This document shows positions 1-53,882 of a DNA stretch of 53,882 bases, in pieces (the stretch's first letter is position 1; each line of letters starts with the position of its first letter). Made by a program: the position numbers and the translations under genes. The stretch is from Rhodopirellula sp. (GTDB lineage Bacteria; Planctomycetota; Planctomycetia; Planctomycetales; Planctomycetaceae), in the NCBI GenBank assembly GCA_013203845.1, contig JABMPE010000074.1, positions 1 to 53,882 of the forward strand, in the 5' to 3' direction. The notes under the pieces were generated by a model. The model had not been told where the DNA came from and searched no databases. It was given only the letters and a program-made list of their open reading frames with translations.

Positions 1-1
1 A

Positions 2-313
2 TACGAGATCGAGCGAATGTCTGAACTGCTGAATGCTGACGCAAAGAACGAACTTGACTTCCTGATCGTCTGCCGTGCCGAAGAGCAGGCTCGAGTGAGT
101 TACGACATGGGCGTGTCGTCGCACCGCTTGAATTTGCTGGTGGCATTTTTCTTCCCGATGGCAACGCTGTCGTCGATTTTCGGGACCAACCTCATCCACG
201 GTTTCGAAGATAAACATGCACCGTGGCTGTTCCTGCTGATGCTCGTCACTGGCCTGCTGTTTGGCCTGATCCTGACTCTGGCGATCACTCGCAAAGGCAG
301 AGACAGGAATTAG
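2..313 (+). CDS. CorA-like divalent cation transporter, C-terminal part (cut by window edge)
   Basis: The reading frame is open to the left edge, so only the last ~103 residues are visible; the tracked ATG at 17 is probably internal. The fragment shows the end of a cytoplasmic helix, then two hydrophobic segments (from about LNLLVAFFFPMATLSSIFG and WLFLLMLVTGLLFGLILTL) and a short basic tail. That is the CorA/MIT layout: a long helix, TM1, a short periplasmic loop, TM2. CorA proteins carry GMN at the end of TM1; here the equivalent is GTN (IFGTNLIHG), a substitution at the ion-selectivity loop. The assignment is inference from topology and this loop. Substrate (Mg, Co, Ni or Zn) cannot be told. 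It ends 25 bases before the convergent phosphatase gene. Confidence 0.6.
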   Translation, partial: YEIERMSELLNADAKNELDFLIVCRAEEQARVSYDMGVSSHRLNLLVAFFFPMATLSSIFGTNLIHGFEDKHAPWLFLLMLVTGLLFGLILTLAITRKGRDRN

Positions 314-338
314 CCGCGGAAACTCCCAACGCAGCGCC

Positions 339-1811
339 TTATGCCAGGCAGCGGACGATGATTGCCGACATGTCATCGGCGATGTCTTCCGAACCGACGA
401 ATTCGCAAACCGCAGTTCTCAGTTCTTCGATAATCTGAGCTCCGGGCAGTGAGCGATGGTCTTTGGCAAACTGCAATGTTCGGCTGAGGCTGAACAACTC
501 GTTGTCGACAGTGTGCGCTTCCTGGAAACCATCAGTCGGCACAAACAGCATGTCGCCGGGTTCGAAAGCGACTCGAAAACTGGTGTTGATAATCGTATCG
601 GGGATCAGGCCGAGCGGCAGACCGGTACTCTTCAGCGTTTCAATTTCCCCGCTCGCTCTCAACAGATAGCCGTTGTGGCCGGCAGAAGCGAATGTAAAGC
701 TGCGGTCAGCCGGATCGATTCTTGCCAGAAACAGTGTGACGAACCGGTGTTCTTCGAGATCGCCCGAAAGGAACCGATTAGCGAGCATCAGAATCTCTCC
801 CGAATGCGGTCGCGTCGTTGCGACAGCACGCAGGTACGCCCGCAGTTCGGCCATCAACAGAGCCGGTCCGAGGCCATGTCCGGTGACATCTCCCACAACG
901 GTTCCCCAGCAACCGTTTTCCATCGGAATGAAATCGAAGTAGTCGCCCGCCGTTTCTTTGGCCGCGTAAACCGCTCCGGCAATATCGAAACCCGGCACGT
1001 TGGGCGCTTCGCGTGGAAACAGTGCCTGTTGAACATGACGCGCGGCGTCGAGTTCTTCCTGCATCCGTTTCTGAGTGCTCACATCAAGCGAGATGCCGAT
1101 CGTCCCGATGATATTCCCACCCGCGTCTCTGAGCGGCTCCACGTGGACCGACAACGTCCGGCCACGCCAGAAGAACTCGATCGAAACCGGCTCACCACGA
1201 ACAGCCCGTTGATGTGCCGCGATCGGGGGGTATCGCTCGTCGTCGGTTTCGAAGAAATCGTGCAGCGTCCTGCCGACGAGTGATTCGCCGACCTCGTTGA
1301 TCAGGAAGTTGCTCGATGGCGGTGTAATCCGAAGTTCAACGTCCGTTGTCCACAGGACAGCCGGCAACTGCTCGGTAATGAGTCGCATGCGGTCGTTACT
1401 CTGACGCTGCATTTCAGCGGCACGCTGACGTTCGATCGAGTATCGAATCGCCCGTGACAACAGGCTGCCGTTGATCTCACCTTTGACGAGATAATCCTGC
1501 GCTCCGACCTGCATCGCCTCTAAAGCCTTCTGCTCGTCAGCCAGACCGGTCAGCACGATAATAGGCGTTGCCGGAGAAGCGGCATGAAGTTTTCGACAGG
1601 TATCGATACCAAAACTGTCTGGCAGGTTCAAATCGACAAGGACGATGTCGAGTGGCTGCGATTTCATGACCGCGATGCCGTCGGCGAGCGTATCTGCGAC
1701 CTGAATCTGGTAATCCGCCGAGCGGATCTGCTGGAGATAAATCTCAAACAGCTCAGCATCTGACTGGCTGTCTTCAACCAGTAACAGACGGATCCGGGGA
1801 GGTGTTTGCAT
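339..1811 (-). CDS. Receiver-PAS-PP2C (SpoIIE/RsbU-type) serine phosphatase
   Basis: A response regulator with a phosphatase output, the type that usually dephosphorylates an anti-sigma antagonist in partner-switching pathways. From the chosen start (MQTPPRIRLLL) there is a receiver domain at about 5-125 with acidic pocket VEDSQSD and phospho-acceptor in VLVDLNLPD (~residue 58), a PAS domain at ~150-255, a short coiled linker, and a SpoIIE/PP2C domain at ~275-490. The metal-binding motifs are all present: AGDYFD, GDVTGHG, PTDGFQEA and DDMSAII, so activity is likely. The longer tracked start (1889) adds 26 residues without homology; neither start has a clear ribosome site. Two other signalling genes near 45-49.5 kb carry receiver domains, one with an RsbW-like kinase, a possible but unlinked counterpart. 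Confidence 0.9.
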   Translation of the reverse strand: MQTPPRIRLLLVEDSQSDAELFEIYLQQIRSADYQIQVADTLADGIAVMKSQPLDIVLVDLNLPDSFGIDTCRKLHAASPATPIIVLTGLADEQKALEAMQVGAQDYLVKGEINGSLLSRAIRYSIERQRAAEMQRQSNDRMRLITEQLPAVLWTTDVELRITPPSSNFLINEVGESLVGRTLHDFFETDDERYPPIAAHQRAVRGEPVSIEFFWRGRTLSVHVEPLRDAGGNIIGTIGISLDVSTQKRMQEELDAARHVQQALFPREAPNVPGFDIAGAVYAAKETAGDYFDFIPMENGCWGTVVGDVTGHGLGPALLMAELRAYLRAVATTRPHSGEILMLANRFLSGDLEEHRFVTLFLARIDPADRSFTFASAGHNGYLLRASGEIETLKSTGLPLGLIPDTIINTSFRVAFEPGDMLFVPTDGFQEAHTVDNELFSLSRTLQFAKDHRSLPGAQIIEELRTAVCEFVGSEDIADDMSAIIVRCLA

Positions 1812-2088
1812 TTCAAGGCCCGTGACTCTCGTGTCGTCAGCTCCCATTCGGAGCGAAAACTCTGGCAGGAACGAACTAACTGGCAGCATTCAGAGAAAAC
1901 TAATCCCGTCGGTGAGCGCCAATGTGACAGAGTTCCATTCTGATCTGACGGGGTGGCACGTGGTATTCATAGCAGCGTACACGGCACGGCAACGGTTCGC
2001 CACGAATGCGTTTGTACCTGGCAGAAATCTGTGGTCTGCCACGAATTGCTGCTTGACACGTACTGCGAGGGTTCCGTGACAATCACGC

Positions 2089-3639
2089 TTACTGCCGAAG
2101 TGTTCCAACGTCCCGCGCGCCGGTCCCCTGAATCTTCAGCCGACTGTCACCGAGGTCAGCTCGGATTTGTTCGCCGTACTTCTGCAACCGGACAACGACT
2201 TCCGGAAACCGGGCAGCAAGATTGGTCGACTCGCGAATGTCGGCTTCAAGATCATAAAGCTCTGTGCCGGTTTGTTTCTGAGTGTACGGCCCCGGCAGAC
2301 CGTCTTTACCTGGTTCACCGGCCAGCGTCCGATATCCGTGCGGAAAATGCAGCTTCCATTTACCGCTGCGGACAGCCTGCAGTTCGCGGCCCCAGTACAT
2401 CGCGTAATACTCATGCGGAGACGTCGCATCCTTCTGCCCGGACAACAACGGCCAGATGTTCTCACCATCGATCTTGTGCTGCGGGAGCGGCGCTCCTGAA
2501 AGGTGAGCCAGCGTCGGCAGAATGTCGATGGTGGCAGCCACTTCGCGGCACACCAGCCCTGCTGGAATCCTGCCTGGCCAGCGAGCGATGAACGGCTCGC
2601 GACAACCACCATCCCACATCGTGCCCTTACCTTCTCGAAGCGGCAAAGCCGAGCCGCCGTGATTTCCGTATGCAAGCCACGGACCATTATCCGACGTGAA
2701 GATCACCATCGTGTTCTCATCGAGACCATTTTTCTTCAACGTTTCTAAAATCTGTCCGACCGACCAGTCGATCTCCATGATCACGTCGCCGTACAGGCCG
2801 CGTTTGGATTTGCCCTTGAACTTGTCGCTGACATACAGCGGAACGTGCGGCATCGAGTGCGGCACGTAGAGAAAAAACGGCTGCTCCCTGTTTTTCTCGA
2901 TGAACGACACGGCACGCTTGGTGTACCACGTCGTGAGGTGCGTCTGATCTTCCGGTGTCACTTTCGGATTGACGATCTTCTCGCCATCGATCAACGGCAG
3001 GCTCGGCCACTTCTTCAACCGCTCCTGCATTGGCAGATGCAGCACGTTTGGATGGTAGGGCCACATGTCGTTTGAATAGGGCAGTCCGAAGTAATCATCA
3101 AACCCGTGCCGGGTCGGCAGAAACTGAGGATGATGTCCCAGGTGCCATTTCCCATAGATCGCAGTCGCATAGCCCTTCTGCTTGAGCACTTCTGCAATGG
3201 TCATCTCGTCATCGTGAATGCCGATATTGGCCTGCGGCCCGAGTGCTCCCAGAATTCCCACGCGAACGTTGTAGCAGCCGGTCATCAACGCGCTTCTCGA
3301 AGCCGAACACACGGCCTGAGAAACATAAAAGTCGGTGAAACGGGCACCTTCCGCCGCCATGAGATCAAGATTAGGAGTTTCGATATCCGGCGACCCGAAC
3401 ACACCAACGTCCTGGTAACCCTGATCGTCGGTAAACACCACGACAAAATTCGGCGGTCGACCTTCCTTCGATGCAGCCAGCGTCACCGTGCTGAACAACA
3501 GGCATTCTGCAAGTACCGCCAGCGCAATCGCCGCTGTACTGACCAGCCAACGCCGTGAAATCCCACACTGTGAAATCCTGCACCGGGCAGCCCTGGCATA
3601 AGTCTGGTCGACACGACTGACGTCGATGGGCTGACGCAT
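2089..3639 (-). CDS. Secreted formylglycine-dependent sulfatase
   Basis: Hydrolyses sulfate esters, probably of sulfated polysaccharides outside the cytoplasm; the organism group is rich in such enzymes. The start MRQPIDVSR is chosen because AGGGA lies a few bases upstream; the 49 residues before it in the tracked ORF look non-coding. Residues ~30-55 form a hydrophobic export segment ending near VTLAASKEG. The catalytic core begins [12 protein letters not shown] (metal-binding DD). The formylglycine motif is [11 protein letters not shown], with Cys near residue 110, i.e. C-x-A-x-R rather than the textbook C-x-P-x-R. GKWHLGHH and TSDNGPW supply further active-site and metal ligands. About 516 residues, a normal size. 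No sulfatase-maturing enzyme is nearby. Confidence 0.93.
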
Positions 3640-4026
3640 GATGATCCCTGCTATTCTGCAACGAGTGATTCGGGGGTTATCCGGGATGTGCTGCGACGAA
3701 CTTCGCCGCGACGTTACAGGACGATCTGCAAAAGGCCATGAGCACCGTGAACCTGAGCGGCCCCGCTTTCTGTAACACAGCAGCACGATGCCGCAGAAAC
3801 TTCCGTCGCATTGTTGTGGTCTGATTTCGTAGGGTCAAATCGTTCTTCTGCCCTTCAGGCTACCATTGGTATTCCGGGGCGGATGAGAAGTTCCATTCTT
3901 AAAGAATGCCGGTGCCGAAGTCGGTTCGGGATACATCATAAGTCGTCGTCCCTGAAAAAGCCGGTGCGTTTTTGCGGTTCATTTTCGGGCGAGGGTTTCC
4001 AGGTGGTGGCGACTTTCTGGCGGTTA
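3640..4026. other. Intergenic stretch next to IS remnant; no gene seen
   Basis: No frame here has a believable protein. The right half probably holds decayed sequence downstream of the transposase fragment (minus strand), because the homologous reading breaks down after GHDYQGEATIH. The plus-strand ORF 3811-4563 crosses this region and the two pseudogenes antisense and looks like a shadow. Confidence 0.5.
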
Positions 4027-4290
4027 TCAGGCGGCGATTCGGCCAGGACTGCGGACAATTCGGGGTGTTGGATGAATGGTCGCCTCGCCCTGGTAATCGT
4101 GACCGCGATAGCCTTTGTCGACGAAGGCGTTCGTGACTCGGATCTTTGTGATCTGTTCGGTCGTGGCGATCGCTCTGGCCAGTGTGTGTCCGTCATAAGG
4201 ATTGCCTTCGCACAGATTGATGCCGGCGATCCAGTTGCCGCGATTCGTTGTCGTCACCGACACCTTCTGACCGAATTCATACCGCTTGTA
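4027..4290 (-). pseudogene. IS5-type transposase fragment (degraded)
   Basis: In the minus frame the peptide reads YKRYEFGQKVSV, then GNPYDGHTLARAI, then VDKGYRGHDYQG. These are characteristic successive blocks of IS5-group DDE transposases (the central beta strands, with the catalytic Asp of the DKGYRGH block). Only ~70 residues of a protein that is normally 400 or more are recognisable. The N-terminal third is missing, and after GEATIH the frame runs into unrelated sequence and stops; no C-terminal catalytic Glu block is visible. No terminal inverted repeats were found. It abuts the truncated DUF389 gene read in another frame, so it probably marks an old insertion followed by deletion. Confidence 0.75.
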
Positions 4291-4489
4291 CGCCGCCGAC
4301 GGTGGTCTGCTGGGCGAGCTGGAGGGCTCGGATGGCTTGAGGTCGTTCGGCAACAAGAACCCGCGTCAGGCGATGCGTGTCAGTGTGCGACTCCTGCCAG
4401 ATGCCGATTGCCTGGAAATTATCCAACAGTTCAGGAACCGAGTGACACTGGTCAACAGGCAGAACGATCTCAACAAGTCGAATGGCCAT
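4277..4489 (-). pseudogene. DUF389 / TIGR00341-like protein, N-terminal remnant
   Basis: The first ~57 residues (MAIRLVEIVLPVDQ ... RVLVAERPQAI) look like the N-terminal ferredoxin-fold part of DUF389 membrane proteins, which normally go on for 300-450 residues with several TM helices. Here the frame ends after 70 residues, the last few coinciding with the transposase fragment in another frame, so all membrane segments are gone. The start is well supported: GGAAGGA sits about 7 bases before ATG, inside the end of the preceding gene, and the gap to that gene's stop is only 3 bases. It therefore was the distal gene of an operon with the Zn-ribbon protein. The family call rests on a short segment and is moderately sure. 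Confidence 0.6.
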
Positions 4490-4492
4490 TTT

Positions 4493-4837
4493 CTATTCCT
4501 TCCCAGGCCTGTCGTCTGCCTGACGCGATACCTCGGTTACCTGGGCGTCAAGGAATTCGGTGACCGCCTGGAAGCCATCGACCGCTTCCTGTTTCACCCG
4601 TTCGAATTCACCAAGGAAATCACGACCGCTCTCAGAAGCGGCAGAGTCCTGGGAATGCAGCCACGATTCGATCCCCTTGCCGTGGTGGTAATACTCCCGG
4701 AGCCGATATCGCGCGACGAGTTCACCACAGTCAGCACAGCGGACGTAAACCATTTGCGACTGCCCTGGCTCACGCACCAATAGATTGCACATGTTCGGAG
4801 ACAGACATGCCTGACACTGCTGCAGATGGACTTCCAT
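4493..4837 (-). CDS. Small Zn-ribbon-like hypothetical protein
   Basis: A 114-residue soluble protein of unknown function. Near the N-terminus it has two CxxC-type pairs, CQAC ... (MC) ... and RCADCGELVARY, suggesting one zinc ribbon or knuckle, followed by YYHHGKGIESWL and an acidic helical tail. I start at MEVHLQQC because AGGA lies ~10 bases upstream of it; the tracked Met three codons earlier has AGGA almost touching it. It lies 43-52 bases after the anion symporter gene and 3 bases before the DUF389 remnant, all on the minus strand, so the three probably formed one transcript. I do not recognise a named family. Confidence 0.72.
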   Translation of the reverse strand: MEVHLQQCQACLSPNMCNLLVREPGQSQMVYVRCADCGELVARYRLREYYHHGKGIESWLHSQDSAASESGRDFLGEFERVKQEAVDGFQAVTEFLDAQVTEVSRQADDRPGKE

Positions 4838-4889
4838 AACTCGCATTTCCTGAACTGTGACCGCCGTAACGAATCGTGCGACTGTTATC

Positions 4890-6266
4890 TCAGAACAGCC
4901 CGACGATACTCCACCACCAGTACCCCGTCGTGAATGCTAGAACCGTGCCTGTCAGAGTGATGATCAGACCGGGCTTCAACATGTCATCCGTCGTCAGTTC
5001 GCCCGATCCGAAGGCCATCGCGTTGGGTGGTGTGGAAATCGGCAATGGCATCGCCAGCGAACAGGCAAATGCCACTCCGATCATGACAGGAGTCACCAGG
5101 GACACGCTCAGTCCCATCGCGATCGGCATCAGCAGATTCGCCGCAGCGGTATTGCTCATCACCGATGACATGACCATTGCGAGGACACCAAACAGGATCA
5201 TGACCACGAAAACACTGGAATCACGCAGCGGGATATTCTGAACGATCCAGTCGCCCATCCCGCTGACGTCGATGGCTGTTCCGAGACAGGCTCCACCACC
5301 CATGACCAGCAGCACATCCCACGAAAGAGCCCGCAGGTCTTCGACGTTCAATAGCTTCAAACCGAAAAACAGGACGAGCGGAATCAGAGCGACAGTCCCG
5401 GCCGAGTGTCCGTGCCATTCCGTCGTCATCCATCCGGCAACCGTGATCAACGCGCCCAGCACAACAATCCACGATCGCAACGTCAGCCTGCGTGGTGGAC
5501 CGGCTTCCGGAAGTGTGATCTCGCTTTGCTGACCACGAAACAGCAGCATCAGAAGCGCCCACGCGACCGCCAGCATAACGACGACACCGGGCACACCCAC
5601 CAGCATCCACATCCAGAACGTTGGAGCGAGTCCCGCCTGCCGCATGAACTGCATGGCGATCGCATTGGGAGGACTGCCAACAGGAGTTCCAAGGCCTCCC
5701 AGATTCGCAGCAAACGGAATACTCAGCACAATGGCTTTACGATATGCGTCTCCCGGCGGCAGGCTTCGAACGATGGGCAGGCACAGTGCCAGCATCGTCG
5801 CGGCCGTGGCCGTATTGCTCAGCCACATCGACAGCACTGCGGTGACAACCATCACGCCAACCAGCAGTCGCGGAACCGAGCGTCCGGTTCGTGAGATGAT
5901 CGCCCGAGCGATCCTGTCATCGAGCGCAAACTTATGCAACGCTGAAGAGAGCACGAACCCACCCAGAAACAGCAGGATGATGTCCGAGAAAAATGGCGAC
6001 AGAAACTCGCCTGCCGTCACCGACTTCCCTGTGGCTTCCAGTACAGGCCGCAGCCACACCAGACTCAGCAGCAGCACGACGAAACTGGTGACAAACAGCG
6101 GTACTGCCTCGGTGACCCACAGTGTCGCCGCCGTGACAAGAATCACCGCAGCAACCCTGGTCGGAATGTCCATCCCCAGCGGCGATTCCATCACCAGTAG
6201 AGTCAGTCCCAACACCGTCGCGCTCGAAAGTACAACGTTCTTCCATGAGATTTTTCGGTTCGACAA
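4890..6266 (-). CDS. DASS/SLC13 family Na+-coupled anion symporter (dicarboxylate or sulfate)
   Basis: An inner-membrane carrier of about 458 residues with ~11-12 hydrophobic segments. Both DASS signature pairs are present: SNTATAATM (~residue 147) with GSPPNAIA (~200), and SNTAAANL (~372) with STPPNAMA (~415). These SNT/xPPN repeats form the two halves of the sodium and substrate site in VcINDY-type transporters, so function as a Na+-driven importer is likely. The distinction between C4-dicarboxylate, phosphate and sulfate cannot be made by eye. The longest frame begins with TTG, preceded by GGAGG only ~5 bases away; no in-frame ATG occurs before the first TM helix, so TTG is favoured. Nearby sulfatase would fit sulfate handling, but it is a separate gene and this is only suggestive. 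Confidence 0.93.
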   Translation of the reverse strand: MSNRKISWKNVVLSSATVLGLTLLVMESPLGMDIPTRVAAVILVTAATLWVTEAVPLFVTSFVVLLLSLVWLRPVLEATGKSVTAGEFLSPFFSDIILLFLGGFVLSSALHKFALDDRIARAIISRTGRSVPRLLVGVMVVTAVLSMWLSNTATAATMLALCLPIVRSLPPGDAYRKAIVLSIPFAANLGGLGTPVGSPPNAIAMQFMRQAGLAPTFWMWMLVGVPGVVVMLAVAWALLMLLFRGQQSEITLPEAGPPRRLTLRSWIVVLGALITVAGWMTTEWHGHSAGTVALIPLVLFFGLKLLNVEDLRALSWDVLLVMGGGACLGTAIDVSGMGDWIVQNIPLRDSSVFVVMILFGVLAMVMSSVMSNTAAANLLMPIAMGLSVSLVTPVMIGVAFACSLAMPLPISTPPNAMAFGSGELTTDDMLKPGLIITLTGTVLAFTTGYWWWSIVGLF

Positions 6267-6540
6267 TTCGCCTCCGTCACAAGGGACGCTGACTCCACCG
6301 TTCCACTATTCCGAAAACCTCGACTGGAACGTCTGACATTTGCGTCGATCGCATGTTCCATACCGCACTGCACTGCAGCGAGAAAGCAGTCAGGAACCAG
6401 CAACATCCCGAACAGACCAGTCCGGAAAGTCTGTACCACGCCACGGTCAATCAGCCACGAAACCGCTTGCTTCAACACCTTCCAGTGTTATTAAACCCGG
6501 CAGGACCACATGGAAACGCTGCTCCTGAAGTATCAGCAGT

Positions 6541-6819
6541 TTACTTGTCATGGCTCTGGATGGCTTTGCCGATTCGCTTGAACCCATCGCCGATTTCGCT
6601 TCCCAACTGCTTCAGGGTTTGCCATACGTCACCCGACGTTTCACCAACGGCGTCTTTGACGGGCTCATACTTCGAGCACAGCTTTGACAGCTTCATGTCG
6701 AGTCGATCCCACTCCTCGCGCATCTCCATTCCGGTCAGATGTATCTTGACCGAGAGTTCATCACGCTGTTGTTTGAGTGACGTGATCAGCTCTTCGATCC
6801 TTTGAGGTTCTTCCGACAT
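6541..6819 (-). CDS. Small charged helical hypothetical protein
   Basis: A 92-residue protein, almost entirely predicted helix (RIEELITSLKQQRDELSVKIHL ..., then KLSKLCSKYEPVKDAVGE ...), with no TM or signal sequence. Start MSEEPQ is supported by AGGAGAG seven bases upstream; the tracked ORF start 43 codons earlier lies inside the spacer after the ATPase gene. The heptad-like pattern suggests a coiled coil or a small bundle. It lies 82 bases after the P-type ATPase stop on the same strand and may be co-transcribed. Function not recognised. Confidence 0.65.
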   Translation of the reverse strand: MSEEPQRIEELITSLKQQRDELSVKIHLTGMEMREEWDRLDMKLSKLCSKYEPVKDAVGETSGDVWQTLKQLGSEIGDGFKRIGKAIQSHDK

Positions 6820-6901
6820 TCTCTTTCTCTCCTGATTGATGGGTACTCTATCAGTCGTTCCGCTCAACACTCGGTCAGGTTCGCGGGCTCGCTGAAAGTC
6901 T

Positions 6902-9589
6902 TCAAGGCTGCAGCGTCCGGCGTTTCCAGTTCCATTTGTGAATCTCAATTCCGGCTAAGACTGTCAGAGCCAGACATAACAGGGTCAACCACTGCAGCAT
7001 TGATACCGGTTCGGTCGACAACAGCTTTTGCCCCATTGGTGAGTAAACAGCAGCAACGTGGATCAGGAAGGCGGCTGCAGTCCCTGTGATCAGGATCGGA
7101 CTGCGGAACGGAGACATGACAAACGCTGATTTTGTTTCCGATCGACAGTTTCCGATATGCACGTTTTCGAACAGTACCATCAACAGCAGCAGGCCGTTGC
7201 GTGCTGAGGTTTCCGTCCAGCCGTTATTCAGCATCCAGTAAAATGCCGCGAATCCGACCACTCCAATAATGACAGCGCCAATCAGGGTGCGTTCAATCAT
7301 CAACCGGTTGAAGATGCGTTCGCTGGGTGGACGAGGCTTACGGCGGAGTGTGTCACCTTCCCCCGGTTCAAAGGCCAGTGCCACGTCCTGAATTCCGTTG
7401 GTCACCAGATTCAACCACAGCAACTGAACGGGCAGCAATGGAAGTGGCGTACCGGCAATGACGGAAAGCAGAACGAGAATCAGTTCCGCCGCACCGGTCG
7501 AAACCAGCAGATAGATTACTTTCCGAATGTTGTCGTAAGCGATCCGACCTTCGTCGATGCCCGCCACGATGGTGGCAAAGTTATCATCGCTGAGAACCAG
7601 TTCCGCAGCTTCGCGCGCGACATCCGTCCCGCCTTTACCCATCGCGACGCCGATATTCGCTGCCCGCAACGCAGGAGCATCGTTGACGCCGTCGCCAGTG
7701 ACAGCGACGAAGTGGCCGGCCTCCCGAGCGGCATTGACGATCTCCAGTTTCTGTCGCGGCGACACTCGCGCGAAGACGCGAATTCGTCCGACAATCTCAC
7801 GCAGTTCTTCCGGAGTTTTCTCCAGCAGTTCCTGGCCGGACATCACCTGCTCATCGCTGTTCGCCATGCCAAGCTCTCGGGCGATTGCCAGAGCGGTCAC
7901 GCGATGGTCACCGGTGATCATCGTTACGTCGACTCCTGACTCGTGACAGTCTTCGACAGCGTCCCGGACTCCAGGTCGGAGCGGATCGATCATTCCCACG
8001 AATCCCAGGAACCGTAGTTCTGTGGGTTCCGGTGGAGCATGATCTGACGTCAGCCCGGCCGGCGCGTCGCCTTCAGCCAGTGCAAGGACGCGATAACCGC
8101 GAGCGGCCATTAATTCGGCCTGCTTCAGGCGTTCGGCTTTTCGATCAGGCTCGCCGCACATCTCAAGTGTGCGTTCTGGAGCGCCCTTTACAAAAGCACG
8201 CACCTGGCCGCCGAGGTTGTGATACGTCGCGGCATACTGCCGTTCAGATTCAAAAGGAATCTGGTTGACCTGCGGGTGGGCTGCCAGAGCTTTTTCATGG
8301 ATCCAGCCGAGCTTATGCCCCAACGACAGAAAGGCCACATCGACGGCGTCGCCGCGCCATGCCCAGCTTCCATTTGTGTGACGCAGGTCTGCCTCATTGC
8401 ACAGCACTGCCGCTCGGGCCAGGCCTTCGAGCTGCGGATGATCGCCGGGTTCCACTGACCGACCATTCAGCAGCACGTCTCCGGAAGGAACGAACCCTTC
8501 GCCGGTAATCTCAAAAGTTTTCCCGGCGGGAAGGAAGACCTCGCGCACTGTCATCGCGTTGACCGTAAGTGTTCCGGTCTTGTCCGTCGCCACAAGGGTG
8601 CAGCTTCCCAATCCCTCGACGGCGGTCAGCTTGCGGACGATCACGCCGCGCTTCGCCATGCGGGAAGTCGCGATGGAGAGTGCCACGGTCATGGCAACCG
8701 GCAGTCCCTCTGGGATCGCCGAGACCGCCAGCGCCACAGCGAACAGAAACATCTCACTGATCAACTGTCCCCGCAGAAACACTCCGAGGCATCCAACGAT
8801 CACAGCGGCTGCGAGTACCACCGCCGCTATTACGTGAGTGAATCGCTCCATACGTTCCAGCAAAGGCGGACGGCCTCCGCGCGAAGAAACAACATCCAGA
8901 GCGAGTTGCCCGACATGTGTGGCAGCGCCCGTAGAAACGGCAATTCCCTGTGCGCGGCCTCGAGTCACCGTCGAACCGGCATACGCCATGTTCAACCGGT
9001 CGCCCAGCGAAACGTTTTCTTCTCCTGACCAGGAAGGGACTTTGACAACCGCCCGAGATTCGCCGGTCAGAAGTGATTCGTCGATCTCCAGGCCGTGAGC
9101 CTGCAGCAGCCGAATATCCGCCGGAACGCGATTGCCGGATTCCAGCCAGATGACGTCTCCAGGTACGACCTCTTCCGCGTCAATTTCGCTGACGTCACCA
9201 TTCCGCAGAACGGACGCCCGGATACGCATCAAATTCTGCAGGGCCTGAGCATTCTGTTCGGCCCTCCATTCCTGATAACCACCGATCGCCGCATTCAGGC
9301 ACAGCACAGCCGCAATAAACGCTGCGTCGGTTGGTTCATTGATCGCCAGTGACACTACGGCGGCCAATCCAAGAATGTAGATCAGCGGGCTGCGAAACTG
9401 CCTCAACACAATCTGCCACCACGCCGGCGGCGGACGATGCGGCAGCTGATTCCGGCCATACTCCGCCAGTCGCGAGGCGGCCTCGGCCGAAGTGAATCCA
9501 GCAGTTGTGGTTTTCAGCGTTGTCGCCAGAGATGTGCGATCCAAAGAGTGCCACGCCCGACGCTCCTGCTCTCGCGTTGTTACTGACAT
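6902..9589 (-). CDS. P2-type cation-transporting ATPase (Ca2+/SERCA-like subgroup)
   Basis: An 895-residue membrane pump. Seen in order: N-terminal cation-ATPase domain; TM1-2; actuator domain with the TGES loop (LLTGESRAV); TM3-4 with the AIPEGLP cation-site motif; phosphorylation site DKTGTLT (Asp ~336); nucleotide-binding region with KGAPERT; MITGDH; hinge TGDGVNDAPAL; and six C-terminal TMs including NLVTNGIQDVALAFEP. PEGLP in M4 places it among P2A/P2-like pumps. M6 has NLVTN where SERCA has NLVTD, so calcium specificity is uncertain; Mn, Na or K are possible. ATG is preceded by AAGGAG at good spacing. A truncated universal-stress protein gene lies divergently upstream, a neighbourhood seen with such ATPases. 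Confidence 0.93.
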   Translation of the reverse strand: MSVTTREQERRAWHSLDRTSLATTLKTTTAGFTSAEAASRLAEYGRNQLPHRPPPAWWQIVLRQFRSPLIYILGLAAVVSLAINEPTDAAFIAAVLCLNAAIGGYQEWRAEQNAQALQNLMRIRASVLRNGDVSEIDAEEVVPGDVIWLESGNRVPADIRLLQAHGLEIDESLLTGESRAVVKVPSWSGEENVSLGDRLNMAYAGSTVTRGRAQGIAVSTGAATHVGQLALDVVSSRGGRPPLLERMERFTHVIAAVVLAAAVIVGCLGVFLRGQLISEMFLFAVALAVSAIPEGLPVAMTVALSIATSRMAKRGVIVRKLTAVEGLGSCTLVATDKTGTLTVNAMTVREVFLPAGKTFEITGEGFVPSGDVLLNGRSVEPGDHPQLEGLARAAVLCNEADLRHTNGSWAWRGDAVDVAFLSLGHKLGWIHEKALAAHPQVNQIPFESERQYAATYHNLGGQVRAFVKGAPERTLEMCGEPDRKAERLKQAELMAARGYRVLALAEGDAPAGLTSDHAPPEPTELRFLGFVGMIDPLRPGVRDAVEDCHESGVDVTMITGDHRVTALAIARELGMANSDEQVMSGQELLEKTPEELREIVGRIRVFARVSPRQKLEIVNAAREAGHFVAVTGDGVNDAPALRAANIGVAMGKGGTDVAREAAELVLSDDNFATIVAGIDEGRIAYDNIRKVIYLLVSTGAAELILVLLSVIAGTPLPLLPVQLLWLNLVTNGIQDVALAFEPGEGDTLRRKPRPPSERIFNRLMIERTLIGAVIIGVVGFAAFYWMLNNGWTETSARNGLLLLMVLFENVHIGNCRSETKSAFVMSPFRSPILITGTAAAFLIHVAAVYSPMGQKLLSTEPVSMLQWLTLLCLALTVLAGIEIHKWNWKRRTLQP

Positions 9590-9982
9590 GTTACTCCTTC
9601 AAGAATCTGCCTGGGGACGCCATCGCTGTGACACTTGCCCGGGCACCATTAACGCGTGTTGTCTTTCCAGTTGAGGCTGCAGATTCCTCAATCACAAGCC
9701 CCGTACAGTCCGTAGGCATCGTACGACGACAAGCAGCGTTCGCACCAACCGCAAATGCTGTTCCATTAAGGGGTTATCGTGAAGCCGATTGGCTGCAGGC
9801 TCATCCTATCGGTAGAAGTGAACGAGTAGTGCTCATGGGGCGACGTATTAATCAACTGGTTCCAGTCTGGTCTCGAAGGTTGGCCGCCAGAAGTGCAACT
9901 CTAAGTCCGGCACCCACATTGCATATCCGTGATCCACACAAGTCATTCCGAGCCGAATCAGAACCTGGCAGGAGTCAGGACG
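9590..9982. other. Divergent intergenic region; no gene seen
   Basis: About 390 bases between the divergent P-type ATPase (minus) and the UspA fragment (plus). It should hold both promoters, but I could not pick convincing -35/-10 or -24/-12 boxes. The plus ORF 9505-10017 crossing it has no recognisable protein features. Confidence 0.4.
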
Positions 9983-10252
9983 GTGAAACGATTTCTGAAA
10001 ATTCTCGTTCACGCTGACGGTCGAGATGGTGGGCGGACCGCGTTGCGCCGTGCCATCCATCTGGCACGCACTAACGAGGCTCGTCTGACCGTCGCCGAAG
10101 TAATCCCCGAGCTGCCGCCCAACATCCGCAAACTGAAGGAGATCAAATCCGTCGCCGAACTCAAGGAGATGGCGCGGGAGGATGCTCAGCAGGGGCTGGA
10201 TGAGCTGCTCTCTGAAGTGGATACGGTCGGCGTGTCTCGGGCTCAATACTGA
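9983..10252 (+). pseudogene. Universal stress protein (UspA) family, truncated
   Basis: From a GTG preceded by GGCAGGAG at suitable spacing the peptide begins VKRFLKILVHADGRDGG, then RAIHLARTNEARLTVAEVIPELP: strand 1, helix 1 and strand 2 of the Usp fold as in UspA-like proteins, then helix ~AEDAQQGLDELLSE. The frame stops after 89 residues, just where UspA proteins normally continue into strand 3 and the GTPFIEI segment, and the nucleotide-binding G-x2-G-x9-G(S/T) motif is absent. It is therefore probably inactive or a relic. A good rho-independent hairpin follows immediately. The rest of the gene is not found downstream; a second unrelated gene fragment starts 150 bases later. Confidence 0.7.
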
Positions 10253-10254
10253 CG

Positions 10255-10281
10255 AGTCTGATCGGTGGCTCAGACTTTTTG
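10255..10281 (+). terminator. Rho-independent terminator after truncated uspA
   Basis: AGTCTGA pairs perfectly with TCAGACT across an 8-base loop, followed directly by TTTTT. It begins three bases past the stop codon of the UspA fragment. The stem is short (7 bp), so strength is moderate. Confidence 0.6.
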
Positions 10282-10408
10282 TCTCAAACCGCGGAACAGG
10301 GAGCTGATGAACAGATCACACTTTGTGTCTCAACCGTTGCAGGCTTTGTGTCTCCCGTTAACGTAACCTGTTGACACGTAAGGAGTCGCGTTTCAATCTT
10401 TGTGACTC
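10276..10408 (+). repeat. Four imperfect direct repeats of CTTTGTGTCTC
   Basis: Copies: TTTTTGTCTC (10276-10285), CTTTGTGTCTC (10321-10331), CTTTGTGTCTC (10344-10354) and CTTTGTGACTC (10398-10408). Spacing is irregular (about 45, 23 and 54 bases), so this is not a tandem array or CRISPR. They fill the gap between two truncated genes. They may be binding sites or debris from rearrangement. Confidence 0.5.
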
Positions 10409-10608
10409 CCACCACAGATTGGTCGGATTTCGGAACCGGAGCGTTGGGCGACATGGTCTGCCACACGGCGAATCTACCATTCATGACGTTGCTGCCTGGT
10501 CTGCCAACTCGCGTGCAGGCCGTCAGCAGCACAGTGAATTCGGAAACGTATTCGTTCCGGGCTGCGAGTCTGATCGATCCACCGGATCGCAAAGACTGGG
10601 AACGGTGA
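10402..10608 (+). pseudogene. Gfo/Idh/MocA oxidoreductase fragment
   Basis: The frame reads DWSDFGTGALGDMVCHTANLPFMTL, then TRVQAVSSTVNSETY. This matches the substrate-domain segment G-x-L-G-D-M-x-C-H-x-x-N-x-P-F of planctomycete Gfo/Idh/MocA proteins, where Asp and His are the catalytic residues. Only ~50 residues are recognisable out of a normal 350-450. There is no Rossmann domain, no ribosome site, and the frame ends in unrelated sequence. It is a relic, distinct from the intact Gfo/Idh/MocA gene at 15.6-16.6 kb, whose equivalent segment (GGFLGDAGSHRLDS) is different in sequence. Confidence 0.7.
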
Positions 10609-10648
10609 TCGCTCGAGCGTCAAACACCATTACAGAGAAACAGAGAAG

Positions 10649-11869
10649 ATGATGAAGAACCTGACCAGCGTCCTCGCTTTTGTGCTCTTGACGGCGGCTT
10701 GTTCGCAGGCGGCCGACTGGGCTCCGGAGAAGCAGAAGGAATCTCAGTTCACCGAACGGATGCTGGAGACGTTTCAGCATGGAGTCAAAAAGGAGTGGGG
10801 TTACGAGTCTCCTCAGCGCGATACGTTTCTGGTGCTGCATCCGAAACGGGACCAGACGCACGCTCCGCTGTATGTGGTTCTGCATTCGGCAGGACATGAC
10901 GTTCATTCCTGCCTGGCCTGTACGACTCAGGTCGGTAATCACGACATCTATCGCGCGCCGCAGGATTTCTTTGCGCTGTATCTCGACTGTCGTGCCAACA
11001 AAGGCGACTGGTGGTGGGGCAGTGATAAATACAAGGGCTCTGAAGTCAGTCCCACCGACAGACGTGCGATCGATACGGTGAAGTGGGTTATTGAAGAATA
11101 CGGCATTGATGAAAACCGTGTATATCTCTGCGGAAATTCAATGGGTGGCAGTGGAACTCTGGGGCTTGGCGTGCGACACGGCGATGTCTTCGCGGCAATC
11201 AAGGCCAATGTTCCGGCACGAGTCGAGCACGTTTCCAATCGGATGTACTTCCCGCCCCAATCTGTCCCGGCGAATCTGACTCTTCCGGACCCGCCGATCG
11301 TGATTGACTATTCCGCTCAGAACGATGGCTGGTCCAAGGGCCACGACACGTTCTTTCAGGCAATGAACGACCGAAAGTATCCGCTCTTCATGTACTGGGG
11401 GCCGTTCGGTCATGCGAACAACCACGCCAGCATCCTGAAAGTGAATGACCTGATTAATTCGTTTGACTGGTTGAGCGTCAGAAAGAACGAGGCATATCCG
11501 GTGTTCACAAATGCTTCGACGAATGACCCACTGCCGTGGCCGGATCACGTTGACAGTCAGAAGTCCGGGCAGGTCAACGCCTTCTTCCGGTGGAAAGACG
11601 TCAGTGAAACTCCGGACGGCATCGAGATGACGCTCTACCTGCTCACACCAGCGGAGCTCAAAACGTCGTTCACTATTCCGACAGAGGCGACAGCCGACGT
11701 CAGCCTGCGGAGACTCCAGAAGCTGAAGGTTGCCTCGGGGATGACCGTGCGTTGGACGTTCGGCGCGGCGAGCGGTGAAGCTCAAGCCGATTCGACGGGC
11801 TGCGTCACAATCTTCCAATTGAAGATTGTATCGAAGCCGACCGTGCTGACCGTGCGTCTCGTCAAATAG
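10649..11869 (+). CDS. Secreted alpha/beta-hydrolase (esterase/PHB-depolymerase-like)
   Basis: A 406-residue protein with a signal peptide (MMKNLTSVLAFVLLTAACSQA|ADW; the Cys could also be read as a lipobox-like position but the context is weak). The hydrolase core has PLYVVLHSAGHD (oxyanion strand), nucleophile elbow CGNSMGGSG with Ser near residue 164, acid-strand region IDYSAQNDGW, and histidine region FGHANNH. About 100 C-terminal residues form a separate beta-rich domain. Substrate is unknown; carbohydrate esters are plausible given the family's common use in polysaccharide degradation. ATGATG lies after AGAGAAG, so either Met may start. It stands alone, following two gene relics and before the MotB-like gene. 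Confidence 0.8.
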   Translation: MMKNLTSVLAFVLLTAACSQAADWAPEKQKESQFTERMLETFQHGVKKEWGYESPQRDTFLVLHPKRDQTHAPLYVVLHSAGHDVHSCLACTTQVGNHDIYRAPQDFFALYLDCRANKGDWWWGSDKYKGSEVSPTDRRAIDTVKWVIEEYGIDENRVYLCGNSMGGSGTLGLGVRHGDVFAAIKANVPARVEHVSNRMYFPPQSVPANLTLPDPPIVIDYSAQNDGWSKGHDTFFQAMNDRKYPLFMYWGPFGHANNHASILKVNDLINSFDWLSVRKNEAYPVFTNASTNDPLPWPDHVDSQKSGQVNAFFRWKDVSETPDGIEMTLYLLTPAELKTSFTIPTEATADVSLRRLQKLKVASGMTVRWTFGAASGEAQADSTGCVTIFQLKIVSKPTVLTVRLVK

Positions 11870-12086
11870 AAACGCGACCTGGACACGGAATGGAATGTTG
11901 CCTGGAGTCTCTTCAGCACGTTTCTTCCGTGGCACGAAAGGGTCATTTTACGCTGCCCCAATGGCTCTCAGCAGCGACGTTTTGTCACCCATCCGTTTCG
12001 AACTTCGATTCTCTTGAACGAGAGCGGGCTCTTTGAGTCTGCGGAATAGGATGGCTCTGCCGCCTGGGAATCAACGAGTCTGCTCA

Positions 12087-12203
12087 ATGTTACCTCGGGA
12101 GGTTTTTACCGTTTCTGAAGTGTCTAATACTCTCGACGAAAACGATATCACGAGACTGAGCGACTGGCTGAGGTTTGCCGGTCGACAGATTTCACGCGAA
12201 TGA
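12087..12203 (+). CDS. Possible short ORF upstream of the MotB-like gene
   Basis: Too short for the ORF track. ATG at 12087 (or in-frame ATG at 12051) leads into SEVSNTLDENDITRLSDWL and RFAGRQISRE, which has a soluble amphipathic composition. Its stop lies 9 bases before the MotB-like ATG, and its last codons overlap that gene's ribosome site region. No good Shine-Dalgarno precedes either ATG, although GGGAGG occurs at ~12094. It could be a leader peptide, the remains of an upstream partner, or chance. Confidence 0.25.
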   Translation: MLPREVFTVSEVSNTLDENDITRLSDWLRFAGRQISRE

Positions 12204-12212
12204 GGCGAGACG

Positions 12213-12962
12213 ATGGACGACGATGCGCCACCTGGAGTCCCCGAATGGGTGGTCACCTACGGGGACATGATGTCTCTGTTGCTGACGTTCTTCATCATGC
12301 TGGTGTCGCTGAGCGAGATCGTGGCGGAGCAGAAGTACCGCGCCGTGCTGACGGCTCTCGATAAAAAAATGGGATTCACAACGTCTCCTGTTGCACCCTC
12401 TGGTAAAAATTTCGCTGCCAACAGCACCACGGAGAGCCCCAACGAGTCTCTGGGTGCCGAGTCTCCCAGAGACGACGGTAAGGGGGGCGTTAAGTCCAAG
12501 TCTGTACATGGCGATGATCGCCGGATCAAAGTGACGGACGAAGGAACACCTCAGCAGGTCGGATCCTTTCTGACGTTCCTGCCAGTGTCAAAAGACGAGG
12601 CGGGCGAGAAAGAATTCCATCTGACGGGCGAGGCGGAAGCGGAACTCTTCCGCATTGTCAGGGAGCTTCGTGGAAAGCCCAACAAGATCGAAATTCGTTC
12701 CCACGTAGCCCCGAAAGACGCGTCTCGTGTGGTCGATGTCGTGTCGATAACCGAGGGAATCAGTCGCAGCTATGACCAGGGACATGCGGTGTTCGCACTT
12801 CTTGAGAACTGGGGCATCAATCCCGAACGAATCCGAATCACCGCGGCAGGAACCTCGCCGGCAAGCGACATGACGACTGATACAAAGACGCCTGCCGAAC
12901 GCGTCGAAGTCTTCATTACGGACGTGTTTTCATCCGAGTACGTCGGCAATCGAAAACTCTGA
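12213..12962 (+). CDS. MotB/OmpA-like membrane protein (flagellar motor stator-like), orphan
   Basis: A 249-residue protein beginning with the MotB plug/TM signature: VPEWVVTYGDMMSLLLTFFIML, where Asp18 aligns with the proton-carrying Asp of MotB. A low-complexity charged linker (residues ~55-115) follows, then a degenerate OmpA-C-like domain (IEIRSHVAPKD ... GINPERIRITAAGTSPAS ... PAERVEVFI). The usual TD-x2-G peptidoglycan-binding pattern is not clear, but the terminal RVE block is kept. No MotA, flagellar or ExbB/TolQ gene is visible near it. It may be a true MotB whose partner lies elsewhere, or a stator subunit for another proton-driven machine. Ribosome site GAGGCGAGACG directly precedes ATG. 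Confidence 0.8.
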   Translation: MDDDAPPGVPEWVVTYGDMMSLLLTFFIMLVSLSEIVAEQKYRAVLTALDKKMGFTTSPVAPSGKNFAANSTTESPNESLGAESPRDDGKGGVKSKSVHGDDRRIKVTDEGTPQQVGSFLTFLPVSKDEAGEKEFHLTGEAEAELFRIVRELRGKPNKIEIRSHVAPKDASRVVDVVSITEGISRSYDQGHAVFALLENWGINPERIRITAAGTSPASDMTTDTKTPAERVEVFITDVFSSEYVGNRKL

Positions 12963-13065
12963 CGCTTCCGGTTGTGAAGACTGAAGCGGCAGCAGACGAC
13001 GCAGCCAGAACGCGGCACTCAGATGTCCAAAGGTATTGGCAAGCGACGGATCCGCCAGGCCCAGA

Positions 13066-14304
13066 CTACTTCGCAATCTTCCACAGGTGCCCGTCGCTGC
13101 GGACAAACATTTCGTTGTCGGAGATTGCGGGCGTGCTGAGGATGGTTTCGCCGACACTGTTTTCGCCGACGATTTCACCTTCGGCTCCACTGATGTCGAC
13201 GACCTGAGCCCCGCCTTCCTCGTTGAAGAAGATCAGATGCTTTCCGGCAGCCACCGGAGTCGCACTGAACGGCCCTTTCAGGCGGACCTTCCACAGGATG
13301 CTGCCGGTGGTGACGTCGGCAGCCTGAAGAACTCCGGCGCGGTTGATGACAAACACCTTTCCATCAACAACGATCGGGCTCGACGTTCCCGGTCCAAGCC
13401 GATTGTCGTTCCAGAGGACTTCTGGTGACTTCGCATCGTCAGTTGGTTTTTCACTCAGCCGTAAAGCAGTCAGACCGTTCGACGGGACGAGCAGCGAATC
13501 AGCAGCGACCACTGATGACGGAATCGTTGACGCACCGTTTCCGAACTTCCAGAGCGTCTCGCCTGAAACGGAATCAACCGCTTCGATTCCAGCCGACGAC
13601 TGAAGCAGCGCCACGGGTTTCGAATCGCCATGCTGCCACAGCGTCGGTGAAGTCCAGTTGGCTTTCTTCGGGCGAACTTTTTTCCAGCGAGCCTTCCCAT
13701 TGGCTGTGTCGAGTCCAGTTGCGAAGGACTCGGCGTCGTTTTCGACCTGTACGATCAGCGTGTCGCCAATGACGATCGGCGAAGACGCCATGCCAAGACT
13801 GTTGCTGGCATTAGGAAAGTCGTGAGTCAGACCGCGCAGCCACTGCAGGTTGCCGGCGAGGTCCAGGCAGATGACGTCGTTGCTGGAAAAGAACGCAAAA
13901 ATGTGCTGACCATCGGAAGCTGGAGTTGGAGTCGCGACGCACATTTTAGGGTGAGTCATCGTTCGACCGGTGGCCCAGAACTGACGCTCCCAGTTCTTTT
14001 TTCCGGATTCACGATCAAATGAAAGAACGTGCAGCCGGTCCTGTCGAAAGTCGCTGCTGGCCGTCACGACAACTTGATCACCGATGACGATTGCACCGGA
14101 CAGACCTCGACCAGGCAGGTCGATTTTCCAGGCGATGTTTTCCGTGTCTGACCACGTGGCCGGGATTTCGGACAACGCGGAAACTCCAGAAACGTCGTTG
14201 CCGCGAAACTGCAACCAGTCCGCTCCGGTCAGGCAGGTTGATGAGACAAACGCGGCAATTAAGGGAACGATTCGGCGGGCGAAAGCGTTTTGCAGGTTAA
14301 TCAT
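13066..14304 (-). CDS. Exported PQQ-repeat beta-propeller protein
   Basis: 412 residues with a signal peptide (hydrophobic to FVSSTCLTGADW) and then the planctomycete-typical start DWLQFRGND. Repeats of the PQQ/BamB type follow: LHVLSFDRESGKKNWERQF, VICLDLAGNLQWLRG, TGLDTANGKARWKK, GIEAVDSVSGETLWKFG, LQAADVTTGSILWKV, consistent with a 7-8-bladed propeller. No quinoprotein catalytic residues can be claimed; such proteins are usually of unknown scaffold or binding function. The start has AAGGAGC ~8 bases upstream and overlaps the stop of the upstream gene in an ATGA arrangement, so translation is coupled. Last gene of the three-gene unit 16561-13066. Confidence 0.88.
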   Translation of the reverse strand: MINLQNAFARRIVPLIAAFVSSTCLTGADWLQFRGNDVSGVSALSEIPATWSDTENIAWKIDLPGRGLSGAIVIGDQVVVTASSDFRQDRLHVLSFDRESGKKNWERQFWATGRTMTHPKMCVATPTPASDGQHIFAFFSSNDVICLDLAGNLQWLRGLTHDFPNASNSLGMASSPIVIGDTLIVQVENDAESFATGLDTANGKARWKKVRPKKANWTSPTLWQHGDSKPVALLQSSAGIEAVDSVSGETLWKFGNGASTIPSSVVAADSLLVPSNGLTALRLSEKPTDDAKSPEVLWNDNRLGPGTSSPIVVDGKVFVINRAGVLQAADVTTGSILWKVRLKGPFSATPVAAGKHLIFFNEEGGAQVVDISGAEGEIVGENSVGETILSTPAISDNEMFVRSDGHLWKIAK

Positions 14305-15509
14305 TCGGATGCTCCTTCGGCGCTGGCCGTAAGTCGTTCTGACTGTGGCGTTGACTGGTTGTCGAGACGCGTCGTTGATTCGCTTTTCGATTTGACCGGC
14401 AACACCGCGACGCCGGATGGATCACAGACGCGGATCTGAATCTGGTAGCGCTGTGCCCAGTCGTCGGTCTGCTCATTCTGACAGAGTTTCAGCAGGATCA
14501 CGTTTTTGCCCGCGTTCAGTTTTGCCGGAACGCGGTACTGGTCGATGGCCATGCCACGGTGATACTCGTCGCGACCGAAGAGGAACTGTCCGTTGACCCA
14601 CAGCTTCCAGGCGTTCGGTGTGCCGAATCGAAACTCGACGTGGCGATCGGCAGCGGACTCGTACGAAGTCGCAAGATACATCACGGCTCCTTTGTGAGGA
14701 GCGAGTGATTTGGCGATGTCGACGATGCCGAATTCATCGGCCGTGGTAATCTCGCCCCAGGTAACTTCCCCTTCTTTGGCCTTCAACTTTGCGGCAAAGT
14801 CGAGTTCCTTTTCCGGAGCGTAGGCGATGTCAAACCCGACGAAGTCATGATTGTCAAACGGGCCCACAATTCTCCAGTCGGTGAGAAATCCAAAGTGGCT
14901 GACAAGGTCGACTTCGTCACCCAGCTTCCTGAGTGACGCGGAGATTTTTTTGACGAGGTCTGAATCCGTCGCGCCGGACAGTGCCTGACGATAAATCTGC
15001 TTTGCCTGATCGGTCGAATCTTTACCCAGCGATTCTGCTTCGACGATCAAACGTTGCACGGCGTCGCGACGAAACTCGGGACTCGGATCGAGAAGCATTT
15101 TTGGAATCAGCCGATCGGCGGCGGTCGCGTCGACTTTCGAAAGGATTTCAAACGCCAGTCGCCGTGCTCGCGGATCGTTTGAGCGTTCCTGCACGAAGCC
15201 TTCCAGCGGTTTCGCCGGCAGTGATTTTCCAGCCGCGAGATGTCGATCGGCGACGGTCTCAACGGCATTTCTCAGGTAGTTCGCGGCCAGTGGTGACGCA
15301 TTTTCGAATCCAGACAGAATCTGCACGAGATCGCTGGACGCGGCGTTCGACAAAGTGCGAACAGCAGCGGCAGCCGCTTCGTTACCCTGCCCTTCGCGAG
15401 ACACGTTTCGAATGGCGGTGATCTGAGAACTCAAATCAGCAGCTGACAGGTTGGTCACCGCGACAATTGCCATGATGAGGGCGGCACAGCCGTTTCTGAA
15501 GTGCGACAT
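14301..15509 (-). CDS. Exported HEAT-like / sugar-binding-like hypothetical protein
   Basis: 402 residues. A signal peptide ends near TNLSAADLS. Residues ~25-180 are helical and read like HEAT repeats (DPRARRLAFEILSKVDATAADRLI, then SPEFRRDAVQRLIVEAE). Residues ~205-370 (WRIVGPFDNHD ... WKLWVNGQFLF ... GKNVILLKLCQ) look like the jelly-roll found in glycoside-hydrolase-associated galactose-binding domains. No catalytic motif was identified. Coupled to the PQQ-propeller gene by an ATGA overlap and 47 bases after the Gfo/Idh/MocA gene, so the three products probably act in one process, possibly extracytoplasmic carbohydrate handling; that is inference. Confidence 0.75.
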   Translation of the reverse strand: MSHFRNGCAALIMAIVAVTNLSAADLSSQITAIRNVSREGQGNEAAAAAVRTLSNAASSDLVQILSGFENASPLAANYLRNAVETVADRHLAAGKSLPAKPLEGFVQERSNDPRARRLAFEILSKVDATAADRLIPKMLLDPSPEFRRDAVQRLIVEAESLGKDSTDQAKQIYRQALSGATDSDLVKKISASLRKLGDEVDLVSHFGFLTDWRIVGPFDNHDFVGFDIAYAPEKELDFAAKLKAKEGEVTWGEITTADEFGIVDIAKSLAPHKGAVMYLATSYESAADRHVEFRFGTPNAWKLWVNGQFLFGRDEYHRGMAIDQYRVPAKLNAGKNVILLKLCQNEQTDDWAQRYQIQIRVCDPSGVAVLPVKSKSESTTRLDNQSTPQSERLTASAEGASE

Positions 15510-15556
15510 TGATGGCCTCGTGATAGTTCGTGTGACTTCGTCAGGCGGAGCCCGAC

Positions 15557-16561
15557 CTACGATTTTGGAGTTCTTGAGTGAGCAGACTCCAGGATGGACG
15601 TCGTCATGTCAAACACAGGGAGTGCGCACTCGAACGGTGAGATGTTCCCGGCGGCGCCCGTGACCAGCTCCAGAAAGCCCACGACCGGGTTGTGTGTGGC
15701 GTCCGGACCGCTCTGTTCCGGCGGAAGATCGATCTTCTGGATGTCGTTATCGCGACCGATAAACAACTGAAAGTCGCGAACGATGAGGTCAGCATTTTCG
15801 CAGTGGATGAACAACTCTTCGTGAAAAGTGCTGGAGTTTCCGAAGAACGACAATGAAAATGGCACATCGCGATCGGACGCGTCGAGCAGTTCGCCGTTAA
15901 CCAGCGTTACGATCTCGACTTGGCTGCCAGCCTTGCTGCTGCGTGCCGACACGTCGCCGAGTCGCAGACTGGTCACATAGAACAGACTGTCCAGTCGATG
16001 GCTGCCGGCGTCGCCGAGGAAGCCTCCATAATTGATGTCGGGCTCGTCGCGCCACGTCCCGGCGATTGTCTGCTGCCAGCGTTCGGTATTCACCGCCGTG
16101 ATGCCCACGATGTTGCCCCACCGGCCCGAATCAATCTCTTCTTTCATGCGTCGGTAAACTGCCCAGAAGCGACGCTGGTACGCGAGCATGAAGTGAAGTT
16201 CGCGGCGATCGCGCGAAAGATGGATCAGTTCGAGAATTTCGTCCCGATTGGCTCCGAGCGGCTTCTCACACAGCACATGCAGATTGCAGCTGGCAGCGGC
16301 TCGAACCTGCGAAGCATGCGCCGTTGTTGGCGTGCAGATCACAGCAGCATCGGCATTGGATTGAGAGAGTGCGTCCTCGACCGTTTCAAACACCGCCGCG
16401 TCTGGAGCGAACCTGTCGCGAAGCTGTGTCGCCATGTTGGGGTCGGCATCGAAGAATCCGACCAGATTCGATCGTGAATCGACTGCCAGTCGTTCGCTAT
16501 GAGCATGACCCATGCGACCGCAGCCGATCACAACGCATCGAAGGCTTTTCATGTAAGTCAT
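15557..16561 (-). CDS. Gfo/Idh/MocA-family NAD(P)-dependent oxidoreductase
   Basis: 334 residues. Rossmann fold at the N-terminus: CVVIGCGRMGHAHSERL, then GFFDADP (acidic end of strand 2, favouring NAD) and VICTPTTAHA. The family hallmark CEKPLG lies at ~100-105. The substrate domain contains GGFLGDAGSHRLDSLFYVTS with the conserved Asp and His. Sugar or inositol dehydrogenase chemistry is typical; substrate is unknown. No signal or Tat sequence is present, so it is cytoplasmic, unlike its two exported operon partners. Two candidate Met codons (MTYMKSL) three residues apart lack a clear ribosome site. First gene of the minus-strand unit. Confidence 0.9.
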   Translation of the reverse strand: MTYMKSLRCVVIGCGRMGHAHSERLAVDSRSNLVGFFDADPNMATQLRDRFAPDAAVFETVEDALSQSNADAAVICTPTTAHASQVRAAASCNLHVLCEKPLGANRDEILELIHLSRDRRELHFMLAYQRRFWAVYRRMKEEIDSGRWGNIVGITAVNTERWQQTIAGTWRDEPDINYGGFLGDAGSHRLDSLFYVTSLRLGDVSARSSKAGSQVEIVTLVNGELLDASDRDVPFSLSFFGNSSTFHEELFIHCENADLIVRDFQLFIGRDNDIQKIDLPPEQSGPDATHNPVVGFLELVTGAAGNISPFECALPVFDMTTSILESAHSRTPKS

Positions 16562-16885
16562 GTCGCAGTTAAGGATTGGGGGCGGTTTACTCGCATTCGG
16601 TAGTTTCAGACTGTACGCTGGCTCGGGATCGCTGGACAGGCAGAGACCGCCGTCTTGTTGTCACTCCAGGACTCCACATTCTGCTGAATTTCAAATCAGA
16701 TTTGTCCGGTCGGGTGAGCAATTTGATATCACGGATTTCTCATTCGACACGTAACCCGTTTGATTAAACCCCCCAACGTCCATTCCTCTTTCAGGTGGTT
16801 TCTTCGTCAAGTCAGTCGGTCGGGAACGTTCTCAACACCGCGGACATTTGACGATGCTGCCGAACCAGTTTTCAGGAGATTCGAG

Positions 16886-17680
16886 ATGCTTTCACATTTC
16901 CGTTTAACGGCAGCCCTGCTGGTTGCGGTCTTTGCAGGCCTGACGTCGCCGGCAATCGCTGCGGACGGCTACGGCGACCTGACTGGCCGCATCGTCTTTG
17001 ACGGTGACGTGCCGAAACTGCTGCCAAAGGTCAAGAAAGACAATACCGCACTGAAACTGCCAGCATGCTGTGCCATTAAAGACACCGCTAACGATTCGCT
17101 GGTCATCAATCCGAAAAACAAGGGCGTTCAGCACGTCTTCGTATACCTGAAGAAGGTTTCGAAGAGTGCGATCCATCCGGCCCTGAAGAAGAGCAAAGAT
17201 CCGGAAGTCGTCTTTGACCAGAAGGAATGCGTCTTCAAGCCGCACACGTTGATTGTCAGAACGGATCAGCAGGTCGTTGTGAAGTCGGGCGATGATGTTC
17301 CACACAACACGCACACCTACCCGGTCTTGAATCAGGGCGAGAATTTTATCGTCGCTCCGAATGACCGGATGGGAATCAAGATGCCGAAGTTCGTCTCCAA
17401 AGAACCGCTGCCGATGCAGGTCAAATGCGACATCCACGCGTGGATGGCGGCTTACTGGCTGGTGATTGATCATCCTTACGCAGCCATTACGGACGCGGAC
17501 GGCAGGTTCACCATCGAGAAGCTGCCAGCTGGCGACTACGAATTTGTCGTCTGGCAGGAGCGGGTTGGCTACCTCAACAAAGCCCTGAAAGCCACGATCA
17601 AGGACAAAGCGAAAACGGATCTCGGCGATGTCAAAGCTCCAGCCGATAAGTTCGAAGTCAAAGCTGACGAAAAAGAGTAG
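16886..17680 (+). CDS. Exported amicyanin-like copper protein with carboxypeptidase-regulatory-like domain
   Basis: 264 residues from MLSHFRL; AGGAG lies ~8 bases upstream, and the tracked extension of 42 codons looks non-coding. A signal peptide ends at AIAADGYG. The central part is a cupredoxin: PHNTHTYP (His140) and later KCDIHAWM with Cys181, His184 and Met187. The C-x2-H-x2-M spacing is that of amicyanin rather than plastocyanin (C-x2-H-x4-M). A beta-sandwich tail follows (ADGRFTIEKLPAGDYEFVVWQE), resembling carboxypeptidase-regulatory/DUF4198-like modules. Early Cys-Cys (ACCAI) could make a disulfide. A periplasmic one-electron carrier is the natural inference. A strong terminator follows. 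Confidence 0.85.
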   Translation: MLSHFRLTAALLVAVFAGLTSPAIAADGYGDLTGRIVFDGDVPKLLPKVKKDNTALKLPACCAIKDTANDSLVINPKNKGVQHVFVYLKKVSKSAIHPALKKSKDPEVVFDQKECVFKPHTLIVRTDQQVVVKSGDDVPHNTHTYPVLNQGENFIVAPNDRMGIKMPKFVSKEPLPMQVKCDIHAWMAAYWLVIDHPYAAITDADGRFTIEKLPAGDYEFVVWQERVGYLNKALKATIKDKAKTDLGDVKAPADKFEVKADEKE

Positions 17681-17739
17681 GCAGCGAGCGAAGCAGCAAA
17701 CTCCATTGCCCTTTGCAACAAGCAGTCAACAAAAACCGA

Positions 17740-17772
17740 AACGGCGGGAAGATACTCGATCTTCCCGCCGTT
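17740..17772. terminator. Bidirectional rho-independent terminator
   Basis: A perfect 14-bp stem, AACGGCGGGAAGAT / ATCTTCCCGCCGTT, with loop ACTCG. It lies between the convergent ends of the copper-protein gene (17680) and the aldolase-like gene (17786). On the minus strand the stem is followed by a T-run (TCGGTTTTTG); on the plus strand by ATTCGTTT. It should terminate both transcripts, more strongly the minus one. Confidence 0.92.
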
Positions 17773-17785
17773 ATTCGTTTGCCGG

Positions 17786-18901
17786 TCAAATCGTGATCCA
17801 ACGGTCGCGCGAAGCGATCGGCCACTGCCCGACAACTTCTCCACCGGAGACGACATACGCGGCTCGATGCAGGGCTGACGTCGGGCAAATGTGACGGGGG
17901 ATCGCGAGCAGCTCATCGCCGGGTTCGAATTCTTCGGCTCGCGACGTTTCGAGCACAAGGTGTTCTTCATTCTGCAGGACGGCTTTGGCGTCGGGCAGAT
18001 CCGGGAACGTCAGTCGTTGCTCGGCCGGCGGATCCGATGCAACCGCCTTGTAGCCAATGTCGAGCGTGATTCTTGTCGGCGTTGGGCGACTGATGACTCG
18101 CGTCAGCATCATCGCGGCTGGCGGGAAGTCCATGTCCGGAAAGCGACCGCCGTATCCGGCATCGTTGTAGACGCAGGTACCGGGGCTGTATTCGATGCCC
18201 GGATCGGTCTTCTCTGCATAGATCGGAAACGACGCCGTGCCTCCACAAACCAGTCGTGGCACCGGCCAGCCTTCCGCTTCAAGGCTCTTACGAAACTCGA
18301 CAACGCGGTCCCACTCCTCGTTGACAGCGGCCCGTCGTTCATCTCTGGAAGTTTGATGCTGATGCCCGTCATAAACGTGCAGGCCGTTGGGAATCAGGCC
18401 TTCTGTCTCAACAATCAGGCCGTAGAGTTCTTTCGCTTCCGGACCAACCGGGATACCCGTTCGATGCTGACCGGTGTCGATGTCGAGCAGGACTCCGATA
18501 CTTAACGACGCGGCAGTCATCGCGGCGCCCAGTTGTTTGATCGGCTTTTCGTGATCGGCGGTCACCGAGAATTCAACGTCGGGATATTTCTGTCGAAAGG
18601 CGACGGCCCGACCGATGTTCGGTCCCACCAGACTGTACGCGAGGAAGATGTCTTTGACGCCGGCTTCTGCCAGCATCTCGGCTTCAGCAAATGTCGCACA
18701 TTTATGGCGAGTGATGCCGCGAGCCAGCTCCATTTCGATGATTTCCCGCGTCTTGTGTGTTTTGCAGTGTGGTCTAAGTCGTGACGCATCACCGGCAATT
18801 TCCACCATGTGGTCCAGGTTCTGCTCGACCATGTCCCGAAAGACAACCAGAGCTGGCGTCAGAATCTGACTCGTATCAGCGATGCGGTAGCAGTCGTCCA
18901 T
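17786..18901 (-). CDS. D-threonine aldolase / D-serine dehydratase-like PLP enzyme
   Basis: 371 residues of the fold-type III family (alanine racemase-like barrel plus small C-terminal DSD1 domain). RLRPHCKTHKT contains the PLP Schiff-base Lys (residue 47); the RPH-x-KTHK block is diagnostic. GVLLDIDTGQHRTGI and VCGGTASF fit the phosphate-binding part of the barrel. Near the C-terminus HICPTSALHRAAYVV gives the His and Cys that bind the divalent metal in D-threonine aldolase and DSD. The reaction is thus retro-aldol cleavage of a D-3-hydroxy amino acid or D-serine dehydration; which one cannot be told. Cytoplasmic. Transcribed divergently from the PilB-like gene. Confidence 0.88.
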   Translation of the reverse strand: MDDCYRIADTSQILTPALVVFRDMVEQNLDHMVEIAGDASRLRPHCKTHKTREIIEMELARGITRHKCATFAEAEMLAEAGVKDIFLAYSLVGPNIGRAVAFRQKYPDVEFSVTADHEKPIKQLGAAMTAASLSIGVLLDIDTGQHRTGIPVGPEAKELYGLIVETEGLIPNGLHVYDGHQHQTSRDERRAAVNEEWDRVVEFRKSLEAEGWPVPRLVCGGTASFPIYAEKTDPGIEYSPGTCVYNDAGYGGRFPDMDFPPAAMMLTRVISRPTPTRITLDIGYKAVASDPPAEQRLTFPDLPDAKAVLQNEEHLVLETSRAEEFEPGDELLAIPRHICPTSALHRAAYVVSGGEVVGQWPIASRDRWITI

Positions 18902-19158
18902 GAGAAACTCCAGTTGAATTCGACGTGTAGGCTGAGACGACGAGCAGCGTCGTGGCAGAAGATTGAACGATCACCGGAGTCTCAAGGCGAATCAACGAAT
19001 TTGCAACGCAACGCAAATCGTCGGACGCCTCCAACCGAGCCGTTCTGGCGGGCGAGTGTAGAAAAGGCCAGGAACCCTCACTACGATGGTCGGCATCTTT
19101 CCGAGCGGGTCGATTGGTTGCGGCCGGCGGTTCATCTGCCTTCAGTTGCTGTCCGAAT

Positions 19159-21099
19159 ATGAACACTCACCACCGTAGCACGATTGCCTTTGCGGGCGTC
19201 GTCATTGGGATCCTGTTTCTGGGTGCAACTTCCGGGTTGGCGCAGGATTCAACGGCAGCCGGAGCATCATCCAGTCCGGCAAGCGGCAGCCAGTCGGTTT
19301 CAGCGCCGACGACTCCGGGATCGAATGCAGGCGGTCCCGCTGCTGGTGATTCGACGGGCAGCGGCGGCCCTGTAACTGGCGGAGCCGTGGATGCCTCGGC
19401 GCAGGGCTCAGCATGGCCACCATTGCCGGTGCCCTTCTTTCGGGGCAACGCTCCACCGAACAGCGCCACACCCGCGGTTCCGGTGTCAGGCGGCTATCTC
19501 AGTCTTTTCCGATTGATCTTTTACATTGGCCTGTTGTCGTTCTGGGTCTGGTCATCGGCCTGGGTCAATGAAGACAGCACGTCACTGAAAGTCCGTAGCG
19601 ACTTCTGGAATACCGCGATGCTCGCCGCGGGTGCCACCGGATTACTGTTGTCGGTGGCGTCGCCCTCCTTCTTTCTGGCCTTTGTTCTGATCGGAGCTTC
19701 GACCGGAACGCCGCTCGGTTTTTACGTTCGAGAACGCAACGCCAAGGTTCCTGAGAAAGCGAAGGTGTTGACTCCCGAGCACATTCGCCGAGTCGGTATC
19801 AGACTGCTGGCGAAGCTCGGCATCAATATCGGCGGTGAAGGTGAAATCGGATCGGGAAACGGACCGGATATTCAATTTGTCGGTCGAACGCAGACGGGCC
19901 GGATCGACGCCTCCCGCACGAAACAGGTGGAGAATTCCCGCGGGTTCATGGCTGCCAAAGAACTGGTCTACGACGCTCTGATTCGACGTGCGACGGACAT
20001 TCACCTTGAGCCGCGTGAAGACACCATGAATGTGCGCATGAGAATTGACGGGGTGATGTACCCTGTCGAACCCTTTGATCGGGTTCTCGGCGATGCCGTG
20101 CTGAACATCTTCAAGGTTCTTGGTGCGATGGATATCACCGAGAAACGTCGGTCCCTGGACGGCAGCTTTCGAGCACTCACGGAAGGACGCGAGATCGACT
20201 TCCGCGTTGCCACGCAGGGCATTCGTGGCGGCGAGAAAATGAGCCTGCGTATTCTCGATCAGTCAGGATCCGCAAGCACGCTGGCAGAACTTGGATTCCG
20301 CAAGGCTCTGGAAGAGAAGCTGCTGCGAATCATCCATCAACCGCACGGCCTACTCGTGGTCTGCGGCCCCACCGGAGCCGGTAAGTCGACCACGTTGTAT
20401 GCCGCTTTGAAAAGTATCGACGCTTACCAGCACAACATCATCACGATCGAAGACCCGGTCGAGTACCAGATGGAAAACATCACTCAGATCGAGGTCAACA
20501 CAAAAGCCGGTCAGACGTTCGGCAGCTCGCTGCGCAGTATTCTGCGACAGGATCCGGACATCATCATGGTCGGCGAAATTCGTGACGACGAAACCGCTCA
20601 GATCGCCTGCCAGGCGGCCAACACGGGTCACAATGTGTTCTCGACCGTCCACGCCAACGATTCAATCACCGCCCTGTTTCGACTGCTGGACCTGGGCGTC
20701 GAACCGTTTCTGTTTGCGAGTTCCATTTCAGGAATCCTGGCGCAGCGGCTGGCTCGCAAGCTCTGTCCGAAATGCAAAGAAGCCTATCGACCGAAAGCCG
20801 AATTTCTCAAACAGGCAAATCTACCGGTTGACCGGATCGAAAAGTTTTACCGGCCACCGAAGGACCCGGAAGAAGAATGCACCGCGTGTGGCGGGCTCGG
20901 TTACCGCGGGCGGATCGGCGTGTTCGAATTCCTCGAAATCAATGACCGTCTGCGTGACATGATTCGGGACAAGGCGCCGTTGTCACAGCTCAAGTCAGAA
21001 GCTCGCAAAAACGGCATGCTGTACATGCAGGAAGAAGGGTTGAGGCTGGTCGTTAAAGGCCTGACGTCCATCGAAGAATTAATGCGGGTTGTGAAATAG
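19159..21099 (+). CDS. PilB/GspE-family secretion ATPase with N-terminal membrane anchor
   Basis: The ATPase that powers type IV pilus or type II secretion pseudopilus assembly. Start MNTHHRST is used because it opens a clear signal-like helix (AFAGVVIGILFLGATSGLAQ). A Ser/Gly/Pro-rich stretch to ~100 follows, then hydrophobic segments at ~118-136 and ~158-190. The GspE core comes next: RATDIHLEPRED, Walker A GPTGAGKSTT, Asp box IEDPVEY, Walker B DPDIIMVGEIRD, His box TVHAND, and a tetracysteine zinc site CPKC ... CTAC. The core appears complete and active. The usual soluble GspE N-domain is replaced by the exported or membrane-spanning region, which is unusual. A DUF1559-type prepilin begins at the right window edge. 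Confidence 0.92.
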   Translation: MNTHHRSTIAFAGVVIGILFLGATSGLAQDSTAAGASSSPASGSQSVSAPTTPGSNAGGPAAGDSTGSGGPVTGGAVDASAQGSAWPPLPVPFFRGNAPPNSATPAVPVSGGYLSLFRLIFYIGLLSFWVWSSAWVNEDSTSLKVRSDFWNTAMLAAGATGLLLSVASPSFFLAFVLIGASTGTPLGFYVRERNAKVPEKAKVLTPEHIRRVGIRLLAKLGINIGGEGEIGSGNGPDIQFVGRTQTGRIDASRTKQVENSRGFMAAKELVYDALIRRATDIHLEPREDTMNVRMRIDGVMYPVEPFDRVLGDAVLNIFKVLGAMDITEKRRSLDGSFRALTEGREIDFRVATQGIRGGEKMSLRILDQSGSASTLAELGFRKALEEKLLRIIHQPHGLLVVCGPTGAGKSTTLYAALKSIDAYQHNIITIEDPVEYQMENITQIEVNTKAGQTFGSSLRSILRQDPDIIMVGEIRDDETAQIACQAANTGHNVFSTVHANDSITALFRLLDLGVEPFLFASSISGILAQRLARKLCPKCKEAYRPKAEFLKQANLPVDRIEKFYRPPKDPEEECTACGGLGYRGRIGVFEFLEINDRLRDMIRDKAPLSQLKSEARKNGMLYMQEEGLRLVVKGLTSIEELMRVVK

Positions 21100-21187
21100 C
21101 AACTCGCAGTAGCAGATCAACGGACGCCGGAGTTCGCCGTCCCGTTGATGACCAGGCACAAGTCAACGATTTCACCGAAAGTCGTTC

Positions 21188-21766
21188 ATGGGACTTTTCG
21201 ATATCTTTTCCCGAGGCTTAAGCGGCAAGACCCTCTCGGGTAAGGAGCCCCGGTGCGATCACTATTCGTTCGCTCACGTCGTCCTGAGGAAGGCCGTCTT
21301 TGAAAATCCTGCACACTGCGTGACGTCGTTAGCCTCGCCGGACGGCAGGCATTATCAGTCCGAACTCTGGGATAACGTTGTTGCCGCGTGTCACGAACAT
21401 CACCAGCCAGTCGAACTGACACTGGACGACATCCTGATTCACAAGTTACGTGTCGGCTCTTTTCCCTGCATAATCGTGGAGATGCCAGCTCCACACTTCG
21501 CTACCGAGGCGTTTTTCGTGGCGATCATCCTGAAGGTCGACGTCACGGCTCGGTCACAAAATCTGTCAAAGGAAGCGGTTCGCTACCTGACGCTGGAAAA
21601 TGGCGAGCCGCATGAAGAAAAAGTTCACACCATCCTCGGCGAGTGGTCGGCGGATGGCAGACACAACAATCTCGGCCCCGGCACATATCCGGAGCTGGGC
21701 GAATTTGTCGCCTGCATTACGGACCTTGTCTCGCAACAGAGTCTGCCTGATGAGTCGCGGTCCTGA
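21188..21766 (+). CDS. Hypothetical protein
   Basis: 192 residues, soluble, no signal or TM segment. It starts MGLFDIFSRGLSGKTL and contains a His/Cys-rich patch (VVAACHEHHQPVEL) and an alternating hydrophobic core (FFVAIILKVDV, YLTLENGE). No known family recognised. It lies 88 bases after the PilB-like ATPase and 57 bases before the CvpA-like gene on the same strand, so it is probably part of that transcript. The ribosome site is weak (GAAAGTCGTTC before ATG). Confidence 0.65.
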   Translation: MGLFDIFSRGLSGKTLSGKEPRCDHYSFAHVVLRKAVFENPAHCVTSLASPDGRHYQSELWDNVVAACHEHHQPVELTLDDILIHKLRVGSFPCIIVEMPAPHFATEAFFVAIILKVDVTARSQNLSKEAVRYLTLENGEPHEEKVHTILGEWSADGRHNNLGPGTYPELGEFVACITDLVSQQSLPDESRS

Positions 21767-21823
21767 ATCAAGTTCGAATCCCAAAGAAGTCCCAACAGGA
21801 CTGTCTACTGTGGAGCTGTTTTG

Positions 21824-22522
21824 ATGTTTGATGTCATGCTGCTGATTGTCTGGGGAGTCGTTACCTGGTGCGTCGCTGGCGAAGGCGGGTTTGGAGCGGC
21901 CGTCACTTGCCTGGTGATCATCGTTTCGGGCCTCTTAGCGATGAACTTCTTCGAGCCGTTTGCTGAGTTCGCCCAGCGCAACCTGATGGGCAGCGGCGAA
22001 TGGCCGTTCCGATGGGACGTGATCATGCTGGCCGGCCTGTTCGGTTTGAGCGTTTTCGGATTGCGAACGCTGCTGGAAAAACTCTCGCCCCGCTACATCG
22101 AAATGAACGGCCTGGCCCACGAGATCGCCCGGTGGAGCTTCGGTCTGATCGGTGGGTACGTCACCATGGCCTTTCTGCTGACGGCGTTGCACACCGCTCC
22201 GTTGCCACGCAACTTCATGGAGTTTCGACCCGAGCGAGCAAACCTGTTCGGCGTTCTGGCGCCGGATCGCCAGTGGCTCGGTTTCACGCAGTACGCCAGC
22301 GAGAACGTTTTCGCCGCCGGACGCATCTTTGACGGACCCGTTTCAGATTTCATCGACGATCAGGCGGACGAAAATCGAAATACCGTCTGGCCGTCTTTTC
22401 CGATCCGATACGCGAGTCGCCGCGAACAGTTTGCATCGGGAGGTTTGATCGTCGCTCCGACCGCTGCTCCGACGGCGCCTGCCAGACCCCAGGGTTCCGG
22501 ATCCGGCGCCGCGGGATTTTAG
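21824..22522 (+). CDS. CvpA-like membrane protein
   Basis: About 232 residues with four hydrophobic segments in the first ~130 (MLLIVWGVVTWCVAGEGGFGAAVTCLVIIVSG; FAQRNLM; IMLAGLFGLSVFGLRTLLEKL; WSFGLIGGYVTMAFLLTAL). This is the CvpA/colicin V production layout, including the repeated Gly-rich first hairpin and a conserved-looking F-x-EPF loop. The C-terminal ~100 residues are periplasmic or soluble and end in an Ala/Pro/Gly-rich tail. I use ATG at 21824, with GGAG 8 bases upstream, rather than the tracked TTG one codon earlier. Function of the family is unclear; the gene follows the pilus ATPase and the unknown protein. Confidence 0.65.
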   Translation: MFDVMLLIVWGVVTWCVAGEGGFGAAVTCLVIIVSGLLAMNFFEPFAEFAQRNLMGSGEWPFRWDVIMLAGLFGLSVFGLRTLLEKLSPRYIEMNGLAHEIARWSFGLIGGYVTMAFLLTALHTAPLPRNFMEFRPERANLFGVLAPDRQWLGFTQYASENVFAAGRIFDGPVSDFIDDQADENRNTVWPSFPIRYASRREQFASGGLIVAPTAAPTAPARPQGSGSGAAGF

Positions 22523-22727
22523 TCTGGATAACTCAATCGGGTCCGCGATCTGGTGAGTCATTCGCTTCTGAACCTGTGTCCGCTTTCATTTACACGGGGT
22601 CGCGTAACGATTTACATATCCAGTCTCATTCGCCGCTGGCCACGGATCTTTCAGGCCCAGGCACTTCCAGGAAGGCTCGCGCAGCGTCTCCCGTTAATAT
22701 CTCTCGATGCAGAAAGTCGAAAGCGGA

Positions 22728-23489
22728 ATGAACGAACCTGCTCCGGAACCCACTGACGTGTCTGCAGAACAGCCCATTTCACAGGTGCCAACCGGGATGC
22801 ATCCGGCGGGGCGTTTTCTCGGGATGATCGTTGCCGGCGCGGTTGCGACGAGCCTGGCCTATACCGCTGTCGCTGGTGTTGGCGATGTCCATCTGCTTCC
22901 TGAGGAATTCATGAACCTGGGAGGGATGCCTACTCCTGAAGAAATGGCGGCTGCGAATGCGGCACAGTTTGCAACAAATACCGGAAACGCCATGGTCTGG
23001 CTGGGAATCACCGGAGCAATCCTGGGCGGAGTGCTGGCGCTGGCTACCGGATTGCTTCGACGTGCCGGCATGGGAATTGTGATCGGTACTGTCGCTGGAA
23101 TTCTGGCAGGGGGCGGACTGGGTTACTTAGCGGGCAACCTCGCCGTTTCAAATCATGCCTCGTTGCAGGTATCTGTGAACGGCCCCAGCTCCCAACTCGA
23201 ACAGCAGATCATGGTGCTGCATGGAATTACCTGGGGCATTATCGGTGTCGGCGTGGGCGTGGGAGCCGGACTGGCCCGGCGAACGATCACAGTCAGGTCG
23301 CTTCTGGTCTCTGTGATCGTTGCCGGAACAATGGGCTGCGTTGCCGGTGGCGTATTTCCGATCATCGCTGGCGTCGCCGCTCCGTTGGAGAATGCAGTCC
23401 TGCCAGTAACAGCCCATGGTACGGGGCGAATCATCTGGATGGGACTGGCTTCGCTGCTGATTGCCGGAGGGCTCGGTCGAGCCGACTGA
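22728..23489 (+). CDS. Glycine-rich polytopic membrane protein, unknown
   Basis: About 253 residues from MNEPAPEP; the tracked start 7 codons earlier (22707) is possible, and neither has a strong ribosome site. After a Pro-rich cytosolic head there are about six hydrophobic segments dense in Gly/Ala (MIVAGAVATSLAYTAVAG; WLGITGAILGGVLALATG; VIGTVAGILAGGGLGYLAG; WGIIGVGVGVGAGLA; VIVAGTMGCVAGGVF; IWMGLASLLIAGGLG). GxxxG-type packing is obvious. No transporter signature is visible. Separated by about 200 bases from the CvpA-like gene. Confidence 0.65.
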   Translation: MNEPAPEPTDVSAEQPISQVPTGMHPAGRFLGMIVAGAVATSLAYTAVAGVGDVHLLPEEFMNLGGMPTPEEMAAANAAQFATNTGNAMVWLGITGAILGGVLALATGLLRRAGMGIVIGTVAGILAGGGLGYLAGNLAVSNHASLQVSVNGPSSQLEQQIMVLHGITWGIIGVGVGVGAGLARRTITVRSLLVSVIVAGTMGCVAGGVFPIIAGVAAPLENAVLPVTAHGTGRIIWMGLASLLIAGGLGRAD

Positions 23490-23705
23490 CGGCAGTTGCT
23501 GGCGTCTGAGTTTCCAGGGCCACCGCCTGGAAACTCGGCGACTCAACGTATCGCGTTTGCAACCGAGCGAATTCTCTGTCCAATCGGGCTTGCTCCAGGA
23601 CCGACCTGCCGGGATTCATCCGGATCGGTTTCTCAAAGCGATGCTGCCTCCTGCAACTGGTCAGTCTGCGACTGGCGGAATCACCGTGCTGGCGTTGACC
23701 TGGAA

Positions 23706-24023
23706 TCAGCGGAACAGCCCCAGCACGAACCCTCGATCCAACAGTCCCATGCTCTCGGCAATCTGCGCACCTGGGCTGAGGTCCATGTAAAGTTCCACCA
23801 CGTTCCCGGCGGTTTCACGCACTGGCTGCAGGATGTGCGTCGGTTGCTGCACGGTTGCCTGCTGCTGGATGGTCTGCTGCGGAGCAGTCGCGTCGTAAGT
23901 CGGCGTCGAAGACGAGTAGTCATCTTCGAAATGAAAGAAGAGAAAGTCACCAGCGGATGCGCTCTGACCAGAAGTTAGAACGAATCCAGCAACAAGGGCG
24001 AGCGAAGCAGTCAGTCTTTTCAC
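23706..24023 (-). CDS. Small exported hypothetical protein
   Basis: 105 residues starting with GTG, GGAGA about 12 bases upstream. Clean signal peptide MKRLTASLALVAGFVLTSGQSASA, then a short Gln/Thr-rich region (APQQTIQQQATVQQPTH) and a compact C-terminal segment (ETAGNVVELYMDLSPGAQI). Function not recognised. It stands alone between unrelated genes. Confidence 0.7.
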   Translation of the reverse strand: MKRLTASLALVAGFVLTSGQSASAGDFLFFHFEDDYSSSTPTYDATAPQQTIQQQATVQQPTHILQPVRETAGNVVELYMDLSPGAQIAESMGLLDRGFVLGLFR

Positions 24024-24249
24024 AGTCGAGTCTCCGAAACAGGCGGACGATTTGTATCTGTCTATTCATTGCGTCAACGATGACACTTTGCCAGAAATGA
24101 TCTGCCGGTTGGCCTGAAGATTCTGAACCTTGTTGCAAAGGTCGTTGACTGACAGGTTGCGCGATCGGATGCTTTACCTGCTGTGACGATCGCGTCGACA
24201 CGTTGTCGTTTTGCAACGCGTTGAATCGCCGCGGTCGAGTGCGATGAGA

Positions 24250-25383
24250 TCACAGATTGACGACGGTCGCGGCTTCGCGCCAGTTGGCGGCGGGGCGACC
24301 GAAGTAGAAGCCTTGAGCGAGTTCGAATCCAAGTTCCCGACAGGCTCCGGCCTCTTCCAGAGTTTCCACGCCCTCAGCGAGCGGAGTGATGCCGAAGTCA
24401 CGCACCATTGCGACCAGTGTTTCGACCATCTTCTGCCGTTTTGGAGAAGCCTTGTGGATGTCCCGCACCAGCGAGATATCAAATTTCAGAACGTCTGGTG
24501 GTACTTCGACGAGATCCAGCATACGAGCCTGGCCCGCACCGAAATCGTCGTAGGCCAGCAGGATATCGAGATCGTTCAGGCCGAGTTGCAATTCGGCCAT
24601 GGCAGCCAGATCAGTGACAGCCGCTTCGTGGATCTCCAGAGTGATTGCCTGATTGGGAGCCTCATCCCGCAGCTCTTCCAGAGAGGCAATCAGGTTGGGA
24701 CTCTGAAGCTCCGTCGGGTGAGTGTTGAGGTAAAGCCGCTGGCCGTCGACCATGCCTGAGCCTTGTCGAACGCCTTCGCGACGACAAACCTCACTCAGTT
24801 CGTTCTCTCGGTCCAGTTGCTCTGCCGTTTCGAACATCTCCCGCGGCGAGGGGAATTCGGCAATCCGGCTGCGAGCCAGCACTTCGAAACCCACTGTCAA
24901 TGCATCGCAAAGTTTGACGATCGGCTGATAAAACGGAACCAGCCCCGTTCCATGAACCAGTTCGTCGAAACCTTCCAGACGCGCTGTCAGATTGTTGCCG
25001 TTCCAGTTGATCGTGCCGCGAGAGTCCTCTTCACATCGTTTCCTCAGTCGAAACTCGACACCACCAAAGTGAATGACATCTCCTTCGCTCAGCAGAGTGT
25101 CCGTACTGATTCGACGGCCATTGACGAATGTACCATTCGTACTGCCCAGGTCCCGCAGAAATATCACATTGGCAGCCTGTACGAACTCCGCGTGGATGCC
25201 AGAGACCGTTGGCCACGAAAGTCGCAGATCACAGCTTGAACGACGACCTGCCTGAAATCTCGACTGGCTCAGCGCGATCTCGCGACTGCGCTCGCCTTCG
25301 GCGACGGTCCCGCACAGATACCACTCCAGTCCATTCAGACTGGTCGCGTTCGGACAAAGAGAATTTGTGGTCACCTGCATCAT
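24250..25383 (-). CDS. FHA-EAL protein, probable c-di-GMP phosphodiesterase
   Basis: 377 residues, soluble. An FHA domain at ~25-115 shows the phosphothreonine-binding pattern: GRRSSCDLRL, VSGIHAEF, LGSTNGTFVNG. An EAL domain at ~145-375 follows with all catalytic elements recognisable: GFEVLAR (EVL in place of EAL), LYLNTHP (Asn), TLEIHEA (Glu), AYDDFGAG (DD), LKFDISLV (Lys) and LAEGVET (Glu), so hydrolysis of c-di-GMP is likely. The combination implies control of c-di-GMP turnover by binding a Thr-phosphorylated partner; no Ser/Thr kinase is in the window. Two adjacent ATGs begin the frame; no clear ribosome site. Confidence 0.9.
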   Translation of the reverse strand: MMQVTTNSLCPNATSLNGLEWYLCGTVAEGERSREIALSQSRFQAGRRSSCDLRLSWPTVSGIHAEFVQAANVIFLRDLGSTNGTFVNGRRISTDTLLSEGDVIHFGGVEFRLRKRCEEDSRGTINWNGNNLTARLEGFDELVHGTGLVPFYQPIVKLCDALTVGFEVLARSRIAEFPSPREMFETAEQLDRENELSEVCRREGVRQGSGMVDGQRLYLNTHPTELQSPNLIASLEELRDEAPNQAITLEIHEAAVTDLAAMAELQLGLNDLDILLAYDDFGAGQARMLDLVEVPPDVLKFDISLVRDIHKASPKRQKMVETLVAMVRDFGITPLAEGVETLEEAGACRELGFELAQGFYFGRPAANWREAATVVNL

Positions 25384-25710
25384 TTATACTTTCGCTAAGT
25401 CACCCGTAGTAACAAGTTCTTCTCCTACAGGAATCACCGATATTCAACATAGGTCGAGATTCAAGACAGGCAACTCCAATTTCAGGCAACACGAATGGAC
25501 GTAAGTGACGTGTGATTTCGCAGATAGCCGGCTTCTGCCCGATACTGCTAACAGCGCGATCTCCTTGTTCTGAGTTGAAGTGAAAACAGACAAGCGATTA
25601 ACCACGCGGAAGCGGCTTCAAGGCCGATCTTCATGGTGAACGGAAGCCGTGAGTATCGCCAAGGTCCTCACAATCGGCCCAGACACGACAGATCAACTCA
25701 GAAAGGAGAG
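25384..25710. other. Intergenic; no gene seen
   Basis: About 330 bases between the FHA-EAL start and the end of the polyferredoxin gene. The plus ORF 25633-26154 lies mostly antisense to the polyferredoxin and is rejected. No hairpin with a T-run was found for the polyferredoxin transcript. Confidence 0.4.
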
Positions 25711-27915
25711 TTACTCGTCGTTAAGAAATGCCGGGAGATAGGTTCCCGACGACGTGCCTTCAGCCTCGCTGGTGTTCGCCTCTGCCTCGCGAAGTTGCAG
25801 GTACGATCCGTGTCTAAGCCGGTCTTCGTGATCGTTACCAGCTTCGATGATGACGGCCGATTTCTGAAGGAGGCTTTTTGCGACTACGTTGATGCCGTGG
25901 CATCTTGTCTGGCAAAGGCCGCAGCCGACGCACTTGTCCGGGACCAGCAACGGAGCGAGTTGTCCGGTGCCCTCGATCGGCTGGCCGAGTTCGTTGACTT
26001 CGGTGCCGACCTGGACGAACTCAAGTGCGTCGTAACCGGCGGCAGTGCATTCATCCACGCAGAGCTGGCAGGCCTCGCCGTGAAACGGGAGGCATGTCGA
26101 CTCGTTGATGATCGCGAGTCCCATCCGTGCGTGACGTTTCTCTTCGAGCGGTAGTGCTCGGATCGCGCCCGTCGGACAAACCTGCCCGCAGGCGTTACAG
26201 CTCGAAGCGCACCCCGCCCAGTCGGCATTTACGTGCGGAGTCCACAAGCCTTCCAGCCCCTGCTGAAGGCCGAGTGGTTGCAGCACGTCGCTGGGGCATG
26301 ACTGAAAACACTCGCCGCAGCGAATGCACAGCTGCAGAAACTCGGCCTCGGGCACGCTGCCCGGAGGCCGAACTGGTCGAGGTCCATCGCCATCGAGATT
26401 CGCGCCAAATGACTTCGTTCCCGTCGCTGCCAGGAGGCCACCCAGAACTCCCGAGGCCGTGCCCACGGACGCAGACAGAAAACCTCGTCGTCCCAAAGCG
26501 GTTTCATTGGTGGGCGGATCGTTCTCGATCTTCAGACCGGACACTTCCCAGCGGTCGACAAACTTGATTGCGTGAGTCGGGCAGACTCCGCCGCACGACT
26601 GACAGAAAGTGCAATCGGTCGTTCGCGTGGTGAAGTCAGGTTTGATCGCGTCGAATGGGCAAATCTCGATGCACTTGTTGCAGTTGATGCAGGACGATTC
26701 GACCTTTCGCTCCGTCGCTCGAAACAGGTTGCCGAGTGAAAATACCGCACCGCTCGGACAAACGTACTTGCACCAGAACCGCGGACGAAGCAGGCCGAGA
26801 CTCAGCACCGCAAAAAACAAGGCGATGCTCAAGACGTGCCCGGCATTCATCGGCGGCAACTGGTGCCAGCCGGTCGCCGCTCCCGTTTGAAGCGGACTCA
26901 ACGTGAACAGCAGGCCGCGAGTAATTACCGGAATCGCCGAGAAGATTCCGCTCAACAGCACGCCGCCAAACGCCGCAACGAGAATTCCGAGCAACAGGTA
27001 ATACTTAATGTGAACCCACCAGCCGTCACCTGAGATTCGAAAACGTGTGACGCGTTTACCGATGGCCCAGTCGAACAGGTCAATCAGCGTTCCCAGCGGG
27101 CAGAGGTAACCGCAGAAGCCGCGAGGTACCAGGAAGCACGCGGCAAGAATGATTCCCGCACAGCTCAGAGACCACACCCACGATCGCGATGCGATCCCCG
27201 TCGAAAGGCTGACCAGCGGATCGATGGTGAGAAACAGCTCCGCAGCAACCTGCTCTTTTCGAGACAGATTGTCGGCATAGTGAGACGGCCATGCAGCCGG
27301 ATCGGTCTCGTGAATGGACCAGGGGCCGGGGCTGAGTGAAAGAACGTCAAACGTCAGATCAGGATTATTCAACACGGAACCTTCAATGTTCGATGTTGAA
27401 TTTCCGATGCTGGATGTTCGTCGAACCAGTTCGAGTCTGATCTCGCTGTTGTCGACTGACAAAACTCTGAACATCGCGGCGTCGGAATTCTCGCTCAACC
27501 CCGCCGAGTCGTCTCTGACGAATACCGCCTGCCCGGTCTTAAGTGGCAGCCTCGCTTCAACCGTTGCGTCGGCAACAAGCAGGACCGAGCTGTTTTCGAA
27601 ATCGAAGTCGGCGGGAATCCAGCCGCTCCAGGTTCGAGACGGCGTTGCGCTGTACGGCCAGCATGTCACGAGAAACAGCCAGAGAAACGTGACGAAGCAA
27701 ATGCTCTGGACGCTGCGACGAACCGGCGCTGCCAGCCAGACGGGCCCCATCCATCGCAGGAATCGTCGAAACCAACCACGTTGCTTCGTCGTACGCTCCG
27801 AGAAACACTTCGCCGGAAAAACTCGTCGCGCAGCTCGTGCCAGTATGCCGCTTCGCCGTTCCGGGACGCCCGGCTTTGATGATCGGAGAACGGGCAGGAA
27901 CCAGTCAGCTCGCAT
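25711..27915 (-). CDS. Membrane polyferredoxin, NapH/NosR-like fused to NapG-like ferredoxin
   Basis: 734 residues. One TM near residue 70, a periplasmic stretch to ~240, then TM helices carrying two CxxxCP motifs, FCGYLCPLG (~268) and WCKYVCPSG (~385), typical of NosR/NapH/CcoG-type membrane electron carriers. Two 4Fe-4S sites follow (CINCNKCIEICP, CTFCQSCGGVCP). At ~470 there is a second, internal export-like segment with a twin Arg (GRRGFLSASVG), then four more clusters: CIRCGECFQSCP, CNACGQVCP, CQLCVDEC and CVGCGLCQTRC, the NapG arrangement. It looks like NapH and NapG fused in one chain, moving electrons across the membrane. Its ATG overlaps the stop of the FMN-binding gene (TAATG), so the two are coupled. 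Confidence 0.9.
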   Translation of the reverse strand: MRADWFLPVLRSSKPGVPERRSGILARAARRVFPAKCFSERTTKQRGWFRRFLRWMGPVWLAAPVRRSVQSICFVTFLWLFLVTCWPYSATPSRTWSGWIPADFDFENSSVLLVADATVEARLPLKTGQAVFVRDDSAGLSENSDAAMFRVLSVDNSEIRLELVRRTSSIGNSTSNIEGSVLNNPDLTFDVLSLSPGPWSIHETDPAAWPSHYADNLSRKEQVAAELFLTIDPLVSLSTGIASRSWVWSLSCAGIILAACFLVPRGFCGYLCPLGTLIDLFDWAIGKRVTRFRISGDGWWVHIKYYLLLGILVAAFGGVLLSGIFSAIPVITRGLLFTLSPLQTGAATGWHQLPPMNAGHVLSIALFFAVLSLGLLRPRFWCKYVCPSGAVFSLGNLFRATERKVESSCINCNKCIEICPFDAIKPDFTTRTTDCTFCQSCGGVCPTHAIKFVDRWEVSGLKIENDPPTNETALGRRGFLSASVGTASGVLGGLLAATGTKSFGANLDGDGPRPVRPPGSVPEAEFLQLCIRCGECFQSCPSDVLQPLGLQQGLEGLWTPHVNADWAGCASSCNACGQVCPTGAIRALPLEEKRHARMGLAIINESTCLPFHGEACQLCVDECTAAGYDALEFVQVGTEVNELGQPIEGTGQLAPLLVPDKCVGCGLCQTRCHGINVVAKSLLQKSAVIIEAGNDHEDRLRHGSYLQLREAEANTSEAEGTSSGTYLPAFLNDE

Positions 27916-29201
27916 TATTTCGACCCGTCAGCAAGTGCTTTGGCCGTCGCGTTGATGATCGCTTCGGACGTGATGGTCGCGCTGCTGGTTGCGTCGATTC
28001 CGGAGACGCCCTGCCGCTTCAGAATCTTCTCCGGAGTGTCCGTCAGCGACGAGTAATACTGTTTCTCGCGATGCTGCGTGACTCTCACAGACTCAATCCG
28101 GCCTGCGGCGACGACGACTTCAACATGCACCAGCGCTTCATAGCCGATACTGCTGGCTGTGTATTTTCCGTCGCGGACGTTTTTCGGATCCAGCGTGTAA
28201 AACCGGATCGCCGCGATGCTGGCCTCGGCTCGCGCCTTGTCACGCTTGCGATGAGGCTTATCGGCTTCATTGGCAGGGATTCCGGCGATGGCTTTGCGAT
28301 AGTATTTTTCCGCGTCTTCCAGACGGCCAGCGACGCGGCAGGCGTCACCCGCATAGAGAAATGACGTCGATGCCTGTCCGCTCTTCGCAAACGCCTCGCC
28401 GAGCTTTACGGCTGCATCTGGCTCGCCAAGATCGCCGAGCAGCTTAATCGCGGAGTACGGCTTCAGCTTCATCCTGGCGAGGGTTTCGAGCGCCATCCGC
28501 TTGCTGCCGAGTTTCCAGTAGCAATCAGCCAGAACGACGGCCTGCTGAGGAGCGTCCGACAACTCGTTTTCCAGGCCGGATTGTCGAAACCAGAATGCCG
28601 AGCGCGCGTGATCCTGCAACAGGTTGTGGTACATCGCGCCGAGGGTTCGCATCGCACGCTTCTGAACATCCTTGTTTTTGTTCTCGCTGAGAATGTGATG
28701 CATGAAGCGCACGCCTTCACGCCACTTGTTCGAGTTAGGATTGATCCGGTCCCAGATAAACTGCCCGATGTTTTTCGAACTGTCCCAGGGTTTTGGAGCG
28801 GGAATTGGCCACGCAAGGTCAAGAGTCTTCGGGTAGTTAAGAGGTGTCGCCTCGAACCAGTCGGGCGGAGTTTTTCCTTGTCGATCGATCTCAGCAAGGA
28901 TCTCTTCACGTGACCGTTCGACATTTCCCTCCGACAGAGTCGCGGTAGCCTTACCGGACTGCATGTCGATCCGTTTGCCATCGACAATAATCGCCTTGAC
29001 GCGATCCTTCGGATAACTCCGCTGGATTGTGCGAGTTCCCACCTTCACATCGATCACGACAACATCGCCCGAATACGATTTGATGGTGCCCGTTGCTTTG
29101 GCTCCCGTCGTCAGTTCGACGGTATCCACAGCCCACGAAGCCGCAGGGATCGAGAGGACAATCGTCGCGACGCAGGCGATGTTTCGCAGAGCTGAAATCA
29201 T
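27915..29201 (-). CDS. Exported TPR-like protein with C-terminal FMN-binding domain
   Basis: 428 residues. A signal peptide ends near PAASWAVDT. Residues ~25-100 are beta-rich (VELTTGAKATGTIKSYSG, an SH3/Lsm-like look); ~140-330 are helical repeats resembling TPR or Sel1 (YRKAIAGIPANEADK). An FMN-binding domain covers ~345-428: GKYTASSIGYEALVHVEVVV and DATSSATITSEAI. The SATIT Thr is the position at which NqrC/RnfG/NosR proteins carry FMN through a phosphoester bond; transfer needs an ApbE enzyme, not seen here. Coupled by TAATG to the polyferredoxin, so the pair resembles NosR split in two, with a TPR insertion. GGAG lies 9 bases before ATG. Confidence 0.88.
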   Translation of the reverse strand: MISALRNIACVATIVLSIPAASWAVDTVELTTGAKATGTIKSYSGDVVVIDVKVGTRTIQRSYPKDRVKAIIVDGKRIDMQSGKATATLSEGNVERSREEILAEIDRQGKTPPDWFEATPLNYPKTLDLAWPIPAPKPWDSSKNIGQFIWDRINPNSNKWREGVRFMHHILSENKNKDVQKRAMRTLGAMYHNLLQDHARSAFWFRQSGLENELSDAPQQAVVLADCYWKLGSKRMALETLARMKLKPYSAIKLLGDLGEPDAAVKLGEAFAKSGQASTSFLYAGDACRVAGRLEDAEKYYRKAIAGIPANEADKPHRKRDKARAEASIAAIRFYTLDPKNVRDGKYTASSIGYEALVHVEVVVAAGRIESVRVTQHREKQYYSSLTDTPEKILKRQGVSGIDATSSATITSEAIINATAKALADGSK

Positions 29202-29336
29202 GGCGGCACTCCAGACGGGATGAACTCAATGAACTCAACTGTATAACGGCGTGTTCGATGATAATCTGCCGCCTCAATAAAAACTCCTTCACTCGCGAGT
29301 GTCGCGACGATTCACCGCCGAACAGGGGCGTAGCTG

Positions 29337-30242
29337 ATGTTTGATTGCCGGGTTCACGGAAAACCTGTACCTCAGGATGTGCTCGGAGCTTTCCGCGACA
29401 GTACGGATGTCATGGCGGATGCGGCGTCGTTGCAGACTCGGATGGCCGAGGACGGTTACCTCTTTCTACGAGGTGTGCTGGGACCGTCGTCGATCGCGAT
29501 GGCTCGCCACGAAGTGTTTGGTCGCCTTGCCGACGTGGGCGAGATTGCCGAACCACCGGTCGATGGAATTTTCACCGGACGCAGTTCACGCGCCGAGCAG
29601 CACGCTGATCTGGGCGGCTTCTGGCAGTCAGTCAGCGAAGGGCCGGCGCTTCGACGAGTGACGCACGGACCGGAAATTCAGAATGTGCTGGCGACACTCT
29701 TCGGTGAACCGGCCCGGGGTTACGATTTCATCTTTCTGAGACCGAGCGTCGTCGGGCGGTTTACGTTTCTGCATTACGACTTCCCCTTTTTTGCCCGGGG
29801 AACGAAAAATGTCGTCACTGCCTGGACTGCGATCGGCGACATTCCGACGACAGAAGGACCGCTCTTCGTTCTGGAAAACTCACATCAGTTTGATGATCTG
29901 ATCGAGCCGGTGCAGCAGATCGATTACAGCTCGAAAGAATCTCCGCAGGTTCAGATGATGGGCGACGCAATCGAGTTTGCACGCCGTCGAGAATCAAAAC
30001 TGCTGACGGCAAATTTCGCACCCGGAGATATCATCCTCTTCGGCATGACGACGATGCACGGTTCATTTGACAATTGTTCGCCGATCAACCGTACTCGACT
30101 GTCGGTCGACGTCCGCTGGCAGCCAGCTTCGGAGCCGGTCGACGAACGCTATTTCGGAACAAATCCCGCAGGCACGACCGGCATTGGCTACGCCGAGTTG
30201 AACGGCGCCAAACCACTGACAGAACCCTGGCACACGCGATGA
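29337..30242 (+). CDS. Phytanoyl-CoA dioxygenase (PhyH) family Fe(II)/2-oxoglutarate enzyme
   Basis: 301 residues, cytoplasmic. The double-stranded beta-helix ligands are visible: LHYDFPFF gives His-x-Asp, and TTMHGSFDN gives the distal His, followed by NRTRLSVDVRWQP whose Arg would bind the 2-oxoglutarate carboxylate. The N-terminal helix DGYLFLRGVLG matches the usual PhyH opening. Substrate unknown; the family hydroxylates many small molecules. AGGGGCG precedes ATG at good spacing. It is transcribed divergently from the FMN/polyferredoxin pair, with 135 bases between. Confidence 0.88.
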   Translation: MFDCRVHGKPVPQDVLGAFRDSTDVMADAASLQTRMAEDGYLFLRGVLGPSSIAMARHEVFGRLADVGEIAEPPVDGIFTGRSSRAEQHADLGGFWQSVSEGPALRRVTHGPEIQNVLATLFGEPARGYDFIFLRPSVVGRFTFLHYDFPFFARGTKNVVTAWTAIGDIPTTEGPLFVLENSHQFDDLIEPVQQIDYSSKESPQVQMMGDAIEFARRRESKLLTANFAPGDIILFGMTTMHGSFDNCSPINRTRLSVDVRWQPASEPVDERYFGTNPAGTTGIGYAELNGAKPLTEPWHTR

Positions 30243-30530
30243 ACTCTTGTCGAAACCAGACAAGTGCAAGGCAGCAAACGCTCGCTCGCAGTGATACCAG
30301 ACTGATCTGCGTGCGGCTTCCATTTGCGAGGTGAGTGCCAGCCCCAATGCTGCTGACTAAACTCGATAAAAGTTGCCAGAAATCGGTCGGTGGAAATTGA
30401 CGCGTTCCTAAGCCTGCACATGCCGTGGTTATCTTCGGCCTGTATGGTTCGGATGGTCCGTATGGACGCCATCGCTCAGCAAGACCAAGTGACTGCTCGA
30501 TCTCAGTTACTGGTGCTCAATATCGGATCA

Positions 30531-32171
30531 TCACCTCGCGGCGACGTCGAGTACCGAGAAATTTGCGAAGGTGACATAAATCGTCAGCACGATGGCGATC
30601 AGGATAAGTCCAGCGGAACGGGCGTGTTTCCAGGGGGTCATGTCGACCGCGCCGACGTCTTCCTGGTGGAACTCGGTTTCGCGAGGTTTGATCTCGCCAA
30701 TGACCAGCATCAGGATCATCAGCCAACTGAAGACGAGCCCCAGAAAGTGGAAGTCGTGCAGCGACGCAACAACCTTGTCGAATGGCGGTACGAAGTAGCC
30801 GACCGCGATCAGTACGAAGCCGGCAAGCAAACCGATCTTCGCCGCGACGGCGGGTACTCGCTTTGTCAGCATCCCCGTCAGCACGATGGCAAAGATCGGG
30901 ATGAAGTACATCCCGTTCATTTTCTGAAGGTAACCGAAGATGCTGGTCGTGTTGGCCAGCAACGGCGCGATGCCCATCGCAAGAATTGCGACGATCCAGC
31001 CGAAGACTTTGCCACTGCGGACAACGTCGTGTTCGCTGGCGTTTTTTCGGATCAGGTTTTTGTAGAGACCCAGGCTGAACAGCGTGCACGAACTGTTCAA
31101 CGCCGAATTGAAGCTCGAAAGAATCGCTCCAATCATGACAGCAGCGAAGAAGCCGGTCAGCGGTTCGGGCAGGACTTTATTGACGAGCATCCCGTACGCC
31201 TGGTCGGCTTTGATGTCCTCGCCAGCAAACATCGTGAAAGCCAGCATCCCAGGAATAACGAGGTAGATCGGGCCCAGCAGTTTCAGGGCTCCGGTAAGAA
31301 GCACACCCTTCTGGCCTTCAGCAAGACTGCTGGCTCCAAACGTTCGCTGAATGATCTGCTGATTCGTCGTCCAGTAAAACAGATTGAGCAGAAAGATTCC
31401 GGAAAAGATCGTGCCGAACGGGACGGACGAGTTCGGTCCACCGATCGAGTTAAAACGTTCACCTTGCTGTTCCCACAGAAGATTCGCTCCGGCTGACATC
31501 CCGCCATCACCGCCGATCTGCGACAGAGCGAATCCGGTGATCATGAACCCGCCAACAAAGAGTCCGACTCCGTTCAACGTGTCGGAAACCGCGACCGTTC
31601 GCAGGCCACCAAAGAGCGCGTAGATCGAACCGATGACTCCCACGACAACGACGATCAGCCACAGCGATGCCGTTTCCGGATCGGTTCCCAGGCTCTTCGG
31701 CAGGTCGCCGAGCATTGATGGGAGGTCAAGGATACCCATCATCCCGGTGGCTCCGGTGTAAAGAATGATGGGCAGCAGAATCCAGACATATGCCAGCAGG
31801 AAAATGATGTTCGTGATGATTTGCGTCTGGTGGTCAAAGCGGATTTGAAGATACTCAGGCACCGTCGCGACACCGCTCTTCAGAAACCGCGGGAGAAAGA
31901 ACCAGGCCATAAACACCAGGGCGACGACGCAGACGACTTTCCACACCATCACGCACAGGCCATCGGTAAAAGCGGCACCGTTAAGTCCCACCATCTGTTC
32001 GGTCGAGAGGTTTGTCAGCAGCAGCGATCCGGCAATCAGCGGGAACGTCAGCGAACGTCCCGCCAGAAAATACCCGCTGCTGCTTTCGTGATCGTCCCGT
32101 CGCGTGATGAACCAGGTGAGCCCGGCGACAAGCCCGGTGAAAAACAGAAATGAAACAAGCGTCGGCAGCAT
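30531..32171 (-). CDS. Sodium:solute symporter (SSS/SGLT family)
   Basis: 546 residues from MLPTLVSF. The tracked frame runs 153 codons further upstream, but that part has no membrane protein character and crosses palindromic elements, so the shorter start is chosen (AAGAGAG ~8 bases upstream). About 14 TM segments. SSS hallmarks are [11 protein letters not shown] in the first loop, [14 protein letters not shown] (TM1 unwound region, Na2 site) and [15 protein letters not shown] in the middle. Composition is closest to the SGLT-like sugar or myo-inositol carriers common in this phylum; the substrate is inferred only to that level. Two palindromes 42-88 bases upstream may regulate it. Confidence 0.92.
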
Positions 32172-32212
32172 GGGATTGTCTCTCTTGAGGTTGAAAAATC
32201 CGACTGACCCGA

Positions 32213-32259
32213 CTGCAGGTTTTCGCGAGAAGAGTACCTGCAGATCCACGATATCGTGG
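32213..32259 (-). promoter_or_regulatory. Two palindromes upstream of the sodium symporter gene
   Basis: CTGCAGGT (32213-32220) and ACCTGCAG (32236-32243) form a perfect 8-bp inverted repeat with 15 bases between. Immediately beyond lies CCACGATATCGTGG (32246-32259), a perfect 14-bp palindrome of the type bound by dimeric regulators. Both sit 42-88 bases before the symporter ATG. Operator function is inference; no regulator gene is adjacent on this side apart from the sigma-54 activator 0.9 kb away. Confidence 0.45.
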
Positions 32260-32426
32260 GCGATCAACCTTCTTAGTGGTGATACACCGGTTTTGCTACT
32301 CACATCATTCAGAAGCGTGACGGCTGCAGGTATGGGCAGGCTTGAAAGATGCACTGCCGCCGGATCGAAACGGCACCTCCGGAGTCGCGTTGTCGTTTTT
32401 CGAATGTGTTGAGAGCTGCGCTGCTT

Positions 32427-32518
32427 GTCATTGCCGCGCAGAGTCCTGGTTTCGCGAAGGCGGGGACGGGAAACCCGTTCTCCCTCATGTTCTGGTTTCC
32501 CGTCTGCGCGGGAATGAC
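32427..32518. repeat. Palindromic intergenic repeat element (REP/MITE-like)
   Basis: The outer arms GTCATTGCCGCGCAGA and TCTGCGCGGGAATGAC match at 15 of 16 positions; inside them ACGGGAAACC pairs with GGTTTCCCGT around an 18-base loop. The sequence CATTCCCGCGCAG ... GAAGGCGGG resembles a palindrome found dispersed in many bacterial genomes. No ORF is associated. Only one copy was noticed in this window. Confidence 0.6.
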
Positions 32519-33108
32519 GTGCCTGGAATATCGGGAATTTATTCAGGGACTGATCCGAAGAGGCGGTGAGTTCTTCACAGAGAGTGACCAGCGGAGCGAA
32601 TGACCGATCTGGTGTGCCGGCGTGGGCCACAGTTGTTGACCATCGCCGTCATGCTTGCTCGCTGGAATCATTGTGGGTTCGATCCATGGCTCGCATGCAG
32701 CGTCAGTGGCCCACCAGCCGGACTCACAGCGATCGTCGCGACTCAGCGATCAGGCTCAACACGTTTCATCAGCGTGCTCCTGAATGTGCAGCTGCGAGAA
32801 TTTCACGACTCCCGCTCGGCGCACAAAAAGGCCCTCGGAGCGGGACAGGAAACATCGGCGGGCTGGGTCTTGCAATGGATGGCAGAGTGGGTCAAAGACT
32901 GCCGTCCCGCGCCGAATACCTGAAGCGAGGTCAACCGCTAACTCTCGAGGGCCAAGCTGGGTACGAAGCCGTATCGCAGTCCATGTGCCAATCATCGTCC
33001 AAACAGCCTGTCGAAAACGAAAAACCATCAAAATCGGCGCCGCGACTTGCATTTACCCCCTGAAAAAGAGTTAACTGTCACCTTGTAACCGATCAGCGAT
33101 GTGAGCAA
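32519..33108. other. Long intergenic region; no gene seen
   Basis: About 590 bases before the sigma-54 activator. Several plus ORFs (32566-33063, 32600-32923, 32784-33074) overlap each other in different frames with no recognisable domain, ribosome site or consistent composition, so none is called. A GGGTTCGATCC at ~32672 resembles a tRNA T-loop, but no acceptor stem or anticodon arm can be built. Confidence 0.4.
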
Positions 33109-33138
33109 ATCGGCGCCGAAAAGCGCCGATCGGCAGGA
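33109..33138 (+). promoter_or_regulatory. Hairpin touching the ribosome binding site of the sigma-54 activator
   Basis: ATCGGCGC-CGAAAA-GCGCCGAT is a perfect 8-bp stem with a 6-base loop (33109-33130), followed after two bases by GGCAGGAG, the presumed ribosome site of the gene starting at 33151. It could influence translation or mark an mRNA 5-prime structure. The same core ATCGGCGCCG also occurs at ~33036 with its surrounding bases different. Confidence 0.4.
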
Positions 33139-33150
33139 GTATCGAAACCA

Positions 33151-36100
33151 ATGGGCGAAGAACTGGCGAGACCCAAACTACTGGTGATGGGGCTGGGGAT
33201 CTCGGTTGTCATCTACTCCGTGCTGGTCCTCGGGTACGTGGGGACGACGCCTGATATCGGGATCCGTGGACTGTTATCTGATGCCGGAACTGAAGGACAA
33301 ACCAAGGGCGAATTCGTACCCGGCATGGTCATTCGTGGCTTCGCCGATCTGGAATACTTCGGCACCAAACCGGCAGAAGGAGATACGCTTGTCCGTATTC
33401 ACGACAAGCCTGTTCGAACTTTCCTCGACTTCAGTGCCGGCCTGCAATACCTCCGCGATGCGCCAATCAAGACTCACGGGATTCTGGATGAGGGTGCCAA
33501 TCCGTCGAAATTACCCGAGGACATGCTGCCCTCGCTGCTGTCCGTTGGTGGTGACCGCACAGTAGAGATTGAGTTTCTGCGAGATGGACAGCCTGAGCGC
33601 GCCTGGATTGTCATTCAATCGATGCCACTGTCGGAAGTCCTGATATCGTTCGTCTGGCTGGTGTTACAGTTCGCAATTTTTGCCGTCAGTGCGCTGGCGG
33701 CCTGGCATCGACCATTCGACCGCACAGCAAGACTCTTCTTCGCAATGTGCGCCGTGGCGATGGCTGCTTTCATTGGTGGCTTCCACTGGTGGGTGATCGC
33801 GAGCAGCACACTCCTGAATTTGCCCTTCCTCGTCTGTGCCCTGTTGACGCCAGCGGTTTCCGTTCACTTTTTCCTGAGTTACCCGCGACCGCTGGGCCCT
33901 ATGGACGGCTATCCGCGGCAGACGATCGCTTCGATCTACACGGCACCCGTTGTGACGGCAGTCGTGATGACGGGTTTACTGATCGCGGCCTGGAGTTTTA
34001 CCGCTGACGATATGAGTTTCGAGAGAATTCAGGACGTGGCCTGGTGCCTGGCAACTCTTCGCGAGGCTATCTACGCCTATCTGGCCTTCGCCGCTCTTTG
34101 CTTCTGCGTGATGCTTGTGGCTTTGGCGACGGAGTTCCTGACTGCTGCCAGCCTCTCAGAACGCAACCAGATCAAGTGGATGTTTTTTGCCAGCGTGATC
34201 TCGGCGATCCCTGTCAGTTACACGCTGTATCTGGCACTGTTCGATCGCACCGCTTTCGCGCTGGGCAGCGCACGCATTCCGATGTTTCTGGCGAGTCTGT
34301 CATTCACGCTGGCGTACACCGTGGGCATCGTTCGGTTCAAGCTGATGCTGGTTGATGAGTTCGTCACACGCGGCATGCTTTACCACCTGGCCAGCCAGGG
34401 GCTGACGATCGGCTACGGCGCGTGTGTGGCTCTGGCCATGTTCTTCGCCAATGACTTCAACGTGTCGGAAAGCATTCCTGGTGTGCTGCAGCAGGTTTTG
34501 TCGATCGGTGTGCTGTTGACGTTTCTGGTCGTTGTCCTGACATGGAGCCGCGACCGGCTTCAACAGAGCATTGACCGGCGGTTCTACCGCGAGAAGTACC
34601 AGCTTGATCGTGCCCTGCAGCGAGTCAATCGCGCGATGGACCAGTTGGAGGACCGACATTCGCTGGGCCTGCGCATGCTGGCTTCGTGTCGGGAAGTCCT
34701 CGGCGCAGTGATGGGCGCACTTTATCTGCGAGAACCAGGCAGCGATGAATTTCAGCTTGTGGCGATGGATGGAAATGGCGTGCTTCCCGAACGGTTTCCG
34801 GGTTCGACCGCGGCTGGCGAGCGACTCAAGCAGGAAGTAACAATTCAACGTGCGACTGCCGCGGCCAATGATCCACTGAGTCGTACGTTGAAGGATCTTC
34901 GAAGCGAGCTGATGTTTCCTCTGGTTGTCGACGACGAAGTTGAAGGCATCGCGATCCTTGGAAAGCGGCACGACGGTACGGCTTACACGGCAGAAGATCT
35001 GACGTTTCTGCACACGCTGGCTCAGTTCACGGCCATGTCGTTGCGAAGTGTCAAAGTGCATCAGGACTTCGCGCGGCTCAATGACGAGATCAGCCTGAAA
35101 GCCGGCAAGATCGACGAGCAGCGGCAACAGATCGCGATCATGCAGGCCGAACTGACCGGCAGCACGAAGACACGTCCGCCGGAACAGACGCACGAATTTC
35201 GTCGTGACATGATCAAGGGCAACAGCCCGGCGATCAGGCGAGTACTCGACACGGTGCAGAAGGTGGCGATTTCTGAATCGACCGTTCTGATTCAGGGAGC
35301 CAGCGGAACGGGGAAGGAACTGCTTGCTCAGGCGTTGCACGAGAACAGCCCAAGGAGAAACGGCCCGATGATCCGCGTGCATTGTGCCGCGCTGTCACCG
35401 AGCCTGCTGGAAAGCGAACTCTTCGGACATGTGAAAGGCGCCTTCACCGGCGCTCACAAAGACCGCGTCGGTCGGTTCGAAATGGCTCACGGCGGAACGC
35501 TGTTTCTCGACGAAATCGGCGACATTTCACTGGAGACTCAGATCAAGCTGCTGCGAGTTCTGCAGATGCGATCGTTCGAGGCGGTGGGTGGCACAAAAAC
35601 GGTCGAAGTCGACGTGCGACTCATCACGGCGACGCACCAGAATCTGAACCAGTTGATCAAGGACGGAAAATTCCGCGAGGACCTCTTTTATCGACTCAAT
35701 GTCGTGAACATCACCTTGCCAACGCTTGGTGAGCGGACAGAAGACCTGTTTGAACTGTCGCTCTACTTTCTGAAAAAGGCGTCTGAAAAACTGGGTAAAC
35801 GGATCTCGCATATTGATGAGCAGACGCTGGAGGCGATGAAACACTACGGGTGGCCGGGCAATATCCGCGAGCTGGAAAACGTCATCGAACGGGCTGTTGT
35901 CATGTGCGATGGCGAAACCATCACGCTACAGGATTTGCCGGACGAAGTTCTTGCCGCCGTGAAAAGACCCCTGCCTCAACCACCACGTCGGCCCGTATCG
36001 GTAGCCTCGCCAGTGAGTCAACCGGCTCAACCTTTCACGTCAGACCGTTCCGACCACGAAGTCCCCAGTCCGCCGCCAGGTATTGTGGCGACCGTGCGAT

Positions 36101-36261
36101 CGACGATGGCCGAGTCGTTCGATCCTCAATTCGAGACCGAACTCGAAACACTGCAACGCGCCCTGCGGGAATCCGGCGGCAACAAATCCAAAGCCGCCCG
36201 CCGCCTGGGAATCCCCCGCAGCACCCTCTTCAGCCGCCTGAAGAAAGTCGGCCTGACATAA
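33151..36261 (+). CDS. Membrane-integral sigma-54-dependent transcriptional activator (PDZ-like, multi-TM, GAF, AAA+, Fis HTH)
   Basis: 1036 residues. TM1 at ~10-30; extracytoplasmic PDZ-like segment at ~50-160 (GMVIRGFADLEYFGTKPAEGDTLVRI); then about seven further TMs to ~470; a GAF-type domain at ~485-640; a coiled linker; an AAA+ domain with Walker A GASGTGKE (~716), GAFTGA (~763), the loop that contacts sigma-54, and Walker B GGTLFLDEIG; a Pro-rich linker; and a Fis-type helix-turn-helix from ~1005 (NKSKAARRLGIPRSTLF). It should activate sigma-54 promoters from the membrane in response to an envelope or membrane signal. Most activators of this class are soluble, so the architecture is unusual. 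AGGAG precedes ATG by ~11 bases. Confidence 0.9.
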   Translation: MGEELARPKLLVMGLGISVVIYSVLVLGYVGTTPDIGIRGLLSDAGTEGQTKGEFVPGMVIRGFADLEYFGTKPAEGDTLVRIHDKPVRTFLDFSAGLQYLRDAPIKTHGILDEGANPSKLPEDMLPSLLSVGGDRTVEIEFLRDGQPERAWIVIQSMPLSEVLISFVWLVLQFAIFAVSALAAWHRPFDRTARLFFAMCAVAMAAFIGGFHWWVIASSTLLNLPFLVCALLTPAVSVHFFLSYPRPLGPMDGYPRQTIASIYTAPVVTAVVMTGLLIAAWSFTADDMSFERIQDVAWCLATLREAIYAYLAFAALCFCVMLVALATEFLTAASLSERNQIKWMFFASVISAIPVSYTLYLALFDRTAFALGSARIPMFLASLSFTLAYTVGIVRFKLMLVDEFVTRGMLYHLASQGLTIGYGACVALAMFFANDFNVSESIPGVLQQVLSIGVLLTFLVVVLTWSRDRLQQSIDRRFYREKYQLDRALQRVNRAMDQLEDRHSLGLRMLASCREVLGAVMGALYLREPGSDEFQLVAMDGNGVLPERFPGSTAAGERLKQEVTIQRATAAANDPLSRTLKDLRSELMFPLVVDDEVEGIAILGKRHDGTAYTAEDLTFLHTLAQFTAMSLRSVKVHQDFARLNDEISLKAGKIDEQRQQIAIMQAELTGSTKTRPPEQTHEFRRDMIKGNSPAIRRVLDTVQKVAISESTVLIQGASGTGKELLAQALHENSPRRNGPMIRVHCAALSPSLLESELFGHVKGAFTGAHKDRVGRFEMAHGGTLFLDEIGDISLETQIKLLRVLQMRSFEAVGGTKTVEVDVRLITATHQNLNQLIKDGKFREDLFYRLNVVNITLPTLGERTEDLFELSLYFLKKASEKLGKRISHIDEQTLEAMKHYGWPGNIRELENVIERAVVMCDGETITLQDLPDEVLAAVKRPLPQPPRRPVSVASPVSQPAQPFTSDRSDHEVPSPPPGIVATVRSTMAESFDPQFETELETLQRALRESGGNKSKAARRLGIPRSTLFSRLKKVGLT

Positions 36262-36441
36262 GTGGGTTTGAAACAGTCATCGACCACCGAACGCTCGACT
36301 CGAATGTGGTGCGATGTCAGCCGCTGCGACCGTGCAAATCCATCTTGAGGTCTGAGCGTGAATGGCGCTATAAGTTCACGTCGAGTGTTAAACACCGAGG
36401 TTTTTCGAAGGGTGCTTTGCTCTTAAGGGTCCGCCAGACAG

Positions 36442-38460
36442 ATGAAGTATCGCCCTGAAATTGATGGCCTACGGGCAATCGCCGTCGTTCTGGTCATTTT
36501 ATATCATGCCGAAAGCGGCTGGTGTCCCGGCGGCTACATGGGAGTTGATGTCTTCTTTGTCATATCCGGTTACCTGATTACGTCCATCATTCGGAAAGAA
36601 GTAGCTGCAGGACGTTTCTCACTTCTCAACTTTTACGAACGACGAGCGCGGCGGATTCTGCCAGCCTTTCTGGTGATGCTGGCTATTGTTCTTTCAGTGA
36701 GCCTCTGGATTGTGCTTCCCAGCGCGTTCAAGGGTGTTGGCCGGTCAGCTGCCGCATCGGCACTATCGGTATCGAATGTCCTGTTTTGGGCGGAAGATGA
36801 TTACTTCGCTGCTGCTTCGGAAGAAAAGCCGCTGCTTCATACATGGTCGCTGGGAGTTGAAGAACAGTTTTACGTTCTGTTACCGCTGCTTGTTCTGGTT
36901 GCTGGTGCTGGCCGAAGATGCACTCTGGTCATGGCAATATGTGGAGCAGCGTCATTTGCTCTGTCGGCCTGGCAGGTCCGATTTGCTCCCACCGCGGCGT
37001 TCTTCCTACTGCCCTCAAGAGCCTGGGAGTTACTTCTCGGAAGTCTCTTGACAGCGGTACCAGTGCCAAATGCTTCGGCGCGGATTCGTAACATCGTCGC
37101 ATTTTGCGGGTTCGGTGCCATTGTTTGGGGATCCTGGGCTTACAGCGTTGAGACCATATTTCCTGGAGACAGCGCTTTCATTCCGTGCGTTGGCGCTGCC
37201 GCGATAATCTTTGGAAGTCCCCAGGGACTGGTCAGCAAACTGCTGTCGTGCCGACCAATCGTCTTCGCAGGCAGGATTTCCTATTCGCTGTATCTGTGGC
37301 ATTGGCCGATCCTTGTGCTGGCTCGCCAATGGAACATTGTGCCGCTGGACACATTTCAGACCCTGGCCTGCATTACCGCATCTTTTGTGGTCGCAATTCT
37401 CTCTTGGAAATACGTTGAGCAACCGTTTCGTTCACGTCATCTTCTTGCGTCCCGTCGCGCTGTGTTTTCACTATCGGCGGCAGCGCTGGCGATCTCCTTC
37501 AGCGCGGGATCCTACATTCACTTCAGCAACGGAGTTACGCAACGTTTTCCGGAAAACGTCGTCCAGCTCGACAACGGTGCTTATGACCGTCTGGCGATTC
37601 AGCAGGAAGTCACGATCCTCAAGTGGGAAGGCGACGCTGGCGAGACGATATATGGAGCACGAGTCGCTCCGCGAATTGCGGTTATCGGCGACAGCCACGC
37701 CAACGCTTTGGGAATGGCGTTAGGAGCGGCGGCGTATCGCCGCCACGAATCGGTTCAGCTCTTTTCTCATAGTGGCGTAGCACCTCTCGCTGGACTGCGA
37801 TTCAGAAGTTCTCCCAAGGCGCATGAGTGGGTTGATGCGACGCTTAAACAAATCTGTGACCGGGACAGTATTCAAGACGTGGTTCTGGTTGGTCGTTGGG
37901 CATCCGCCATTCACGGCCACAATACAGATTTCGGAAGCTACGAGCGCGGACGATCCGCTACACCATCAATTGCTGGGCGGACAGCAGGGCAGATCGTCTC
38001 TACAACAGAGGCAATCGAAATGTTCGCATGGGGCATTACCGAAACAGTTAACCGTCTTAGGGCTGCCGGAAAACGGATTGTCGTCGTCTACCCCGTTCCT
38101 GAGGTTGGCTATCACGTACCCCGCACTCTGGCTCGGATCATGAATCGTGGCGACGACATCGCTGATTTCAAACGCCCCGCCGAATACTATTTTCAACGTC
38201 AGAAACACGTGTTTAACTCGCTGGATTCATTGGGAAACGATGGGATTACCCGTGTGTTTCCTCACCAAGTGCTGATCACCGGTAGTGAAGCCATTGTTCA
38301 GGAAAACGGTGTTCCGCTTTATTGCGACGACGATCACCTGAGCTATGCCGGAGCCAGCAAGCTGGTTCCCCTTTTCGAGAGCAGTCTCTGGTCTGGTCGG
38401 GATGCGAGTGCAGTCCTGGCGGCGAAATCTCCAGCGACTGAAGGCACGGTGAATCGGTGA
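36442..38460 (+). CDS. Acyltransferase-3 / SGNH O-acetyltransferase (OafA-type)
   Basis: 672 residues. The opening YRPEIDGLRAIAVV is the acyltransferase-3 signature, followed by FVISGYLIT, FYERRARRILP (the catalytic His region lies in ILYHAES) and about ten TM helices to ~385. The C-terminal ~290 residues form an extracytoplasmic SGNH-type domain: IAVIGDSHANALG (block I Ser), LVGRWAS, and DDHLSYAGA near the end (D-x-x-H block V). Such fused proteins O-acetylate lipopolysaccharide O-antigen, peptidoglycan or exopolysaccharide. Stands alone, 180 bases after the sigma-54 activator on the same strand; control by it is conceivable but no -24/-12 box was recognised. Confidence 0.92.
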   Translation: MKYRPEIDGLRAIAVVLVILYHAESGWCPGGYMGVDVFFVISGYLITSIIRKEVAAGRFSLLNFYERRARRILPAFLVMLAIVLSVSLWIVLPSAFKGVGRSAAASALSVSNVLFWAEDDYFAAASEEKPLLHTWSLGVEEQFYVLLPLLVLVAGAGRRCTLVMAICGAASFALSAWQVRFAPTAAFFLLPSRAWELLLGSLLTAVPVPNASARIRNIVAFCGFGAIVWGSWAYSVETIFPGDSAFIPCVGAAAIIFGSPQGLVSKLLSCRPIVFAGRISYSLYLWHWPILVLARQWNIVPLDTFQTLACITASFVVAILSWKYVEQPFRSRHLLASRRAVFSLSAAALAISFSAGSYIHFSNGVTQRFPENVVQLDNGAYDRLAIQQEVTILKWEGDAGETIYGARVAPRIAVIGDSHANALGMALGAAAYRRHESVQLFSHSGVAPLAGLRFRSSPKAHEWVDATLKQICDRDSIQDVVLVGRWASAIHGHNTDFGSYERGRSATPSIAGRTAGQIVSTTEAIEMFAWGITETVNRLRAAGKRIVVVYPVPEVGYHVPRTLARIMNRGDDIADFKRPAEYYFQRQKHVFNSLDSLGNDGITRVFPHQVLITGSEAIVQENGVPLYCDDDHLSYAGASKLVPLFESSLWSGRDASAVLAAKSPATEGTVNR

Positions 38461-38571
38461 GACATTCTGAACGTGTGTCGCCAAGCGACAACGTGTAACG
38501 CGGAGTGTCGATGTAATCACCTCTTGAAGCTAACACAGCACAGGCAGTTACGACGGTTTCTGCACACGTTG

Positions 38572-39627
38572 TCATACGGCGGGTGCGGGTACTCCTAACT
38601 CTTCGGCGAGTTTCAGAAGGGCGTTCCAGTTGCCGTCGTCGAGGGGGATGCCTTCGGCGGAGCGTTTGGCCAGGGTTCGTTGTTCGGGATCGCCTGGCAG
38701 GAAGATTTCGTTGACGCCGTCGATGCGCGGTACCGATCGCACGTACTCTTCCAGGCTGGCGACTTCTGATTGGAGATGCTCGAAACCGGCGTACTGAGCG
38801 GGATCGATCACGATAAAGAAGGCGGCGTTGCCGACCGGCGGCGGCGGGTCCGGATAAGCGCACTGGCCGCCGGACAAGGCTCCGCAAAGCATCTCAATCA
38901 TGAACGACAGACCAAAACCCTTGTAAGCCTGGTCGCCGCCCATTGGCAGGATCGTTCCCGGAGGATCGCCGTAAAGCTGGTTGGGATCGTTGGTCGGGTT
39001 GCCTTCCGGATCGAGCACCCAGCCGTCGGGCACCTTTTCGCCAGCGATCTTTTTGACTCGGACTTTTCCTTCAGCAGTCGCACTGGTTCCGAAGTCCAGC
39101 ACGAACGGGCCGTTCTTGCCGCCGGGCATGCCGATACACAACGGGTTGGTGCCCAGGCGAGGTCGTTTGCCGCCAACAGGAGCAACTCGCTGTGCTGCGC
39201 CGTGAGTGTTCGCGCAGATGATCGCGGCCATGTTCTTGGCCGCGGCCATTTCGGCGTACTCGCCCAGCCGACCGATGTGAGCCGATTGTCGCAGCGTACC
39301 CGAGGCGATGCCGGCCGTGGCGGCTTTGTCGATCAGCTTTTCCATCAGCTGTCGCGAGAGCACCTGACCAAAGCCCCAGTTCCCGTCGCCGACGACGGTT
39401 CCGGACGTTTCGTGAGCGATCGTCAAATCTGATCCCGCGTTGAGTTTTCCATCCTGTACCTGCTTGACGTAAAACGGAATTCGCATCACGCCGTGAGAAT
39501 CGTGTCCTCGCAGATTCGCCTGAACCAGGCTGCGGCCCACAATCGAGGCTTCCGATTCATTGGCTCCGCCCGCCGCCAGCAAAGCGACCCCAAACTCCTG
39601 CAATTGTGTTTCCGTCAAAATCGGCAC
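38572..39627 (-). CDS. Malate/L-lactate dehydrogenase family (Ldh_2) NAD(P)-dependent oxidoreductase
   Basis: 351 residues, cytoplasmic. Family blocks are HDSHGVMRIPFYV (catalytic His), RQSAHIGRLGEYAE, GTNPLCIGMPG, VLDFGTSATAEGKVR and DQAYKGFGLSFMIEML. The family contains L-sulfolactate, ureidoglycolate, malate and 2,3-diketogulonate dehydrogenases, so the exact substrate is open. The start is GTG (MPILTETQ), supported by GGGAG about 9 bases upstream. The gene is alone on this strand, ending ~110 bases from the convergent acyltransferase gene. Confidence 0.9.
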   Translation of the reverse strand: MPILTETQLQEFGVALLAAGGANESEASIVGRSLVQANLRGHDSHGVMRIPFYVKQVQDGKLNAGSDLTIAHETSGTVVGDGNWGFGQVLSRQLMEKLIDKAATAGIASGTLRQSAHIGRLGEYAEMAAAKNMAAIICANTHGAAQRVAPVGGKRPRLGTNPLCIGMPGGKNGPFVLDFGTSATAEGKVRVKKIAGEKVPDGWVLDPEGNPTNDPNQLYGDPPGTILPMGGDQAYKGFGLSFMIEMLCGALSGGQCAYPDPPPPVGNAAFFIVIDPAQYAGFEHLQSEVASLEEYVRSVPRIDGVNEIFLPGDPEQRTLAKRSAEGIPLDDGNWNALLKLAEELGVPAPAV

Positions 39628-39724
39628 AGCTTATCTCCCTCGCGGCATGGTCAATCGAATGTGAAAGCTACGGCTTGAGACTTTCCCGTAGTGGGCAGGA
39701 CGTAATCTGACGCAAATCCGTGAA

Positions 39725-39837
39725 GACGCAAAGGAACGCGACGAATCTCAAATCGTTCGCTGGTCGGATCTCACTCGGGCACCTCTGGCGAAACCTTACC
39801 AATTTCAGCGCTTTGCGAAACCTTGCGTCTTTGCGTC
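39725..39837. repeat. Inverted-repeat element with GACGCAAAG ends
   Basis: GACGCAAAG at 39725-39733 is inverted as CTTTGCGTC at 39829-39837. The interior also holds a direct repeat GCGAAACCTT (39789 and 39815). No coding frame is believable. It lies directly beside the next palindromic element, suggesting a composite of dispersed intergenic repeats. Confidence 0.5.
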
Positions 39838-39853
39838 AGGTGGTTGAAGGAAG

Positions 39854-39939
39854 GAGCCGCGGATACACACTGATTTGCACGGATGAAGTTGGAGCCAGTT
39901 CAAAAGGTATCCGTGCTGTTCTGTGTCAATCGGTGGCTC
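39854..39939. repeat. Palindromic intergenic repeat with GAGCC ... GGCTC ends
   Basis: Two 31-base arms (39854-39884 and 39909-39939) are inverted copies matching at 23 of 31 positions, with 24 bases between them. The arms contain runs of the CGGATACACACTG / TGCACGGAT type, resembling a dispersed non-coding repeat seen in several environmental phyla. The mostly paired mismatches fit an RNA or cruciform structure. It sits in a gene-free stretch of about 790 bases (39628-40416) in which nothing else was recognised. Confidence 0.6.
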
Positions 39940-40416
39940 AAATGCACAAACATCAGATCGGATTGCGCCCGCCCTCACTGATGGGCGAGACGCTTCAGCC
40001 TGCTTCTTCGTCAGCTTGGATTCGTTCGAAATTCTGTACCGGTCGTAGGCTCGGTTCGACCTGCGGAAGATAGTGGAACTGGTGCAGATCGACGTGTCCT
40101 GCCGGTCGCAAAGCGGTCTCCGGTCACGGAACACTTTTGGATTCGCCCCGCCGATACCCCTTGAGCCGACCGCAACGGCTGCCTGGTTCACGCCAGTCAG
40201 GAAAAGCAGCCACTGGCAAGGACGACAGCGGTCGAGCGGACTGAGTATTCCCACTGAAGATTGACGACAGAGTTCGCGTGCTGCCTGCTCATCGCGAGAA
40301 AAGACGCTTCTAACAACTTGCGTACGCACGCGGTTAAGGGCGTTTCCGCGGAAGTTTTCCGCCTCGTGGTAATCCCGGTCGGTACGCGTATTTCCCCCCG
40401 AGCAACGAGGTTGTCC

Positions 40417-40722
40417 ATGAGCAATGCTGCCGCCGGAATTGCACCGTCCGACATTTCGACCATCGAAGACCTGCGTGAATTTGTCCACGCGACTCTTTGT
40501 GCGAAAGAGAACCTCGTTGCAGATCAGTTCAAAATGATCGAACGGGAACTCACAAAGAGCGGACGTCTGTGCGGCATTCAGTACACGATTCATGGACCAC
40601 GACAGGTTCGGCTATCCGCGGTGTGGGCTTCCGATCGCAACCTGCTCTACTTCTACGACACCAGCGGCGTCCGTTATCTCAAGGTACCACTGCGGAATCG
40701 CTTCTCAGGTGAAGCTGCCTGA
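40417..40722 (+). CDS. Small hypothetical protein
   Basis: 101 residues from MSNAAAGIAPSD, chosen because CGAGG lies ~8 bases upstream; the tracked extension of 52 codons looks non-coding. Soluble, alpha plus beta: an N-terminal helix (IEDLREFVHATLCAKENL), then a beta-rich part (GRLCGIQYTIHGPRQVRLSAVWAS, LLYFYDTSG). Resembles short conserved proteins of this phylum but no function is recognised. Convergent with ispG; about 215 bases between their stops contain a GGGTGGC/GCCACCC inverted repeat without a T-run. Confidence 0.68.
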   Translation: MSNAAAGIAPSDISTIEDLREFVHATLCAKENLVADQFKMIERELTKSGRLCGIQYTIHGPRQVRLSAVWASDRNLLYFYDTSGVRYLKVPLRNRFSGEAA

Positions 40723-40936
40723 ACGCATCGCGGGCAGCATTCCCATGTTCCTGCGAGTTAGTACGCATTCTGCGAAATGAGGGTTGATATTCGGCATTGG
40801 GTGGCTGGTGATCAAGCTTCCGCCACCCGGACTTTGCCCTCTATTTTCGGGACGCGTACTGAGAGACCTGCATGCAGCATGAGGCGACAAAAACGGGGTT
40901 GCACACTGGCAAGGCTGGAAAGCCACGGCACCGTCA

Positions 40937-42100
40937 CTACGACAGCTGGCAGGCCTTTTCGGCGATTAACGCGTCGAGTTCCTGCTTCAGCCGCGGAAGA
41001 ATTTCGTCGTACGGAAACGCGCCGATTTCTTCTGGTCCGCGTTTCAGATTGACGAAGTTCGGAGCACACCACAGCCCGAGATCAGCATCGTCGGTTTCTC
41101 CAGGACCGTTCACGCGACAACCCATCACGGCAATCGTCAGCGCATGCTCACGGGCATATTCAGTCATCTTTTTCACATCCTGAGCGAGTTCGATGAATGC
41201 TTCGTTCTCGACGCGGGAACAGCTAGGGCAACTGATGATGTTGAGTGTCGGCAATCCGTAGTCGACAACCGTTCGAACCCGACCAGCCGCGATGTCCGCA
41301 ATGATCGAACGACCGGCGACGATTTCTTCGCCTTTACGGTTATTCGGAACGGTCAACGAGACTCGAATCGTGTCGCCGATTCCGCGACCAATTAACTGCT
41401 CAAAGGCGATCCTCGTCTTGATGATCCCGTCCGGCGGCATGCCCGCTTCTGTCACGCCCAGATGTAACGGCACATCGGGACGCTGTTCTGAGAAACGTCG
41501 ATTGACGTCAATCACTTTCTGCGGATCCGAATCCTTCAGAGAAACGCAGTATCGCGTGAAATCGAGCGCGTCGAGAAACTCGCAATGCTCCAATGCACTT
41601 TCCAGCATCGGCGAGATGGAATCGTCTTCCGGATACTGATCGATTTTTCCCGGATCGACCGAGCCACAGTTCACTCCCACGCGAATCGCGCAGTCATTCG
41701 CCGCGGCCACGCCGGCAATAAATCGCACTTTTTCCTGCCACGGCTTTTCGCGTTCGTGATGGTAAAGATGTCCGGGGTTGTAGCGAATCTTGTCGACGTG
41801 CGGAGCGACGTCCTCAGCTAAGCGGTAATTCTCCTGCAGATCGACTGAGAGATTGGCGGTGGTCTGTTTCCGGATTTCGGCGAGCGCTTCCGCGTCTTTA
41901 CGACTGTCGACCGCAATGCGCACAACATCGGCGCCGGCCTCAACCAGAGCGTTAATCTGGCCGACCGTGGCGTCGACGTCCTGCGTGTGCGTGGCCGTCA
42001 TGCTTTGCACGGCGATGGGATTTGAGTTCCCAATCGTTACCGAGCCAATCTGCACACTACGGGTAGGTTTTCGCTCAATCGTCAGTTCCGAACTGTCCAC
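40937..42100 (-). CDS. ispG: 4-hydroxy-3-methylbut-2-enyl diphosphate synthase
   Basis: The penultimate iron-sulfur enzyme of the MEP isoprenoid pathway, converting MEcPP to HMBPP. The TIM-barrel half is clear: [45 protein letters not shown] and HLGVTEAGM. The [4Fe-4S] ligands are [10 protein letters not shown] (two Cys) and [10 protein letters not shown] (third Cys and the fourth-ligand Glu), with the intervening C-terminal domain of normal size. I prefer a GTG at 42100 ([19 protein letters not shown]), with TTGGAG about 10 bases upstream, over the tracked GTG 14 codons earlier. Length 387, compatible with the short bacterial form without the large plant-type insertion. Monocistronic as far as can be seen. 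Confidence 0.97.
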
Positions 42101-42251
42101 ACCGATTCTCCAATCAGGCCGCCCATCGACAAACAAAACCACGCGTCAGTGCGAGGCGCGGCGAGTCTAGTGGACGTTCTCAGGTCGAGCCAGTTGAGTC
42201 CGTGCAATCTTCCCCGGCCCGGCCTGCGACAGCCCAGGACTGGTGGACACC

Positions 42252-42275
42252 GGAAGGATTGCCAGGAATCCTTCC
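42252..42275. repeat. Short perfect inverted repeat, function unknown
   Basis: GGAAGGATT-GCCAGG-AATCCTTCC is a perfect 9-bp stem with a 6-base loop in the 370-base gap between ispG and the permease fragment. There is no T-run on either strand, so a rho-independent terminator is unlikely; it could be an operator or RNA structure upstream of ispG or downstream of the permease. Confidence 0.45.
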
Positions 42276-42469
42276 AAGAGCTTGTCGTGTCAGAGAAATC
42301 TAAAGGGCCTCGTCGGTCTCACGATTCAACATTTTCGTTGGATTTCCAGGTTCTCGCAGGATTTTCCGGGCCAGCGGACTGACATCCGCCACTCGCCAGT
42401 ACGTCCAGGAGTTTCGCCAGAAACATTTCATTCATGGCCGCGTGAGGTGTAACGCGCCATGTCGATCGG

Positions 42470-42787
42470 CTACCCCGAGAAATCCCCATTGGTTTCCGGA
42501 GCATCCGATACCACTGAACGGTAATTTTCCAGCGGTTGCCAGGTCAGCAGTTCTGTCACACCTCGGATCATCGCCGGCAGATTGATCAGCAGTGAGACCC
42601 CGGCAGCAACGCTCAGCGTCATCAGAATGTCATCAACCATCGGCCCATGATGCCTGCCACTGAAAGTTGCGGCGTCCGAAACGATCATTATCGTCCGCCC
42701 TGGGTTGGTGATTTCAGCCAGAGAATACACATTGGACCAACGGGCGAATCCGAAAGCCGCCGGCAGGTGCGGAGCAATCAGGGCCAA
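42470..42787 (-). pseudogene. C-terminal part of the ABC permease, out of frame
   Basis: The frame MALIAPHLPAAFGFARW ... LLINLPAMIRGVTELL begins at a TTG overlapping the permease stop by 10 bases, with no ribosome site. Its hydrophobic segments, and the end VAAGVSLLINLPAMI, look like the last TM helices of ABC-2 type permeases of this kind. Adding one base near 42787 would read straight from ARVLVILMAR into LALIAPHLP. I therefore read it as the displaced tail of the preceding gene: a frameshift mutation, a sequencing error, or, less likely, a separate overlapping gene or programmed shift. Confidence 0.55.
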
Positions 42788-44025
42788 CGCGCCATCAGGA
42801 TCACGAGAACCCGGGCATGAGCTGGTCGGAATTCAGGTGTCACCGCTTGTCCCCATCGTCCGACAGCTGCACCCAGTGACACGTAAATAAACACGTACAA
42901 CGCCGTCACCGTGACGATGTTGTGGACCCACGCCGGCCACACGTCGAGATTTCCGATCACGACGATTGCCAGTAGGTGCATGCTCAGCAACAGCAAACCC
43001 CGCCGCCCGCCTGGCATCCACGGTGCAATCAGCAGTCGAAGGAGTCCAAACCGTGACACACTACGGCGAATTCGCCGAGAAACATGGTCTGGCTCTGTAC
43101 TGAAAAACAAACCTGCAAGGAACCAGTGAATGCAGGAGATCGTTGCACAGACAACGATTACTTCTTCATCAACGGCGAAAGTGCCGGAGTAGTAGCTGTA
43201 AGCCCACACTCCAATCCACAGCAGCCAGAATTGCAGCGTGCAGATCACTCGCACGCCTGAGCTTCGATTGTCCGACTCGAACGTGAGTCGCGAAACGGCG
43301 ATCTGTTGTGCAAGAAGAAAGTAGCTTCCCAGGCCAATCAGAAAGCTGAATAGAACCCACCAGAACTCCTCGTCGTCAAACGGTATCGATTCGGAAAACG
43401 CAGCCGCGCTAAGACCGAAAGCAACAGACATCTGCCACAGCAATAATCCAAGCATCCCGATGGTGTTGATCGCCTGCCATTGCCGACTGCTCGACAGCGT
43501 GCTGAGCATCAGGGCGATCATCGAAACAAACACGCTCCACAGCAGACCCAGCGTCAGGAACAGTGTCACCATCGCCAGGTCGAAACCCTGCAGCAGCGAC
43601 GTGAACGCGATGAAAGGAGCAATGGCCGAGTAATAGATGAAAACCTGCACCAGCGAACTCAGCAGCTTTCCCGAAACAATCTGACGCGGACTGAGCGTCG
43701 AGATGCTCAGCAGTTCGTACGTGTTCTGGTCACGTTCGTTGAGCATGCTGCGAAACGATCCGAACGGAACGACAAACAACGTCGCGAAACCAATCACGTA
43801 ATAGTAAGCGACGAAAAAGGCCCGCCCCGCCGATCCGTACTCGATAGCCGGACCAAACCACACAATACCAAAGACAGAAATCAACCAGGCAACTGTCAGC
43901 AGCAGCATGAAGGTGACGATGAACTGGCGACTCTTCAGCGCCTGTCTTGTTTCTTTCACCAGAATCGGGTTGAGGCGATCCGTCAGGTAATCCGCCATGT
44001 GAAAAAACTTTTCGCCAGTGCTCAT
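42778..44025 (-). CDS. ABC-2 type exporter permease (probably split by frameshift)
   Basis: 415 residues with about ten TM segments. The opening LNPILVKETRQALKSRQFI is the amphipathic interfacial helix seen in ABC-2 permeases, followed by ERDQNTYELLSISTLSPRQI, the GELLLSTP-like coupling segment that contacts the ATPase. Its partner is the ATPase gene 56 bases upstream on the same strand. The protein ends abruptly after VLVILMARWP, while the next frame continues with more TM segments (see the feature at 42470), so the natural product is probably ~520 residues. The exported substrate is unknown. AGGA precedes ATG at ~7 bases. Confidence 0.82.
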   Translation of the reverse strand: MSTGEKFFHMADYLTDRLNPILVKETRQALKSRQFIVTFMLLLTVAWLISVFGIVWFGPAIEYGSAGRAFFVAYYYVIGFATLFVVPFGSFRSMLNERDQNTYELLSISTLSPRQIVSGKLLSSLVQVFIYYSAIAPFIAFTSLLQGFDLAMVTLFLTLGLLWSVFVSMIALMLSTLSSSRQWQAINTIGMLGLLLWQMSVAFGLSAAAFSESIPFDDEEFWWVLFSFLIGLGSYFLLAQQIAVSRLTFESDNRSSGVRVICTLQFWLLWIGVWAYSYYSGTFAVDEEVIVVCATISCIHWFLAGLFFSTEPDHVSRRIRRSVSRFGLLRLLIAPWMPGGRRGLLLLSMHLLAIVVIGNLDVWPAWVHNIVTVTALYVFIYVSLGAAVGRWGQAVTPEFRPAHARVLVILMARWP

Positions 44026-44081
44026 GGTTGGTCCTGGAGATCGATTGCGAACTTACCTGATCAACTTCTGGAGACGTTACG

Positions 44082-45098
44082 CTACTGCGTAATTCCCTTG
44101 GTGATATTCATGAAGGCATCTTCAAGACTTTGCGACTTACCGTGAAATTCGATCACCGGATGCCCTGCGGTCAACAGATTCTGCAGTAACTGCTGCTGCT
44201 CAGTCTCGTTACCTTCAAAGTCAAACGTTGCATGCCCGACAGAGCATTGGACATCCTTCACCATTGGCTGTTCCAGCAGCCACTTTTCGAGCCGGCTGGT
44301 CGCCTCGTCTAAAGTATCGCCAGCTGCGAGTCGAACATGGAGCGCGCGTGTGCCGATCGACCCGCTCGTGGCCTGCTGCTGCCGCTGAATTTCAGCCACG
44401 GTGCCGTACGCCAGAATCTGCCCTGCTTCGATGATCGCCGCTGAGTCACAGATCTCGCCCAGCTCGGTCAGAATGTGCGAGCTGATCAGGACCGTTTTTT
44501 TCATCTCGCTGGCCAGCAGTCGAATCAGTTCGCGTAGTTCGACGCGGGCTCGCGGATCGAGTCCGGCAGCGGGCTCATCAAGCACCATGACCTGCGGATC
44601 ATGAATGAGGCATCGCCCGAGACCGAGCCGTTGCGACATCCCCTTTGATAGCGTGTTGATCGCCTTGTCGGCCAGTTTTCGCAGTTCCGTAAAAACCAGC
44701 ACGTGTTCGATGGCGTCTCGACGCTGAGCGTCCCTTAGACCATAAGCGCGGGCGTAAAAGTCGAGATACTCAACGACATTCATGTTCGCGTATTTGCCGA
44801 AGCTGTCCGGCATGAATCCCAGATAGCGACGCACTTTGTCAGGATCATCAACGACCGAGTACCCACAGACAAACGCGTCGCCAGCCGTCGGCGTATCAAG
44901 TGTCGCGAGAATCCGCATGCTCGTCGTTTTGCCAGCACCATTTGGCCCGATGAAGCCCATGACCTGACCGGGCCACGCTTTGAACGACACATCGTCAACG
45001 GCCTTCAGTCGACCAAAAAAGCGATGCAGATGCCGCAGCTCTAACGAGGGTTCTCCTCGCTGCGCAGTTTCTGAGGCTCTGACAACAGACTCAATCAT
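44082..45098 (-). CDS. ABC transporter ATP-binding protein
   Basis: 338 residues. Walker A is GPNGAGKTTS (~50-60), the signature is LSKGMSQRLGLGR, Walker B VMVLDEPAAGLD, and the H-loop ISSHIL. The C-terminal ~100 residues (ALHVRLAAGDTLDEA ... LEDAFMNITKG) are the extension typical of ABC-2 (NatA/CcmA-like) exporters. It pairs with the permease 56 bases downstream. It follows the receiver-kinase gene by 56 bases on the same strand, so transcription of a regulator with an exporter is possible. Confidence 0.93.
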   Translation of the reverse strand: MIESVVRASETAQRGEPSLELRHLHRFFGRLKAVDDVSFKAWPGQVMGFIGPNGAGKTTSMRILATLDTPTAGDAFVCGYSVVDDPDKVRRYLGFMPDSFGKYANMNVVEYLDFYARAYGLRDAQRRDAIEHVLVFTELRKLADKAINTLSKGMSQRLGLGRCLIHDPQVMVLDEPAAGLDPRARVELRELIRLLASEMKKTVLISSHILTELGEICDSAAIIEAGQILAYGTVAEIQRQQQATSGSIGTRALHVRLAAGDTLDEATSRLEKWLLEQPMVKDVQCSVGHATFDFEGNETEQQQLLQNLLTAGHPVIEFHGKSQSLEDAFMNITKGITQ

Positions 45099-45154
45099 GG
45101 GCGGCTCGCAACATCAGGATCGAATGAGTACTCGTCGTCTGAAGAGCGGTCCAT

Positions 45155-46108
45155 TCAAAGGACGTCTTCAGAGTCGTCGTCGTCGAAGACCGATGCGTCA
45201 GCGGCGATGATGTCGACTTCGGGCGCCGGAGCGTGCTTCATCATCGTGACCAGGCGACCTCCGTCACTGTAGATTACTTCGTCCATAAACGATCTCATCA
45301 GGAGCAGCCCGCGACCGCTCGGGCGATCGAGAAATTCCGGATCAGTGGGATCGGGAATCGCCTCAGGATCGAATCCTGGGCCCTCATCTCGCACTGAAAA
45401 TCGTACCGCTTCCTGAGTCAGCGAGATGTCAACGAAGAGTTGCCGTTGGATGTACGGTTTCTCAAGACTTCGACGACGAGCAAGGTCTTCGTAGGCCGAA
45501 TGATCCTGATCACGCAACTCAGAACTCACTTCCAGATTCCCATGATAGAGTGCGTTCAACAGTGATTCCTCAAAGGCAATACTGATACGCAGCCGGTCGT
45601 TCTCTGGAAAAATCCGCATCGACCGCATCGTGTCCCGCACCTGCGCGGAGAGAGCATGCACGAGCTTTGTTTCGTTGGGCAGCACGTACGATGTCACGAT
45701 GCTGGAGATGCGGTTCAGCAGCCGGGTTCCGCCACGGCTCGAAGACGCCGCTTCCAGAACCTGACGAATCGTCGAAATCAGATCCTCGCCCAGACGCCGT
45801 TTGGTGACGTAACTGGCTGCTCCCAGTCGCAGAGCTTCCACCGCCAGCTCCTCACTTCCCTGAGCCGTCATCAGCAGAACGGGAATCAACGGATAGTCGC
45901 TTTTGATGGCCTGAACCAGTTCGAGACCGTTCAACTCCGGCATATGGAGATCCGTGAGGACGGCATCGGGAATATCGAGTTCGAGCCGTTCCAGCGCGTC
46001 CCGGCCATTCTCGGCATAGATCACCTCGTACTCGCCGGTCTTCTGCAGGAGCCCTCCCACAAGTCGACGGTCAACGCGAGAATCGTCCACCACAAGTAGC
46101 GTTTGCAT
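45155..46108 (-). CDS. Receiver domain fused to RsbW-like anti-sigma serine kinase
   Basis: 317 residues from MQTLLVVDDSRVDRR, chosen because GGAAAG lies ~8 bases upstream; the tracked start is 37 codons earlier. Receiver at 1-120 (VVDDSRVDRR, ... DAVLTDLHMPELNG with the phospho-Asp, ... LLMTAQGS). A helical linker to ~165 and a GHKL/HATPase domain of the RsbW/SpoIIAB type follow: IAFEESLLNALYHGN (N box), RFSVRDEGPGFDP (G1) and GRGLLLMRSFMDEV (G2). No HisKA is present, so it likely phosphorylates a Ser/Thr anti-sigma antagonist or sequesters a sigma factor, under control of a histidine kinase. The hybrid kinase upstream on the same strand is a candidate partner. Confidence 0.9.
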   Translation of the reverse strand: MQTLLVVDDSRVDRRLVGGLLQKTGEYEVIYAENGRDALERLELDIPDAVLTDLHMPELNGLELVQAIKSDYPLIPVLLMTAQGSEELAVEALRLGAASYVTKRRLGEDLISTIRQVLEAASSSRGGTRLLNRISSIVTSYVLPNETKLVHALSAQVRDTMRSMRIFPENDRLRISIAFEESLLNALYHGNLEVSSELRDQDHSAYEDLARRRSLEKPYIQRQLFVDISLTQEAVRFSVRDEGPGFDPEAIPDPTDPEFLDRPSGRGLLLMRSFMDEVIYSDGGRLVTMMKHAPAPEVDIIAADASVFDDDDSEDVL

Positions 46109-46336
46109 GACTGTGCTTTCCATGGCCTGGCCCGGCCAGGTAACGAGACTTCTAATCACACGTTCCTGGGTTCGAACGAAAACTGGCTTTCTGTGCACGT
46201 CTAAAGAAGTTTCAAACAATCACGATTCCGGCAATACCGTTCCGCCAATCGATCATTCGTTAGACCTCGATGGCCAGCACGTTCACTGTTTCAATTAGAA
46301 CGACAGCAACTGCGACAAAAGTGAACAATATGGTAC

Positions 46337-49300
46337 TCAGCCAGGAAACTGTCCGGTATCGATGAAATCGCGAAGCTGCGAACTTACTGTTTTCGACGCT
46401 TCCTGAAGCGCAGGGAGACATTCAGCAATTCGAGTAAGATCTCCCGCCTTCCCGGCCTTTTCACATTCGAATGCCAGGTCGTGAGCATCGGTCACGCCGA
46501 AGGTGCGAAAGTTCGCCTTGCTCGTGTGTGCCATTCGTTGTGCGGTTGTCGCGTCGTCTTTCTTCAGTGCGTACTTCAAATCGGCAAGGACAATCCGACA
46601 TTCTTCCAGAAACGCGCCCGCAATCTCGCGCAGCAGGTCGCGGTCTCCCTGAGTGATTCTGAGAGCGACCGGCCAGTCGACGCGATAACTTTCCGCAGTG
46701 GTCTGCGAATCAGCAGCCTGGCTGCCGGACGCAGCAGCTTCTTCTTTGACGGCGCCGAATGTCTGAGCCCCCTCAGCAAAGAATTGACTCAGGGCGTTGA
46801 TCAACTGCCACGGTCGAACGGGCTTGGAAACGTAGTCGTCCATCCCGGATTTCAGACATAACTCGCGATCACCTTTCATGGCGTGAGCCGTCATCGCGAT
46901 AATCGGAATATGTCGGTCGGTGCCGACTTCGTTCTGACGAATTTGACGCGTCGCTTCCAGACCGTCCAGTTCCGGCATTTGAACATCCATCAAGATGACG
47001 TCGAACGTTTCGCGAGTTGCAAGGTCAACGGCTTCCTGACCATTACACGCGACAGTGCCTGAATGTCCCCACTTGTTCAACAGAGCCAACGCCAGCTTCT
47101 GGTTAACGACACTGTCTTCTGCCAGCAGAACTCGAAGCGGCGGAATCACAATCTCGCGCTGGCTCGAATGATCGGCTTCTTCCGGCAAAGAATCGTCCAT
47201 TCCATTGACGGCGAGAGCGGCGACCAGCGAATCAAACAGTTCTGACTGCTTGACGGGCTTCCGAATGTAGGCCGAAACTCCGAACTCGCGGCATTGTTGA
47301 ACATCCTCTGGACGGTCTCCGGAAGTCAGCATCATGATGACGGCCCCGGCCAGTTTTTCGTCGTTACGAATTTCCGCCGCCAGCGCGAAACCGTCTTTGT
47401 CCGGCATGTGAACGTCGCTGAGCACAAGATCGTAACCCTTGCCCGCTTCACGCGCACGCCGCAACGACGCGATTGCTTCATCCACACTTTCGACACTGGA
47501 TGTCTCAATGCCCCAGTTCGACAGCATCTCGTCGAGAATCAATCGATTCGTCGCGTTGTCGTCTACGATCAGCACGCGAGATCCCTGAACGAGCCGTTTT
47601 GACGGAGCTTTGGGCGGCGTCTCCGAAATTCCCAGACGAGCCGTAAAGTGAATCGTACTGCCTTTCCCGAGTTCGCTCTCAGCCCAGATTGTCCCCTGCA
47701 TGAGCCACGTCAACCGCGAACAGATTGTCAGACCCAGTCCCGTTCCTCCGTACTGCCGGGTCGTCGATGTGTCTGCCTGCTCGAACGCCAGAAAAACCGA
47801 CTTCAGTTTATCGCTGGCAATCCCGATTCCGGTATCCGCAACCGCAAAGTGCAGCAACACCGAATGATCATCCTGTTGATCAACGTCGACATGTACGATC
47901 ACCTCGCCCAGCGGTGTGAACTTGATGGCGTTACCAACCAGGTTCACCACCACCTGTCGCAACCGTGAAGGATCACCAATCAACGCATCCGGCACCGAAG
48001 GATCAATATGACAGGCCAGTTCCAGTTCTTCCCGGTGAGCACGGACAGAGAGTGATCTCAGGGTATCACCCAGTGTGTCGCGAATGCTGAAGACAGATGA
48101 TTCCAGTTCGAGCTTACCGGCTTCAATTTTCGAAAAGTCCAGGATGTCGTTTATCAGTTTCAACAGCGAGTCCGCTGAATCGCGAACCATTTCGAGATAT
48201 TCGTGTTGCGAACGTGTCAGCTCGGTATCGAGTACCAGTTCCGTCATCCCGATGACTGCGTTCATCGGTGTACGAATCTCGTGACTCATGTTGGCCAGGA
48301 AATCACTCTTGGCGCGGTTGGCCGCTTCGGCTGCTTCTTTCGATTCTCGAAGCTCTTTTTCCGCCTGCTTACGCTTCGTGATGTCATGCACGAAGGCGCT
48401 GAAGAGGCACGACTCCGCATCACGAATCGGTGAAATCGTGACTTCAACCGGAAACTCCCGGCCCGAACGATGTAATGCTACCAGCTCGAGCCGGCGTTGA
48501 ATGACGCGGCCATCACCCGTTTTCAGAAAGTGTTTCAAACCCGCAACGTGAGCATCACGAAACTGCTCCGGAATGATCGTGTCAGAAAGAGTTTTCCCGA
48601 GTGCTTCTTCAGACTTCCAGCCAAAGATGACTTCAGCCTGAGGATTCCAATCAATAATCGTGCCGTCAGCATCCATGCCAACGAACGCGTCGAGAGCTGT
48701 ATCAACAATCTGCCGATTCAGACGCTCACTCTGTCGCAACGCGAGTAACGCTTCCTGCTGGGCGGTAATGTCCCGCGAAACTCCGAATGTGCCGACGATG
48801 TTCCGTTCGTGGTCCCGCAGCGGGAGCTTGCTGGTTGAAACCCAGGTGGTTCGCCCGTCCGGCCAGGTTTCCTTTTCAATCTTGTCGAGCACCGGCTCGC
48901 CACGATTCATCAATTCAACTTCGTCGGCACGCGCCTCGACCGAATGTTCGTCCGTGAAAAAATCCCTGTCCGTTTTTCCAGTGGCGTCCGACGGATCCGC
49001 AAGATTAAACCAGTCGGCCATCGCGCGGCTGATTCGGATAAACCTGCTGTCCTGATCTTTGAAGTAGATATTGTCCGGCAGGTTCTCCATCAGAGACTGC
49101 AGCAGGTACCGCTCCAGTTCGAGTTCTTTGATCAGTCGCTGCCGTTCGAGTGTGTAGCGGATCGAATGCTCAAGCCGCGAGATGTCGAATACATCTTTGA
49201 CCAGATAGTCAGCGGCGCCGGCTTCAAGTGCTCGCTGGTCGATTTCGTGATCGGTCTGCCCGGTCAGAATGATGACCGGCGCTTTCGATCCAGCTGCTTT

Positions 49301-49519
49301 GGCCTGCTTAAGAACATCAATTCCGTCGGTTGCACCGAGTCGATAATCAAGCAGATAGAGCTCGTGGTTTTCAGCAATAATGCCCGCCAGGCCAGAGACG
49401 GAATCGGCGGCCCACTCAAGATCGACATTTCGACCGTTGATTTCGCGCAGCAATTCCTTCGTCAATGCGAAGGTATTTTCGTCATCGTCGATCAGCAGAA
49501 TTCGCAGCGGCTCGGGCAT
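46337..49519 (-). CDS. Large hybrid sensor histidine kinase (REC-PAS-PAS-HisKA-HATPase-REC-REC-HPt)
   Basis: 1060 residues, no TM, so cytoplasmic. Receiver 1 at ~5-125 (LLIDDDENT, LLDYRLG); PAS 1 at ~150-265 and PAS 2 at ~275-395 (GMDADGTIIDWNPQAEVIFGW); HisKA with SHEIRTPMNAVIGM (His ~412); HATPase_c (LVGNAIKFT, VADTGIGI, GGTGLGL); receiver 2 at ~648-765 (VDDNATN, LVLSDVHMPD); receiver 3 at ~800-915 (AEDSVVN, ILMDVQMPELDG); and HPt at ~975-1060 (MAHTSKANFRTFG, phospho-His). A full BarA-type phosphorelay in one chain, with an extra N-terminal receiver. Start MPEPLRILL preferred. The receiver-RsbW gene lies 228 bases downstream and may receive its phosphate. Confidence 0.95.
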   Translation of the reverse strand: MPEPLRILLIDDDENTFALTKELLREINGRNVDLEWAADSVSGLAGIIAENHELYLLDYRLGATDGIDVLKQAKAAGSKAPVIILTGQTDHEIDQRALEAGAADYLVKDVFDISRLEHSIRYTLERQRLIKELELERYLLQSLMENLPDNIYFKDQDSRFIRISRAMADWFNLADPSDATGKTDRDFFTDEHSVEARADEVELMNRGEPVLDKIEKETWPDGRTTWVSTSKLPLRDHERNIVGTFGVSRDITAQQEALLALRQSERLNRQIVDTALDAFVGMDADGTIIDWNPQAEVIFGWKSEEALGKTLSDTIIPEQFRDAHVAGLKHFLKTGDGRVIQRRLELVALHRSGREFPVEVTISPIRDAESCLFSAFVHDITKRKQAEKELRESKEAAEAANRAKSDFLANMSHEIRTPMNAVIGMTELVLDTELTRSQHEYLEMVRDSADSLLKLINDILDFSKIEAGKLELESSVFSIRDTLGDTLRSLSVRAHREELELACHIDPSVPDALIGDPSRLRQVVVNLVGNAIKFTPLGEVIVHVDVDQQDDHSVLLHFAVADTGIGIASDKLKSVFLAFEQADTSTTRQYGGTGLGLTICSRLTWLMQGTIWAESELGKGSTIHFTARLGISETPPKAPSKRLVQGSRVLIVDDNATNRLILDEMLSNWGIETSSVESVDEAIASLRRAREAGKGYDLVLSDVHMPDKDGFALAAEIRNDEKLAGAVIMMLTSGDRPEDVQQCREFGVSAYIRKPVKQSELFDSLVAALAVNGMDDSLPEEADHSSQREIVIPPLRVLLAEDSVVNQKLALALLNKWGHSGTVACNGQEAVDLATRETFDVILMDVQMPELDGLEATRQIRQNEVGTDRHIPIIAMTAHAMKGDRELCLKSGMDDYVSKPVRPWQLINALSQFFAEGAQTFGAVKEEAAASGSQAADSQTTAESYRVDWPVALRITQGDRDLLREIAGAFLEECRIVLADLKYALKKDDATTAQRMAHTSKANFRTFGVTDAHDLAFECEKAGKAGDLTRIAECLPALQEASKTVSSQLRDFIDTGQFPG

Positions 49520-49737
49520 CAGCACGTTCCATCAAAGAGGGCCACGCTTTCGACGCTCGTCTCGGAATACGAAACAACGATGCAGGCTATCATATTGACC
49601 GGTTCAGGTTCATGCCCGAACCAGAATTCCACGACAGAACACGACGTACGCTGTTAAATGTACGCTGTTACCAGAGAGCACGTCCCCCAGAACACTGCAA
49701 CTCGCCGTCCAACACTCCCGCTGTGCCGCCGCTCTCC

Positions 49738-49791
49738 AAAAAAATAGCGTGCCACCGGAATCCGCACTCGCGGAACCAGTGGACACGCTAT
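49738..49791 (-). terminator. Rho-independent terminator for the charge-segregated protein gene
   Basis: On the minus strand a long stem runs from ATAGCGTG ... to ... CACGCTAT with a GAGT-type loop; most of ~22 positions pair (ATAGCGTG and TCCGC ends perfectly), and it is followed by a run of seven T. It begins 19 bases after the stop codon at 49810. Confidence 0.88.
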
Positions 49792-49809
49792 CTAACTTTC
49801 AACGGACAG

Positions 49810-51564
49810 CTATTCGCTCGTCCTGTCGCCGCTACCCGGTCGGCGGCGACGGCGGCGAGGTGGCCTTTGACTGCCTTCACGACTTTCGCCGGGAGCCTCC
49901 GAGTGGCTCGTGGGTGCTTCCGTGCGGCTTGCGGGAGCTTCTGTGCGGCCAGCACTTCCTCGCGACGAGCTGCTACGGCCGGAGCCTCCTCGTGACGAGC
50001 CACTGCGTCCCTGGCCGGCGCCTCGAATGTTCGCCTCTACGATCGATGCCATGGCCTGTTCCCAGGTCGGCACATCATCCCAGTTATTCGCAGACGCACG
50101 GCGCGGATGAATTTCTTCGTCATCTTCTTCTTCGTTATCGTCGTCGACCGCATCTTCAACCTCACCGTCGTCAGAATCACTCGCTACGACTTTGTCTTCT
50201 GCGACTTCTACGCGTGGCTTCCGGCGGCGACGACGGCGACGCGGCCGCGACTCTTCGTCATCATCATCGGACTCTTCCTCATCGGCTGAATCCGCGACGC
50301 TTTCTTCTTCATCGTCTTCCTCTTCGACCGAATCATCCTCGGCAGTGACACGAGGCTTCCGGCGGCGACGGCGACGCTTCCGACGCGGTCGCTCCTCTTC
50401 GGCCTCTGCGTCGTCCTCAGATTCAGCAGCAGCCTCGGAATCGTCTTCCGATTCGCTTTCCTCATCAGACTCGACTTCTGCTCCGAAGTCGTCATCGGTG
50501 GGCTTGCGACGTCGGCGACGACGGCGTCTTCGACGTCTGGGTTGTTCCGAATCTTCGTCGCCAGTGTCTTCCTCTGAGTCTGCGGCGGTATCGCCTGCAT
50601 CATCTGACTCAAAATCGTCATCAACATCAGCATCGCTGTCTTCTGATTGTTCGACTTCATCATCGGTCGGTCGGCGACGACGGCGACGGCGGCGACGCTT
50701 CGGTCTTTCCTGGCCGCTTTCTTCATCGCGGCGTGCTTCCGCCGGAGATTCGTCCGTGGCATCGTCGTTTTCGTCGATTACCTTTGCTGCGACATTTTCC
50801 TCTTCGTAAGCGTCGTGCTCGAAGAAATCCTCGTCGTCATCGTCCAGAATTCCGACGCCGAAGCCGAACGAATCGTCTTCTTTCGGTCGACTCGGCTTTG
50901 GTGTACGCGATGGCCGGCTGCGTTCCGGTCGATCCTCAACGATTTCTTTTCTGGCGACAGGAGTGGCTGTTTCGACGCTGTCTCCTTCTTCGTCTGCTTT
51001 CACTTCAACCCTGACGGGTTTGGATACGCTGGGCGTTGCACCGGGCGTGTCGACTGTTCCACGAGCGGCACTTTTCTTCGCGCTCGGTCCGCCAATGTCC
51101 CAATCATCCAGTGGATCCCAGAACGAATCATCGGCACTCGACTTCGCGACACTTTTTCGAGGTGAACGCGGCTCGCGAGATTCAGCAGCCGGTTCTGGCT
51201 GACGTGACCGAACCGGAGCAGGCGTCGGAGCAGCGACTTCGTCGTCGTCTATTTCATCGTCGCCTTCAAACTCGTCGTCGTCATCGTCGTCACCAAAGAT
51301 GATGTTGATGTCGTCGTCGTCCTCTTCAAAGATGATGTCCATGTCGTCGTCATCGTCGTCGTCCGCAGAATCAGCGTCGACATACGACTCGACAGGCTCG
51401 TCCGCGGCAGGTTCCGGCTCAGCGGCGGGTTCCAGCGAAGAAAGATCGATGACTTCAAAGGGCTCATCGTCGGCGTCATTTTTTCCGACGTCGATTCCAA
51501 AGAGATCTCTAGCGAGACCTTCCCAGGCATCCGGATCATTTGTTGAATTTCGATTGGTAGTCAT
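49810..51564 (-). CDS. Disordered protein with alternating acidic and polyarginine blocks
   Basis: 584 residues, no signal or TM. A short N-terminal module (DAWEGLARDLFGIDVG) and a C-terminal one (WDDVPTWEQAMASIVEANIRG) look folded and conserved-like. Between them is low complexity: residues ~60-110 are almost all Asp/Glu, then from ~300 there are about four repeats of [acidic Ser/Asp/Glu stretch of 35-50 residues] - [7-11 Arg] - [KPT or KPR], and the tail has a Gly/Ser/Arg part and PPRRRRRRPG. This suggests nucleic-acid binding plus charge-driven self-association. I know no characterised family; RNase E-like tails are the nearest analogy. A strong terminator follows. No clear ribosome site before ATG. 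Confidence 0.85.
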   Translation of the reverse strand: MTTNRNSTNDPDAWEGLARDLFGIDVGKNDADDEPFEVIDLSSLEPAAEPEPAADEPVESYVDADSADDDDDDDMDIIFEEDDDDINIIFGDDDDDDEFEGDDEIDDDEVAAPTPAPVRSRQPEPAAESREPRSPRKSVAKSSADDSFWDPLDDWDIGGPSAKKSAARGTVDTPGATPSVSKPVRVEVKADEEGDSVETATPVARKEIVEDRPERSRPSRTPKPSRPKEDDSFGFGVGILDDDDEDFFEHDAYEEENVAAKVIDENDDATDESPAEARRDEESGQERPKRRRRRRRRRPTDDEVEQSEDSDADVDDDFESDDAGDTAADSEEDTGDEDSEQPRRRRRRRRRRRKPTDDDFGAEVESDEESESEDDSEAAAESEDDAEAEEERPRRKRRRRRRKPRVTAEDDSVEEEDDEEESVADSADEEESDDDDEESRPRRRRRRRKPRVEVAEDKVVASDSDDGEVEDAVDDDNEEEDDEEIHPRRASANNWDDVPTWEQAMASIVEANIRGAGQGRSGSSRGGSGRSSSSRGSAGRTEAPASRTEAPTSHSEAPGESREGSQRPPRRRRRRPGSGDRTSE

Positions 51565-51891
51565 GCGTTAATTAATCTCAAGCACTAACAGGATGGGCAT
51601 TCGGAGTTCGGCGGGAGCGGCCATCTGGCTGCAGAACGCTGCGGCGTTGAGGCTCCCGCGACGAATCCGACAGGTTATGGTGAGAAATCTGCCGTGCGGC
51701 GGATTTTCAGAGAGTCGGAAAGTGCCGCGGAGTCTAGCGACAAGGACGTTTCGCCGCTATTTGGTGGACACGAAATCTCAACGCCCACACAGGTTCGACA
51801 CTCGACGAATCAACATTGACACTCCAGGCCGGTCGCAAATACAAGCACTTCCTACCCGTTTTCATGATGTCAGGATCCCGGAGCGACAAGG
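51565..51891. other. Divergent intergenic region with a small inverted repeat
   Basis: About 330 bases between the charged protein (minus) and the TPR lipoprotein (plus). AAATCTGCC / GGCGGATTT (51685-51706) forms a 9-bp hairpin with one G-T pair and a 4-base loop. No gene or clear promoter boxes seen. Confidence 0.45.
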
Positions 51892-53208
51892 ATGTCCTCT
51901 CTCTTTTCAGCTCGAACGCCGCTGATTTTGTGCCTTTCCGCCGCATTGACCGGTTGCGGAGGCTCCGAGACTCCCAAGACCGATACCGTTGGAACGGCTC
52001 CCCGGCAAACGGCTCCGGTCACCAGCTCGCCCCCCGGAGAGCAGGCGGCGGAACTGGTCGAGCAGGCCATTTCCGAGATCAGGGACCAGAAGTTCGATGA
52101 CGCCATCACCAGCCTCAACAAGGCCATTGATACCGACCATCAGAACGCCGAAGCCTGTTTTCAGCGAGCCGGCCTGCTGGCTGACGCGGGACAGGACCAG
52201 CTCGCTCTGAGTGACTATTCGCGAGCCGTGGAACTTGATCCGAACGACGTCCGCTACCGCAATATGCGAGGCCTGTTCCTGCTGACACGCAGCCAGCTCG
52301 AACCCGCTCTGACTGACTTCACCGAGGCCGTCCGGATCGACCCGAAATACATTCAGGCGTGGAACAACCGCGGTCTGGTGAAGCTTGCGAAGACCGAATT
52401 TCACGCGGCCATTGACGACTTCAACAAAGCTGTCGAAATCGACCCGACCTACGCCGACGGTTTTAATAACCGCGGGTTTGCGTGGTTCAAAATGGAAGTC
52501 TACGACAAAGCGCTGGCCGACTTCGACAAGACGCTGGAACTGAAGCCCGGCTATGTCAACGCCCTGAACAACCGGGGAATGCTCCACCTGCGTATAAAAC
52601 GGCATCGGGAAGCCGTCGCCGACTTCACCGAAGCCATCACCCACGACGAGAACAACCCGAAGCATTACCAGAACCGGATGAATGCCTACACCGCGCTCGG
52701 CATGGCCGACAACGCTCAGGCTGACCGCAATCGAATTGTATGGCTCGTCAAACTGGGCCAGCTGAACAATCTCGTCGCACAGACTCCCGAACAGCCCGAA
52801 GGATACATCCAGCGAGCCAGCCATCTGGCTGCTGCTGGCCAGCACGACATCGCACTGGTCAACTACGAGCAGGCCATTCAGGTGGCATCCGACAAAGCTA
52901 CACCGTGGACCGGTCGCGCGAAGTACTGGTTGCAGCAAGGCAATTTCACCGAAGCCATCGCTGACGCCACGAAAGCCATCGAAACAGAGTTCAGTCACCC
53001 GGCCCTTTCAATCCGCGGCGACGCGTATCTCCAGCAGGGCAACTACGACAAAGCCATCGCCGACTACACCGCCGCCAAGCGTCTCGACCCGAGTGTTGCT
53101 CAAGCTTACTACAAACGAGCCCTCCAGCGGCGGCAACAGGGCAACGAAGCCGGCTTTCGAGCTGACTTCGAAACCGCGCAGCAGCTCGATCCGCAGATCG
53201 GTCAGTAA
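51892..53208 (+). CDS. TPR-repeat lipoprotein
   Basis: 438 residues. The N-terminal helix MSSLFSARTPLILCLSAALTGCGG has a lipobox (LTGC), so the mature protein should be lipid-anchored at Cys21. A short Thr/Pro linker follows, then about nine to ten tetratricopeptide repeats, each recognisable by patterns such as DDAITSLNKAIDTD, LALSDYSRAVELDP, AWNNRGLVKLAKTEFHAAIDDFNKAVEIDP and YDKAIADYTAAKRLDP, broken by one irregular stretch at ~285-305. Such proteins scaffold envelope complexes; no partner can be named. GGAGCGACAAGG precedes ATG. The 363-residue minus ORF inside it is a shadow. Confidence 0.92.
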   Translation: MSSLFSARTPLILCLSAALTGCGGSETPKTDTVGTAPRQTAPVTSSPPGEQAAELVEQAISEIRDQKFDDAITSLNKAIDTDHQNAEACFQRAGLLADAGQDQLALSDYSRAVELDPNDVRYRNMRGLFLLTRSQLEPALTDFTEAVRIDPKYIQAWNNRGLVKLAKTEFHAAIDDFNKAVEIDPTYADGFNNRGFAWFKMEVYDKALADFDKTLELKPGYVNALNNRGMLHLRIKRHREAVADFTEAITHDENNPKHYQNRMNAYTALGMADNAQADRNRIVWLVKLGQLNNLVAQTPEQPEGYIQRASHLAAAGQHDIALVNYEQAIQVASDKATPWTGRAKYWLQQGNFTEAIADATKAIETEFSHPALSIRGDAYLQQGNYDKAIADYTAAKRLDPSVAQAYYKRALQRRQQGNEAGFRADFETAQQLDPQIGQ

Positions 53209-53716
53209 CAGAACTGCGCGATTCGTAATTTCAACGCAGGCACATGCGATGAAACAGGCGTGGATTCACCAGCTAAAGATTCGAGTGGGGATCCGTGAGA
53301 CGTAGAGCTGATTGTTACTGCGGTCTGACGAGTTGCTTCAAGTTCTGTTACGACGCAAGACCTCATCAGTCGCTCGGCTACCGGACGCCCCGAGAAGTCC
53401 ACAACAGCCGCTGATTCCGCCGCCGCGATCCACCTGAGAAATCGCGGCCGCTGGCCCGTATGTTGGGGTTCCATTCAATCCCGTCCCAATGAGCCCTGCG
53501 TTGTACGCCAGCCAGTCGGCGGAATTTTCGACAACGACGGCGAAATCTTAGACAACACGACGACTCCTGGTTCCGGCCAGACGCTCTGTAGACTCGTCGT
53601 CACCCACTCTGTGAAGTTGAACAGTGGTGGTCGAAACGCATTTGCGACTCGCAAGTGGCTGTCGTTGTTGCCTTTTGGTGAAAAATCGGATTCCGAAGGG
53701 ATCGCTGCTCTTCTAT
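53209..53716. other. Intergenic; no gene seen
   Basis: About 510 bases before the prepilin gene. The minus ORF 53202-53474 and plus ORF 53624-53848 have no recognisable features and poor start contexts. Confidence 0.4.
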
Positions 53717-53731
53717 TGGCATCAAATGTGC
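53717..53731 (+). promoter_or_regulatory. Possible sigma-54 (-24/-12) promoter of the prepilin gene
   Basis: TGGCAT-N5-GTGC fits the TGGCAY-N5-TTGC consensus with the required 10-base GG-to-GC spacing; one core base (T to G) and the following base differ. It lies 57 bases before the prepilin ATG. One match in a long sequence could be chance; interest rises because a sigma-54 activator is encoded in the window and pilins are often sigma-54 dependent. Confidence 0.3.
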
Positions 53732-53787
53732 GCTCGGTATGAGTTCAACGTTGCGGTCTTATTATTTCAATCAGACAGAGAGTTCCC

Positions 53788-53882
53788 ATGCGCATCGTCC
53801 GCTTGCCCCGCCGCCGTTCTTTGCCATCGCGATCCGGGTTCACGTTGATTGAACTGCTGGTAGTGATCGCGATCATCGCGAT
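53788..53882 (+). CDS. DUF1559-type prepilin-like protein, N-terminal part (cut by window edge)
   Basis: The 31 visible residues read MRIVRLPRRRSLPSRSGFTLIELLVVIAII, a type IV prepilin leader: basic leader peptide, cleavage site SG|FTLIE with the conserved Glu at +5, then the hydrophobic helix. In planctomycetes this exact LIELLVVIAII start is characteristic of the abundant DUF1559 pseudopilin family, but the DUF1559 body lies outside the window. GAGAG lies just upstream of ATG. It could be assembled by a PilB-like ATPase such as the one at 19-21 kb. Confidence 0.88.
   Translation, partial: MRIVRLPRRRSLPSRSGFTLIELLVVIAIIA

Follow-up and report, generated by a model that had tools for sequence, protein, structure and literature searches.

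A conserved planctomycete gene pair joining a NapH-NapG fusion polyferredoxin to a TPR protein with a predicted flavinylation site

Two adjacent genes on the minus strand of a Rhodopirellula sp. contig (JABMPE010000074.1; the stretch of 53,882 nucleotides that was analysed is referred to here as the window) encode a membrane polyferredoxin (gene A) and a putatively exported protein with a flavin-attachment domain (gene B). They raise the question of whether the two proteins act together in electron transfer and, if so, between which partners. The original prediction viewed the pair as resembling a split NosR of which one part had acquired a TPR-like scaffold and the other a NapG-like ferredoxin. 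Both open reading frames were found again at the same positions (Table 1), and their junction is indeed the proposed TAATG, a one-base overlap of the stop codon of B with the start codon of A that reads AAA-TAA-TGCG on the minus strand.

Table 1. Positions in the window of genes A and B and of the features assigned to their products
Feature	Positions	Strand	Basis or remark
Gene A: NapH-NapG fusion membrane polyferredoxin, 734 aa	25711..27915	(-)	ORF, profile matches, conservation, AF2
Gene B: predicted exported TPR protein, FMN_bind domain at its C-terminus, 428 aa	27915..29201	(-)	ORF, profiles, conservation, AF2
A: transmembrane helix 1, residues 64-84	27664..27726	(-)	Hydropathy and AF2 helix
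A: CxxxCP motif 1, C268/C272, predicted cytoplasmic	27100..27114	(-)	89/89 conserved
A: CxxxCP motif 2, C382/C386, predicted cytoplasmic	26758..26772	(-)	90/90 conserved
A: two 4Fe-4S motifs, NapH-type cytoplasmic ferredoxin (predicted), residues 409-445	26581..26691	(-)	Profiles, conservation
A: internal twin-arginine GRRGFL (R476-R477) and fifth helix to residue 503	26407..26490	(-)	Candidate Tat-dependent segment
A: NapG-type domain, four 4Fe-4S motifs, residues 530-672, predicted periplasmic	25900..26328	(-)	Profiles, conservation
A: C-terminal peptide YLPAFL (family form YLPDFLK), proposed docking peptide	25723..25740	(-)	After low-confidence linker
B: putative Sec-type signal peptide, residues 1-24	29130..29201	(-)	By inspection
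B: TPR-like helical solenoid, residues 145-332	28206..28769	(-)	Profiles, AF2, Foldseek
B: FMN_bind domain, residues 345-427	27921..28169	(-)	Profile match, 8p2b structural match
B: ApbE flavinylation motif D-x-x-[ST]-[GS]-A-T, residues 403-409	27975..27995	(-)	T409 predicted FMN carrier

When A was compared with the NCBIfam models, NapG ranked first (1.3e-30) and NapH scored high (5e-18), with NosR far behind (5.6e-6; 24.9 bits vs. a cut-off of 1000). The NapH region (residues 231-452) and the NapG region (residues 472-684) reside in one chain, and their scores stay below the curated cut-offs of both models (106 bits vs. 269 for NapG; 65 vs. 213 for NapH). By family, the two halves of A match best to NapG and NapH of periplasmic nitrate reduction, which, unlike A, are separate proteins, have no FMN partner and are linked to NapA. 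As originally described, the chain contains two CxxxCP motifs and six four-cysteine cluster motifs, with a NapG-like part fused to the membrane part and preceded by an internal twin arginine; two of the cluster motifs lie before this twin arginine and four behind it. The 28 cluster cysteines are conserved to about 98-100% among about 90 relatives of A, and R476 and R477 are each present in 89 of 91 relatives. Hydropathy and the helices of an AF2 model (pLDDT 89.6) fit five membrane spans (the first as given in Table 1, followed by residues about 245-263, 299-325, 358-376 and 476-503), and the twin arginine directly precedes the fifth helix of the model. A fold search with the model of A gave no significant match.

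This layout resembles that of the polyferredoxin Q1NSB0 of the delta proteobacterium MLMS-1 (PMC5449189), in which NapH is likewise joined to NapG, five helices are found, the twin arginine stands just before the fifth of these, and clusters are placed on both sides of the membrane with four of them outside. A differs from Q1NSB0 in its coupling to an FMN-TPR partner and in the extra C-terminal tail that many members of its family possess. The reporter-tagged membrane part of the MLMS-1 fusion requires Tat (Tooke 2017, PMC5449189), and reporter fusions have established the use of Sec plus Tat for this family of polyferredoxins (PMC5449189). Judged by its sequence, A belongs to the dual Sec/Tat NapH-NapG polyferredoxins, and Tat export of its C-terminal domain is predicted; TatC is encoded in the host genome. 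Because of the analogy with the MLMS-1 fusion, we infer that the CxxxCP sites and the first two clusters of A face the cytoplasm and that the last four clusters are periplasmic.

The original prediction of an exported helical-repeat protein with a C-terminal flavin domain agrees with our analysis of B. Its hydrophobic N-terminus, which ends in ASWA, is signal-like by inspection; profile searches gave weak TPR matches and a match to FMN_bind (PF04205) at 7.6e-10. When a model of B, built by AF2 from 65 sequences (mean pLDDT 91), was submitted to Foldseek, its middle part matched TPR proteins and its end part the FMN_bind domain 8p2b (TM 0.84 by target, rmsd 1.9 A over 82 columns). The flavin motif reads D403-A-T-S-S-A-T409. 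Both A408 and T409 are present in all 81 relatives, and D403 in 80 of the 81; a loss of the FMN threonine in close relatives, which the original prediction had named as an observation that would speak against it, is therefore not seen. In the ApbE motif as published, D-x-x-[S/T]-G-A-[S/T], it is the final residue that carries the FMN (PMC12052999); B has a serine at the usual glycine position, as have 17 of 81 relatives, with glycine in 49 of 81. Since the motif of B aligns with the published one, T409 is the predicted FMN site, and B would be flavinylated at this residue by ApbE.

An apbE gene (PF02424), for which a search had been suggested, accompanies the pair in many relatives and is also present on other contigs of the host genome. 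It adjoins the pair in 13 of the 66 scanned loci with room for it, which is a minority, and is also located beside the pair in L034, L036, L038, L039 and L047; the three ApbE genes of the host are all situated away from the pair. The host genome also encodes a flavinylated NqrC within an Nqr cluster. Furthermore, two genes after an ApbE-NqrM fusion, it encodes a protein of 737 aa with two FMN_bind and two Fer4_5 stretches (G000:C698, L140:9166-11379(+)), and the host therefore possesses a NosR-like single chain besides the split pair.

Among flavinylated systems, FMN_bind was found on a second gene in 539 of 2465 NapH-like clusters (Meheust 2021, PMC8238504). Placed by the definition of that class from its sequence, our pair falls into the split class of NapH-like flavinylated systems: the gene of a PF12801 membrane protein lies beside an FMN_bind gene, and apbE is a frequent neighbor. 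It differs from this class (PMC8238504) in that A also contains NapG and that a TPR solenoid forms part of the FMN protein. With NosR and PceC the pair shares covalent FMN (predicted in B), CxxxCP sites, cluster motifs and the delivery of electrons to a periplasmic process that would follow from them; NosR and PceC, however, consist of one chain, have neither a NapG part nor a TPR, and work with a fixed reductase partner.

Is the arrangement of the two genes conserved? Scanning GTDB genomes yielded 80 loci; these and the loci collected earlier were examined for the presence of A, B, apbE and accessory genes. In this neighborhood comparison, B was positioned directly upstream of A on the same strand in 57 of the 69 loci with more than 1.2 kb upstream of A, and the two genes often overlap in other loci as well. 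The recurrence of the B-then-A order and of the key residues across several phyla is far beyond chance, and the pair is common in planctomycetes and their relatives. Whole genomes were checked for B in 17 cases, mostly with contigs lacking an adjacent B: a full B was found elsewhere in the genome for L061, L070, L077, L095, L096, L120 and L122, L093 and L094 were left unassigned, and no B was detected in the genomes of six distant fusions (WOR-3, KSB1, Scalindua, Poribacteria, Desulfovibrio and Zipacnadia), which differ from A in this respect (L127-L132). On a quick tree of 87 A sequences, in which long branches were flagged, the presence of B requires one change, on a branch with an SH-aLRT of 99. 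B is present in all 14 genomes of the Planctomycetota sample that contain a close A (E below 1e-60). The identity matrices of A and B correlate with r 0.65 (maximum of 500 permutations, 0.26), a sign of shared inheritance rather than of contact. No further copy of the window's own family turned up among the relatives that were sampled. Contamination of the host assembly is 6%; the nearest relatives of the window's A on the A tree are planctomycete.

Several variants of the arrangement were encountered in these loci. One locus contains a tandem apbE-B-A-B-A array with two divergent versions of the pair (L036:7446-14534(-)), another has two tandem B genes (L038:1664-3870(+)) inside a cluster with the order apbE-B-B-GH62-propeller-small-A, a layout shared by L041/L088, and a B homologue without an adjacent A occurs in a genome with no close A match (G017; L044:9356-10615(+)). 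DUF362 proteins adjoin at least two of the distant fusions without B (L130:2599-3555 and L131:8983-9900), hinting at another use of the NapH-NapG fusion.

As originally noted, nos, nap and rnf genes were not seen among the window ORFs that were listed or scanned, and in the loci of relatives, too, the pair does not lie with any nos, nap or rnf operon; homologues consistently residing in such an operon had been named as a finding that would count against the original prediction. When all neighbors in about 100 loci were clustered, the conserved third gene (a reductase or copper protein) for which a search had been proposed did not emerge, and the only recurrent close neighbors were apbE and, in a few lineages, a GH62 gene. 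Sulfatases, oxidoreductases and other candidates were scattered and not adjacent to the pair. The gene for an FHA-EAL protein downstream of A in the window (24250-25383 (-)) was dismissed as a partner, being kept beside A only in the near relatives L053 and L068, and so was a Virginiamycin-B-lyase-like propeller, which was found with GH62 in one genus only.

We consider it probable that the two proteins work together as a single flavinylated NapH-like module for extracytoplasmic electron transfer, in which electrons would pass from quinol via A and FMN-loaded B to a periplasmic acceptor. Sec would insert the first four helices of A and Tat the fifth, leaving the CxxxCP sites and two 4Fe-4S clusters in the cytoplasm and the four-cluster NapG domain, once loaded, in the periplasm. 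B would be exported by Sec, fold as a TPR solenoid ending in the FMN_bind domain and receive its FMN on T409 from ApbE. Electrons would then leave the quinol pool by way of the NapH part of A, reach its NapG clusters and, upon contact of the two proteins, pass to the FMN of B, which would hand them to a periplasmic acceptor encoded away from the pair. No terminal oxidoreductase is conserved beside the pair, and both the direction and the acceptor are therefore argued from analogy: NapGH acts as a quinol dehydrogenase (PMC5449189), and NapH-like flavinylated systems have been proposed as electron relays (PMC8238504). Quinol as the donor and outward flow are, by this analogy, most likely.

The main rival of this scheme is inward flow, in which a periplasmic oxidase or dehydrogenase would reduce the FMN of B and A would deliver the electrons to the quinone pool. 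Ethanol oxidases occur in some known NapH-like flavinylated clusters, which have been modelled as electron input (PMC8238504), and the lack of a terminal reductase conserved near the pair fits this direction too. However, a conserved dehydrogenase was likewise not found there, and the NapGH precedent is one of quinol oxidation (PMC5449189); we regard inward flow as unlikely.

A use of the pair in the oxidative or redox-assisted utilization of plant or algal polysaccharides is suggested by a GH62-type arabinofuranosidase gene that either separates B from A or immediately precedes A in L038 (3867-4940), L063 (5200-6360), L088/L041 (L088:1524-2486), L096 (8768-9937) and L099 (8743-9906), and thus in at least three planctomycete lineages. 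B occurs in five of 16 GH62 genomes (nominal p 0.0015, uncorrected for kinship). Yet most pairs, including that of the window, have no GH62 gene nearby, the host genome is devoid of any GH62 match, and GH62 enzymes are hydrolytic and not redox-active. Because most sampled GH62 genes lie away from the pair, GH62 was rejected as an essential partner, and we judge this use of the pair to be quite improbable.

The ancestry of A in NapH and NapG could mean that the pair is a dedicated quinol dehydrogenase for the periplasmic nitrate reductase (Nap). A NapA-type molybdoprotein is apparently split over two host contigs (G000:C15:3682-5061 and G000:C266:47-994), and strong NapA matches occur in three other carriers. 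Near-complete NapA-type matches were, however, obtained in only four of 22 carrier genomes, with one exceeding the cut-off, and no NapA was seen beside the pair, which makes such a role very improbable. A split NosR feeding nitrous oxide reductase is largely refuted: the cofactor set of FMN, CxxxCP sites and ferredoxin clusters is the same, and a strong match to the NosZ family, albeit under the curated cut-off, was obtained for one carrier (G310), but none of the 22 carriers reaches that cut-off (TIGR04246, Gp model), 21 are without a strong match, nos genes are missing near the pair, and NosR scores on A far under NapH and NapG. On these searches of the 22 carrier genomes, run with one NosZ model, both NosZ and NapA were rejected as common acceptors. 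What stands of the comparison with NosR is the likeness in mechanism and cofactors; the ancestry is that of a NapH-NapG fusion, and FMN_bind and polyferredoxin, which NosR unites in one chain, are here the products of two genes.

The C-terminal end of A may provide a means of holding the two proteins together. There, a variable linker is followed by a short conserved peptide, mostly YLPDFLK at the very C-terminus; one clade, made up mainly of Pirellulaceae, has DPFG repeats in its place. Among 61 members with a GSY tail, 39 have an ending of the LPDFL form and 14 have DPFG. The tail is absent from the six distant fusions without B (five of which were scored) and from eight of nine members with a divergent B, and it is the part of A that AF2 modelled with the lowest confidence. 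TPR domains often bind C-terminal peptides, and the tail of A may therefore dock onto B. A tethered flavin shuttle is accordingly conceivable, albeit doubtful, in which the TPR of B would capture the flexibly tethered C-terminal peptide of A, with the FMN either held near the periplasmic clusters of A or swinging to the acceptor. The contrasts between tails track the A tree and therefore represent few independent events, so that we put docking forward as a hypothesis.

Collectively, the pair is real and conserved, and it probably constitutes a working electron-transfer module. Each half is already described as a kind, the dual Sec/Tat polyferredoxin (PMC5449189) and the FMN_bind protein encoded by a separate gene (PMC8238504); the conserved two-gene unit ties dual Sec/Tat polyferredoxins to protein flavinylation, two themes that have been described separately. 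The reactions of most NapH-like systems were stated to be unknown by Meheust et al. (PMC8238504). With carriers that include the cultured genera Roseiconus, Stieleria and Rhodopirellula, the pair is a compact target for testing one such NapH-like system, and it yields a specific hypothesis on how its two proteins may dock.
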